From contig JAPHTP010000178.1 in assembly GCA_026196875.1 (NCBI GenBank), forward strand, positions 1 to 38,276: a DNA stretch of 38,276 bases, written 5' to 3'. The DNA comes from Kangiellaceae bacterium (lineage in GTDB: Bacteria; Pseudomonadota; Gammaproteobacteria; Enterobacterales; Kangiellaceae). Below, one piece after another: positions 1-38,276 of the stretch (the first letter of the stretch is position 1; the number at the start of each line of letters is the position of its first letter). The notes beneath the pieces were generated by a model that saw only the letters and a list, made by a program, of their open reading frames with translations, did not search any database and was not told where the DNA came from. Position numbers and translations under genes: made by a program.

Positions 1-1130
1 GGAGCGATACGCCAAGATGAAGATTGCACAGTTGTTTCGCCAAACGGCTTGCTTGATTCTCCATTTCTACCCGGAATAATTGTGACCGATGACATTCCGT
101 GAAGATTGTGCGCACAAGTTAAAATTCTGTTGTTGCTAATGTAAAAACCAGTGCCACGATATCGATCACCATTCGGCGCAGTCATTATCAACTGACATAT
201 CGCAGAGTGCGGGAAAATCTGAGTATTGGGTACACCTGCGAACCATTCTTCTGCTTCTGCACTAAACGCGTTGTCTTGGCAAGTGAGTGCCGACATAGGA
301 TCGTGAGGGTCGTAAAAGGGCTCAATTAGCTCTAAAGGCCGACTGGTGTTAGCGCCGTTAGTTGTTCCATTAGGCAGCTCTCCACCAGGAGAAGTGTTGT
401 CGGTATTTATGCCTGAAACGCTACCAGCGGAGTTGGCGGTGCCATTGCCATTTGCGCCATTTGCGCCATTTGTTCCGTTTTGATTTATACCATTTTGAGT
501 GACAGAACCATTTGCAGCGGGTGCTTCCGGTTCAGCCGTAGGTAGCGGTCCAAATCCATCGTCATAAGCAGGCGGTTCAGCATCACCACGTACGGCAATT
601 TGATCTCCCTGTGATGGTGTATGGGTACCATTTGAAGGTGCTCGCGAAATCGCCAGGTCCCCTCCCCATTCAAAACTTACTTGGCCAATACCACTTCTAC
701 CTTCGCCATTTGGACTTATAAATCCAGGCGGTGAGTATTTATTGACTAATCGTTGTAAACCTTTACCGGTTAGCCCGCCAATTCCTACGTACATATTGCC
801 ATTAGTTGGAACTTGAATATAGTCGGGTTGGCCTTGTGGATTTTCGGCGTATGTTGCCAACCCAAAATAAAGCCTCTGATTGCCAATAAAATTTGACATA
901 ACTTTTGGTGGTAACAAGTAAACCGCTTCGCCGCGGTTAGCTCTTAAAACACCACCGGCGCGACTTGAGTAGAAATTGTTGCGGTTTCTAAGTGCACGAT
1001 TTTCTGGGTTAAATAAAATAGGATCCGTTGCTACTCCAACTTCGAATAAAGGATTTTCGGTTCTTACGGTAAAACCGAGAACGCTAAACCGATCATCTAT
1101 TGATTCCCGGTTTGGTCGAATCTGTGGCAT
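1..1130 (-). CDS. Trypsin-like serine protease with conserved N-terminal domain (partial, 3' end missing)
   Basis: The frame is open for 376 codons from an ATG preceded by AGGAGGAG (1133-1140) and runs off the left edge. Residues 1-190 form a well-folded-looking region that begins PQIRPNRESIDDRF and contains FYSSRAGG. I have the impression that this domain also occurs in front of other bacterial peptidases. Residues ~200-255 are a Pro/Ala/Asn/Gly-rich linker. From residue ~315 the sequence reads RGTGFYISNNRILTCAHN and then VTIIPG, the start of a chymotrypsin-fold (S1, V8-like) peptidase. The presumed catalytic His is H341; the Asp and Ser would lie beyond the window. No signal peptide is visible, so it may act in the cytoplasm or leave by a non-Sec route. 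It is the last visible gene of an operon, 34 bp after the small gene at 1165-1482. The family call is firm; the substrate is unknown. Confidence 0.82.
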   Translation of the reverse strand, partial: MPQIRPNRESIDDRFSVLGFTVRTENPLFEVGVATDPILFNPENRALRNRNNFYSSRAGGVLRANRGEAVYLLPPKVMSNFIGNQRLYFGLATYAENPQGQPDYIQVPTNGNMYVGIGGLTGKGLQRLVNKYSPPGFISPNGEGRSGIGQVSFEWGGDLAISRAPSNGTHTPSQGDQIAVRGDAEPPAYDDGFGPLPTAEPEAPAANGSVTQNGINQNGTNGANGANGNGTANSAGSVSGINTDNTSPGGELPNGTTNGANTSRPLELIEPFYDPHDPMSALTCQDNAFSAEAEEWFAGVPNTQIFPHSAICQLIMTAPNGDRYRGTGFYISNNRILTCAHNLHGMSSVTIIPGRNGESSKPFGETTVQSSSWRIA

Positions 1131-1164
1131 AACTCCTCCTGCCATTATCTATGGCTACTCTTAT

Positions 1165-1482
1165 TTAAATTCTCTTGTCTGCTTTTGATTCATCTGAGTC
1201 AGAATTTTCATTAGCTGCAGTTTGTGGCTTTTCCTCAGCCAAAATATTCATGTCTGAATCCGTGATCAGTTCCCAAAAGTTCTCGGGAGTCGATATCCCT
1301 ATGGCTTCAATATATGGCTTCATAAACTTTGGAATCTTTCCCAGTTCGTGAAAGTAACTTTTTTCGCCTGTTTCGATCTGCTCAATAGAGCCCCGCCATT
1401 CAGCTTTATCTCCAGCGGCCCGCCCACCTTCGCGCCAAACTCGAATGATAAAAGACGCTGATTTTTCTTCACTTAGTGCCAT
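1165..1482 (-). CDS. Small conserved protein of unknown function, partner of the protease
   Basis: This is a 105-residue soluble protein with no signal peptide or membrane segment. The first ~65 residues look like one compact domain: a beta-strand-like FIIRVWREGG, then AEWRGSIEQIETGEKSYFHEL. The last ~35 residues are acidic and probably disordered. The ATG at 1482 has a moderate AAGAGA ribosome site about 8-10 bases upstream. The start lies ~20 bases after the predicted transcription start of the repeat-bearing promoter at 1508-1561, and the protease follows 34 bp later. I do not recognise a characterised function. Its position as first gene of a two-gene unit with a protease suggests an adaptor, inhibitor or recognition subunit, which is inference only. 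Confidence 0.7.
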   Translation of the reverse strand: MALSEEKSASFIIRVWREGGRAAGDKAEWRGSIEQIETGEKSYFHELGKIPKFMKPYIEAIGISTPENFWELITDSDMNILAEEKPQTAANENSDSDESKADKRI

Positions 1483-1507
1483 CGCATTAGATCTCTTGGT
1501 TACGCTG

Positions 1508-1561
1508 AGTATCCCTCTTGGTCATCACGGCAGAGTCACCTGGGCATCACGCGAGCATCAC
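1508..1561 (-). promoter_or_regulatory. Candidate SARP/BTAD operator with -10 box
   Basis: Reading the minus strand, four heptamers start with GTGA: GTGATGC (1555-1561), GTGATGC (1544-1550), GTGACTC (1533-1539) and GTGATGA (1522-1528). They recur exactly every 11 bp. The last one ends 8 bp before GATACT (1508-1513), a -10-like box. SARP-type activators are known to bind heptamer direct repeats spaced 11 bp, with the proximal repeat about 8 bp from the -10. A BTAD regulator gene lies immediately upstream at 1864-2877. That the regulator binds here is inference. Confidence 0.72.
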
Positions 1562-1863
1562 AAAAGAAATAAAGGTGCAAATCGGCGTGTGATAATGAGG
1601 TGATTAATCGGCAGAGGTGAAAATAAATTCAAGATTGAGATAACTAGGGAAGTTGAAAATAGAGTGATTTAAAGCGCTTATTACACTTTAACTTTTAGGT
1701 TAGTCTTAATAATTATAATAATTACAGGAGTAGTATGAGGTAGCTCGATATATTCAGAAATCAACTGAACGGTCTGCTCTACCTTGGGAGAGAGAACAGA
1801 GTCGCATTTATGGAAAGCGATTCTGTTGTGAAGAACTTATCTGATTCTGTAAAAAGATTGAAC
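1562..1863. other. Gap between regulator and operator, with an inverted repeat
   Basis: No gene is seen. A 12-bp imperfect inverted repeat (1794-1805 with 1817-1828, 11-base loop, one G:T pair) lies just downstream of the regulator stop. It lacks a T-tract, so it is a weak terminator candidate or an RNA-stability element. Two further GTGAT heptamers, on the plus strand at 1589-1595 and 1600-1606, are also 11 bp apart, but no -10 box or gene follows them. Confidence 0.4.
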
Positions 1864-2877
1864 TCAATCCACATCCATCAGACTAAGACTAGATTTTAAT
1901 TGCTCGTCGGCAATAGCAAGATGCTCTCTGGCACTATTCACCAACTCCTGAGAGTGTGATTGAGACTTTTTCATCGGTGGTGCATCGAGTCCGCCACTAA
2001 GAACATCAAACTTTTCTAAAGGACTATCAGCAATGTCGGGACTTTTATTGATGTGCTCTAAATGTTCAGGGCTAAAATTGAATTCAGAATCAAGATTTAA
2101 CTCTGGATGCAGCGCGGTATTTGTGATCGATTGATAGAGCTTCATCGTCTGCCGCATCGGCGGGATAGCAAGTTCCTTACGCAGTAAATTACGGCAGACT
2201 TCAAACTGTTTCAAAGCTAAAGCGCGCTGCCCACTTAACTCGTACAGCTCCATCAATTCACGGTGAACATCTTCCCGTAAAGGTTCGCTGTCTAGTATCA
2301 TTTGCGCGTAACCAATACTAGAATCATAATCTCCGGCTAATCTCGAATACTCGGTAAGCTTTCCTAGTACATTAAAGTAAATTCGACGCAACTTTTCTCT
2401 TTCACGTAAGGCCCATTCAGCTGAGAAATCACCAAGTATATCTGCCTGATATAGCGAAATGGCTTTGTTAAGACTTGCGACATCTTGCTCAGAAAATTGT
2501 TTTACAGGTACCCCTACCCCAGCTTTTGCTTTTTGTTTAAACTCTTCGATATCAAGATAAACGTTTGCTTCTTTTCTAAAACAAACAAATCCTCTACCAT
2601 CCCGCTCAAATAGCTCACCATTCTGAAAGTGTTTTTTTTCAATGTTTTTTCTTAGACGCCATAAGATAGTATTAAATGCACCCTGACTAACGGCATTACC
2701 ACATAAGTCATCCCAAAGTTCCGCAACTAGTTCTTCTCGGCTAAAATAACGCCCACGATAAAGCGAGAGAAATGCGAACATATTGGCAAGCTTGCTTGTT
2801 AATAAAAGCGCCTGATTACTTCCGTCTGGGCGCGCGTATTGAATTGATAGTGTTCCGAACAATTGTATTTGAAGCAT
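1864..2877 (-). CDS. BTAD (SARP-like) transcriptional regulator
   Basis: This is a 337-residue cytoplasmic regulator. Residues 1-95 form an OmpR/SARP-type winged helix: it opens LQIQLFGTLSIQ, and has FSREELVAELWDD and NTILWRLRKNIEK as the DNA-contacting part. Residues ~105-250 form a bacterial transcriptional activation domain of TPR-like helices, with characteristic segments such as SLYQADILGDF and LREDVHRELMELYELSGQRALALKQFE. The last ~85 residues are polar and match nothing I know. There is no NB-ARC ATPase or sensor domain, so it resembles the small SARPs. The ATG at 2877 has a weak GGA about 9 bases upstream. It is encoded just ahead of a unit whose promoter carries an 11-bp-spaced heptamer array, so it most likely activates that unit. 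The family call is firm; the target is inferred. Confidence 0.88.
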   Translation of the reverse strand: MLQIQLFGTLSIQYARPDGSNQALLLTSKLANMFAFLSLYRGRYFSREELVAELWDDLCGNAVSQGAFNTILWRLRKNIEKKHFQNGELFERDGRGFVCFRKEANVYLDIEEFKQKAKAGVGVPVKQFSEQDVASLNKAISLYQADILGDFSAEWALREREKLRRIYFNVLGKLTEYSRLAGDYDSSIGYAQMILDSEPLREDVHRELMELYELSGQRALALKQFEVCRNLLRKELAIPPMRQTMKLYQSITNTALHPELNLDSEFNFSPEHLEHINKSPDIADSPLEKFDVLSGGLDAPPMKKSQSHSQELVNSAREHLAIADEQLKSSLSLMDVD

Positions 2878-3541
2878 ATTTCAGTCCATTAAAATTTATT
2901 TTGTTTAAACTGACTACTACTACAATTTTCTTCCCCAGAAACTACAAAGAAAAAACAAACAGAGATTACAAATACCAGTCTTCTTTTAGAGACGACGAAT
3001 CCCCATGCTTATTGCATGAATATTTTGATTATTTTTATTTCTTAGCACTTGTTACTTTAATCAGAAAGGATGACAACCTTGTCCAACACGATGAGCGTTT
3101 TCTATCTTCCTTAATATTTTTTGTCTTCGGTAATAATCGCTATTTTCCGTAATGGCTTTTATCTTCCATGAAGAAATTAAAATTACTGCAATTGCATTAT
3201 CTTCGGAGGATTTGCTTTCCAACTCAAATAGTACAGCTATGCCTTCAATTTCTATTACAGCAATTTCGATAGGCTGAACAGCCAAAGACAGCTTAAACTT
3301 ATATCAAGAAGTTCTGGAGAAAACAAGTGATAAACCTTTAATATCTCGTCATGGTAATATTTTATTCACGTTACATCTCAGGTTGGCTCGGAGAGCTATT
3401 AACCAATGAGCTAATTCTAAAGTACTTTCTAGTGGTACAGTCAGACTAATTAGCTAAGTCTTATATTACGGCCTCAGACTATGCGATACAAAAGGAAGCT
3501 GCTCTTGGTTTATCCGTTAGAATACGGTGTAATCCGGTGAC
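2878..3541. other. AT-rich intergenic region, no convincing gene
   Basis: About 660 bp lie between divergent genes. Short open frames exist on both strands (for example 3061-3285 on the minus strand, from a TTG), but none has a good ribosome site or recognisable protein. The regulator promoter must lie near 2880-2960, but no clear -35/-10 pair was found. No 11-bp heptamer array was found here, so autoregulation through that motif is not evident. Confidence 0.4.
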
Positions 3542-3573
3542 AAACGCTAGCGTTTTTAGCTCTAATTTATAAT
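3542..3573 (+). promoter_or_regulatory. Palindrome plus -10 box ahead of the Sel1-repeat gene
   Basis: A perfect 14-bp palindrome, AAACGCTAGCGTTT (3542-3555), sits where the -35 box would be for a consensus TATAAT at 3568-3573. No good -35 hexamer is present at 16-18 bp, which fits a promoter that depends on a regulator. The transcription start would be near 3580, giving a leader of ~57 bases before the ATG at 3637. Confidence 0.42.
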
Positions 3574-3636
3574 GGACTTTGTTAGAGAATTTGACCAAAC
3601 ACGAAGTGATAAAATAAAGGCACTTGGAGGTGCTAT

Positions 3637-4512
3637 ATGAGAGTAATAAATTTCAAACTACGAATCTATCAAAAAATTACCAGTCCCAAGAGTTTTATCA
3701 ACACGAATTTAATTGCAGTTTGTTTTTCTTTGGTTATCTCAGGCAATGTAGCTGCCCTATCTGACAAAACTAAACCAAAAGGCTCAGCAGAGCCGATGCA
3801 AGCTATATTGGAATGCGACGAGGAATGCGTTGAAAAGGTTAACAGACTAAAAAAGTTTGCACGAAATGGTAGCCCGGAAGCTCAAACCTTGTTGGCCATA
3901 TCATATAGAACTGGAGAAATGACAGAGGTCGATTCAAAACGCGCCTGGAAGTTGATTAAATTTGCAATAAGACTAAGATACGCTCCGGCACTTCATATTG
4001 TTTCACAATGGCATCGAGAAGGATTTGAAACCGCGATTGATATTCAGAAAGCGAACGAATACCTAGAACGAGCAGCAAAGCAAGGGTTCAGTCCCGCAGT
4101 TTATGATCTCGCAATCCTCAATTACGACCAGAAAAATTTTCAAAAGAGCATCGAACTATTTGAGACTGCAGCGAAATTGGGCAATCCGGATGCAAAGAGA
4201 GTTATGTCGAAATTAAGTACTTATCTTAAAAATGCCTCAGTAAGTCAAGATTCAGAACAGCCTACAGAAACTCAACCTGAAGAACATGGAGATGACAACA
4301 ACGTTTTAACAATTGTAGGCTCTCAAGAAGCGCCAATCATGTTGTTCGAAAATTTTTTTAGTGAGTTAAAAGATCTTAAAATTTATAACCGACGCGCAGT
4401 CACGGGCTCTCGATTAGGTTTTAGAAAATGTGGTGAGCCAGGAACAGGTTGCAATGTAATGTTCAGTCGGAGCTCTGATTCGGTTGAGTTGATGGATGTT
4501 AATGTTAACTAA
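3637..4512 (+). CDS. Sel1-like repeat protein, probably exported
   Basis: The 291-residue protein starts at an ATG with a GGAGG site 6 bases upstream. A long basic N-terminus is followed by a hydrophobic stretch around residues 24-41 ending in VAALS, which reads as an uncleaved anchor or a signal peptide with a long n-region. Residues ~60-195 contain Sel1-type helical repeats of ~36 residues, such as GSPEAQTLLAISYRTG, KANEYLERAAKQGFSPAVYDLA and SIELFETAAKLGNPDAKRVM. Such repeats act as protein-protein scaffolds. The last ~90 residues are unfamiliar, with two Cys in KCGEPGTGC that could form a disulfide if the protein is exported. It shares a ~85-bp 3' cassette with the next gene. No specific partner can be named. 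Confidence 0.75.
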   Translation: MRVINFKLRIYQKITSPKSFINTNLIAVCFSLVISGNVAALSDKTKPKGSAEPMQAILECDEECVEKVNRLKKFARNGSPEAQTLLAISYRTGEMTEVDSKRAWKLIKFAIRLRYAPALHIVSQWHREGFETAIDIQKANEYLERAAKQGFSPAVYDLAILNYDQKNFQKSIELFETAAKLGNPDAKRVMSKLSTYLKNASVSQDSEQPTETQPEEHGDDNNVLTIVGSQEAPIMLFENFFSELKDLKIYNRRAVTGSRLGFRKCGEPGTGCNVMFSRSSDSVELMDVNVN

Positions 4513-4592
4513 AGTCTTGGTAAGTAGTGTAAAGCAATTTTCCCTCCTCTGCTTTCCAAGCCGCCGCATTTAAATGCGGCGTATCTTATTTT
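4507..4592 (+). repeat. 3' cassette, copy A
   Basis: This begins at AACTAAA overlapping the stop of the Sel1-repeat gene, continues through AGCAATTTTCCCTC, and ends in a hairpin. Copy B at 5582-5665 matches it along most of its length with small indels, and the hairpin arms are identical. The two copies follow two otherwise unrelated genes on the same strand. Confidence 0.65.
4562..4592 (+). terminator. Rho-independent terminator after the Sel1-repeat gene
   Basis: The stem CGCCGCAT / ATGCGGCG with loop TTAA (4562-4581) is followed by TATCTTATTTT. The T-tract is interrupted, so termination may be partial. The rest of the gap to 4811 is AT-rich with no gene. Confidence 0.65.
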
Positions 4593-4811
4593 GACGTTAT
4601 AATTCGAATTCCATAGTTGATAATTAATTTATAACCACTTCAGTTTTCCGCCTCCAATCTCAAAAAATATCTCACTTGCAAATAAAACAGTGCCCGCTTT
4701 AATTTTTTTTCAACATATTTCTCAAAATCTCAATTTAGTAATGGAGAGTAATTTTATTTGGTATTGTGGATGTGTATGATACTCGTTAGCTGATAACTAA
4801 GGAGAAACCTG

Positions 4812-5555
4812 ATGCTAAACCCACGCGAAAACTTCCAACGTGCCGCCCACCTAAGCGAAGTTAGACGAACCGCTCAAGAACAAATTTTCAGAAACCTGTA
4901 CAAGGATGCCAGCGCTTCAAACGAAGAATTAATTCAACTTGCTCTGGCCGTAAGCACGGCGTGTGATGATCGAATTAAGATTATCCCAGGACCAGTTAAA
5001 GGTGAACTTCGCGCACGTCAAAAAACTGCGTGGGATTATGGCGGTGACTTCTACGATCTTAAAGACGTAGTACGGATGACGATCATTGCCGATGACGCCA
5101 ACTACCTCAGTCGAGTAAGACAAGCTCTAGTCTCTCACTGTGTGGCGAGTAATGGCTATGGCATGATAAAAAACGCAGAAACACTTCCAGAGCATGATCC
5201 TTGTGGATATTCAGGGATTAATTTCGTTGCAAAACTACCCAACGGTCGTTCAGGAGAAATTCAAGCAAATACGCCTAACATCATGTATGGCAAAATGTCT
5301 AAAGAGAAATTTGTTAAGTTCCTCGCCCCGCAAAAGCATACCGAAATTGAAGCTAAATACAGGATCGAATGCGGCCTAGGTCATGGGCTTTATGAAATTT
5401 TCCGCTCCAACACGCAAGGTTGTGGACAAGCAGCTGCGGATTTGAGTAAGAGGTATTATGGTTTCTTGCGTTCACCGAATCCAAATATTGCAATGCGAGA
5501 CAACTTACAAGCTGAGCTTACTGCTTTTAAGAAGAAGTTTTCGGGCGTATTTTAA
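4812..5555 (+). CDS. Stand-alone RelA/SpoT-type nucleotide synthetase domain protein
   Basis: The 247-residue protein has AAGGAG 7 bases before its ATG. Residues ~50-165 carry the RelA/SpoT synthetase pattern: a basic R67-A-R-Q-K71 segment, the DLKDVVR segment (D82-R88) equivalent to the Mg-binding D..R region, GYSGIN (G132,Y133) equivalent to GYxxIH where Tyr stacks on the acceptor nucleotide, and GEIQ (E149,Q151) equivalent to EIQIRT. The catalytic set thus appears intact. There is no HD hydrolase, TGS or ACT domain. It resembles small alarmone synthetases or the toxic ToxSAS/Tas1-like group, which pyrophosphorylate nucleotides or tRNA. No antitoxin-sized gene lies beside it on the same strand. 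No signal peptide is seen. The fold call is fairly firm; whether the product is (p)ppGpp, (p)ppApp or modified tRNA cannot be told from sequence alone. Confidence 0.75.
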   Translation: MLNPRENFQRAAHLSEVRRTAQEQIFRNLYKDASASNEELIQLALAVSTACDDRIKIIPGPVKGELRARQKTAWDYGGDFYDLKDVVRMTIIADDANYLSRVRQALVSHCVASNGYGMIKNAETLPEHDPCGYSGINFVAKLPNGRSGEIQANTPNIMYGKMSKEKFVKFLAPQKHTEIEAKYRIECGLGHGLYEIFRSNTQGCGQAAADLSKRYYGFLRSPNPNIAMRDNLQAELTAFKKKFSGVF

Positions 5556-5581
5556 TTTTTATTAAGATGGGGGCTGATACT

Positions 5582-5665
5582 AACTAAAATGCTAGTTAGT
5601 GGAGTAAGAGCAATTTCCCTCTCCTGTTACAAAAACGCCGCATTTAGATGCGGCGTTTTTTATTT
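5582..5665 (+). repeat. 3' cassette, copy B
   Basis: This is the second copy of the element at 4507-4592, starting AACTAAAA and containing GAGCAATTTCCCTCTCC before the CGCCGCAT/ATGCGGCG hairpin. This copy also has an extra inverted repeat, ACTAACTA (5579-5586) with TAGTTAGT (5593-5600). Confidence 0.65.
5631..5661. terminator. Strong bidirectional terminator between convergent genes
   Basis: A perfect 13-bp stem, AAAAACGCCGCAT with ATGCGGCGTTTTT (5631-5643 and 5648-5660), has a TTAG loop. A-rich and T-rich flanks let it work on both strands. It separates the plus-strand synthetase gene from the minus-strand toxin-island operon. Confidence 0.9.
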
Positions 5666-5713
5666 AGACTTCACAATATATTATTGAGAACTCAATAATC
5701 AAAACCCAAGACT

Positions 5714-6049
5714 TTAGTCAAATACAAAACTTCCCGTAAATCTCTTCGCATTTTCCGGACCACATTCAGTATCATGAAAGATCGGCTTAATTGGTGTTTT
5801 TGATGTATAGGCTGCTAGCAATGCACTATAGACACGATCAGCAACCTTGGGATCTAGCTGGTCCCAATAAAAACTCCACTTATTGTCATTGTTACATCCG
5901 GCCTTTCCGGCATATACATCTCCTTGGACAATAATTACGCTTGTGCTATAGATGTACATTTTCTCGATTACTGCTGTTTTACCGCCCCAGTCTGAAGCGA
6001 ACGCGTTTGAGCTCAATAACGCTATAAAAGCTATAAGTATTTTTTTCAT
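5714..6049 (-). CDS. Small exported protein, island family member 1
   Basis: The 111-residue protein has an AAGGAAAA ribosome site before the ATG. A signal peptide is plain: MKKILIAFIALLSSNAFA, then SDWGG. The mature part has two Cys (GKAGCNN and DTECGP) likely to form a disulfide, and a central VYSALLAAYTSKTPI segment. The same layout (signal peptide, beta-rich start, Cys, LLxA helix, basic strand, Cys) recurs in the genes at 6102, 15795 and 16294, so the four appear to be distant paralogs. It is the last gene of the minus-strand island and ends against a strong terminator. I do not recognise the function; a periplasmic or secreted ligand-binding, lectin-like or immunity role is possible. 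Confidence 0.72.
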   Translation of the reverse strand: MKKILIAFIALLSSNAFASDWGGKTAVIEKMYIYSTSVIIVQGDVYAGKAGCNNDNKWSFYWDQLDPKVADRVYSALLAAYTSKTPIKPIFHDTECGPENAKRFTGSFVFD

Positions 6050-6101
6050 AGTTTTCCTTTCTAAGTCTAAGAGTCGATGATCAGATTAATTTTTGTCTCA
6101 C

Positions 6102-6497
6102 CTATTGAGAGCGAGCGTGTTGTGGAGAAATCACATACGCAATACTGTTTACATTACTACCTGAAAATGGATTACTAATACGAAACTCCAATTCGATACC
6201 TTGTGCTTGAGCAGAAAGTAGCAATGAATAAAGCGCTTTATCAGATTCCTTAAAGCTAAGGTAATAATGCGACTTGGTTGTACTAGCGATTATTACATCA
6301 CCAGATTGAGCTGCCGTGCAGCTTGCCTTATCTAAAATTACTGAGTGTTCCTGGTTTTCACCGTTGAATGCTCGGTTGATATAAAAGCCTCGGATTTTTG
6401 AATAGACGGTGGTACTTGTAGTTACTCCATCTAAGCAAGCGGCAAATGAATTTTTTGGTATCGTTATAAATAATACCAAGATGAAAAACTTCTTCAT
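6102..6497 (-). CDS. Small exported protein, island family member 2
   Basis: This 131-residue protein has a signal peptide of ~19 residues (MKKFFILVLFITIPKNSFAA). The mature part has Cys at ACLDG and at KASCTAA, and a SDKALYSLLLSAQAQGIELEF segment that matches the VYSALLAA and MYAMLLAAKTSGKKV segments of its neighbours. It lacks the second late Cys of members 1 and 3, so its disulfide pairing must differ. It lies 52 bp before member 1 and 143 bp after the 285-residue gene, in the same orientation. The function is unknown. Confidence 0.7.
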   Translation of the reverse strand: MKKFFILVLFITIPKNSFAACLDGVTTSTTVYSKIRGFYINRAFNGENQEHSVILDKASCTAAQSGDVIIASTTKSHYYLSFKESDKALYSLLLSAQAQGIELEFRISNPFSGSNVNSIAYVISPQHARSQ

Positions 6498-6640
6498 TTT
6501 TAGTTCTCTAAATAAATTTTAAGTAATGGTATGGGTTGTTAACCAAGAAAGGTTTGTGGCTTTTTTAATCTCACAGTTAGGCCCGCCCCGAGGGCAAAAT
6601 TAACTTAGCCTGACCTTCAGCAGTTAGTGGCTTACTCACC

Positions 6641-7498
6641 CTACTTGCCGTATTTTCGGATTAATGACTGAACTACTTCTCCAAACTTATGACCAGTTTC
6701 AACATTATTTCTTAAATACAATTTTTGAATATATTCGTTGAATTCTCTCGCTTCTTTTTCAGAGTTAGATTTCAATAAATACTCAAAAGTTAAAATATCA
6801 ACAATGAAATTTTGGACTGGGTCTAAGGCGATTCCCCGTTTATTCATAGTCTCAAAAATATCTTTGTATTCTTTTGGAGCTCTATGTGACTTGATATCTG
6901 AATAGTAGTTCAATCTCGTCAATAAATAGATAGCCTCACTAAAACCAACTCCAAATTCATTTCCTTCGAATAAAGAGTCTATCTCTAAGCAACCTTTCTT
7001 TTCCAAGTTGTCACTGAATCTAAAAAAGAAAGTACATGCTCCCAGCTTTGACCATTCATTGTTCGCGGCCATTAATTGTTCCAGAAGCTTTTGGTCTACT
7101 TTGTCAATTGATATTGAACTAAAGTCCTTACAAAGCAAACGAACCCACAGTGCCTCGGCTAAGTATGGAGATAAGTTAAAGTTCTTTTCAGATCGCACTA
7201 ACTTTTCCATGCGTTCAGTTGTACTATCGCAGTTTTCATTTTCATACAAAGCATCATATTTTAGCCTTGCACTAAGATACTGAATTTCTATCGAAGGTAA
7301 AGTACCCTTCTCAGCTAAACTGACTTCGATTTGTCGAATAAAATCGAAGCTTTTAGTTTTGGAAGTATACAATTCCTCATACAGCTCAGTAATAAGAAAT
7401 GCAGGACTATTTAACTCCTGAGCTGTAAGACTTGGTAACCACACGAGTAGAAACCCGCTTAACAAACTTTTAAGGCTCTTCAACTTTACTATTGACAT
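6641..7498 (-). CDS. Exported helical protein overlapping the RHS gene; candidate immunity or accessory protein
   Basis: The 285-residue protein starts with a signal peptide (MSIVKLKSLKSLLSGFLLVW, cleavage near LTA-Q). The mature part is mostly alpha-helical and charged, with four Cys at NENCDS, LLCKDF, LGACTF and KKGCLE that could form two disulfides. The ATG lies inside the end of the RHS gene: the ten bases 7489-7498 are shared, which implies translational coupling. Genes placed directly after an RHS or other polymorphic toxin gene usually encode its immunity protein. A periplasmic location would fit a toxin that acts in the cell envelope. No known immunity family is recognised, and a chaperone or export helper remains possible. 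Confidence 0.72.
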   Translation of the reverse strand: MSIVKLKSLKSLLSGFLLVWLPSLTAQELNSPAFLITELYEELYTSKTKSFDFIRQIEVSLAEKGTLPSIEIQYLSARLKYDALYENENCDSTTERMEKLVRSEKNFNLSPYLAEALWVRLLCKDFSSISIDKVDQKLLEQLMAANNEWSKLGACTFFFRFSDNLEKKGCLEIDSLFEGNEFGVGFSEAIYLLTRLNYYSDIKSHRAPKEYKDIFETMNKRGIALDPVQNFIVDILTFEYLLKSNSEKEAREFNEYIQKLYLRNNVETGHKFGEVVQSLIRKYGK

Positions 7499-10400
7499 GA
7501 TTTAAGACTCTTCGCCCAGTTATTACAGTATGAATTTGGATGGTTCTTGTTCAATCTGTCTCCAGAAAGCCATCGCCATCCTAACCACAGAGAAGGAATT
7601 TCGCGTATATTTATGTATCCAGTCACAGTCCTGGAAATTGATGCAGGAGATTTTTCTCCAAACTTAAATCCTGCAGATATACCAAATGAATATTTAGCCA
7701 TAAGGTTTTTGTCAGCCTGCCCTAATCCAAATGATACAGAAAGAGGACCCGCACTTAGAACTCCTTTAGTATCATATGTCTTAACATTGACAGATTGTCC
7801 AACACTAATTCCATTTGTTAAAGAGTATTGCGCATTTCCATCCGAATCGACAGTCAACTTCAGCTTACCAGCCTTAATAGCTTGCTTAATTTTTGCTTTT
7901 AACTCTCCATTCGAATTTAAACTCAACTCAATTCCGACACCATCAATTATTTGTCCTACAGCAGCTTTATATACAACCTTACTTTTATACTCATGATTTA
8001 GATAGTTGAACGCCCATTGAAAAGCCGCCGTTAATGCACCATTTGCAAACTTTCCGCCGGTAATTTGCGAAACAGTCCCACCAACAATTGCAGCTGCAAT
8101 TGTTTGCCCAGCAGGACCCCATCCACTATCACCAATTCCTCCATGCGCTAAACTTACAACAGCGGAACTCACAAATCCATGTCCAAACTTACCTCCTTGT
8201 AAAACAGAACTTACGCCACCTGCTAATCCACGGTATAGAGCTTGTTCTCCAATTCCTAAGCCGTCTACCCAGTTACCTACTTGATAGAACATGGCGGCAG
8301 TGAACGCACCAATTGCGGCTCCTTTTAATGTTCCTGTCGTTGCATAACCAACCGCGGCTTGCGCGCCAATCTGAACTCCAATGGATGCGCCATTTGTTCC
8401 GATAGCAACTGCTATCTGTATTACAATTATTCCGAAATTCGCTTTAGGCTTTTTGGGTACTTTGTGATAGAAATAGCCACTTGGATCCGTATAAGTCATC
8501 GGATTATTTAAAACGTATGAAAAACGATTCAGATTCTGACCATTACCTGGATCTTGGACGGCAATATCTGCTTGCATAAACCGGCCAATATGTGCATCGT
8601 AAGTCCGGCCATTCATGTGAATAACACCAACTTCATCTAGCATTTCATGATCGGTATATCCACGCGTTGTAATTGCATGATCAAAGTTAAATCTTTCCGA
8701 CTCCTGTAAGTAATCCCAAGTTACTTCTGCTCGACGCTTACCAAATGCATCAAAGCTCATTCTTTGAATAACTTTCGGGGATGCACTTTTATCGGTTATC
8801 GCAGTAATTGTCCCCTGATAATCCTTATGAAGATATTTAAGATCAACTGCGTTCCCCTTAACAGAAACTGTAGCTCTTCCAGCAATACTTCTCTTAAACT
8901 CTACTTCTCCATTGCTTCTGTAATGAACTTCAACGCCACCAATATAATGAGTGACATCAGTTTTACTAATTGAGGAATCAACTCGCACATAACGACTTCT
9001 ATCTGTTCCATATTGGAACTGTGTTGAATGTCCATTCTTCGAATTAACTATTTCAATAGGCTTGTTAAATTGGTTATATGCAACACTTCTTTCAACAACG
9101 CTAGTTCCTGATGAAGTTTCTATAGTTTTTGTCTGGTTTCCGTTATTGTCGTAACAAAAATATTTAGTACCTATTTGCTTCACCGCATGCAACGTATTGG
9201 GCGTTGATGAGCACGAAGCATGATTTGATGAATAAGAATAGTCACTAAGGCTAACGTCGCTCTTATTCTTTATATTACCATTATTGTCATACTGAATATT
9301 AAGTGGCTCAATAGAGCTATCACTGTAAGTTACAGATTCTAAACGGTTAAGACCATCGGTATTATTGTATCCAAAAGTCTCTTGAATAAGCCCACCTTCA
9401 GGGGTTTCAGATTTTCTCCATTCTAATCTACCTATCGCATTAAAGTTATACTCTAGAGATTGAACTTCACCCGCTGAACCTGTGGTAATTGTCTTAAGCA
9501 ATCCAGTGACATTATCATGCACTCTAGTGCTTTCAATACCGTTCCCAGATTCAATCTTCGATACATTGCCGAAAGTGTCCATTTCTTTAACTTTATAGTA
9601 GAAGTTTCCTTCAAAGTGGCGCGTATCACGAACTTGTTCTAGATAACCAAAATCATTGTATACAAAGCGGGTTCCCGATTCGTTTCCAGAAGCGTCAAAC
9701 TTTTGGAATACTCTACCAAACTTATCGTAGGTTACAGATTCCGTGTAACTCTTAGCAGACACGTAACCAGCTTGTCCTTGAATACCAGTCGAAGGAATTT
9801 GGGTGGTTATAGAGGATGTACGACCAAACCCATCATATTCATATGATTTGGCAAATCCTGATACTGCATCAATTTCATAAACTAATTTGCCCGGATAAGA
9901 AGCACCACTGCCAGGGTAAGTGCCGGTATACTGCTCGTAGTACCAGTAAGTATCTGATGCGCTTCCTCCGGCTTCAGTTCTACGTGTCATCCTTCCTAGT
10001 TGGTCGTAGTAAAAACTAGTAGTCTGCAATTTTGCGTCGGTTTGGGTAGTTAGCTCTCCTAGTGCGTTGTAGCCATAAGTCCAACTTCCAGTATCTCGAT
10101 CATCCATGGAAATCTTTCGTCCTAAAATATCGTAACCAACAACTGCCGTAGTAATTTGATCCATATCTATGGTTTTGGTTAGCTTACCAAGAGCATCATA
10201 TTCATAAGTCGTTTTTAGACCAGAATTTCCATTTTTATATGTTCCTAACAATTCGCCTAGAGCATTTCTTTCTTCAGTTTGAGTTTGACCAGTCTGGTTA
10301 GTTGTTACTACCGCATTCTCATTGGTGTAATTCACACCTGAAGTCAAGTTACTAGGGTAAGTTGTTAATGTAATACGACCAAAGTCATCGTATTGATAAG

Positions 10401-13400
10401 TTGTCCAATTAGTTGGTTGTCCACCTGAAAATATCGGGTTACTTTCGGAGTGTACCAATCCTCTTGAATCGTATTTTCGGTGAGTAGCAATGTTTGATGT
10501 ACCATCAAAAGACTTGGTCTCTGTTTTCACAGATCGCCCTAGCAAATCAAAATACTCAGAACTTTCTGGTATGCCACTACCAGTTGTTACTACAACTAGA
10601 ACATGGGGATTAGATACTGTTGGTGTATTTTTAGATTGAGTAGTTTTTTTCCAGGAGCCTGTAGAAGCCCTCTCAAAATACAATCGGCCATGCGCATCAT
10701 ATGCTTTATCTATTGTTACTCCATCCAGATCGACTATCTGAGTTGGTTGCCCAGTAAGATGGCGAGATGTCACATCTAATATTTTCTGGTCTAGGCTATT
10801 ATAGGTCTCGTTAACAAATCTACCACGAGTATCCCAAACAGTTTTAGTACTACGATTAATGTGATACGGGTTTTCTGAATCTAGAGCAGTAGATATTCCA
10901 CAATTCTCTTCGGCTATGTGACCACTACATTGTGTAGATTTCACCTTAACTCCATATCCTTTATCATCGTATTTATAAGCCGTTGTAAGCTTTAAGTTGT
11001 TGTCACTGCTATTTGGATTTAAAACTTCCCGAATTAATAGTCCATCAGAGTTGTATGCAAAAGAAGATTTGCGCGTAATTGCAGGAACATCTGTCTGATT
11101 TTTTTCTGGACGAGAAGTTGTTACCGAAGTATTAGTTAGTCTTCCTAAAATCCAATTAGTAACATCTTCAGCGCCATAGGTATTTGTAGTTGTTCGTTGT
11201 TGAGTATGATATACGGCACCATCACGAATTTCCCTTAGAGATTCAGAAACAGTTAAAACATTATTGTAGTCATCTACAGATTGTTCCGTAGTTTTACAGT
11301 GCTCAATACCTCCTTTGTGGCGAGCGGCAATCGAGTATCTTAAGTAAGGGAAGTTAGTTCTTCCATTAGATACTTGATGAAGTTCCCACGCTGTAGTGGT
11401 TGCACTTATAGGTTTCGTTGTAGGCAATTCACAAGCATTAGGTAAATAAGTAAAGCTTAAAGCACTATCTACATCTGATTTAGAATATCCAACGACAGTC
11501 TTCTTCGGATTTCCTATAAATGGAAAGTTCTGATGATAACGCGTACCAGTAACAATTCCCGTTTCATCGTCAGTAGAATAAATTTTTTCGAAACCGAGGA
11601 AACCTCTTCCTCCAGCTTGCAACCTAGCAGCTTCATAAAAATATGAAACACTTGCCGTAGATAAATGACTTTCGTGATCAGGAGCACTACTCGTAGCGCT
11701 AGAAACGACATGCATTGGGGCGATAAAATCTAAAACTGCCGAACTATTACCGTACTCATACCATTGGGCGCCCTCCCCCTTTGCATATACGCTGGGATCA
11801 GTTAGCAACTTATAAGTGACATCTTGATATTCCCCCAGCCCATTTGTGAACCTAGAAATCTTGTGACGAGGCTTTAATTCAGGATCAAAGAATTTCAAGT
11901 AGACTTTCGACTTTCCTTTGACTCTTAAATAGTCTACAAAACCATCACCATTAAAGTCTTGGAATAGAGCATAAGTATCTCCCCAATTAAGCCCTAATGG
12001 TAAATTAGTTGAAATTGGGCTTCCATAATTATCTCCAGATGACAGAACCACATCCCATTTTTGAGTTGTAGTATTTGGATAGATAATGTCAGTTAAGCCA
12101 TCGTTATTGTAATCAATAGTTTCAGCTCTGTTGATTTCGGCATATAACCTAGAATTCTCAAAGGACTTAGATATGCCATTACCTTCCATTTGCACATAAA
12201 CTGTTGGTGATGTCGCACCGACTTTGACTCGATCATAAACACCATCTCCATTAGCATCGATTGTAATACCATCTCTCCAGTAAGAAGCAGGTACTCCTGG
12301 ATCGTAGGGGCTTTCGGTAAAGCCATAAAACTTTAATCCAGAGTCAGTCGGCTTGCTATATACGACAACATAGTGCTTAAAGACTGAAGGGCAAAGCAAG
12401 GTATCGCAGGAAATCTCAAAAATAACATCTAATCGACCATTATTGTCATAATCTTTAATAGCGTGCAGCCCTTCAACATCCCAACTCGAATTGTTTGGTA
12501 TAGCAGAGTCTATTTCTTCATTTTCAGGAGCCGAAAATGTTCCACCTAGATTGTAATAAACTCGCAAGGCAGGGTAAGTAACAATATTCCCATCATTTAT
12601 CTTAATAACCCCAGAAGCCTCTACTAGATCTGGCAATCCATCTCCATCCATATCGCCAACCAGAAGTTTTTGTCCGGCGTTAGGATCGTAATGAATTCCC
12701 GTATCGTGGCCAATCAATAATCCATTCTCAGTACCATTAAATATTCGCCAAGTCCAAACACCGTTACTTTGGTTGGGCGCAATAATATCCATCTTTCCAT
12801 CGCCATCAAAATCGCCAATGTGAGTGGAAATTAATTCTTCTTCCCCAGAAGGTAGCAGCGGATTCCAACCTTTAAGATCTATTCCATTTTCTGTAACAGT
12901 CCCGGCTTGCATTCTATAGTTACCATTGTCAATTTTCTTAAGAGCGACAATATCCATTTTGCCATCGCCATTGAAATCTAGTGGTTCCATAGCGATAACT
13001 TCGTAGCTATTTGCAGCAGATGGGAAGTCTCCATCGAAGTCTGAGGTAATGGGATAACTATTACTGCCTTGCTCCCATGTGAACGTGGTTGGTGACAAAC
13101 AAGTATTGTCAGACTCTCCACTACATTCTTCTATTGAGTTAAGGAGAGAGAAATCGTTTGAGGTACTTTGTTGGTAACCTAACTCGTATCTTTTGACTAA
13201 GGTCGAAACTCCTGTATCTGGACTTGGCGTAAAGATCCGAATACTTTCTAATCTGTCGTTTAAAACAGTTTTCGAACCATTCAAATAGAAAAATCTTTTA
13301 TCGCTTCGCTCACTATCATAGTCGAAATAGATATGATTATAGGGAGCTAAAGCAGGGCTTGCTAAATCATTTCCTGTGTAACTAATTTGTGAGATTACTT

Positions 13401-15693
13401 GTGCACCACTGTTATCATCATTTGCATAAATAAAGTTAATGTAATTTCCAACTTTATCTTTTATTTTGTTAACTGACCAACTAGCTACTGTTGGCTGAGA
13501 TGCACCGTTAGCGTTTACATTTAATCTCGAATCATCTGTATTACCATAATAATGAGTAGAACCATCTTTATGCTCGACGGTAAAATATGTAGGTCCGTTT
13601 CCAGAAGAGCCATGAGAAACAATTCTTCTGAAACTATTTATCTCTGTAGTGTATTCAGTCTGATCGTCGCCGTAGTTTCCACTGTACGCTATTAAACGTT
13701 GCCCATCGAAACAGAAGCGATCGTCGTTAGTAAACTCTATCCCCCTCATTGGTAGGTTATCCGTCTCTTGAGTTTGTTTACAGCGAGTTATTGAAGATAG
13801 TCCTGATAAATTCCAACCTATCCCGAGTAAACCGTTTCCAGAAGCGCTAGAGTAGTTTAGGCTGATTTTTGGCGTAACACCTGCAGTCCCGATAGGCAAT
13901 TTCAGAGGAATTGAGTAGGTTGCGGAACCACTTTCATCAACCCTAAATCCGCCTGCTATAGCTCCAACTTGTTGCGAGTCAATATCTATCGCAGGTATTG
14001 GCTCAACATGAACCGCAGGCGCAGATTCGACGAAACTCCCAATTCTTATTGCGTGGCTATTGCCGTTTACATCACTAATAAGAATTCGTTCTTCAGTAGA
14101 TCCTTCCGCGGGTGTTAATACCAAGTCAAGAAGACCATCCAAATCCTGATCGATAAAGTCAACTTGGTAGCCGTTAAGCAACGTTGCTGATGACCCATTA
14201 AACTCTGCTTGAGTCACTTTTTTAATTAACTGCTTTCCATTAACTTCTATTAACGCGTAGATATCTGTGCCATTAGCAGAAACAAGATAAATCGTCCCAT
14301 CTGATGCTTTATAAACGCTGTAGTCGGTTTGAGCTATTGCAAATAATTCAGGTACTTCAATTGTAAAAGACTTGGAAATAGCTACCGTGTGAGACTTATT
14401 CTCGGTTACTGTTGCGGTAATAGTATGAACTTTATTTGTATCGGAATCAGAAGGTGTTCCGTTAAGCTCACCGGTACTAGAATTTCTAATTGTCAACCAA
14501 GCAGGAAGACCTGAGTATGAGTACGTAACACCATGAATTGCCGTCGTCGAGTGGCTTGGAATTAAACTGTACTCTTCACCGCTAATAACATAGCGTTGGC
14601 TGTCGATAGTGAGAGTCGGTTTAGTCACCGGAGTTTGTAAACTAGACACTGCGCCAGAAGAATTATGATTAGTTACATTGTCATCGTCAGCAGATGTCAG
14701 CGCAGTTAAGTGAATCTGGCCACCAGAAATGGAAGCAGAATAAGCCGCCGCACTCCAATCAATATTTAAATAGCCATTTGAAAGCGTCTGAACAAGACTG
14801 CCTGTATTGCTTAAAATGTAAGAAGTTGAGCCCTTACTTTTACCCTGCAAGAATATTTCTTCATATCCATCGCCCGATAAATCACCAGTGATAATTTCAA
14901 AATCACCAGGATTCGCATCAAACTCAAATTCTGAGTAACTGGCACTACCATTTGAATCCCAAGAAACAATGGCATTATTAACTTGAGGGAAAGTGACAAT
15001 TGGTGTAATCACGTCACCGTGAAGTAAAATAATATTTTTATGGCCTAATAATAATAATTCACTACCTGGACTTGAATTAAAGTTTCCAGCAATTGCCTTG
15101 TAACTTTGTTCACTCCAGTCCTCAATGGAAGAGATTTGAGGATGGGTTGTCGTCCAAGCTCTATGATAATTGGGGTTTAAGTAACCATTGGAAGCAACTG
15201 GCATTATGCCACCAATAGTGCCTTTTGTTTTAGGTTGATAGTAAGCGTCTTGTTCACCGTCACCATTGAAATCACCAGTGATGGTATTATGAGTAGAAGT
15301 AGAGTGAGAAAATAGAGGCGTATAGTCCGCTCTTTCTGCGGTTACAGTACCGGAGTGGTTAGCATTTTCCGAGCCGACAAGCTGATACGCAGTGCTACCA
15401 ATTGCTATATTAGCGGTATAACTACCGGATGCACCTGATGCAACGTTAACACCACCAACTCTTAGTGTTCTTAGCGACGTTAGACTTCCAAAATCGTCTT
15501 CATGTGTCTGCCAGCTAAACGTGATTTGACAAGTTGTTGAACTGTCATTCTGTGGTATTTGGCACGTCTTACTCGAAGGAGATATGGAGAACTGTGTCCA
15601 ATATCTACTTACCGCACTCGCTGTATTAGTCGCAGCAAGTCCTAATAACAAAACAAGGGAGCAACCTTTAAAATGCCTTCTAAACTTTCCCAT
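7489..15693 (-). CDS. Giant secreted SpvB/FG-GAP/TcdB-middle/RHS-repeat protein
   Basis: The frame is open from 15786, but the ATG at 15693 is preferred. It has GAGAGAAAG upstream and begins a signal peptide (MGKFRRHFKGCSLVLLLGLA, then ATNTASA). The product is 2734 residues. In order: FG-GAP-like Ca-binding repeats (GDFNGDGEQD near 145, GDLSGDGYEE near 270); an Ig-like domain with GLPAWL and TGELNGTPSDSD (~360-450); an SpvB segment (~575-640, SYSIPLKLPIGTAGVTPK-like with GIGWNLSG); a cluster of FG-GAP/VCBS repeats (~880-1255, DFNGDGKMDI type); a TcdB-middle region (~1270-1400); RHS/YD repeats (~1560-2230); and the RHS core ending RFMQAD...NRFSYVLNNP...YTDPSG near 2400. The final ~330 residues are the variable part: Gly/Ala-rich repeats (GGKFGHG, GGKFANG), then ~150 residues with no recognised fold. 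RHS shells encapsulate a C-terminal toxin. No PAAR, VgrG or Hcp is nearby. Confidence 0.9.
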   Translation of the reverse strand: MGKFRRHFKGCSLVLLLGLAATNTASAVSRYWTQFSISPSSKTCQIPQNDSSTTCQITFSWQTHEDDFGSLTSLRTLRVGGVNVASGASGSYTANIAIGSTAYQLVGSENANHSGTVTAERADYTPLFSHSTSTHNTITGDFNGDGEQDAYYQPKTKGTIGGIMPVASNGYLNPNYHRAWTTTHPQISSIEDWSEQSYKAIAGNFNSSPGSELLLLGHKNIILLHGDVITPIVTFPQVNNAIVSWDSNGSASYSEFEFDANPGDFEIITGDLSGDGYEEIFLQGKSKGSTSYILSNTGSLVQTLSNGYLNIDWSAAAYSASISGGQIHLTALTSADDDNVTNHNSSGAVSSLQTPVTKPTLTIDSQRYVISGEEYSLIPSHSTTAIHGVTYSYSGLPAWLTIRNSSTGELNGTPSDSDTNKVHTITATVTENKSHTVAISKSFTIEVPELFAIAQTDYSVYKASDGTIYLVSANGTDIYALIEVNGKQLIKKVTQAEFNGSSATLLNGYQVDFIDQDLDGLLDLVLTPAEGSTEERILISDVNGNSHAIRIGSFVESAPAVHVEPIPAIDIDSQQVGAIAGGFRVDESGSATYSIPLKLPIGTAGVTPKISLNYSSASGNGLLGIGWNLSGLSSITRCKQTQETDNLPMRGIEFTNDDRFCFDGQRLIAYSGNYGDDQTEYTTEINSFRRIVSHGSSGNGPTYFTVEHKDGSTHYYGNTDDSRLNVNANGASQPTVASWSVNKIKDKVGNYINFIYANDDNSGAQVISQISYTGNDLASPALAPYNHIYFDYDSERSDKRFFYLNGSKTVLNDRLESIRIFTPSPDTGVSTLVKRYELGYQQSTSNDFSLLNSIEECSGESDNTCLSPTTFTWEQGSNSYPITSDFDGDFPSAANSYEVIAMEPLDFNGDGKMDIVALKKIDNGNYRMQAGTVTENGIDLKGWNPLLPSGEEELISTHIGDFDGDGKMDIIAPNQSNGVWTWRIFNGTENGLLIGHDTGIHYDPNAGQKLLVGDMDGDGLPDLVEASGVIKINDGNIVTYPALRVYYNLGGTFSAPENEEIDSAIPNNSSWDVEGLHAIKDYDNNGRLDVIFEISCDTLLCPSVFKHYVVVYSKPTDSGLKFYGFTESPYDPGVPASYWRDGITIDANGDGVYDRVKVGATSPTVYVQMEGNGISKSFENSRLYAEINRAETIDYNNDGLTDIIYPNTTTQKWDVVLSSGDNYGSPISTNLPLGLNWGDTYALFQDFNGDGFVDYLRVKGKSKVYLKFFDPELKPRHKISRFTNGLGEYQDVTYKLLTDPSVYAKGEGAQWYEYGNSSAVLDFIAPMHVVSSATSSAPDHESHLSTASVSYFYEAARLQAGGRGFLGFEKIYSTDDETGIVTGTRYHQNFPFIGNPKKTVVGYSKSDVDSALSFTYLPNACELPTTKPISATTTAWELHQVSNGRTNFPYLRYSIAARHKGGIEHCKTTEQSVDDYNNVLTVSESLREIRDGAVYHTQQRTTTNTYGAEDVTNWILGRLTNTSVTTSRPEKNQTDVPAITRKSSFAYNSDGLLIREVLNPNSSDNNLKLTTAYKYDDKGYGVKVKSTQCSGHIAEENCGISTALDSENPYHINRSTKTVWDTRGRFVNETYNSLDQKILDVTSRHLTGQPTQIVDLDGVTIDKAYDAHGRLYFERASTGSWKKTTQSKNTPTVSNPHVLVVVTTGSGIPESSEYFDLLGRSVKTETKSFDGTSNIATHRKYDSRGLVHSESNPIFSGGQPTNWTTYQYDDFGRITLTTYPSNLTSGVNYTNENAVVTTNQTGQTQTEERNALGELLGTYKNGNSGLKTTYEYDALGKLTKTIDMDQITTAVVGYDILGRKISMDDRDTGSWTYGYNALGELTTQTDAKLQTTSFYYDQLGRMTRRTEAGGSASDTYWYYEQYTGTYPGSGASYPGKLVYEIDAVSGFAKSYEYDGFGRTSSITTQIPSTGIQGQAGYVSAKSYTESVTYDKFGRVFQKFDASGNESGTRFVYNDFGYLEQVRDTRHFEGNFYYKVKEMDTFGNVSKIESGNGIESTRVHDNVTGLLKTITTGSAGEVQSLEYNFNAIGRLEWRKSETPEGGLIQETFGYNNTDGLNRLESVTYSDSSIEPLNIQYDNNGNIKNKSDVSLSDYSYSSNHASCSSTPNTLHAVKQIGTKYFCYDNNGNQTKTIETSSGTSVVERSVAYNQFNKPIEIVNSKNGHSTQFQYGTDRSRYVRVDSSISKTDVTHYIGGVEVHYRSNGEVEFKRSIAGRATVSVKGNAVDLKYLHKDYQGTITAITDKSASPKVIQRMSFDAFGKRRAEVTWDYLQESERFNFDHAITTRGYTDHEMLDEVGVIHMNGRTYDAHIGRFMQADIAVQDPGNGQNLNRFSYVLNNPMTYTDPSGYFYHKVPKKPKANFGIIVIQIAVAIGTNGASIGVQIGAQAAVGYATTGTLKGAAIGAFTAAMFYQVGNWVDGLGIGEQALYRGLAGGVSSVLQGGKFGHGFVSSAVVSLAHGGIGDSGWGPAGQTIAAAIVGGTVSQITGGKFANGALTAAFQWAFNYLNHEYKSKVVYKAAVGQIIDGVGIELSLNSNGELKAKIKQAIKAGKLKLTVDSDGNAQYSLTNGISVGQSVNVKTYDTKGVLSAGPLSVSFGLGQADKNLMAKYSFGISAGFKFGEKSPASISRTVTGYINIREIPSLWLGWRWLSGDRLNKNHPNSYCNNWAKSLKSCQ

Positions 15694-15794
15694 ACTTTCT
15701 CTCTTCCAGTTTTCTCTAATTTCTAAATTCTTTTCTTCTGTAATTTCTGGGAGTGTTTTTCTTACCCTCCCAAATTCATCACACAATCTAGTAT

Positions 15795-16130
15795 TTAATT
15801 ATTCCAATAAATAGATTTGATCTTTGGGTAATCACCATTTACCCAACATCCTTCGGTTATAATATTGACTTTCTTTCCCGAAGTTTTTGCAGCCAGCAGC
15901 ATTGCATACATTTCTTTTGCTAAAGTCACGCTATCATCCATCATTAAAACAGGAATCGAGTTCAAGCCACATCCACTATTTTGAATTTCGGCATTATAGA
16001 CAAAAACTCTGGGCGAGCTGCCTGAAATAATTTGCATTGCTTTATCAGACAAAGAGATGTAGCCACTGCTTCCATCCGCCATAGCATTTACAGAAATTAA
16101 ACTTAATAAGATCATCAGTACTTTTTTCAT
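15795..16130 (-). CDS. Small exported protein, island family member 3
   Basis: The frame is open from 16169, but the ATG at 16130 begins a clean signal peptide (MKKVLMILLSLISVNAMADG) and has GGAAAA about 10 bases upstream. The resulting 111 residues equal the length of member 1. The mature part has Cys in NSGCGL and EGCWVN and the EMYAMLLAAKTSGKKVNI segment shared with the others. It lies 101 bp before the RHS gene on the same strand. The function is unknown. Two members on each side of the toxin gene suggest a role tied to it or gene duplication within the island. Confidence 0.72.
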   Translation of the reverse strand: MKKVLMILLSLISVNAMADGSSGYISLSDKAMQIISGSSPRVFVYNAEIQNSGCGLNSIPVLMMDDSVTLAKEMYAMLLAAKTSGKKVNIITEGCWVNGDYPKIKSIYWNN

Positions 16131-16174
16131 ATCATATTTTTCCATTCTTTTTAATCTTGGGACTTTCACTAAAC

Positions 16175-16294
16175 CTAGGCTAATTGATATCGGGTTTTAC
16201 ACTGCTTCTTACGGCCTACGCACTTTCCATCAACTTTTAATTTTTCAGTACAGTAAAATACTGAATAGTTTCTGACACTGATAACTTTTCCCAT
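16175..16294 (-). CDS. Possible 39-codon small ORF, stop-start coupled
   Basis: The stop of the upstream gene and the ATG of this frame overlap in TAATG (16292-16296), a typical translational re-initiation junction. The 39 residues (MGKVISVRNYSVFYC, then CVGRKKQCK and YQLA) are basic and contain three Cys. There is no signal peptide. It fills the gap between members 4 and 3 almost exactly and ends 44 bp before member 3. The short length means it could arise by chance; only the coupling and the fit argue for it. The function is unknown. Confidence 0.35.
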   Translation of the reverse strand: MGKVISVRNYSVFYCTEKLKVDGKCVGRKKQCKTRYQLA

Positions 16295-16638
16295 TAATTA
16301 ATCTCAATTTGCCCATAATTAAATGTCGGATAGATTGAAGTGCCATAGCACCCATTAATATTTAGCTGTATTTTCTTTTTCGTCGCGATTGCTTGTTGAA
16401 TCAGAGACAGCCACACTCTTCCATTGGGCATATTCTGAGCGTCAAACCTAACGTTGTTCCCTAAACATGAAGACTCCCCAACCGAAGCTCCATCAATATT
16501 GAAATAACAAGTACCGTCGGTAAGGTGACAACCAAAAGAAGTGATGTTACGCCACCCCGTGCCTCCAGTAGATGCATTAGTCTTGGGTAAGGCGAACAGG
16601 CTTACACTCAAAATAGAAATTATTAAAAAATTCTTCAT
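16294..16638 (-). CDS. Small exported protein, island family member 4
   Basis: The frame opens at 16665, but the ATG at 16638 has AAGGAAA ~9 bases upstream and begins a signal peptide (MKNFLIISILSVSLFALPK, cleavage near TNAS). The product is 114 residues. The mature part has four Cys (SFGCHL, GTCYF, SSCLGN, NGCYG), more than the other members, and WLSLIQQAIATKKKIQLNINGC in place of their LLAA helix. It is the first gene of the island operon, so any promoter for the RHS gene probably lies upstream of it. The function is unknown. Family membership rests on layout and short shared segments. Confidence 0.7.
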   Translation of the reverse strand: MKNFLIISILSVSLFALPKTNASTGGTGWRNITSFGCHLTDGTCYFNIDGASVGESSCLGNNVRFDAQNMPNGRVWLSLIQQAIATKKKIQLNINGCYGTSIYPTFNYGQIEIN

Positions 16639-16697
16639 TAGTTCGATTTCCTTAAAACAATTCATTTGTTACATCTATCTGTTTTGCTCGCAATTTT

Positions 16698-16726
16698 GCA
16701 TGATAAACTCGTCATGCAGTTAACAA
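16698..16726 (-). promoter_or_regulatory. Weak candidate island promoter with inverted repeat
   Basis: On the minus strand, TTGTTA (16721-16726) and TATCAT (16700-16705) are 15 bp apart, shorter than ideal. The -10 overlaps the perfect inverted repeat GCATGA (16698-16703) with TCATGC (16712-16717), which could be an operator. The leader to the ATG at 16638 would be about 55 bases. Confidence 0.3.
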
Positions 16727-17378
16727 TCCCCTGCCAAATTTATGTAAATATCGGACTTTTATATTTACTCTCGCGAGCTAAACGATTGAAACCACTAAAC
16801 ATGTACAATTTTTAGCCAACAACAATTCAGATAAAACATTAATCTCATCCTAAGCGTGCCCGTTGAGTATTCTCAAAGGAGCCGGGACAAAAAAACATAA
16901 CTATCCATTACCCGCCAATTACTTAAACTGGGTGGGCTACAAATATCTGTTGGCCTATCTTTTAAAAGGAGTACTTTGAAGAACTGAATGCGACTGAATA
17001 ATACTAATTAAATTTCAACTAGTCCGTTTTAAGTTGAAAAATCTAACAACTTCAGCACATTACTGATCGGATGAAATTCCTTCTTCAGTAACATCCCCCA
17101 AGGATCATTTGGGTCTCTTACAGTAATGAACACTGGTTAAAACTCAAACAATCTGGTTTGTTATCAATTATTTTAACGGGCGAAATATTAACCAATTAAT
17201 AATTGTTTAACAAGCTCTAAAATTCACATTTTGAGATATTTTTTTTCTGTTTTGGGATTATTTTGAAGAGAAGAAGCCCGAATTGGCTGAATATTTAAGG
17301 TTTTTTTCTAATCACCGGCAAATTCTTCTCAATAGAAACCACTAGGGTATTAGGAGGGTATGGGAAGTTCGTAGAAAT
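16727..17378. other. Intergenic region at the island edge, no gene seen
   Basis: About 650 bp of AT-rich sequence separate the island from prmB. No frame with a good start, no tRNA, no transposase fragment and no clear terminator after prmB was found. If the island was acquired, its upstream junction probably lies here, but no att-like direct repeat was recognised by eye. Confidence 0.4.
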
Positions 17379-18332
17379 CTAAAAAAACTCTTCCAGCTGA
17401 GACTTAGTTAATAAAAACACACCCAATCCGCCGTGCTCAAATTCCAGCCAAGTAAATGGTACCTGTGGAAGCGCCTCTTCCAAGGCCATCGCACTATTGC
17501 CGACTTCCACAACTAAAATGCCATCGTCAGCTAAATAGTCAGCAGCTTGCCTTAACATTTTGCGAGTAAGATCAAGTCCATCTACGCCTGACACTAACCC
17601 AAGTTTTGGCTCCGCCAAAAACTCTTCAGGAATTTCATCAAAATCTTCTTCGTCAACATAAGGCGGATTAGAAACAATAATGTCGTATTTTTTGTTTGCT
17701 AATTGCTCGAATAAATCTGACTGGTAAAAAGCCACATTATCTTGCTGGAAACTAGTTCGATTAATTTCGGCAACCTCAATAGCGTCGACAGAAATGTCAC
17801 TACCGTCAACTAACGCATCAGGAAAATACTGCGCGCAAGCAATCGCAATGCAGCCACTACCGGTGCACATGTCTAGAATGTTGTTCACTCGCGCAGGGTC
17901 AATCCAAGGCGTAAAGTGATTTTTAATCAACTCTCCGATTGGCGAGCGAGGAACTAGTACTCTTTCATCAACGTAAAATTCAAAATCACAAAAGTGAGCT
18001 TTGTTTGTAAGATACGCTATTGGAATTCTTAAGTTAGTTCGCTTAGCCACTCGTTCTGCTAAGAGCTTCTTTTCTGTTGTTGTCAGCGCCGTTGCTAAAA
18101 TTGTATCCGGCGTATCATCTGGTAACTCTAAGGTTTGCAAAACCAAAGCTACCGCTTCATCCCATGGATTATCGGTGCCGTGCCCATAAAACAGATTACT
18201 TTTGGCGAATTGAGTGTATGACCAACGAATAAAATCGTTAACACTCAACAAATCAGTAACAGCTTCATCGATACTGTTTTGTGTAATTTGCAGCTTATTT
18301 GATTCTGCTTTCTTTTGACTTGAATTACTCAT
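17379..18332 (-). CDS. prmB: Ribosomal protein uL3 glutamine methyltransferase
   Basis: PrmB transfers a methyl group from S-adenosylmethionine to a glutamine side chain of ribosomal protein uL3. The 317-residue product has the PrmB-type N-terminal helical domain, including the diagnostic [13 protein letters not shown]. It then has the SAM-binding motif [12 protein letters not shown] and the catalytic NPPY at 222-225 that holds the target amide. [10 protein letters not shown] is also typical and separates it from the release-factor methyltransferase PrmC. A polar ~15-residue N-terminal extension precedes the usual start. It follows plsC by 56 bp on the same strand and is probably the last gene of that unit. 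Confidence 0.93.
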
Positions 18333-18388
18333 CGAGTTACCAGATTATAATGTTGTTTAAGTGTAGAGTTATACGTATGCACTAAGTG

Positions 18389-19129
18389 CTATTCAGCCTG
18401 ACCGAGAGTTTCTAACATTTCATTTCTTACCTGTTCAACTAATTGTCTACGTTCATCTATAGTATAGTTACTTGCATCCACAGGCTTACAAATTTCTACT
18501 TCGATTTCTTGATTTAAATACAAGGTAAGATCTTTCCCAGATTGCACTTTATGAATGTCTTTCACAACTACCGGAACGATTAGGGCCTGGGTCTCTAGTG
18601 CCAAATGAAATCCGCCGCGTTTAAATTTAGCTAACTTACCATCCTTTGAGCGAGTTCCTTCCGGAGCTATCCATAGAGTGATTCCATCTAGCATTCGCTC
18701 TTTCGCTATTTGCAGATCTTTCAGCGATTGTTCACGGTTTTGACGGTCAATCGATACGAATTCTCCATTTCGCAATGCGGCAGAAAAAACTGGAATTTTA
18801 AACAATTCTTTTTTGGCGAGCATACGTAGGTTGGTTTTTAGAGCCACTGCACTGATAGGTATGTCATACAAACTGCTGTGATTGCACATAACAATGACCG
18901 GACGTTTACCATCACGTGGGAAATTACTTTCATTGGCCACTGTCACTTTAACTTCAATAAGCTCTAATAACTTCCTTGCCCAATTCGTCATATGGCGCGT
19001 AACTGAGTCTCGCGAATCTTTAAACATTGTCACGCTAACGATTACCCGGGAGGAATACCAAAAGGTATACACTCCGGTCATAAACGCAATCCAATAAAAT
19101 CTTAATTTGCTGGCCTTTTTTGCAACCAT
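18389..19129 (-). CDS. plsC: 1-acyl-sn-glycerol-3-phosphate acyltransferase
   Basis: This enzyme makes phosphatidic acid by acylating lysophosphatidic acid at the inner membrane. The 246-residue product has a hydrophobic N-terminal segment (YWIAFMTGVYTFWYSS), then the catalytic HX4D motif in NHSSLYD (H84, D89), FVSIDR, and the phosphate-binding PEGTRS near residue 155, in the order and spacing of the PlsC family. The length is normal. The ATG at 19129 has AGG 4 bases upstream. It lies between sixA and prmB on one strand. The 174-bp gap to sixA holds an inverted repeat, so it may have its own promoter. Substrate chain preference cannot be read. Confidence 0.9.
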   Translation of the reverse strand: MVAKKASKLRFYWIAFMTGVYTFWYSSRVIVSVTMFKDSRDSVTRHMTNWARKLLELIEVKVTVANESNFPRDGKRPVIVMCNHSSLYDIPISAVALKTNLRMLAKKELFKIPVFSAALRNGEFVSIDRQNREQSLKDLQIAKERMLDGITLWIAPEGTRSKDGKLAKFKRGGFHLALETQALIVPVVVKDIHKVQSGKDLTLYLNQEIEVEICKPVDASNYTIDERRQLVEQVRNEMLETLGQAE

Positions 19130-19199
19130 AAAACCTGAAATCCTACTACTTAATTTCTCTTTATAACTGTTGTTTTTTTTGTTTTTAACTAGTCTTTTT

Positions 19200-19274
19200 A
19201 GGTTCGAATTTATTTAGACTTTTATGTCATCTCATTGACGACCATAATATTTGAATAAATTCGCGCCTAAACCT
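19200..19274. repeat. Interrupted inverted repeat between sixA and plsC
   Basis: AGGTT-c-GAATTTATT (19200-19214) is mirrored by AATAAATTC (19254-19262) and then AACCT (19270-19274). The 9-bp inner arms are perfect, with a 39-base centre. There is no T-tract on the minus strand. It could be an operator pair or a cruciform-forming element in front of plsC. Confidence 0.4.
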
Positions 19275-19303
19275 GAATTATTTACTCGCTGATAGAGTTT
19301 GCG

Positions 19304-19771
19304 TTAGCGCGGTAAAAAAATATCCAGCACGCTACCCTTACCATTCTCGTCAATTTCAATTCGAACAAGTTGCGCAGTTTGAAATCCATAAATTTCACAA
19401 CCATCTACCAGGTACTGGCAGAGTTTGGCAACAATCGGCATATGACTGACTAACATTAAGTTCTTGTAGTCAGACGCTAGTAGAAAGTCGCCTAACAATT
19501 TATGTTCTGCAAAATGGACAAGCATTTCTTCTGTTTCAAACGACTTTTCTAACCCAAGCTTCTTGTGCACAACACCAGCAGTTTCCTGAGTACGTCGAAA
19601 TGGGCTCACCAACATATCAGCAGGTATTTCGAGTCCGCTCTCTAAAACTTGCTGAGCGATATCCAGAGCTTGAGCATAACCTGTACCTGATAACGCTCGA
19701 TTAAAATCAGAGTCGAATTCACCCTCGGCCAAACCATGACGCATTATCCAAAGTGTTTTTAATTGACTCAT
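19304..19771 (-). CDS. sixA: Phosphohistidine phosphatase
   Basis: SixA removes phosphate from histidine phosphotransfer proteins; in E. coli it acts on ArcB and the nitrogen PTS protein NPr. The frame opens at 19783, but the ATG at 19771 is preferred because GGAG stands 6 bases before it and the first ATG overlaps that site. The product is 155 residues, normal for SixA. It has the RHG signature with nucleophile H12 (LWIMRHGLAE), then SPFRRTQETA and the second histidine in LVSHMP. There is no signal peptide, so it is cytoplasmic. It lies 63 bp after the PfkB-family kinase gene. Confidence 0.88.
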   Translation of the reverse strand: MSQLKTLWIMRHGLAEGEFDSDFNRALSGTGYAQALDIAQQVLESGLEIPADMLVSPFRRTQETAGVVHKKLGLEKSFETEEMLVHFAEHKLLGDFLLASDYKNLMLVSHMPIVAKLCQYLVDGCEIYGFQTAQLVRIEIDENGKGSVLDIFLPR

Positions 19772-19834
19772 ATCCGACTCCATTAGTTTGCCGATTTTTT
19801 GTCTTACTAAACTAATTGCAAAACTTTGTGTTGA

Positions 19835-20839
19835 CTAATTTAAAGACTCAGCAAATTGCTTAACTTGCGCCAATTTTTCTTCAGTTAACCTTGGCCCGAA
19901 TTGAGTGACCAGTTGCGATGAAGCAAAACTAGCCAATTTACCTGCAACCTCCAAACTATGCCCTTGTCCAATTGCGTGTAAAAAACTTCCTGCAAATAAA
20001 TCACCGGCGCCATTGGTATCTATTGCATCAACCAAGTTACCTTCAATTTGAATTTGCTCGTCACCATTAACTATCAAGGCACCTTTTGGTCCTAGTGTAA
20101 TTATTGCAATTTGCGCAATTTCAGATAATTTAGCTGCGGCCTGTTCTAAGTCTTCGGTACTTGTGTACATAGTTGCTTCATCAACGTTGCAAAACAGCAT
20201 ATCCACTCCATCACCAATCATTTGTTCCAACCCATCACGGCAGAATTTCACCATATTAGGATCAGACAATGAGAACGCAAATTTAACGCTATTGTCTTTA
20301 GCCACTTGACGTGCTTTAAGTACTGCTTCAACCGCTACTGGAGAACTCGCTAAATAACCTTCAGTGTATAAGTATTCCGAATCTATCAAAGCTTTTTCAT
20401 TGATCTGTTGATAACCTATATCACCGGTAATCCCCAAGAAAGTATTCATAGTTCTATCCGCATCCTCGGTAATCATGACCAAACATTTTCCTGTTTTGCC
20501 TTCAACTAGCGTCTCTCCATTGAGATTGCTGTGCACACCATGATTTAACAAATCATCGCGATAGAACTCACCGGTTTCGTCGCCAGCGACTTTGCAAGAA
20601 TAGAAGCACTGAGAGCCCAAAGACTGTACCCCAATTATCGTATTTGCAGCCGATCCGCCGCATGCGCGCGAATGATGCTTTCCTTGAAAAGCGTCAAAAA
20701 GTTCAGACTGGCGCCCTGCCTCGATCAAGGTCATTACGCCTTTTTCAACGTTGAGAGAAGCAAGCTCTTCTGGCGTGGTTTCAATCTCAAAATCCACAAG
20801 CGCATTGCCAATTCCATATACATGATAAGTTTTGTTCAT
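19835..20839 (-). CDS. PfkB-family carbohydrate/nucleoside kinase (adenosine kinase-like)
   Basis: This 334-residue kinase belongs to the PfkB (ribokinase) family and would phosphorylate a sugar or nucleoside with ATP. N-terminal GIGNALVDFE leads the substrate domain. CGGSAANTI is the first family signature, and DTNGAGDLFAGSFLHA near 272-287 is the second, with the catalytic Asp and anion hole. The overall pattern (MTLIEAGRQSELF, GIT GDIGYQQI) is closest to the proteobacterial adenosine kinase-like group. Substrate specificity is not certain: adenosine, inosine-guanosine or ribose are possible. It is the first gene of the minus-strand unit kinase-sixA-plsC-prmB and is divergent from the QueD-like gene. 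Confidence 0.85.
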   Translation of the reverse strand: MNKTYHVYGIGNALVDFEIETTPEELASLNVEKGVMTLIEAGRQSELFDAFQGKHHSRACGGSAANTIIGVQSLGSQCFYSCKVAGDETGEFYRDDLLNHGVHSNLNGETLVEGKTGKCLVMITEDADRTMNTFLGITGDIGYQQINEKALIDSEYLYTEGYLASSPVAVEAVLKARQVAKDNSVKFAFSLSDPNMVKFCRDGLEQMIGDGVDMLFCNVDEATMYTSTEDLEQAAAKLSEIAQIAIITLGPKGALIVNGDEQIQIEGNLVDAIDTNGAGDLFAGSFLHAIGQGHSLEVAGKLASFASSQLVTQFGPRLTEEKLAQVKQFAESLN

Positions 20840-21013
20840 TTATTCACCTGAGCTTGTTAAGCCAATTCTTTAACCTATTCCAGATGCGCCATTTATAAGA
20901 ATTAGCACATTTCCCTACTCGCTATGAGTCGTAGCGGCCTTAAAGTTAGCGAATTCTACCAGATTAGTGTGTTAAAATTGCACCATCTGTAGATATTTTT
21001 AAGTCGCCCAACG

Positions 21014-21865
21014 ATGCAGGCTCTTTTTGTAGACAATTTAACCGTTATTGACTTCGCTTATTTTCATCCCGAGAGAGGAATTGTAGGTGAAAGTTTGATT
21101 ATGGATGTAGAACTTTTTGGCGAACTTAATGATGAAGGGATGCTTTTTGACTTTTCTTACGTCAAAAAACGCATTAAATCCTGTGTTGATACCTTAGTCG
21201 ACCACAAGTTTCTGGTGGCTAAAAACCATACAAATGTATCTATCACCGATACACCTCAGGAACTCAGCATTCAGCTAAAAACAGAATATGGCGAGTTTTA
21301 TGAGCATATAAGCCCCCATCAAGCCGTCTGTTTAATAGACTCAGATGAGGTAACCCCCCGCTCTATCCAAGCAACAATTCAAGACGAAATCCTGAAAATA
21401 CTCCCCGACAATGTTACCAAACTATCGCTTAATCTAAGAGCGGAAGAAATCCAAGGGGACTTTTACCACTATAGCCACGGCCTGAAAAAACACTTTGGCG
21501 ACTGTCAGAGAATAGCCCATGGTCATCGTTCAAAAATCGATATCTGGGAAAATGGCGAGTATTCAGGGAAATGGACTTCACATATCGCTTCTAAATGGCA
21601 AGATATTTATTTAGCTACGGAAGAAGACATCATAGAGACCATTGATATTGATGGTCATGACTACTACATCTTTCAATATCACGCTAATCAGGGTAAATTT
21701 CAATTAACTATACCCAAGAGGCGTTGTCAGTTAATGGAAACTGACACCACGGTCGAATTAATTGCCGTTTTTCTAAGCGATTATTTAACTGAGCAATCTC
21801 CAGAGTCAAACTTTAAACTGAAAGCCTATGAGGGCGTAGACAAAGGTGCGATCGTCGTAACTTAG
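21014..21865 (+). CDS. Two-T-fold QueD/PTPS-like protein (6-carboxytetrahydropterin synthase family)
   Basis: QueD-type enzymes convert dihydroneopterin triphosphate to 6-carboxytetrahydropterin on the way to queuosine. This 283-residue product is about twice the usual QueD length and contains two T-folds. The first (1-~110: LTVIDFAYFHPERGIVGES, then FDFSYVKKRIKSCVDTLVDHKFL) has the fold's helix signature but no zinc-binding HxH. The second (~150-283) has C164 and HGH (H169, H171) in DCQRIAHGH, matching the catalytic Cys and zinc ligands, and the ending YEGVDKGAIV. The fused form is familiar in Gammaproteobacteria. The ATG at 21014 has a weak ribosome site, but the opening residues fit the family. 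No other que gene is in the window. Confidence 0.82.
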   Translation: MQALFVDNLTVIDFAYFHPERGIVGESLIMDVELFGELNDEGMLFDFSYVKKRIKSCVDTLVDHKFLVAKNHTNVSITDTPQELSIQLKTEYGEFYEHISPHQAVCLIDSDEVTPRSIQATIQDEILKILPDNVTKLSLNLRAEEIQGDFYHYSHGLKKHFGDCQRIAHGHRSKIDIWENGEYSGKWTSHIASKWQDIYLATEEDIIETIDIDGHDYYIFQYHANQGKFQLTIPKRRCQLMETDTTVELIAVFLSDYLTEQSPESNFKLKAYEGVDKGAIVVT

Positions 21866-22201
21866 GTTTGCCGGTGTAAAAAAAAGAACTTCGCCTTCCG
21901 CCTCTCAAAGCATCCTACATTTCTAACTTTGGCAGGATAGTGACTAAAATAGTCAGAATTTTGATAACTAACTTTTCCACCATACAGTTAATATAACAAC
22001 CACTAACCGCAACTAATAACAAGCTCTCCACACGCTGCTTGCGCGGTTAGAGGACCACTTAATTCAGGTTCCTTAGAGCGGGAAGCCGATTTGCTATGTC
22101 AATGGATTGGATTGTTAATAATCTAAGACTCTGAGATTTGTTTAGTCGTGCTTTCCCGCATTTTTTGAACTGATTGTGGCCGCAAATACAATCTCTGTCT
22201 T
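21866..22201. other. Convergent intergenic region with terminator-like pairing
   Basis: No gene is seen. GCGGGAAGC (22078-22086) pairs with GCTTTCCCGC (22150-22159, one bulged base), and T6 follows at 22161-22166. This gives a plus-strand terminator-like structure with a ~63-base interior that itself contains the pairing AATCT/AGATT. It may mark the 3' end of a small RNA. A short hairpin TGACT/AGTCA (21941-21955) lies nearer the QueD-like gene. Confidence 0.35.
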
Positions 22202-22570
22202 TTAGTCTATTTCTAATCTAGCTTCTATGTTAGTAACATTATTAACATCTTGTATTGGGTAGGTGATAGTAGCGTATCCAGGTTTAAATACGGTGGGGAA
22301 AAATATTTCGCTCGTCGGTCTGACTTGCTTGTTTTCCATCGAATAGACCTGAAGAATTATATCTCCTTTGATGCTATGCTGGGTCGGATTACGGACGACT
22401 AATTCTAAATAACATGAATGTTTATTCTGATCACACTGATAACTTTGTCGCTCTATCGATAAGGGACTACCAGCAAAGCCACCAGTAATTAGGTATAGCC
22501 CGATTGCTAGCGACAAGGTTACCAGCCCGAACAAAATCCAAGGCCGATTTGGTTTTACTTGCTCTCCCAT
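22202..22570 (-). CDS. Single-pass membrane protein of unknown function
   Basis: The 122-residue protein has one membrane segment at about residues 11-33 (WILFGLVTLSLAIGLYLITGG), with a short cytoplasmic N-terminus and an outward domain of ~85 residues. The outer domain has a Cys pair (YQCDQNKHSCYLEL) and a beta-sandwich-like pattern (LELVVRNPTQHSIKGDIILQVY), reminiscent of FxLYD-type domains, though this is not certain. It lies 12 bp after the lipoprotein gene and ends the trpS-scpA-scpB-rluB unit. I do not recognise a function. Confidence 0.68.
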   Translation of the reverse strand: MGEQVKPNRPWILFGLVTLSLAIGLYLITGGFAGSPLSIERQSYQCDQNKHSCYLELVVRNPTQHSIKGDIILQVYSMENKQVRPTSEIFFPTVFKPGYATITYPIQDVNNVTNIEARLEID

Positions 22571-22582
22571 AGCAGAAACCTA

Positions 22583-23161
22583 CTAATTAGCAGAGGAAGC
22601 CTCACCCGCTTTGTCGCTTTCTCTTTGGACAATCACTTTGATATCTTCCGCGTCAAGTAGACGATTGATGCAACTTCTAAATGGTTCATCTTTATCATCG
22701 AAAAAGAAATTGTAGATTTCCGTTTCGTACTGCGAACCGATTTCCAATCGGCCATGAATGGTCATGTCATAGCCATCTTGAAGTGCGGCGTAGATCTTTC
22801 TCGTTTGTTGATCATTAAAAGTAAATGCAGGACCCCAATATTGAAGCTCGCCATGGAGATAATTTTTATGGAACTCAGGATAAAACTCTTGATCGTCAAT
22901 TTCTATTTTCTGAACACTACCGGGCTCCATTTCTATGTGAGACGGCTCACCAATAAAAATTGCCATTTCAGGATCTGAGTCTAAGTACTGCAAGGTAGAA
23001 GTAATGTTTAGGTAGCCGACGTATTTGCGCCCAAAAAATCCGCCTGCAAAAGGAAAGCTCATAACACAATAATCGCTTGATTGCTCATAGCGGTAATCGG
23101 GGAAGTCACCACAAGCGGATAACAACAAACAGCTTAATATCGTTGCAGTAAGTTTTTTCAT
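22583..23161 (-). CDS. Lipoprotein of unknown function
   Basis: The 192-residue protein has a type II signal peptide with lipobox LLSAC, so Cys17 would be lipidated; the following residue is Gly, so outer-membrane sorting is plausible. The mature part looks beta-rich, with two later Cys (SDYCVMSF and FRSCINRL). Its ATG overlaps the rluB stop in ATGA (23158-23161), which means tight coupling, and the membrane protein gene follows by 12 bp. The two envelope proteins may work together. Nothing links them to rRNA modification beyond co-transcription. Confidence 0.75.
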   Translation of the reverse strand: MKKLTATILSCLLLSACGDFPDYRYEQSSDYCVMSFPFAGGFFGRKYVGYLNITSTLQYLDSDPEMAIFIGEPSHIEMEPGSVQKIEIDDQEFYPEFHKNYLHGELQYWGPAFTFNDQQTRKIYAALQDGYDMTIHGRLEIGSQYETEIYNFFFDDKDEPFRSCINRLLDAEDIKVIVQRESDKAGEASSAN

Positions 23162-23985
23162 TTGCGATAAGTTTTCCTAGCTTTTAGCCGCTTTTTGTTT
23201 TGACGCTTCTGATTGGCCTGATGCAAAGTTTTATTTGCAATACTTTTTTTCAGACCAACCATTTCTTCAAAAATAGCCAACTCTTTAGGGTCAAGCTCTT
23301 GCCAACGTCCTCTTCTTAAGGAGCGCGGCAATTCGAAGTTACCATATTGAATACGGTGTAATCGGGATACCTGAATTTCCTGCGATTCCCAAATTCGTCT
23401 TACTTCTCTATTTTTGCCTTCTCGTAGTGTTACATGGTACCAGTGATTTGAACCCTCGCCTCCAGCGTCAGAAATATGCTCAAATTTTGCATATCCGTCT
23501 TCAAGTTCTACACCACGAGTTAAGCGTTTTAAAATTCCTTCGGTGACTTCACCTCGAACTCTAACCGCATATTTTCGCATTACCTGATGTGATGGATGCA
23601 TCAAACGGTTAGCTAGCTCGCCATCATTGGTGAAAAATATTAAACCACTCGTATTGATATCGAGCCTACCTACATTTATCCACCGCATATTTCTGACACG
23701 AGGTAGATTCTCAAACACCGTAGGTCGGCCTTCAGGATCTTTACGCGAGCAAATTTCACCCTCGGGTTTATGATACGCGAGCATCCGACGTTGAAAATCA
23801 GCTTTTGCGGTGACGTGAAGAATTTTTCCGTCAACACGAATCTTGTCTTTCTCGGTCGCCCTATCACCTAACTCGGCAATGTTACCGTTAACGCTGACTC
23901 GCCCGTCTTTAATCCAACGTTCAGCTTCTCTACGCGATGCTAAACCAGCGTTCGCGATAATTTTTTGTAATTTCTCATTTAACAT
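23158..23985 (-). CDS. rluB: 23S rRNA pseudouridine synthase (U2605-type)
   Basis: RluB makes pseudouridine 2605 of 23S rRNA. The frame is open from a TTG at 23997, but the ATG at 23985 matches the family start (MLNEKLQKIIANAGLASRR); neither has a strong ribosome site. The 275-residue product has an S4 RNA-binding domain (1-60) and the RsuA/RluB catalytic domain with GRLDINTSGL, where D109 is the catalytic aspartate, then GKNREVRRIWES. A basic, Lys/Arg-rich C-terminal tail (from ~245) is typical. The gene lies 213 bp after scpB and overlaps the lipoprotein start by 4 bp. RluB rather than RsuA or RluE is chosen from the tail and the scpB neighbourhood. Confidence 0.9.
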   Translation of the reverse strand: MLNEKLQKIIANAGLASRREAERWIKDGRVSVNGNIAELGDRATEKDKIRVDGKILHVTAKADFQRRMLAYHKPEGEICSRKDPEGRPTVFENLPRVRNMRWINVGRLDINTSGLIFFTNDGELANRLMHPSHQVMRKYAVRVRGEVTEGILKRLTRGVELEDGYAKFEHISDAGGEGSNHWYHVTLREGKNREVRRIWESQEIQVSRLHRIQYGNFELPRSLRRGRWQELDPKELAIFEEMVGLKKSIANKTLHQANQKRQNKKRLKARKTYRK

Positions 23986-24210
23986 GGTGACAACCAAAGA
24001 TATTTAGAAAGGAGAAAACAGAAAATAACTTAGGTAAATTAATGATTTAACCCTTTATCTGTTAGTTCCTTACAACAACAAGTTTGAAAGCGCAAAACGT
24101 CAATTGTGTTTATACTGCTTCACCCTAATATAGCCATTCAAACCTATGCTGCTTACAACTGCCTACTGCAAAGGTTTTAATGCAATTCTCGTTAACCTGA
24201 CTATGAACTT

Positions 24211-25518
24211 CTAATCACGCTCATCCGGATTATCCGGTTGAGTATCAGACTCCGGTCGTGCATCGAGCTCGGGTTGAGTCTCCGTATGCACATGCTCAGA
24301 GGCTCCAAAAGCGCTACTATCTTCGGTGTCAATGTCGGCTCCTTGATGCAAGAGTTCATTAATCGTCTCTTCAACCGTTTCATTTGCGGTGTTTGAATCT
24401 TCCGAGTCATAAACACCAGAACGGAGACTATCTTTAAATTCATCTAGTCCCGCTGAGGCTGCATCTTGCTCCGACTCGCCTAATAACGTAGCACTTTCTA
24501 ATTGGGGGTTATTTAATTCATTCTGCTCTTCTTCGGTAGAGCCTTCTTCAAGTACTTGCTCGGACTCGGAGTCAAATTCTGACCCGGTCTCTAACTCAGG
24601 ACCATCACCCAACTCGCCTCCATGAGCAAGGGCATCGCTAGCTTGTTGTTCTTCAGAACCACCTAGTGCATCGGCCAAATCCTCAACCGTAACTTCAGCT
24701 TCTTGAGTAGAATCAATACTTTCAACGCCTGGCTCTTCAAGCTGCAACTCAGGATTTAAGTCATCAAGATCCTTAATTTCAGCCAAGGACGGAAGCTCGT
24801 CCAAACTTTTCATATTAAAGTAATCTAAGAATTGTTTAGTGGTTGCGTAAAGTGATGGCCTTCCAGGAACATCTCTATGTCCAACTACGCGGATCCACTC
24901 TCTTTCAAGCATCGTCTTGATGATATGACTGCTGACACTAACACCACGAACTTCTTCTATTTCTGCACGAGTAACCGGTTGACGATAAGCAATTAAGGCA
25001 AGTGTTTCGAGGTAAGCTCGAGAGTACTTTGCTGGCTTTTCTTCCCACAATCGACTTAGCCAATCTGAATATTCTTGCCTTGCTTGATAACGGTAACCGT
25101 TAGCGACTTCTTTTAATTCGACTCCACGACCTTCACACTCTTCTTGTAAAAGATTTAACTGATCTTTTACCCGAGAGGCAGATGGACGCTCTTCTTTTTC
25201 GAACAGTTTCATTAACTGTTCCATGCTCATTGGTTTACCAATGGCCATTAATGTCGCTTCTAAGATATTCTTGAGCTTTTGATCGCTCAAGGTACGGTCA
25301 ACAATTTGTTCTTCACTTTCGTTTGCAACGTCGGACTCAACCTCTTCATGAGCTCCAGTCTCTTCATGAGCCCCAGACTCAGCCAGTGAATCCGCATCAG
25401 ATTCCATTTCCGTCTCTGGTTGAGAGTTCTCTTCTCGCTCAGAATCGATATCTTGATCAGTTTCCAGTGACTCTATATCTGTATCTTTTTGTTCGTCTAT
25501 TACTTCGTTTTCGCTCAT
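24211..25518 (-). CDS. scpB: Segregation and condensation protein B with acidic tails
   Basis: ScpB forms the chromosome-condensing complex with ScpA and SMC. The conserved core, two winged-helix domains, spans about residues 78-265 of 435: KLKNILEATLMAIGKPMSMEQL, then YLETLALIAYRQPVTRAEIEEVRGV, then GHRDVPGRPSLYATTKQFLDYF. Typical ScpB proteins are about 170-200 residues. Here an N-terminal ~75 residues and a C-terminal ~170 residues are extremely rich in Glu, Asp, Ser and Gln, with a short duplication (GAHEETGAHEEV). It starts 33 bp after scpA. In Gammaproteobacteria with MukBEF this gene is absent, so an SMC-ScpAB system is implied. Confidence 0.92.
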   Translation of the reverse strand: MSENEVIDEQKDTDIESLETDQDIDSEREENSQPETEMESDADSLAESGAHEETGAHEEVESDVANESEEQIVDRTLSDQKLKNILEATLMAIGKPMSMEQLMKLFEKEERPSASRVKDQLNLLQEECEGRGVELKEVANGYRYQARQEYSDWLSRLWEEKPAKYSRAYLETLALIAYRQPVTRAEIEEVRGVSVSSHIIKTMLEREWIRVVGHRDVPGRPSLYATTKQFLDYFNMKSLDELPSLAEIKDLDDLNPELQLEEPGVESIDSTQEAEVTVEDLADALGGSEEQQASDALAHGGELGDGPELETGSEFDSESEQVLEEGSTEEEQNELNNPQLESATLLGESEQDAASAGLDEFKDSLRSGVYDSEDSNTANETVEETINELLHQGADIDTEDSSAFGASEHVHTETQPELDARPESDTQPDNPDERD

Positions 25519-25551
25519 GCTATTTAAATTCTTTAAAAACGTTAATCTAAA

Positions 25552-26646
25552 TTATTCGCCGTAGTTTGACTGGCCTTTTGAGCGCACATGAATTGGAGCA
25601 AACGGTTCATGTTGCACTAGTTCAACCAATGACTCTTTGGTTAGTTCCATCACGGCCATAAATGTGACGATGATTCCCATTCGACCTTCCTCCACTCTGA
25701 ATAGAGATACGAAATCGGTAAAACCATCTGCAGAAATAACCGCCAGCACATGCCCCATTTTTTCTCGGATAGAAAGCGTCTCTTTTTGAATGTGATGATG
25801 GGTAAACATTTCCGCTCTTTGTAGAACATCTTTTAAAGCAGACAATAAATCACGCATATCTACTTCCGGTAAAGGTTTTGAAACGTGCAACTCTGGAAGC
25901 TGAGTCTCAACTTGATATGTGTCTTTACCCATACGCGGTAGCTCATCAATATCTTGTGCAGCTTTTTTAAATCTTTCGTACTCTTGCAGTCGGCGGATTA
26001 AATCTGCACGAGGATCGTCCTCCTCTTCTTCAATTTTCGGACGAGGCAGTAATACTCGACTTTTAATTTCTGCCAACATGGCAGCCATCACCAAGTATTC
26101 TGCAGCCAACTCCAGATTAATAGACTTCATCAACTCGACATATTCCATATACTGCTCAGTGATATGTGCAATTGGAATACTAAGGATATCAACGTTTTGA
26201 CGCTTGATTAGATAGAGCAATAAATCGAGAGGACCTTCAAACGCTTCTAAAAAAACCTCTAGTGCATCAGGTGGAATATATAAATCTTGGGGTACGTCAT
26301 TTATTGGTTCGCCCTCAACCACCGCAAAATGAATTTCTTCTTGGGAGAATGTACCACCGGATAACAGGCTCGCTTTTGAATCTTCGCTAGCATCTTCAGA
26401 TTGTATACTTGAATCGTTATTTGGCTGTCGCGCTTGGCTCTCCGACTCAACAGCAATCTCAGCATTTGCCACTTCAGTAGCGGGTTCCTCTATTTCTGAT
26501 TTTTCTGCTTCAGATTTTTCTGTCCCAAGGTCTTCAGCTAAAGACTCTTCCGCCTGGTTTTCCGCCATAAGCAAAGAAGCCTGACTTTGCTCTTGCTCAT
26601 CAGCTTCAGTTAGCGACTCTTCGTTAGGCGTATCAATATCACTCAT
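25552..26646 (-). CDS. scpA: Segregation and condensation protein A with acidic N-terminal extension
   Basis: ScpA is the kleisin that bridges the SMC heads and binds ScpB. The core spans about residues 120-364: FEGPLDLLLYLIKRQNVDILSIPIAHITEQYMEYVE is the SMC-contacting N-terminal part, AAEYLVMAAMLAEIKSRVLLP follows, and the C-terminal winged helix ends the protein. The first ~120 residues are Glu/Ser/Ala-rich and probably disordered, matching the acidic style of ScpB next door. Typical ScpA proteins are about 250-280 residues. It lies 33 bp from both trpS and scpB, so one transcript is likely. Confidence 0.92.
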   Translation of the reverse strand: MSDIDTPNEESLTEADEQEQSQASLLMAENQAEESLAEDLGTEKSEAEKSEIEEPATEVANAEIAVESESQARQPNNDSSIQSEDASEDSKASLLSGGTFSQEEIHFAVVEGEPINDVPQDLYIPPDALEVFLEAFEGPLDLLLYLIKRQNVDILSIPIAHITEQYMEYVELMKSINLELAAEYLVMAAMLAEIKSRVLLPRPKIEEEEDDPRADLIRRLQEYERFKKAAQDIDELPRMGKDTYQVETQLPELHVSKPLPEVDMRDLLSALKDVLQRAEMFTHHHIQKETLSIREKMGHVLAVISADGFTDFVSLFRVEEGRMGIIVTFMAVMELTKESLVELVQHEPFAPIHVRSKGQSNYGE

Positions 26647-26679
26647 ATTTCAATCTATATCAAACTCATGCGAAACCGA

Positions 26680-27897
26680 TTAACGGTAGGCCAGTCCCAT
26701 AACCTCTCTTACGTCGTCCATCGTTTCGCGAGCAATATCGCGAGCTTTTTCAGATCCTTCCGCAATAATTCCACGAACAACCTCAGGACTTTCTTCAAAC
26801 TCTTTGGCGCGTTCCCTGAATTCGCCGGTTTCTTTCAGCACACAGTCTATCACGGGCTTTTTGCACTCAAGACAACCGATCCCTGCAGTAGTACATCCAG
26901 TTTTTACCCAGTCCTTAACATCTTCTGGTGAATAAACCTCGTGTAATTGCCATACAGGGCAATTGTCAGGGTCACCCGGATCGCTCAAACGAACTCGAGC
27001 AGGATCAGTTTGCATACGCTTAATCTTATTTTCTACCGATTCAGGCGATTCACGCATTTCAATCGTATTATTATACGACTTGGACATTTTTTGACCATCC
27101 AATCCTGGCATTTTCGAAACAGGTGTTAGCATAGCTTGAGGCTCAGGGAGAATGATTTTACCGCCTCCTTCGAGGAAACCAGTAAGCCTTTCTTTATCCC
27201 CAAGGGAAATCGAAGCATGACCTTCAACCAAAGCACGTGCTTTTTCTAAAGACTCTTCATTACCTTCCTGAAGAAAATCTCGACGTAAGTTGTTGTATAG
27301 TTTGGCATTCTTTTTACCCAGCTTTTTCACGGCTGCTTCGGCTTTCTCTTCGAAACCAGCTTCTTTTCCATAAACATGGTTAAATCGCCGTGCAATTTCT
27401 CGAGACATTTCCACATGAGGAACTTGATCCGCACCAACCGGGACAGCGCCAGCTTTATAAGCCAAGATATCTGCGGTCTGAAGCAAAGGATAGCCAAGAA
27501 ACCCGTATGTACTAAGGTCTTTATCTTTTAATTTTTCCTGTTGCTCTTTGTAAGTCGGTGCCCTTTCCAGCCAGCTCAAAGGAGTTAACATTGAAAGCAA
27601 CAAGTGGAGCTCAGCATGCTCAGGAACTTTTGACTGGATGAAAAGAGTCGCTGACCCAGGATTGATCCCAGCCGCTAGCCAGTCGATTACCATATCCCAA
27701 ACAGATTGCTCGATAATCTCAGGAGATTCGTAGTGAGTAGTCAACACGTGCCAATCAGCAACAAAAAAGAAGCACTCGTGCTCGTGCTGCATTTTCGCCC
27801 AATTTTTTAATACACCGTGATAATGTCCTAAATGCAAACGTCCGGAAGGACGCATCCCTGAAAGAACCCGCTGGTTCTGGAGGCCTAGACCACTCAA
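26680..27897 (-). CDS. trpS: Tryptophanyl-tRNA synthetase, TTG start
   Basis: TrpS charges tRNA-Trp. The open frame extends to an ATG at 27942, but that ATG overlaps the -10 box of the likely promoter and would precede the transcription start. The TTG at 27897 has GAGGA 7 bases upstream and puts the start near the usual place before RVLSGMRPSG. The 405-residue product is a class I synthetase: HLGHYHG at ~22-28 is the HIGH motif and KMSKS near 270 is the second signature. The late Cys-rich segment (CTTAGIGCLECKKP) fits the longer TrpS subgroup that carries the CxxC-containing insert. It is the first gene of trpS-scpA-scpB-rluB. Confidence 0.92.
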   Translation of the reverse strand: MSGLGLQNQRVLSGMRPSGRLHLGHYHGVLKNWAKMQHEHECFFFVADWHVLTTHYESPEIIEQSVWDMVIDWLAAGINPGSATLFIQSKVPEHAELHLLLSMLTPLSWLERAPTYKEQQEKLKDKDLSTYGFLGYPLLQTADILAYKAGAVPVGADQVPHVEMSREIARRFNHVYGKEAGFEEKAEAAVKKLGKKNAKLYNNLRRDFLQEGNEESLEKARALVEGHASISLGDKERLTGFLEGGGKIILPEPQAMLTPVSKMPGLDGQKMSKSYNNTIEMRESPESVENKIKRMQTDPARVRLSDPGDPDNCPVWQLHEVYSPEDVKDWVKTGCTTAGIGCLECKKPVIDCVLKETGEFRERAKEFEESPEVVRGIIAEGSEKARDIARETMDDVREVMGLAYR

Positions 27898-27940
27898 GTT
27901 GTTTTCCTCAGATTTATGATTTTTTAAATACGAACCCGGC

Positions 27941-27969
27941 ATTATACCCAGGTTGGGGAGAATGGTTAA
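27941..27969 (-). promoter_or_regulatory. Sigma-70 promoter of trpS operon
   Basis: On the minus strand, TTAACC (27964-27969, 4 of 6 to consensus) and a perfect TATAAT (27941-27946) are separated by 17 bp. The start would fall near 27934, leaving a ~37-base leader before the TTG at 27897. Confidence 0.72.
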
Positions 27970-28133
27970 TCATTAATTTCTTTAAAAAGGAAACGAATTA
28001 GTTTTCTTTTATTTTCAATAAGTTAAGCTGCTACTTTAAAGTTGGGAGTTTAGTTTCGTACCGCTTACGCGCCGCTCGCTTTATTACTATTTGTAATTGG
28101 ACTCCCTCCCCCATTCCCAGCTAACTTGTAACT

Positions 28134-28193
28134 ATGAATACATTTACAACTCAATTGCCTTTTTACTCTTTCAGTTTTACCTTTTACCCTTAG
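28134..28193 (+). CDS. pheL: Phenylalanine leader peptide
   Basis: A 19-codon frame, MNTFTTQLPFYSFSFTFYP, ends in TAG and contains five Phe and two Tyr codons, four of the Phe in its last ten residues. Its end (FTFYP) recalls the E. coli PheL end (FTFP). It lies 133 bp before the PheA-type gene and directly in front of an attenuator, so ribosome stalling at Phe codons when Phe-tRNA is short would control read-through. The ribosome site is weak. No function of the peptide itself is expected. An overlapping longer frame (28097-28285) is not supported. Confidence 0.85.
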   Translation: MNTFTTQLPFYSFSFTFYP

Positions 28194-28259
28194 CGGTAGG
28201 AGGCGCTTGCAGTTGCATAAAAAACAACGAAAAAGCCTCCGCATATGGAGGCTTTTTTT
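28180..28259 (+). promoter_or_regulatory. Phe attenuator
   Basis: Three mutually exclusive pairings are visible. Region 1:2 pairs CCTTTTACC (28180-28188) with GGTAGGAGG (28195-28203), with all nine positions paired if two G:U are allowed. Region 2:3 pairs GGAGGC (28199-28204) with GCCTCC (28235-28240) as antiterminator. Region 3:4 pairs GCCTCC with GGAGGC (28247-28252) as terminator. Stalling inside the last Phe codons of pheL would cover region 1 and free region 2 to block the terminator. The promoter lies upstream of 28134 but no clear -35/-10 pair was found. Confidence 0.85.
28231..28259 (+). terminator. Attenuator terminator
   Basis: A 10-bp stem, AAAAGCCTCC with GGAGGCTTTT (28231-28240 and 28247-28256), has loop GCATAT and seven T from 28253. 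It is a strong rho-independent terminator 68 bp before the gene it controls. Confidence 0.9.
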
Positions 28260-28326
28260 ATTGCCTGGTAAACAGTGCTAATTAAAGAATCAAATAGACG
28301 GCAACCATAAACTTCAAGGTTTTGCG

Positions 28327-30396
28327 ATGAACGATAAGACAAACAAGCAGCCACAAAAGCTTCCACTCTCGGAAATTCGTACCGAGATTAGTCAACTGGA
28401 CTCAGATCTCCTTAAACTTTTCGCGCGCAGACGCGAACTCAGTCTCTCAGTAGCACTTAATAAAGAAGCAACATTAAAACCTATTCGTGATCAAGAACGA
28501 GAAAAAGAATTGCTCGAATTGTTAGTTGATAAAGGCGCTAAATCTGGACTAGACGCTCATTACGTAACTAAGCTTTTTCACGCTATTATTGAGGACTCTC
28601 TTGCAGTTCAGAGAGACTACCTGCAATCACAATCAAATCCTGACTCCCCAACACAAGTTATAAAAACCATCGCCGTGCTTGGCGGCAAGGGCGCCTATTC
28701 CTATTTGGCAGCGTGTAAACATTTCAATGCAAGCCAGAATACCTATTTAGGATGTTCTACTTTTGACAAAGTACTTAAGTCAGTCGAACAAGGTAAAGCA
28801 GACTTCGGTGTGATCCCGATTGAGAATACGACTTCCGGCGGTATTACCGAAGTTTATGACTTATTGTTAGACTCCAAGCTGACTATCGTTGGCGAAGAAA
28901 AGTACCCGATTAAACATTGTCTAGTCACCAATCCAAACACAGAGATTTCAAACATTCGAAAAATTCATGCTCACCCGGAAGCCAGCCGTCAGTGCAATAA
29001 GAACTTGCCTAAATTAGTTGCCGCTGAAGTGAGTCTGGTTTCAAGTACGGCAGAAGCCTTGCAACTAGCAAAGAAAGACACTTCGGGAATGGTCGCAGCA
29101 ATCGCCAGCCAGCAATCTGCTGAGCAGTTCGGCTTGACTGTGTTACTAAAAGACGTGGCGAATTTAAGAGAAAATACAACGCGTTTTTTAGTAGTCGCTC
29201 GCGAGGCGAAAAAGGTATCTCGACAAGTTACCTGTAAGACTTCTATAGCTATTTCTACCGGCCAGAAGCCTGGGTCTTTGGCAGAAGTATTGTTGGTTTT
29301 TAGAGATGCAAATATTCCATTAAGTAAACTTGAATCTCGTCCTATTGCAGGCAAGCCATGGGAACAAATGTTTTATGTAGATTTAGAAGGAAATATCGAA
29401 GCTCCAAATGTAGAAAAGGCTCTTGAAGACATTTCCCGTCTTTGCCGTTTTATGAAAGTACTCGGAAGTTATGCGACCGAGGATGTTAATGCTACGAAAG
29501 TATCGACTGAAGCGTTAAGTAGAACAAAAGCAACCTCATTAAATCAACAATCCTTAAACAGTAAAAACACACCGAAGCTTGCTGACTTAAAAACTCCTTC
29601 AACCAGAAAAAGTTATCATTTAGCGAGCCGCGATCACAAAATGGAAGACTCGGTTATTGAAGTTAAAGGAGTAAAAATCGGCGGTAATAACTTTACCGTA
29701 ATTGCCGGACCTTGTGCGGTTGAATCGAAGCAGCAAATTGAACAGTGTGCAAAATTAGCGAATGAGACCGGTGTGTCTGTTTTGCGCGGAGGGTGTTTTA
29801 AACCTCGTACTTCTCCTTACAGTTTCCAAGGTTTAGGTTTTGAAGGATTGAATCTTTTAAACAATGCGGGAGACCATTACCACTTGCCGATCATTACCGA
29901 AGTAATGAATACCGAAGATGTTCGCGAGATCGCAGAGCAGGCAGATATGCTGCAAATTGGCGCTCGTAATATGCAAAATTTCTCACTGTTAAAATCTGTG
30001 GGCCAAATAAATAGACCCGTGATGTTAAAGCGAGGCCTGATGGCATCCATCGAGGAACTACTTAACGCTGCTGAATACATTTTGGCGCAAGGTAATATGC
30101 AGGTATTTTTATGCGAAAGGGGTATTCGGACATTCGAAACTGCCACACGAAATACCTTGGATTTAAGCGCCGTCCCCTTACTTAAACAAATGACTCACCT
30201 GCCAATCATTGTTGATCCTTCTCATGCTGTAGGTAAAAGAGAACTCGTAGAACCTCTCGCCAAAGCAGCAAAGGCGGTAGGTGCACATGGTGTGATGATT
30301 GAGTTCCACCCCGACCCAGAATCGGCCTTAAGCGACGGTCCTCAAGCTTTAAAACCGGATCAATTTGCTCATTTGATGCACGAGTTGCATAGTTAG
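28327..30396 (+). CDS. Fused chorismate mutase, prephenate dehydratase and DAHP synthase
   Basis: A single 689-residue polypeptide carries the first step of aromatic amino acid synthesis and two steps of the Phe branch. Residues 1-~100 are an AroQ chorismate mutase (LSEIRTEISQLDSDLLKLFARR, then KPIRDQEREKELL). Residues ~115-290 are prephenate dehydratase (GGKGAYS, PIENTTSGGI, and NTTRF). Residues ~300-385 are the Phe-binding ACT domain, with ESRP kept and GSLA in place of GALV. A ~55-residue linker follows. Residues ~443-689 are a type I-beta DAHP synthase: GPCAVES near 461, RGGCFKPRTSPYSFQG, QIGARNMQNF, LCERGIRTFE, DPSHAVGKRE and HPDPESALSDGP. The start has AAGG 7 bases upstream. No frameshift separates the parts. 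The pheL attenuator controls the whole. Both the ACT domain and the attenuator would make Phe the controlling signal. Confidence 0.93.
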   Translation: MNDKTNKQPQKLPLSEIRTEISQLDSDLLKLFARRRELSLSVALNKEATLKPIRDQEREKELLELLVDKGAKSGLDAHYVTKLFHAIIEDSLAVQRDYLQSQSNPDSPTQVIKTIAVLGGKGAYSYLAACKHFNASQNTYLGCSTFDKVLKSVEQGKADFGVIPIENTTSGGITEVYDLLLDSKLTIVGEEKYPIKHCLVTNPNTEISNIRKIHAHPEASRQCNKNLPKLVAAEVSLVSSTAEALQLAKKDTSGMVAAIASQQSAEQFGLTVLLKDVANLRENTTRFLVVAREAKKVSRQVTCKTSIAISTGQKPGSLAEVLLVFRDANIPLSKLESRPIAGKPWEQMFYVDLEGNIEAPNVEKALEDISRLCRFMKVLGSYATEDVNATKVSTEALSRTKATSLNQQSLNSKNTPKLADLKTPSTRKSYHLASRDHKMEDSVIEVKGVKIGGNNFTVIAGPCAVESKQQIEQCAKLANETGVSVLRGGCFKPRTSPYSFQGLGFEGLNLLNNAGDHYHLPIITEVMNTEDVREIAEQADMLQIGARNMQNFSLLKSVGQINRPVMLKRGLMASIEELLNAAEYILAQGNMQVFLCERGIRTFETATRNTLDLSAVPLLKQMTHLPIIVDPSHAVGKRELVEPLAKAAKAVGAHGVMIEFHPDPESALSDGPQALKPDQFAHLMHELHS

Positions 30397-30425
30397 CTCC
30401 GGTTAATAAACGAACTTGATCACTA

Positions 30426-30453
30426 TTGCCTCTGTTTTAGGGGCAAAGCTTTT
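30426..30453 (+). terminator. Probable terminator after the aromatic fusion gene
   Basis: Stem TTGCCTC with GGGGCAA (30426-30432 and 30440-30446, one G:U) and loop TGTTTTA is followed by AGCTTTT. The T-tract is short, so efficiency is uncertain. Confidence 0.55.
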
Positions 30454-30498
30454 GATAGACTGCCGCCTGATTTCAACTTTTTTCGAACTTTTTAATCA

Positions 30499-31026
30499 AT
30501 GTCCCCATCAGCTAAGCATTCTAGCCCAATACAAGTAACTTTGGCCCCTTTTTGGAAGCGGCTTTTTGCATGGGTTTATGATTTGCTAGGCGGGTTGGCG
30601 GTGTTTATCTTAGCCTTTGTGGTAGGCTATTTAATCATTTATATAGCCACACTACCTTGGCAAGAAAGTTACCAGCAAGCCTCGCAGACTTTGCAAGCTC
30701 ACCCTCTGTCGGAATCATTAATGAATAACCCTTTGTGGGTCATTTATCTTGCTGCGTGTGTTCAGTATTACTATGCCTGGTGTTGGGTCAAGGGGGGGCA
30801 AACCGTTGGCATGCGCGCTTGGCGAATAAAAATCTGCAAGCCGGATGGTAACGCAATTAGCTGGAAAGAAGCCTATATCCGTACTTTTGCCTCTCTAGGT
30901 GGCATCAGCAGTGTCTGGAGTATCGCGGACAAAGAAAAACGAGGTCTACAAGATATTGCCTGCGACAGTCGTGTGGTGGTCTTGCCAAAAGATTTTCACA
31001 AAAAAGAAGATAAACCACTAATTTAA
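30499..31026 (+). CDS. RDD family membrane protein
   Basis: The 175-residue inner-membrane protein has the RDD layout: an N-terminal FWKRLFAWVYDLLGG, where the first Arg and the Asp of the family name sit at the start of helix 1, then a second membrane segment around residues 74-92 (NPLWVIYLAACVQYYYAW). It continues with GGQTVGMRAWRIKI and QDIACDSRVVVL, the conserved second half. RDD proteins are small transporters or membrane scaffolds of mostly unknown substrate; some mediate Na+/H+ exchange. It stands alone between the aromatic gene and the LOG-family gene. No ribosome site is obvious before the ATG. Confidence 0.82.
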   Translation: MSPSAKHSSPIQVTLAPFWKRLFAWVYDLLGGLAVFILAFVVGYLIIYIATLPWQESYQQASQTLQAHPLSESLMNNPLWVIYLAACVQYYYAWCWVKGGQTVGMRAWRIKICKPDGNAISWKEAYIRTFASLGGISSVWSIADKEKRGLQDIACDSRVVVLPKDFHKKEDKPLI

Positions 31027-31128
31027 TTAATAAACATTAGCTTTCTGGCAAAGCGCATTAATTTTAAAAGCTAGACAAAATCCCTTTGACTATATTAAAT
31101 TTGAAGAAACGGCTTAGCGGATTTTTCC

Positions 31129-31968
31129 ATGAGTAATCAACCACCTGGCGATCACAATTCCACAAAGCACTCGCAACATCAATCCATTGCCGAACTAGAA
31201 GCTGATGCTCAGGAAAACCAAATTCAAGCAGAACGCCTATCTCAAGAATGGCTCAAAGTGGAAAAAGCGCTGGATAAAGCAGGCATTTTGCGCACAATTG
31301 TGTTTTTTGGCAGCGCACGAATTGAGGACCATCGGGCTGCAGAACTGATGCAGGAAAAGGCCGATCAATTATCGGTAAATAATCAAGATAATGAACTCGC
31401 CCAGCTAGCTCAGAACAATGCAAAGCTTACTAAAAATCAAAGCTTGTATTACGAATGCGCCAGAGAATTAGCTCGGCTCTTAGGAAAACACCTCTATGAG
31501 TGCAACGATTTGCATACCAAACTCGTCACCGGTGGTGGCCCAGGAATCATGGAAGCGGCGAATCGTGGTGCTGCGGAAATCGGTCAACAAAGTATTGGCT
31601 TAAACATAACTATTCCTAGCGAACAAAAACCCAATCCATACATAGCCGAGTCCCTTTCATTTCAATTTCGTTATTTTTCGCTGAGAAAAATGCATTTTCT
31701 CAAACGTGCAGTCGCAATTGTCGTGTTTCCCGGCGGTTTCGGCACTTTGGATGAATTGCTTGAGGTACTTACTTTGATGCAAACAGGTAAGATCGACAAA
31801 ATCCCGATCATTTTGTTTGGTCAGAATTTCTGGAGTAGAGTCGTTGATTTTAGTTTTTTAGCCGAGCAGCAGCTTATAGATGAAGAAGATTTAAACCTAT
31901 ATACGATTGTTGATGACGTGAAATTAGCCCGAAACTTACTAATTCAATGCCTTGAATGCACAACTTGA
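31129..31968 (+). CDS. LOG family protein (Rossmann-fold, TIGR00730-like)
   Basis: The 279-residue cytoplasmic protein has the LOG-family signatures GGGPGIMEAANRGA (from G135) and PGGFGTLDELLEVLT (from P201), which build the nucleotide/phosphoribose site. LOG enzymes hydrolyse cytokinin or other nucleoside monophosphates to free base and ribose phosphate; older annotations call them lysine decarboxylases. Typical LOG proteins are about 190 residues; here ~85 extra N-terminal residues include a Gln/Asn-rich start and a charged helical insert between FFGSARIED and the core, as in the longer proteobacterial group. It is followed by a small terminator. The physiological substrate is unknown. Confidence 0.83.
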   Translation: MSNQPPGDHNSTKHSQHQSIAELEADAQENQIQAERLSQEWLKVEKALDKAGILRTIVFFGSARIEDHRAAELMQEKADQLSVNNQDNELAQLAQNNAKLTKNQSLYYECARELARLLGKHLYECNDLHTKLVTGGGPGIMEAANRGAAEIGQQSIGLNITIPSEQKPNPYIAESLSFQFRYFSLRKMHFLKRAVAIVVFPGGFGTLDELLEVLTLMQTGKIDKIPIILFGQNFWSRVVDFSFLAEQQLIDEEDLNLYTIVDDVKLARNLLIQCLECTT

Positions 31969-32034
31969 TACAATTTCAATAACCAACCCCTTTCCATTAG
32001 CAATTTTTCGCGGTATCTTGGACAAAAATAATGC

Positions 32035-32058
32035 CTGCTTAAAGCAAGCAGTTTTATT
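32035..32058 (+). terminator. Probable terminator after the LOG-family gene
   Basis: CTGCTT (32035-32040) pairs with AAGCAG (32046-32051) around AAAGC, and TTTTATT follows. The stem is short but placed 66 bp after the stop. Confidence 0.5.
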
Positions 32059-32092
32059 GTGGTACGATTTTGGGAAGTAACCAAGTAATTTT

Positions 32093-33325
32093 ATGACCGG
32101 TCAATTTACCTACCTAAAAAAAGTAAAAGTCGCTAGTGAAAACCTTCAAATAGGGATGTATGTGAGTGAACTCGACAAAAACTGGAGTGAATCTTCATTC
32201 TTGTTTCAAGGGTTTCCTTTAAATAACTTAGAAGAAGTAAAGGCAGTACAAGCAGAATGTGACTGGGTTTATATCGAATTCACCTCCCAGGAAGATTATC
32301 AAATTTATTTGACTACTGTCGCTAAAAGCGAAGATTGTCGCGTCTATTCATCTGCAAAGAATGACTTGAACTACGAATTGCCTAGAGCCAATAATCACTT
32401 CCAGTCTTCGACCAAAATGGTCAAGAATGTTATGCAAAATATTCTAAAAGACGAAGACTTTGATTTAGCACCCGTACAACAGGCAGTAGAAGACTGCATG
32501 AAAAGCATTTTGAGTAACCAAGACGCCCTTCTATTGCTGACCAATATTAAAAATGCTGACGAATACACCGCAGAACATTGTTTAAGAGTAGCAATTATGT
32601 CAATTGCTTTCGGACGATACCTCGGCTACAAGGAAGACGAGTTGCGATGTATGGGTATTGGCGCAATGTTGCACGATGTTGGCAAGATGAAAATTCCTGA
32701 CTCTATATTAAACAAGCCCGGCAGACTGTCACCTGCGGAATTTAATATCATGCAAGACCACACCATAGAGGGCTACAAAATATTGAAAGACAAGGGTGCC
32801 CTTTCGTCAATTGCTATTGATATCGCTCATTCTCATCATGAAAAACTGAACGGTGAAGGGTATCCACGAAACCTGATTGATTCAAGTATTTCAGAATATA
32901 CTAAAATCGTTACTATTGTTGACTCCTACGATGCAATTACAAGCGAACGGGTATACTCTTCTGCAAAATCACCAGCCGCAGCATTTAAAATATTAAGGGA
33001 ACATTCTGGTTCACAATTTGATGGTGATATAGTCAACAAATTTATCGAATGGATGGGGATTTATCCTGTTGGTTCGTTAATCGAAATGCAGACAGGTGAA
33101 CTGGGTATAGTTTTAAAAATTCATCGTGACCAAAAATTGAAACCCCGCGTTCTACTCGTCACAGATGAAAACAAACTAACTGGCTATGAAAAAATCGTGG
33201 ATCTAGGAAAAATGGCGGTTCATTCGAATGGAGATTTATACTCGGTTAAAAGTGTATTACCGAATGGTTCCCATGGTGTAGTGGTAGAAAACTTCATCAA
33301 AGATGGGGTAGTTCTTCAACACTAA
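32093..33325 (+). CDS. HD-GYP domain cyclic-di-GMP phosphodiesterase
   Basis: The 410-residue protein has an N-terminal DUF3391-type segment (residues ~8-70: KVASENLQIGMYVSELDKNW, FPLNN, VYIEF) and an HD-GYP domain (~140-325). The metal site includes H194-D195 in HDVGKMKIP, H248/H249 in SHHEKLNGEGYP, and the GYP triplet at 256-258. These residues are those needed for c-di-GMP hydrolysis to GMP, so activity is expected. The last ~80 residues, beginning after FIEWMGIYPVGS, are a small beta-rich C-terminal extension common in this group. No signal or membrane segment is seen, so it is cytoplasmic. A GGDEF protein with the opposite activity lies 3 kb further on the same strand. Confidence 0.92.
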   Translation: MTGQFTYLKKVKVASENLQIGMYVSELDKNWSESSFLFQGFPLNNLEEVKAVQAECDWVYIEFTSQEDYQIYLTTVAKSEDCRVYSSAKNDLNYELPRANNHFQSSTKMVKNVMQNILKDEDFDLAPVQQAVEDCMKSILSNQDALLLLTNIKNADEYTAEHCLRVAIMSIAFGRYLGYKEDELRCMGIGAMLHDVGKMKIPDSILNKPGRLSPAEFNIMQDHTIEGYKILKDKGALSSIAIDIAHSHHEKLNGEGYPRNLIDSSISEYTKIVTIVDSYDAITSERVYSSAKSPAAAFKILREHSGSQFDGDIVNKFIEWMGIYPVGSLIEMQTGELGIVLKIHRDQKLKPRVLLVTDENKLTGYEKIVDLGKMAVHSNGDLYSVKSVLPNGSHGVVVENFIKDGVVLQH

Positions 33326-33399
33326 AAATTTAAAATCGTAGCGGAAGAAAGTTTACCGACCAGTACTCAACTTAATCAACACTTCTGGACTCAAATTTA

Positions 33400-34725
33400 A
33401 TGAAAAAGCCAATTTTAAACAAACTAATTGTTCTAGCCTTAATTACCCTCGTGCCTGGATTAAGCTTTGCAGTATCACTTGAGCAAGTTACAAAAGATGT
33501 GACGAAATTAGCGAGTGACGAAATGCAAGGAAGAAAAGCTGCGAGTCCAGGAATAAAAAAAGCTGCTAACTATATCGCTAATCGATTTAACCAAGCTGGA
33601 TTAAAACCATTTCAGAAAGAATCAAGCTTCTTGCAAAAATTTGACCTATTCCTGATTAAACCAGATCATATTTCTGTATCGCTTAACAAAGAGTCTATCT
33701 CTAACGAAAATATTCTTTTGCTGACTAGCCACAAGCAATTATCTTGGACTGACAAAGACCAAATAAAAACAGTTCAAATAAATGCTAGCCAGAATTTTCG
33801 CGAAGCCATGTCTGAGGTAAACCAATTAAAAGAAAATGTAGTAGTTTTAGTCGATCCAAAACATCAAGGTATGTTTAATCGCTATCGCAACTACTTTAAT
33901 AAAGGAGCTAATAAATTCGAAGTCAATAAGGGACCATCAGCTTTAGTCTTAGTAACAAACTTCAATCAAATATCAACACTTAATGTAATGGCCTCAACAA
34001 AGATTCAAAAGCAAAGCTTGGCTAATGTTGTCGGGATATTAGAAGGAAAATCGAAGAAAAACGAATTTGTCTTATTTTCTGCCCACTATGACCATTTAGG
34101 AATGAAAAGTAGTTCAGATTCCGAAGAGCAAGATCCTATTTATAACGGCGCAGATGATAATGCGTCAGGAACTAGTGCCGTAATCAACTTAGCCCAGCAT
34201 TACGCAAAACTAAATAATAATGAACGTTCGTTAATTTTTGTCGCGTTTACTGCTGAAGAAATTGGTGGGTACGGCTCAAAATATTTTTCCAAGCAATTAG
34301 ATCCTAAAACAGTAGTAGGCATGATAAATATCGAAATGATAGGTAAGCCCTCAAAGTTTGGTAGAGGCCATCTTTGGATGACAGGTTATGACAGGTCTAA
34401 TTTGGCAGAACTACTAAACAAAAATTTAGACGGTACCGAGTTTAAAGTTCATCAGGATCCCTACCCCGCTCAGAACTTATTTTACCGCTCAGATAATGCA
34501 ACTCTAGCACGTCTCGGTGTTCCTGCGCATAGCTTCTCAAGTTCGCAAATTGACATAGATAAACATTATCATCAGGCTAGCGATCATGTAGAATCATTAG
34601 ATCTGGAATCCATGCACCAAGTTATTAAAACTTTAGCTAACGCAACCCAGGGATTAGCAGCGGGAAAAGACAACCCGACTCGGGTTGATGTATCTCAGGT
34701 CAAACCTGCGGGAACTTTTTTCTAG
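33400..34725 (+). CDS. Exported M28-family zinc aminopeptidase
   Basis: The 441-residue protein has a signal peptide (MKKPILNKLIVLALITLVPG, cleavage near SFA). The M28 peptidase domain occupies ~residues 200-420, with zinc ligands and catalytic residues in order: H229 in SAHYDHLG, D252 in GADDNASG, E286-E287 in FTAEEIGG, E312 in NIEMIG, and H377 in VPAHSFSS. A protease-associated-like insert lies between ~75 and 200. It would trim N-terminal residues from peptides in the periplasm or outside the cell. The gene begins 75 bp after the HD-GYP gene and ends 39 bp before the methyltransferase gene, so co-transcription with both is likely. Confidence 0.9.
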   Translation: MKKPILNKLIVLALITLVPGLSFAVSLEQVTKDVTKLASDEMQGRKAASPGIKKAANYIANRFNQAGLKPFQKESSFLQKFDLFLIKPDHISVSLNKESISNENILLLTSHKQLSWTDKDQIKTVQINASQNFREAMSEVNQLKENVVVLVDPKHQGMFNRYRNYFNKGANKFEVNKGPSALVLVTNFNQISTLNVMASTKIQKQSLANVVGILEGKSKKNEFVLFSAHYDHLGMKSSSDSEEQDPIYNGADDNASGTSAVINLAQHYAKLNNNERSLIFVAFTAEEIGGYGSKYFSKQLDPKTVVGMINIEMIGKPSKFGRGHLWMTGYDRSNLAELLNKNLDGTEFKVHQDPYPAQNLFYRSDNATLARLGVPAHSFSSSQIDIDKHYHQASDHVESLDLESMHQVIKTLANATQGLAAGKDNPTRVDVSQVKPAGTFF

Positions 34726-34764
34726 AATAATTACTTCAAACGAAATTCATAGGAAAGTAAGTAA

Positions 34765-36126
34765 ATGTCGAAAATAAATACCGGACTTTTAAATTTACTT
34801 ACTTGCCCCGTTACAGGTTCCGACCTTTCTTTGGATGAGAATCAAGGCCATCTGCAATTAGTTAACCAAGAAGCAAATTGCTTTTATCCCTTGATTAATG
34901 GTATCCCCTGGATAATAAAAAATCCTCTCCACTCAATGGTTGATTGGAGCGTAAAACTCAATCACTTTAACCAAGTCTTAAATGAAGAAATTCGAATTTT
35001 AGGCAACGAATTAAAACAGGCAAATGGTGAAACCGCACGAAGATTGCAAAAGTTGCACGATAATAAAGTAGTGTTTTTACACAAAGTTACGGAGCTTGTT
35101 TCCCCTATCCTAAAAGCGAAGGTTTCTGGAAAACCAATCTATGATGCGCTAAGCGATAGAGCACCTAACACTCAAAACCTACTGAGTTATGAGTCGAATT
35201 TATACCGCGACTGGGTTTGGGGTGATGAAGAAAATGAATTAAGCCTTTCTATCGTAGCACAACATTTAAATGAAGCGTCTGCGGAAAATATATTAGTGCT
35301 GGGAGCCGGTGCATGTCGACTGGCATTTGACATTCACAATCATATCAAACCAAAACTAACTATCGCGAATGATATTAATCCACTACTTATGTTCGCTGCC
35401 CAGAGTATACTAAATGGAAATTCACTGGAACTTCCCGAGTTTCCTGCTCACCCGGTTAATCTGGAAAGCGTTGCAGTCTTGCACAAAATAGAAAGTCGTT
35501 TAGAACGACCTGATAACTTTCACTTACTAATCAGTGATGCATTAAAACCTACAATTGCAAAAGGAACTATTAGCACAGTGGTGACTCCTTGGTTAATTGA
35601 CATTCAGCCATTTGAGCTAGCAAAGTTTTTACGTGCCATAAACCACTATCTTCCGAATGGTGGAACTTGGATTAATTTTGGAAGCTTAGTGTTTAATCAA
35701 AATCGAGAATCTTTTTGCTATAGCATTGAGGAGATAAAGAGTATTGCCCAAACTGCTGGCTTTGAAATTGAAGAAATTGAATCTCAGCAAATTCCCTATC
35801 TTAAATCTCCCTATAATGCGGGTTATCGCGTAGAAACAGTTTGGAGTTGGCGAGCAACCAAATTTAAAGATTGCCAACAAACAGAAGACCTCCAAAACTT
35901 GCCCGATTGGATTCTGGATACTTCGCAAGTGATCCCAGCAACTAAAGAACTTCAGGCATTTGCCTTTAGCCATCAAATGTATGCAGACTTGGCTTCAAAA
36001 ATTGATGGTAAAAGCTCAATAGACACGATAGCGAAGTCACTCTCTAAGCAGAAGAAAATGGACCGAGATGAGGCAAGTGCCATGGTAAAAAGCTTTTACC
36101 TCAAAATTATTCAAAACCAAATCTAG
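34765..36126 (+). CDS. Class I methyltransferase with Trm112-like head and PqqD-like tail
   Basis: The 453-residue protein has three parts. Residues 1-55 (LLNLLTCPVTGSDLSLDE, then FYPLINGIPWII) match the Trm112/YbaR style but have only one of the usual Cys pairs. Residues ~130-370 are a Rossmann methyltransferase: ILVLGAGACRLAFDIH is the SAM loop, ANDINPLLM follows, then TPWLID and a late GGTWINFGSLVF with SIEEIKSIAQTAGFEIEE. This late part resembles the N2227/carnosine N-methyltransferase-like family, which suggests an amine or peptide substrate. Residues ~395-450 look like a PqqD-type winged helix (KIDGKSSIDTIAKSL), which in RiPP systems binds leader peptides. It follows the M28 peptidase by 39 bp. 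The substrate is unknown. Confidence 0.72.
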   Translation: MSKINTGLLNLLTCPVTGSDLSLDENQGHLQLVNQEANCFYPLINGIPWIIKNPLHSMVDWSVKLNHFNQVLNEEIRILGNELKQANGETARRLQKLHDNKVVFLHKVTELVSPILKAKVSGKPIYDALSDRAPNTQNLLSYESNLYRDWVWGDEENELSLSIVAQHLNEASAENILVLGAGACRLAFDIHNHIKPKLTIANDINPLLMFAAQSILNGNSLELPEFPAHPVNLESVAVLHKIESRLERPDNFHLLISDALKPTIAKGTISTVVTPWLIDIQPFELAKFLRAINHYLPNGGTWINFGSLVFNQNRESFCYSIEEIKSIAQTAGFEIEEIESQQIPYLKSPYNAGYRVETVWSWRATKFKDCQQTEDLQNLPDWILDTSQVIPATKELQAFAFSHQMYADLASKIDGKSSIDTIAKSLSKQKKMDRDEASAMVKSFYLKIIQNQI

Positions 36127-36269
36127 TTTAAAAAGTAATTGGTAGCTAGCTACTAAAAACTAAAGCTTTTACTATATTCTCAATTCACCATGTGAATAGT
36201 TCTACGTTTTTGTCTTAATAGTCTAATATTAAGGTAACCACGATAACTTCCATAAATCGACTTAGATTA

Positions 36270-37283
36270 ATGTCTCTTACTATTAAGGATAATATAAAAG
36301 AGTCCGGGCACATTTCTCGTCAAGCGTTAAGCTGGTTGCGCGACCTAGGTGTTCCGGCAGATCCAATTTGTTATCATGTAGCCTATAGTCTCTTTGGCTC
36401 CGCCAATCCAGATCTAAAGCAAAGAGTTGAGCAACTCGAGGGGACTTCTGACGAAGTATACGAGGGCCTTCAACAAATATATCAAGACTTTATCTCATCT
36501 CAGTTAGAACTCAACCTAAGACAGTTTTCACGTAAAATAGATAATCTGGCAAACCAAACTTTATACGAAGTTACAGATACTCAGGACCACTTGAAAGCTT
36601 ATTCGGGTACGCTCGAAGAAATCCAGCCATTACTAAGCACAACATCCGGCGATACAAAAATAAACGTCATATCACTCCTAATTAGCGAAACCGAAAAAGT
36701 CCATAAAAAAGCCGAGATCCTTGAAAAGAAACTAAACAAGGCAACGCTGGAGATTAAAGCCTTACAAAATGAACATTTGGAGTTTAAAGACAAAGCCAAT
36801 CGCGACTCTTTAACGCAAGTTTTAAACCGAGCAGGACTGGAAAACGCTTTTGAAGAAATAGCAGAAGAAAGTGTCAACTATCCTATGGCTATCATGCTAG
36901 CTGATATCGATCATTTCAAGAAATTTAACGATGAGCATGGCCATCTAATTGGAGACAACGTACTTAAATTGGTGGCCAAAACATTAAAAAAATATGTTAA
37001 AAGAAATGATATCGTGGCCCGGTTCGGCGGCGAAGAGTTTCTCTTATTACTACCTAATACGAACAAGTCAAACGCGGCCATAGTTGCCGACTCTTTAAGG
37101 AAGAAAATTCAAGCATTACAAGTAAAGAAAAAAAATAGTGACCAATATCTCGGGCAAATAACCATCTCAATTGGCGTTTCAGATTTTGCCGCAGGTGAAT
37201 CTTTAACTGAAGCTATAGATAAAGCTGACAAAGCACTTTATCGCTCCAAAAACTCCGGACGTAATTGCGTAAATACAGGATAA
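36270..37283 (+). CDS. GGDEF domain diguanylate cyclase
   Basis: The 337-residue protein is cytoplasmic, with no membrane segment. Residues 1-~125 form a helical N-terminal domain (SRQALSWLRDLGVPADPICYHVAYSLF) seen in front of other GGDEF proteins. A coiled-coil-like stretch (~130-178) follows, then the GGDEF domain (~178-335). The active site is GGEEF at 253-257, a form usually active in making c-di-GMP from GTP; DIDHFKKFNDEHGH holds the metal-binding Asp. The inhibitory RxxD site is changed to KRND, so product feedback may be weakened. The gap before it holds the inverted repeat ATTCAC/GTGAAT, and its stop is 22 bp from the convergent GlxA-type gene. Confidence 0.9.
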   Translation: MSLTIKDNIKESGHISRQALSWLRDLGVPADPICYHVAYSLFGSANPDLKQRVEQLEGTSDEVYEGLQQIYQDFISSQLELNLRQFSRKIDNLANQTLYEVTDTQDHLKAYSGTLEEIQPLLSTTSGDTKINVISLLISETEKVHKKAEILEKKLNKATLEIKALQNEHLEFKDKANRDSLTQVLNRAGLENAFEEIAEESVNYPMAIMLADIDHFKKFNDEHGHLIGDNVLKLVAKTLKKYVKRNDIVARFGGEEFLLLLPNTNKSNAAIVADSLRKKIQALQVKKKNSDQYLGQITISIGVSDFAAGESLTEAIDKADKALYRSKNSGRNCVNTG

Positions 37284-37305
37284 CATTGGGGTTATGCAAC
37301 AAAGC

Positions 37306-38276
37306 CTAATGATTGACCGCAAATTTTAATCGATATGCTTTTGGCGTTAGAGATGTCAGTCTCTGGAAGATCTTTCGAAATGCACTAACATCATCATAAC
37401 CGACTTTTTCTAATATCTGTTGTAAGCTCCAATCCGTTGTTTCAAGATAGCGCTTGGCAGCTTCTACGCGAACTCTTTGTAAATATCCAACAGGAGTTTC
37501 TCCAACCGCTTTTTTAAATCTGCGAATAAAGTTTCGTTTACTCATGGCACTACGCTCTGACAATTCGTCTAAGTTAATACTATTGGCAAAATTTAACTGG
37601 ATCCATTCCTGACAGTTAGCGATCACTTCGTCGTTATGCTCTATAATTTTTGGCATTGAAATGAAAGGCAATTGATTTGATCGATTAACATCTAGTAGCA
37701 TAACCTTGGATACCATCATCGCAATTTGTTGGCCTGCCAACTGCTCAATTAGTTTCAAACAAAGATCCAAATAGGAAGTTGTCGCTCCTGCGGTCCAAAT
37801 TCCCTCTTGCTCAACTACAAGTTGATCCATCGACAATTCTATTGATTTGAATTGCTCCGCAAAGCGCTTCTTTAACCACCAACTGGTAGTTGCCGTTTTG
37901 CCGTCCAACAGGCCGCTAGCTGCCAGTACAAATGTAGCAGAGCAATAGCCTCCAATTTGGCTACCGTTTTGATAAAGCCTCTTAAAGTGGGGGAAGCTTG
38001 CTTTTTGTTTTTCTAGAAATTGAGTAAGACCTTTGGCATAAGCATAGTGGTAAGCCCCTACCAATAAAAAGTCACATTTTATTAGCTCATCAAGCGAACA
38101 AAATGGTCGCAATATGACTCCCGATGAACAACAAACTTCCTGACCATCTTTTGATACGAGTTTGATATCAAACAAAGGCTCAGCGGCGTCTCCCTCCAGC
38201 CGGCTCCATAAAGTATTGGCGATATTAAACATGTCCATTGCACCAGTAACACTCGTAGCCAGCACTTCGTCACTTA
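37306..38276 (-). CDS. GlxA-type AraC family transcriptional regulator (partial, 5' end missing)
   Basis: The frame stays open to the right edge (SDEVLATSVTGAMDMF, the usual second strand of the family), so the true start is outside the window. At least 323 residues are visible. The first ~190 form a DJ-1/PfpI class I glutaminase-like domain with the elbow Cys in GGYCSATFVLAASGLL; in regulators this domain senses a ligand rather than catalysing a reaction. The last ~100 form the AraC double helix-turn-helix (LDELSERSAMSKRNFIRRFKK, then LQQILEKVGYDDVSAFRKIFQR). Family members control amine, arginine or carnitine metabolism. Its target cannot be told because the upstream neighbour is cut off. 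Confidence 0.88.
   Translation of the reverse strand, partial: SDEVLATSVTGAMDMFNIANTLWSRLEGDAAEPLFDIKLVSKDGQEVCCSSGVILRPFCSLDELIKCDFLLVGAYHYAYAKGLTQFLEKQKASFPHFKRLYQNGSQIGGYCSATFVLAASGLLDGKTATTSWWLKKRFAEQFKSIELSMDQLVVEQEGIWTAGATTSYLDLCLKLIEQLAGQQIAMMVSKVMLLDVNRSNQLPFISMPKIIEHNDEVIANCQEWIQLNFANSINLDELSERSAMSKRNFIRRFKKAVGETPVGYLQRVRVEAAKRYLETTDWSLQQILEKVGYDDVSAFRKIFQRLTSLTPKAYRLKFAVNH

Follow-up and report, generated by a model that had tools for sequence, protein, structure and literature searches.

A putative SARP-type operator before a small-gene/peptidase unit of Kangiellaceae, and related 11-bp-repeat operators in other Pseudomonadota

Introduction

Regulators of the SARP family, among them AfsR, ActII-ORF4, DnrI and the small SARPs, are described in the accessible text of two papers as acting at direct repeats spaced by 11 bp, with the 3' repeat 8 bp from a -10 element and with a poor -35 (PMC10936776, PMC10972967); the base-contacting residues of AfsR are given there as T88 and R92 (PMC10936776). 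SARP-family proteins outside Actinobacteria are already known, as GSU1771 shows, and with DnrS a BTAD protein that activates nar genes has also been published. According to the text available for each, GSU1771 binds promoters by EMSA (PMC10599522), and DnrS is a BTAD protein required for nitrate reductase transcription (PMC5748679). In the open-access literature searched, including the accessible part of PMC5930380, we found no proteobacterial operator with SARP geometry, nor any for a gammaproteobacterial BTAD match.

Here we analyse 38,276 nucleotides of a Kangiellaceae bacterium (contig JAPHTP010000178.1), referred to below as the window. We propose, with a probability of roughly 85%, that a 54-bp segment of this window is the putative operator and core promoter of a small-gene/peptidase unit, activated in a SARP-like manner by the adjacent BTAD regulator.

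Results

The predicted operator and its neighbouring genes

The minus strand reads, from position 1561 to 1508, GTGATGC-TCGC-GTGATGC-CCAG-GTGACTC-TGCC-GTGATGA-CCAAGAGG-GATACT; the starts of the four heptamers are spaced by exactly 11 bp, and the gap between the last of them and GATACT is exactly 8 bp. A preliminary description had claimed this geometry and had placed the array directly beside a BTAD regulator gene; all of its distances proved exact, and the BTAD gene is indeed the nearest upstream neighbour of the small ORF, with 381 bp separating the two. Along the minus strand, the BTAD gene (2877-1864) is followed by these 381 bp with the operator, by the small ORF and by a trypsin-like gene starting at 1145. 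The features are as follows.

1864..2877, minus strand: BTAD regulator gene, 337 aa, OmpR-type winged helix (Trans_reg_C) plus BTAD by Pfam; proposed activator
1555..1561, minus strand: heptamer 1, GTGATGC; GTGA invariant in 3/3 orthologs
1544..1550, minus strand: heptamer 2, GTGATGC; from the sequence and the ortholog comparison
1533..1539, minus strand: heptamer 3, GTGACTC; GTGAC in 3/3 orthologs
1522..1528, minus strand: heptamer 4, GTGATGA, promoter-proximal; from the sequence and the ortholog comparison
1514..1521, minus strand: 8-bp step from heptamer 4 to the -10; same length in 3/3 orthologs, with varying letters
1508..1513, minus strand: GATACT, putative -10 element; invariant in 3/3 orthologs, and offset 8 is the top-scoring -10 offset over 13 gammaproteobacterial sites
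1483..1507, minus strand: short leader, in which purine-rich AAGAG precedes the start codon; 18/25 and 12/24 bases identical to the two orthologs
1165..1482, minus strand: small ORF of 105 aa that opens the target unit; 16 further genomes have homologs
1..1145, minus strand: trypsin-like gene, truncated at the contig end; the incomplete protein matches Trypsin_2 below the Pfam cut-off

The full pattern of four heptamers, 8 bp and GATACT did not occur in any of 100 dinucleotide shuffles of the window. Pairs of the form GTGA-N7-GTGA number four in the window vs 0.73 expected, all inside 1525-1603, and in the whole genome (6,276,235 bases, 6.28 Mb) three GTGA at 11-bp steps are found only at the place of the array, as two overlapping matches; the genome read backwards as a control gave none.

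An inverted pair, GTGATAA-TGAG-GTGATTA, lies at 1589-1606 on the plus strand, 27 bp upstream of the main array, and could be a second site or belong to a divergent promoter. A similar inverted pair stands 16 bp upstream of the array in the ortholog L007, and a scan of L008 for such a GTGA pair upstream of its array found none. Elsewhere in the window, a Sel1-repeat protein gene lies upstream of the BTAD gene on the opposite strand (3637-4512, plus), and a 2765-aa protein with SpvB, FG-GAP and RHS repeat domains is encoded at 7489-15786 (minus).

Between GATACT and the start codon lie 25 nt of leader that include AAGAG, an arrangement in keeping with a single transcription unit. At a spacing of 16-18 bp upstream of GATACT, the hexamers agree with TTGACA in 0-1 of 6 letters. 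This mismatch at the usual -35 spacing and the position of the site upstream of the -10, where an activator would be placed, both argue against the possibility that the BTAD protein binds the repeats and represses or only modulates the promoter. Such behaviour has parallels in the family, as the accessible text on GSU1771, the Geobacter SARP-family protein, reports it as both repressor and activator (PMC10599522) and Atr32 is listed as a repressor in the text available of PMC10972967; for this locus we nonetheless consider it unlikely.

The window regulator matches the Pfam families BTAD (1.5e-23) and Trans_reg_C (3.6e-6). It thus has the N-terminal OmpR-type winged helix followed by BTAD that marks membership of the SARPs, its 337 aa fit the small-SARP size of about 300 aa, and the Pfam scan gave no receiver domain. 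Its winged-helix fold class is common to PhoB/OmpR response regulators. A profile of three regulator orthologs matches the AfsR chain 8hvr_I (E 6.8e-4, profile positions 30-251). AlphaFold models from two-row alignments reached a mean pLDDT of 39.1 for the window BTAD protein and 68.1 for the small protein, and were set aside as too weak. The small protein has no Pfam, NCBIfam or PHROG match and belongs to no known family; a Pfam look-up of ten members of its own family returned a single, chance-level match (1/10).

Conservation in close orthologs

The small gene is carried by 3 of 40 family genomes, the window's own included. A scan of genome contigs for relatives of the regulator found one, and in the relative Aliikangiella sp. 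G2MR2-5 (L006) the BTAD protein is 76 percent identical in the best segment. The preliminary description had named orthologous promoters without periodic repeats as the result that would overturn its reading; when this was examined, both orthologous promoters were found to retain the 11-bp spacing of four GTGA, the 8 bp that follow and GATACT. All 22 fixed bases (16 in GTGA, 6 in GATACT) are invariant across the three orthologs, as compared with 10/32 intervening bases and 56/270 columns of the upstream intergenic DNA. Short repeats do arise by chance, at the 0.73 GTGA pairs expected per window, and a chance or structural repeat with no regulatory role might be imagined here; such an origin is contradicted both by the retention of 22/22 fixed bases in three species with diverged surroundings and by the prominence of lag 11 over 14 loci (below), and we regard it as hardly credible.

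Searching the 40 family genomes for the whole pattern with up to three mismatches gave exact matches only in the three unit-carrying genomes. Three-mismatch matches in G008 (two) and G012 (one) were near chance (control 1) and were left out of the counts; no A3-type BTAD was found in G012. The G012 match (L088, 1501-1554) reads GTGATCA-GTGATAA-GTGATTC-GCGATAA at 11-bp steps, 8 bp from CATAAT, and lies about 95 bp before a gene whose product starts like a signal peptide; near chance by count, it is very regular.

A further arrangement was seen in another genus of the family (L093 of G027, 1408-3780), where a tail-sheath-like gene (PHROG tail sheath, 5.8e-15) has a BTAD gene (A3 profile, 1.7e-24) on its upstream side. 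Between the two stands GTGACTG-AGCT-GTGACTC, with a third heptamer, GTGATTT, 22 bp on; SARP-type control of a contractile injection locus is possible there.

Distant units and the 11-bp periodicity

Profile searches with the small protein identified distant units. Homologs were found in seven further genomes at class level (8/369 including the window's own), in three further at phylum level (4/398 including its own), in one more in the order of G381 (2/4) and in three more in the genus of G549 (4/60); the orders of G149 (1/4) and G096 (2/8) held only homologs that were already known. This makes 17 loci, three of Aliikangiella type and 14 in eight other families. In 16 of the 17 the small gene is immediately preceded by a BTAD gene on its own strand (the BTAD frame of L016 is truncated at the contig end); the exception is G053 (L020), where a closely related BTAD gene (L065) lies about 15 kb away. 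BTAD matches above the Pfam cut-off were obtained in 163 of 370 Gammaproteobacteria searched; some of these matches are related proteins, given that 5 of 14 control genomes pass as well. A plasmid search gave distant BTADs only, below 60 percent identity.

An 11-bp-spaced repeat precedes the small gene at all 17 loci, 14 of them scored first and three later under a looser rule. In the intergenic stretches of the first 14, an exact 7-mer repeat at lag 11 is present in 12, and a 9-mer repeat with at most one mismatch in all 14; other lags between 7 and 30 reach at most 3/14 and 4/14, respectively, both maxima falling at lag 22, that is, two helical turns. Over 1000 dinucleotide shuffles the number of loci averaged 0.33 and never exceeded 4. 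For L019 the interval scanned ended at an upstream Met (126 nt), and for L020, which has no adjacent BTAD, it was the 400 nt upstream of the small gene. The three later loci, L107-L109, carry GTGATCY-TGCC-GTGATCS at the equivalent spot and were scored on 7-mers beginning GTG with at most one mismatch, a looser rule than that for the first 14.

We also sampled BTAD genes in general, using 20 stretches picked from about two dozen short-open-frame matches among the matches listed. These contain 21 BTAD ORFs in 20 loci, or 20 ORFs in 19 loci without L065, which belongs to the G053 unit. An exact lag-11 7-mer occurs in 3 of the 42 flanks, some of which are cut by contig ends: downstream in L075 and L066 and upstream in L077. 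As just these three flanks of BTAD ORFs without the small gene carry it, the signature is not general for BTAD genes. The exact rule missed the BTAD-side site of G053 by one mismatch.

The -10 element

We scanned for the -10 element at 13 gammaproteobacterial sites, comprising 11 units and two further G053 sites, with L107-L109 left out; these sites are not independent of one another. The best mean match to TATAAT, 3.23 of 6 letters, falls at offset 8, as against 2.85 and 2.77 at offsets 5 and 10. At offset 8, T stands at position 3 and A at position 4 in 12/13 sites each; sites matching at least three letters number 10/13 at offset 8, 11/13 at offset 5 and 10/13 at offset 10. The hexamer of L016 is TATGGT (4/6 letters), and that of L031, CACAGA, is a poor fit. 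In G053 each of three sites lies 8 bp from a -10-like hexamer, GATACC at the BTAD-side site, GATAAC at the small-gene site and GATACC at the divergent site, so that this genome is an internal replicate of the 8-bp geometry. A -10 at 8 bp was not seen in six loci of another bacterial class, L027-L029 by the scan and L107-L109 by eye. The SARP geometry claimed earlier, with the 3' repeat 8 bp from the -10, thus stands for the window, its two orthologs and most gammaproteobacterial sites, and does not carry over to those six loci.

Two operator classes and the recognition helix

The operators fall into two classes.

Class GTGA: window, L007, L008, L016, L027-L029, L107-L109
Class TGTYACC: L017-L022, L031

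From the seven operators of the second class we wrote the pattern TGTYACC-N4-TGTYACC and searched it in 16 genomes. As these operators had supplied the pattern, its presence in 7/7 unit genomes was a given; it is absent from all nine relatives without the unit (control 0). Ten places were found in total, seven before small genes, two further ones in G053 and one in G096, so that the pattern is nearly unique per genome, occurring once at the unit in 6/7 and three times around the cluster in G053. One of the added G053 places, not used in writing the pattern, lies just downstream of the distant BTAD gene, and the other lies at a divergent molybdopterin-enzyme gene. The G096 match (C26) falls within a coding frame, and we took it to be a chance occurrence. 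In G053 (L020, L065) the three operator copies flank a molybdopterin-enzyme cluster.

By our own reading of the residue numbering, the window protein has T70 and R74 as the aligned counterparts of AfsR T88 and R92. Positions 70/74 of 13 unit regulators (L016 left out of this comparison) hold T or S and R in 6/6 of the GTGA class, and V and Y or C in 7/7 of the TGTYACC class; contact residues of the AfsR T88/R92 type are thus present in the window protein and absent from the seven TGTYACC-class regulators. All three later GTGA-class regulators, L107-L109, likewise carry the S..R helix. Each operator class corresponds to one regulator clade (support 96/95 and 100/99, in a tree with some long branches), so that the agreement between helix and motif counts as one evolutionary event, not 16, and it supports the assignment of regulator to operator only moderately.

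The repeats might alternatively belong to a response regulator of PhoB/OmpR type encoded elsewhere. In the accessible text, Pho boxes are also described as two 11-bp direct repeats, CTGTCAT plus 4 bp (PMC2648988), which TGTCACC of the second class resembles, and the afsS site is described as common to PhoP and AfsR (PMC10972967). A global regulator would be expected to have many sites; the array occupies one place in the window's Aliikangiella genome, and TGTYACC is nearly confined to the unit or cluster (the intragenic G096 match being the one besides) and absent from all nine relatives without it. In addition, the heptamer class follows the BTAD clade, and where a receiver-domain regulator with several sites per genome would be anticipated, we find an adjacent regulator with no receiver and one site. 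We therefore judge such an origin very improbable and retain the BTAD protein as the predicted ligand.

Target units

Units of the GTGA class in the window, L007 and L008 lead to a triple peptidase; in L007 the ortholog of the trypsin-like gene encodes 1179 aa with Trypsin_2 (above the Pfam cut-off), Peptidase_C92 and Peptidase_C70 domains. The L016 unit leads to a LamG-rich 2491-aa protein, and the second genes after the small gene in L028 and L029 encode cell-wall hydrolase and CHAP proteins. TGTYACC-class units stand among respiratory genes: L017 has NarG above the NCBIfam cut-off (1460.5 vs 1084.15 bits), and L019, L021 and L022 have a protein whose first residues resemble, by eye, those of L017 NarG; a c-type cytochrome is present in L021. 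A cytochrome bd-like protein and a molybdopterin enzyme are encoded in L018, and a divergent molybdopterin enzyme in L020; neither of these two enzymes reaches the narG cut-off of NCBIfam. A PAS domain was found in all three regulators of this class that were scanned (L017, L018, L021). L027, L031 and L107-L109 were left out of the target scans.

In L017, L019, L021 and L022, from three gammaproteobacterial families, the BTAD regulator (PAS-BTAD where scanned), the small protein and NarG-type genes follow in one order. From this gene order, the BTAD protein of these loci is a candidate nitrate-respiration regulator.

Discussion

The linkage of the site to the regulator gene, its periodicity, its conservation and its specificity are direct observations. 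The proposed regulator-target pair with a SARP-style operator, as first put forward, gains support from distant BTAD/small-gene units that keep the 11-bp repeats and from the absence of the TGTYACC motif where the unit is absent; the case is carried by the new G053 site, the lag-11 statistics and the conservation of 22/22 fixed bases. Judged from sequence, the reading extends beyond the window, in that a predicted module with a different heptamer precedes nitrate-reductase-type operons.

We suggest that the BTAD protein encoded just upstream would bind along a single face of the helix, each heptamer taking up one protomer. By analogy with AfsR, as presented in the accessible text of PMC10936776, protomers placed side by side, one per repeat, would provide the hold on sigma region 4 that a -35 element otherwise gives. 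The promoter-proximal protomers may thus take the place of the missing -35 and dock sigma region 4 as AfsR does, leading to transcription from GATACT, and the two upstream heptamers might add cooperativity. Like wiring, with both heptamer and recognition helix changed, may control units with homologous small genes in other Pseudomonadota, including NarG-type nitrate reductase operons.

More broadly, we speculate, giving the idea about even odds, that these loci represent an unrecognised module of Pseudomonadota, in which two well-separated clades of SARP-like regulators are each hard-wired through an 11-bp-repeat operator to one orphan small protein at the head of very different units, for nitrate respiration in some cases and with peptidases in others. 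The small protein might act as the regulator's partner or modulate it by feedback; in the two clades, helix and heptamer would be seen changing together.

The two operator motifs are open to testing and come with a defined target; the loci also provide natural variation in helix and heptamer and a connection to NarG-type nitrate respiration. The regulator-target pair is ready for laboratory tests.

Several described systems share individual features with this one. The pho box of PhoB/OmpR, as given in the available text, likewise has 11-bp direct repeats (PMC2648988); the window protein differs in having no receiver domain and in its single-site distribution. GSU1771 of Geobacter sulfurreducens is also a SARP-family regulator in a Gram-negative bacterium, but unlike the window regulator it has a receiver domain, and the accessible text describes no repeat motif for it (PMC10599522). 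DnrS of Thermus thermophilus resembles the present regulators as a BTAD protein tied to nitrate reductase genes; in contrast to the window regulator it has a GAF domain and acts with DnrT, and no such operator is described in the part of the source available (PMC5748679). The BTAD genes of extracellular contractile injection loci also lie beside the unit that they may control, with no operator described in the accessible text (PMC8213781). None of seven L007/L008 genes scanned against Pfam is a sheath gene.

Among the closest counterparts are the SARPs of Actinobacteria as described in the available literature, with which the present systems have in common an OmpR-type DNA-binding domain plus BTAD, 11-bp repeats, the 8-bp step and a poor -35. 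They differ from the SARPs in their hosts, members of Pseudomonadota, in their heptamer, GTGAT(G/A)N or NTGTYAC, in the four repeats of Aliikangiella, and in their targets, which are a small-protein/peptidase unit or NarG-type operons and not antibiotic clusters. The comparison suggests that the promoter geometry of actinobacterial SARPs is shared by Pseudomonadota, and SARP-type activation could therefore be studied in laboratory E. coli.
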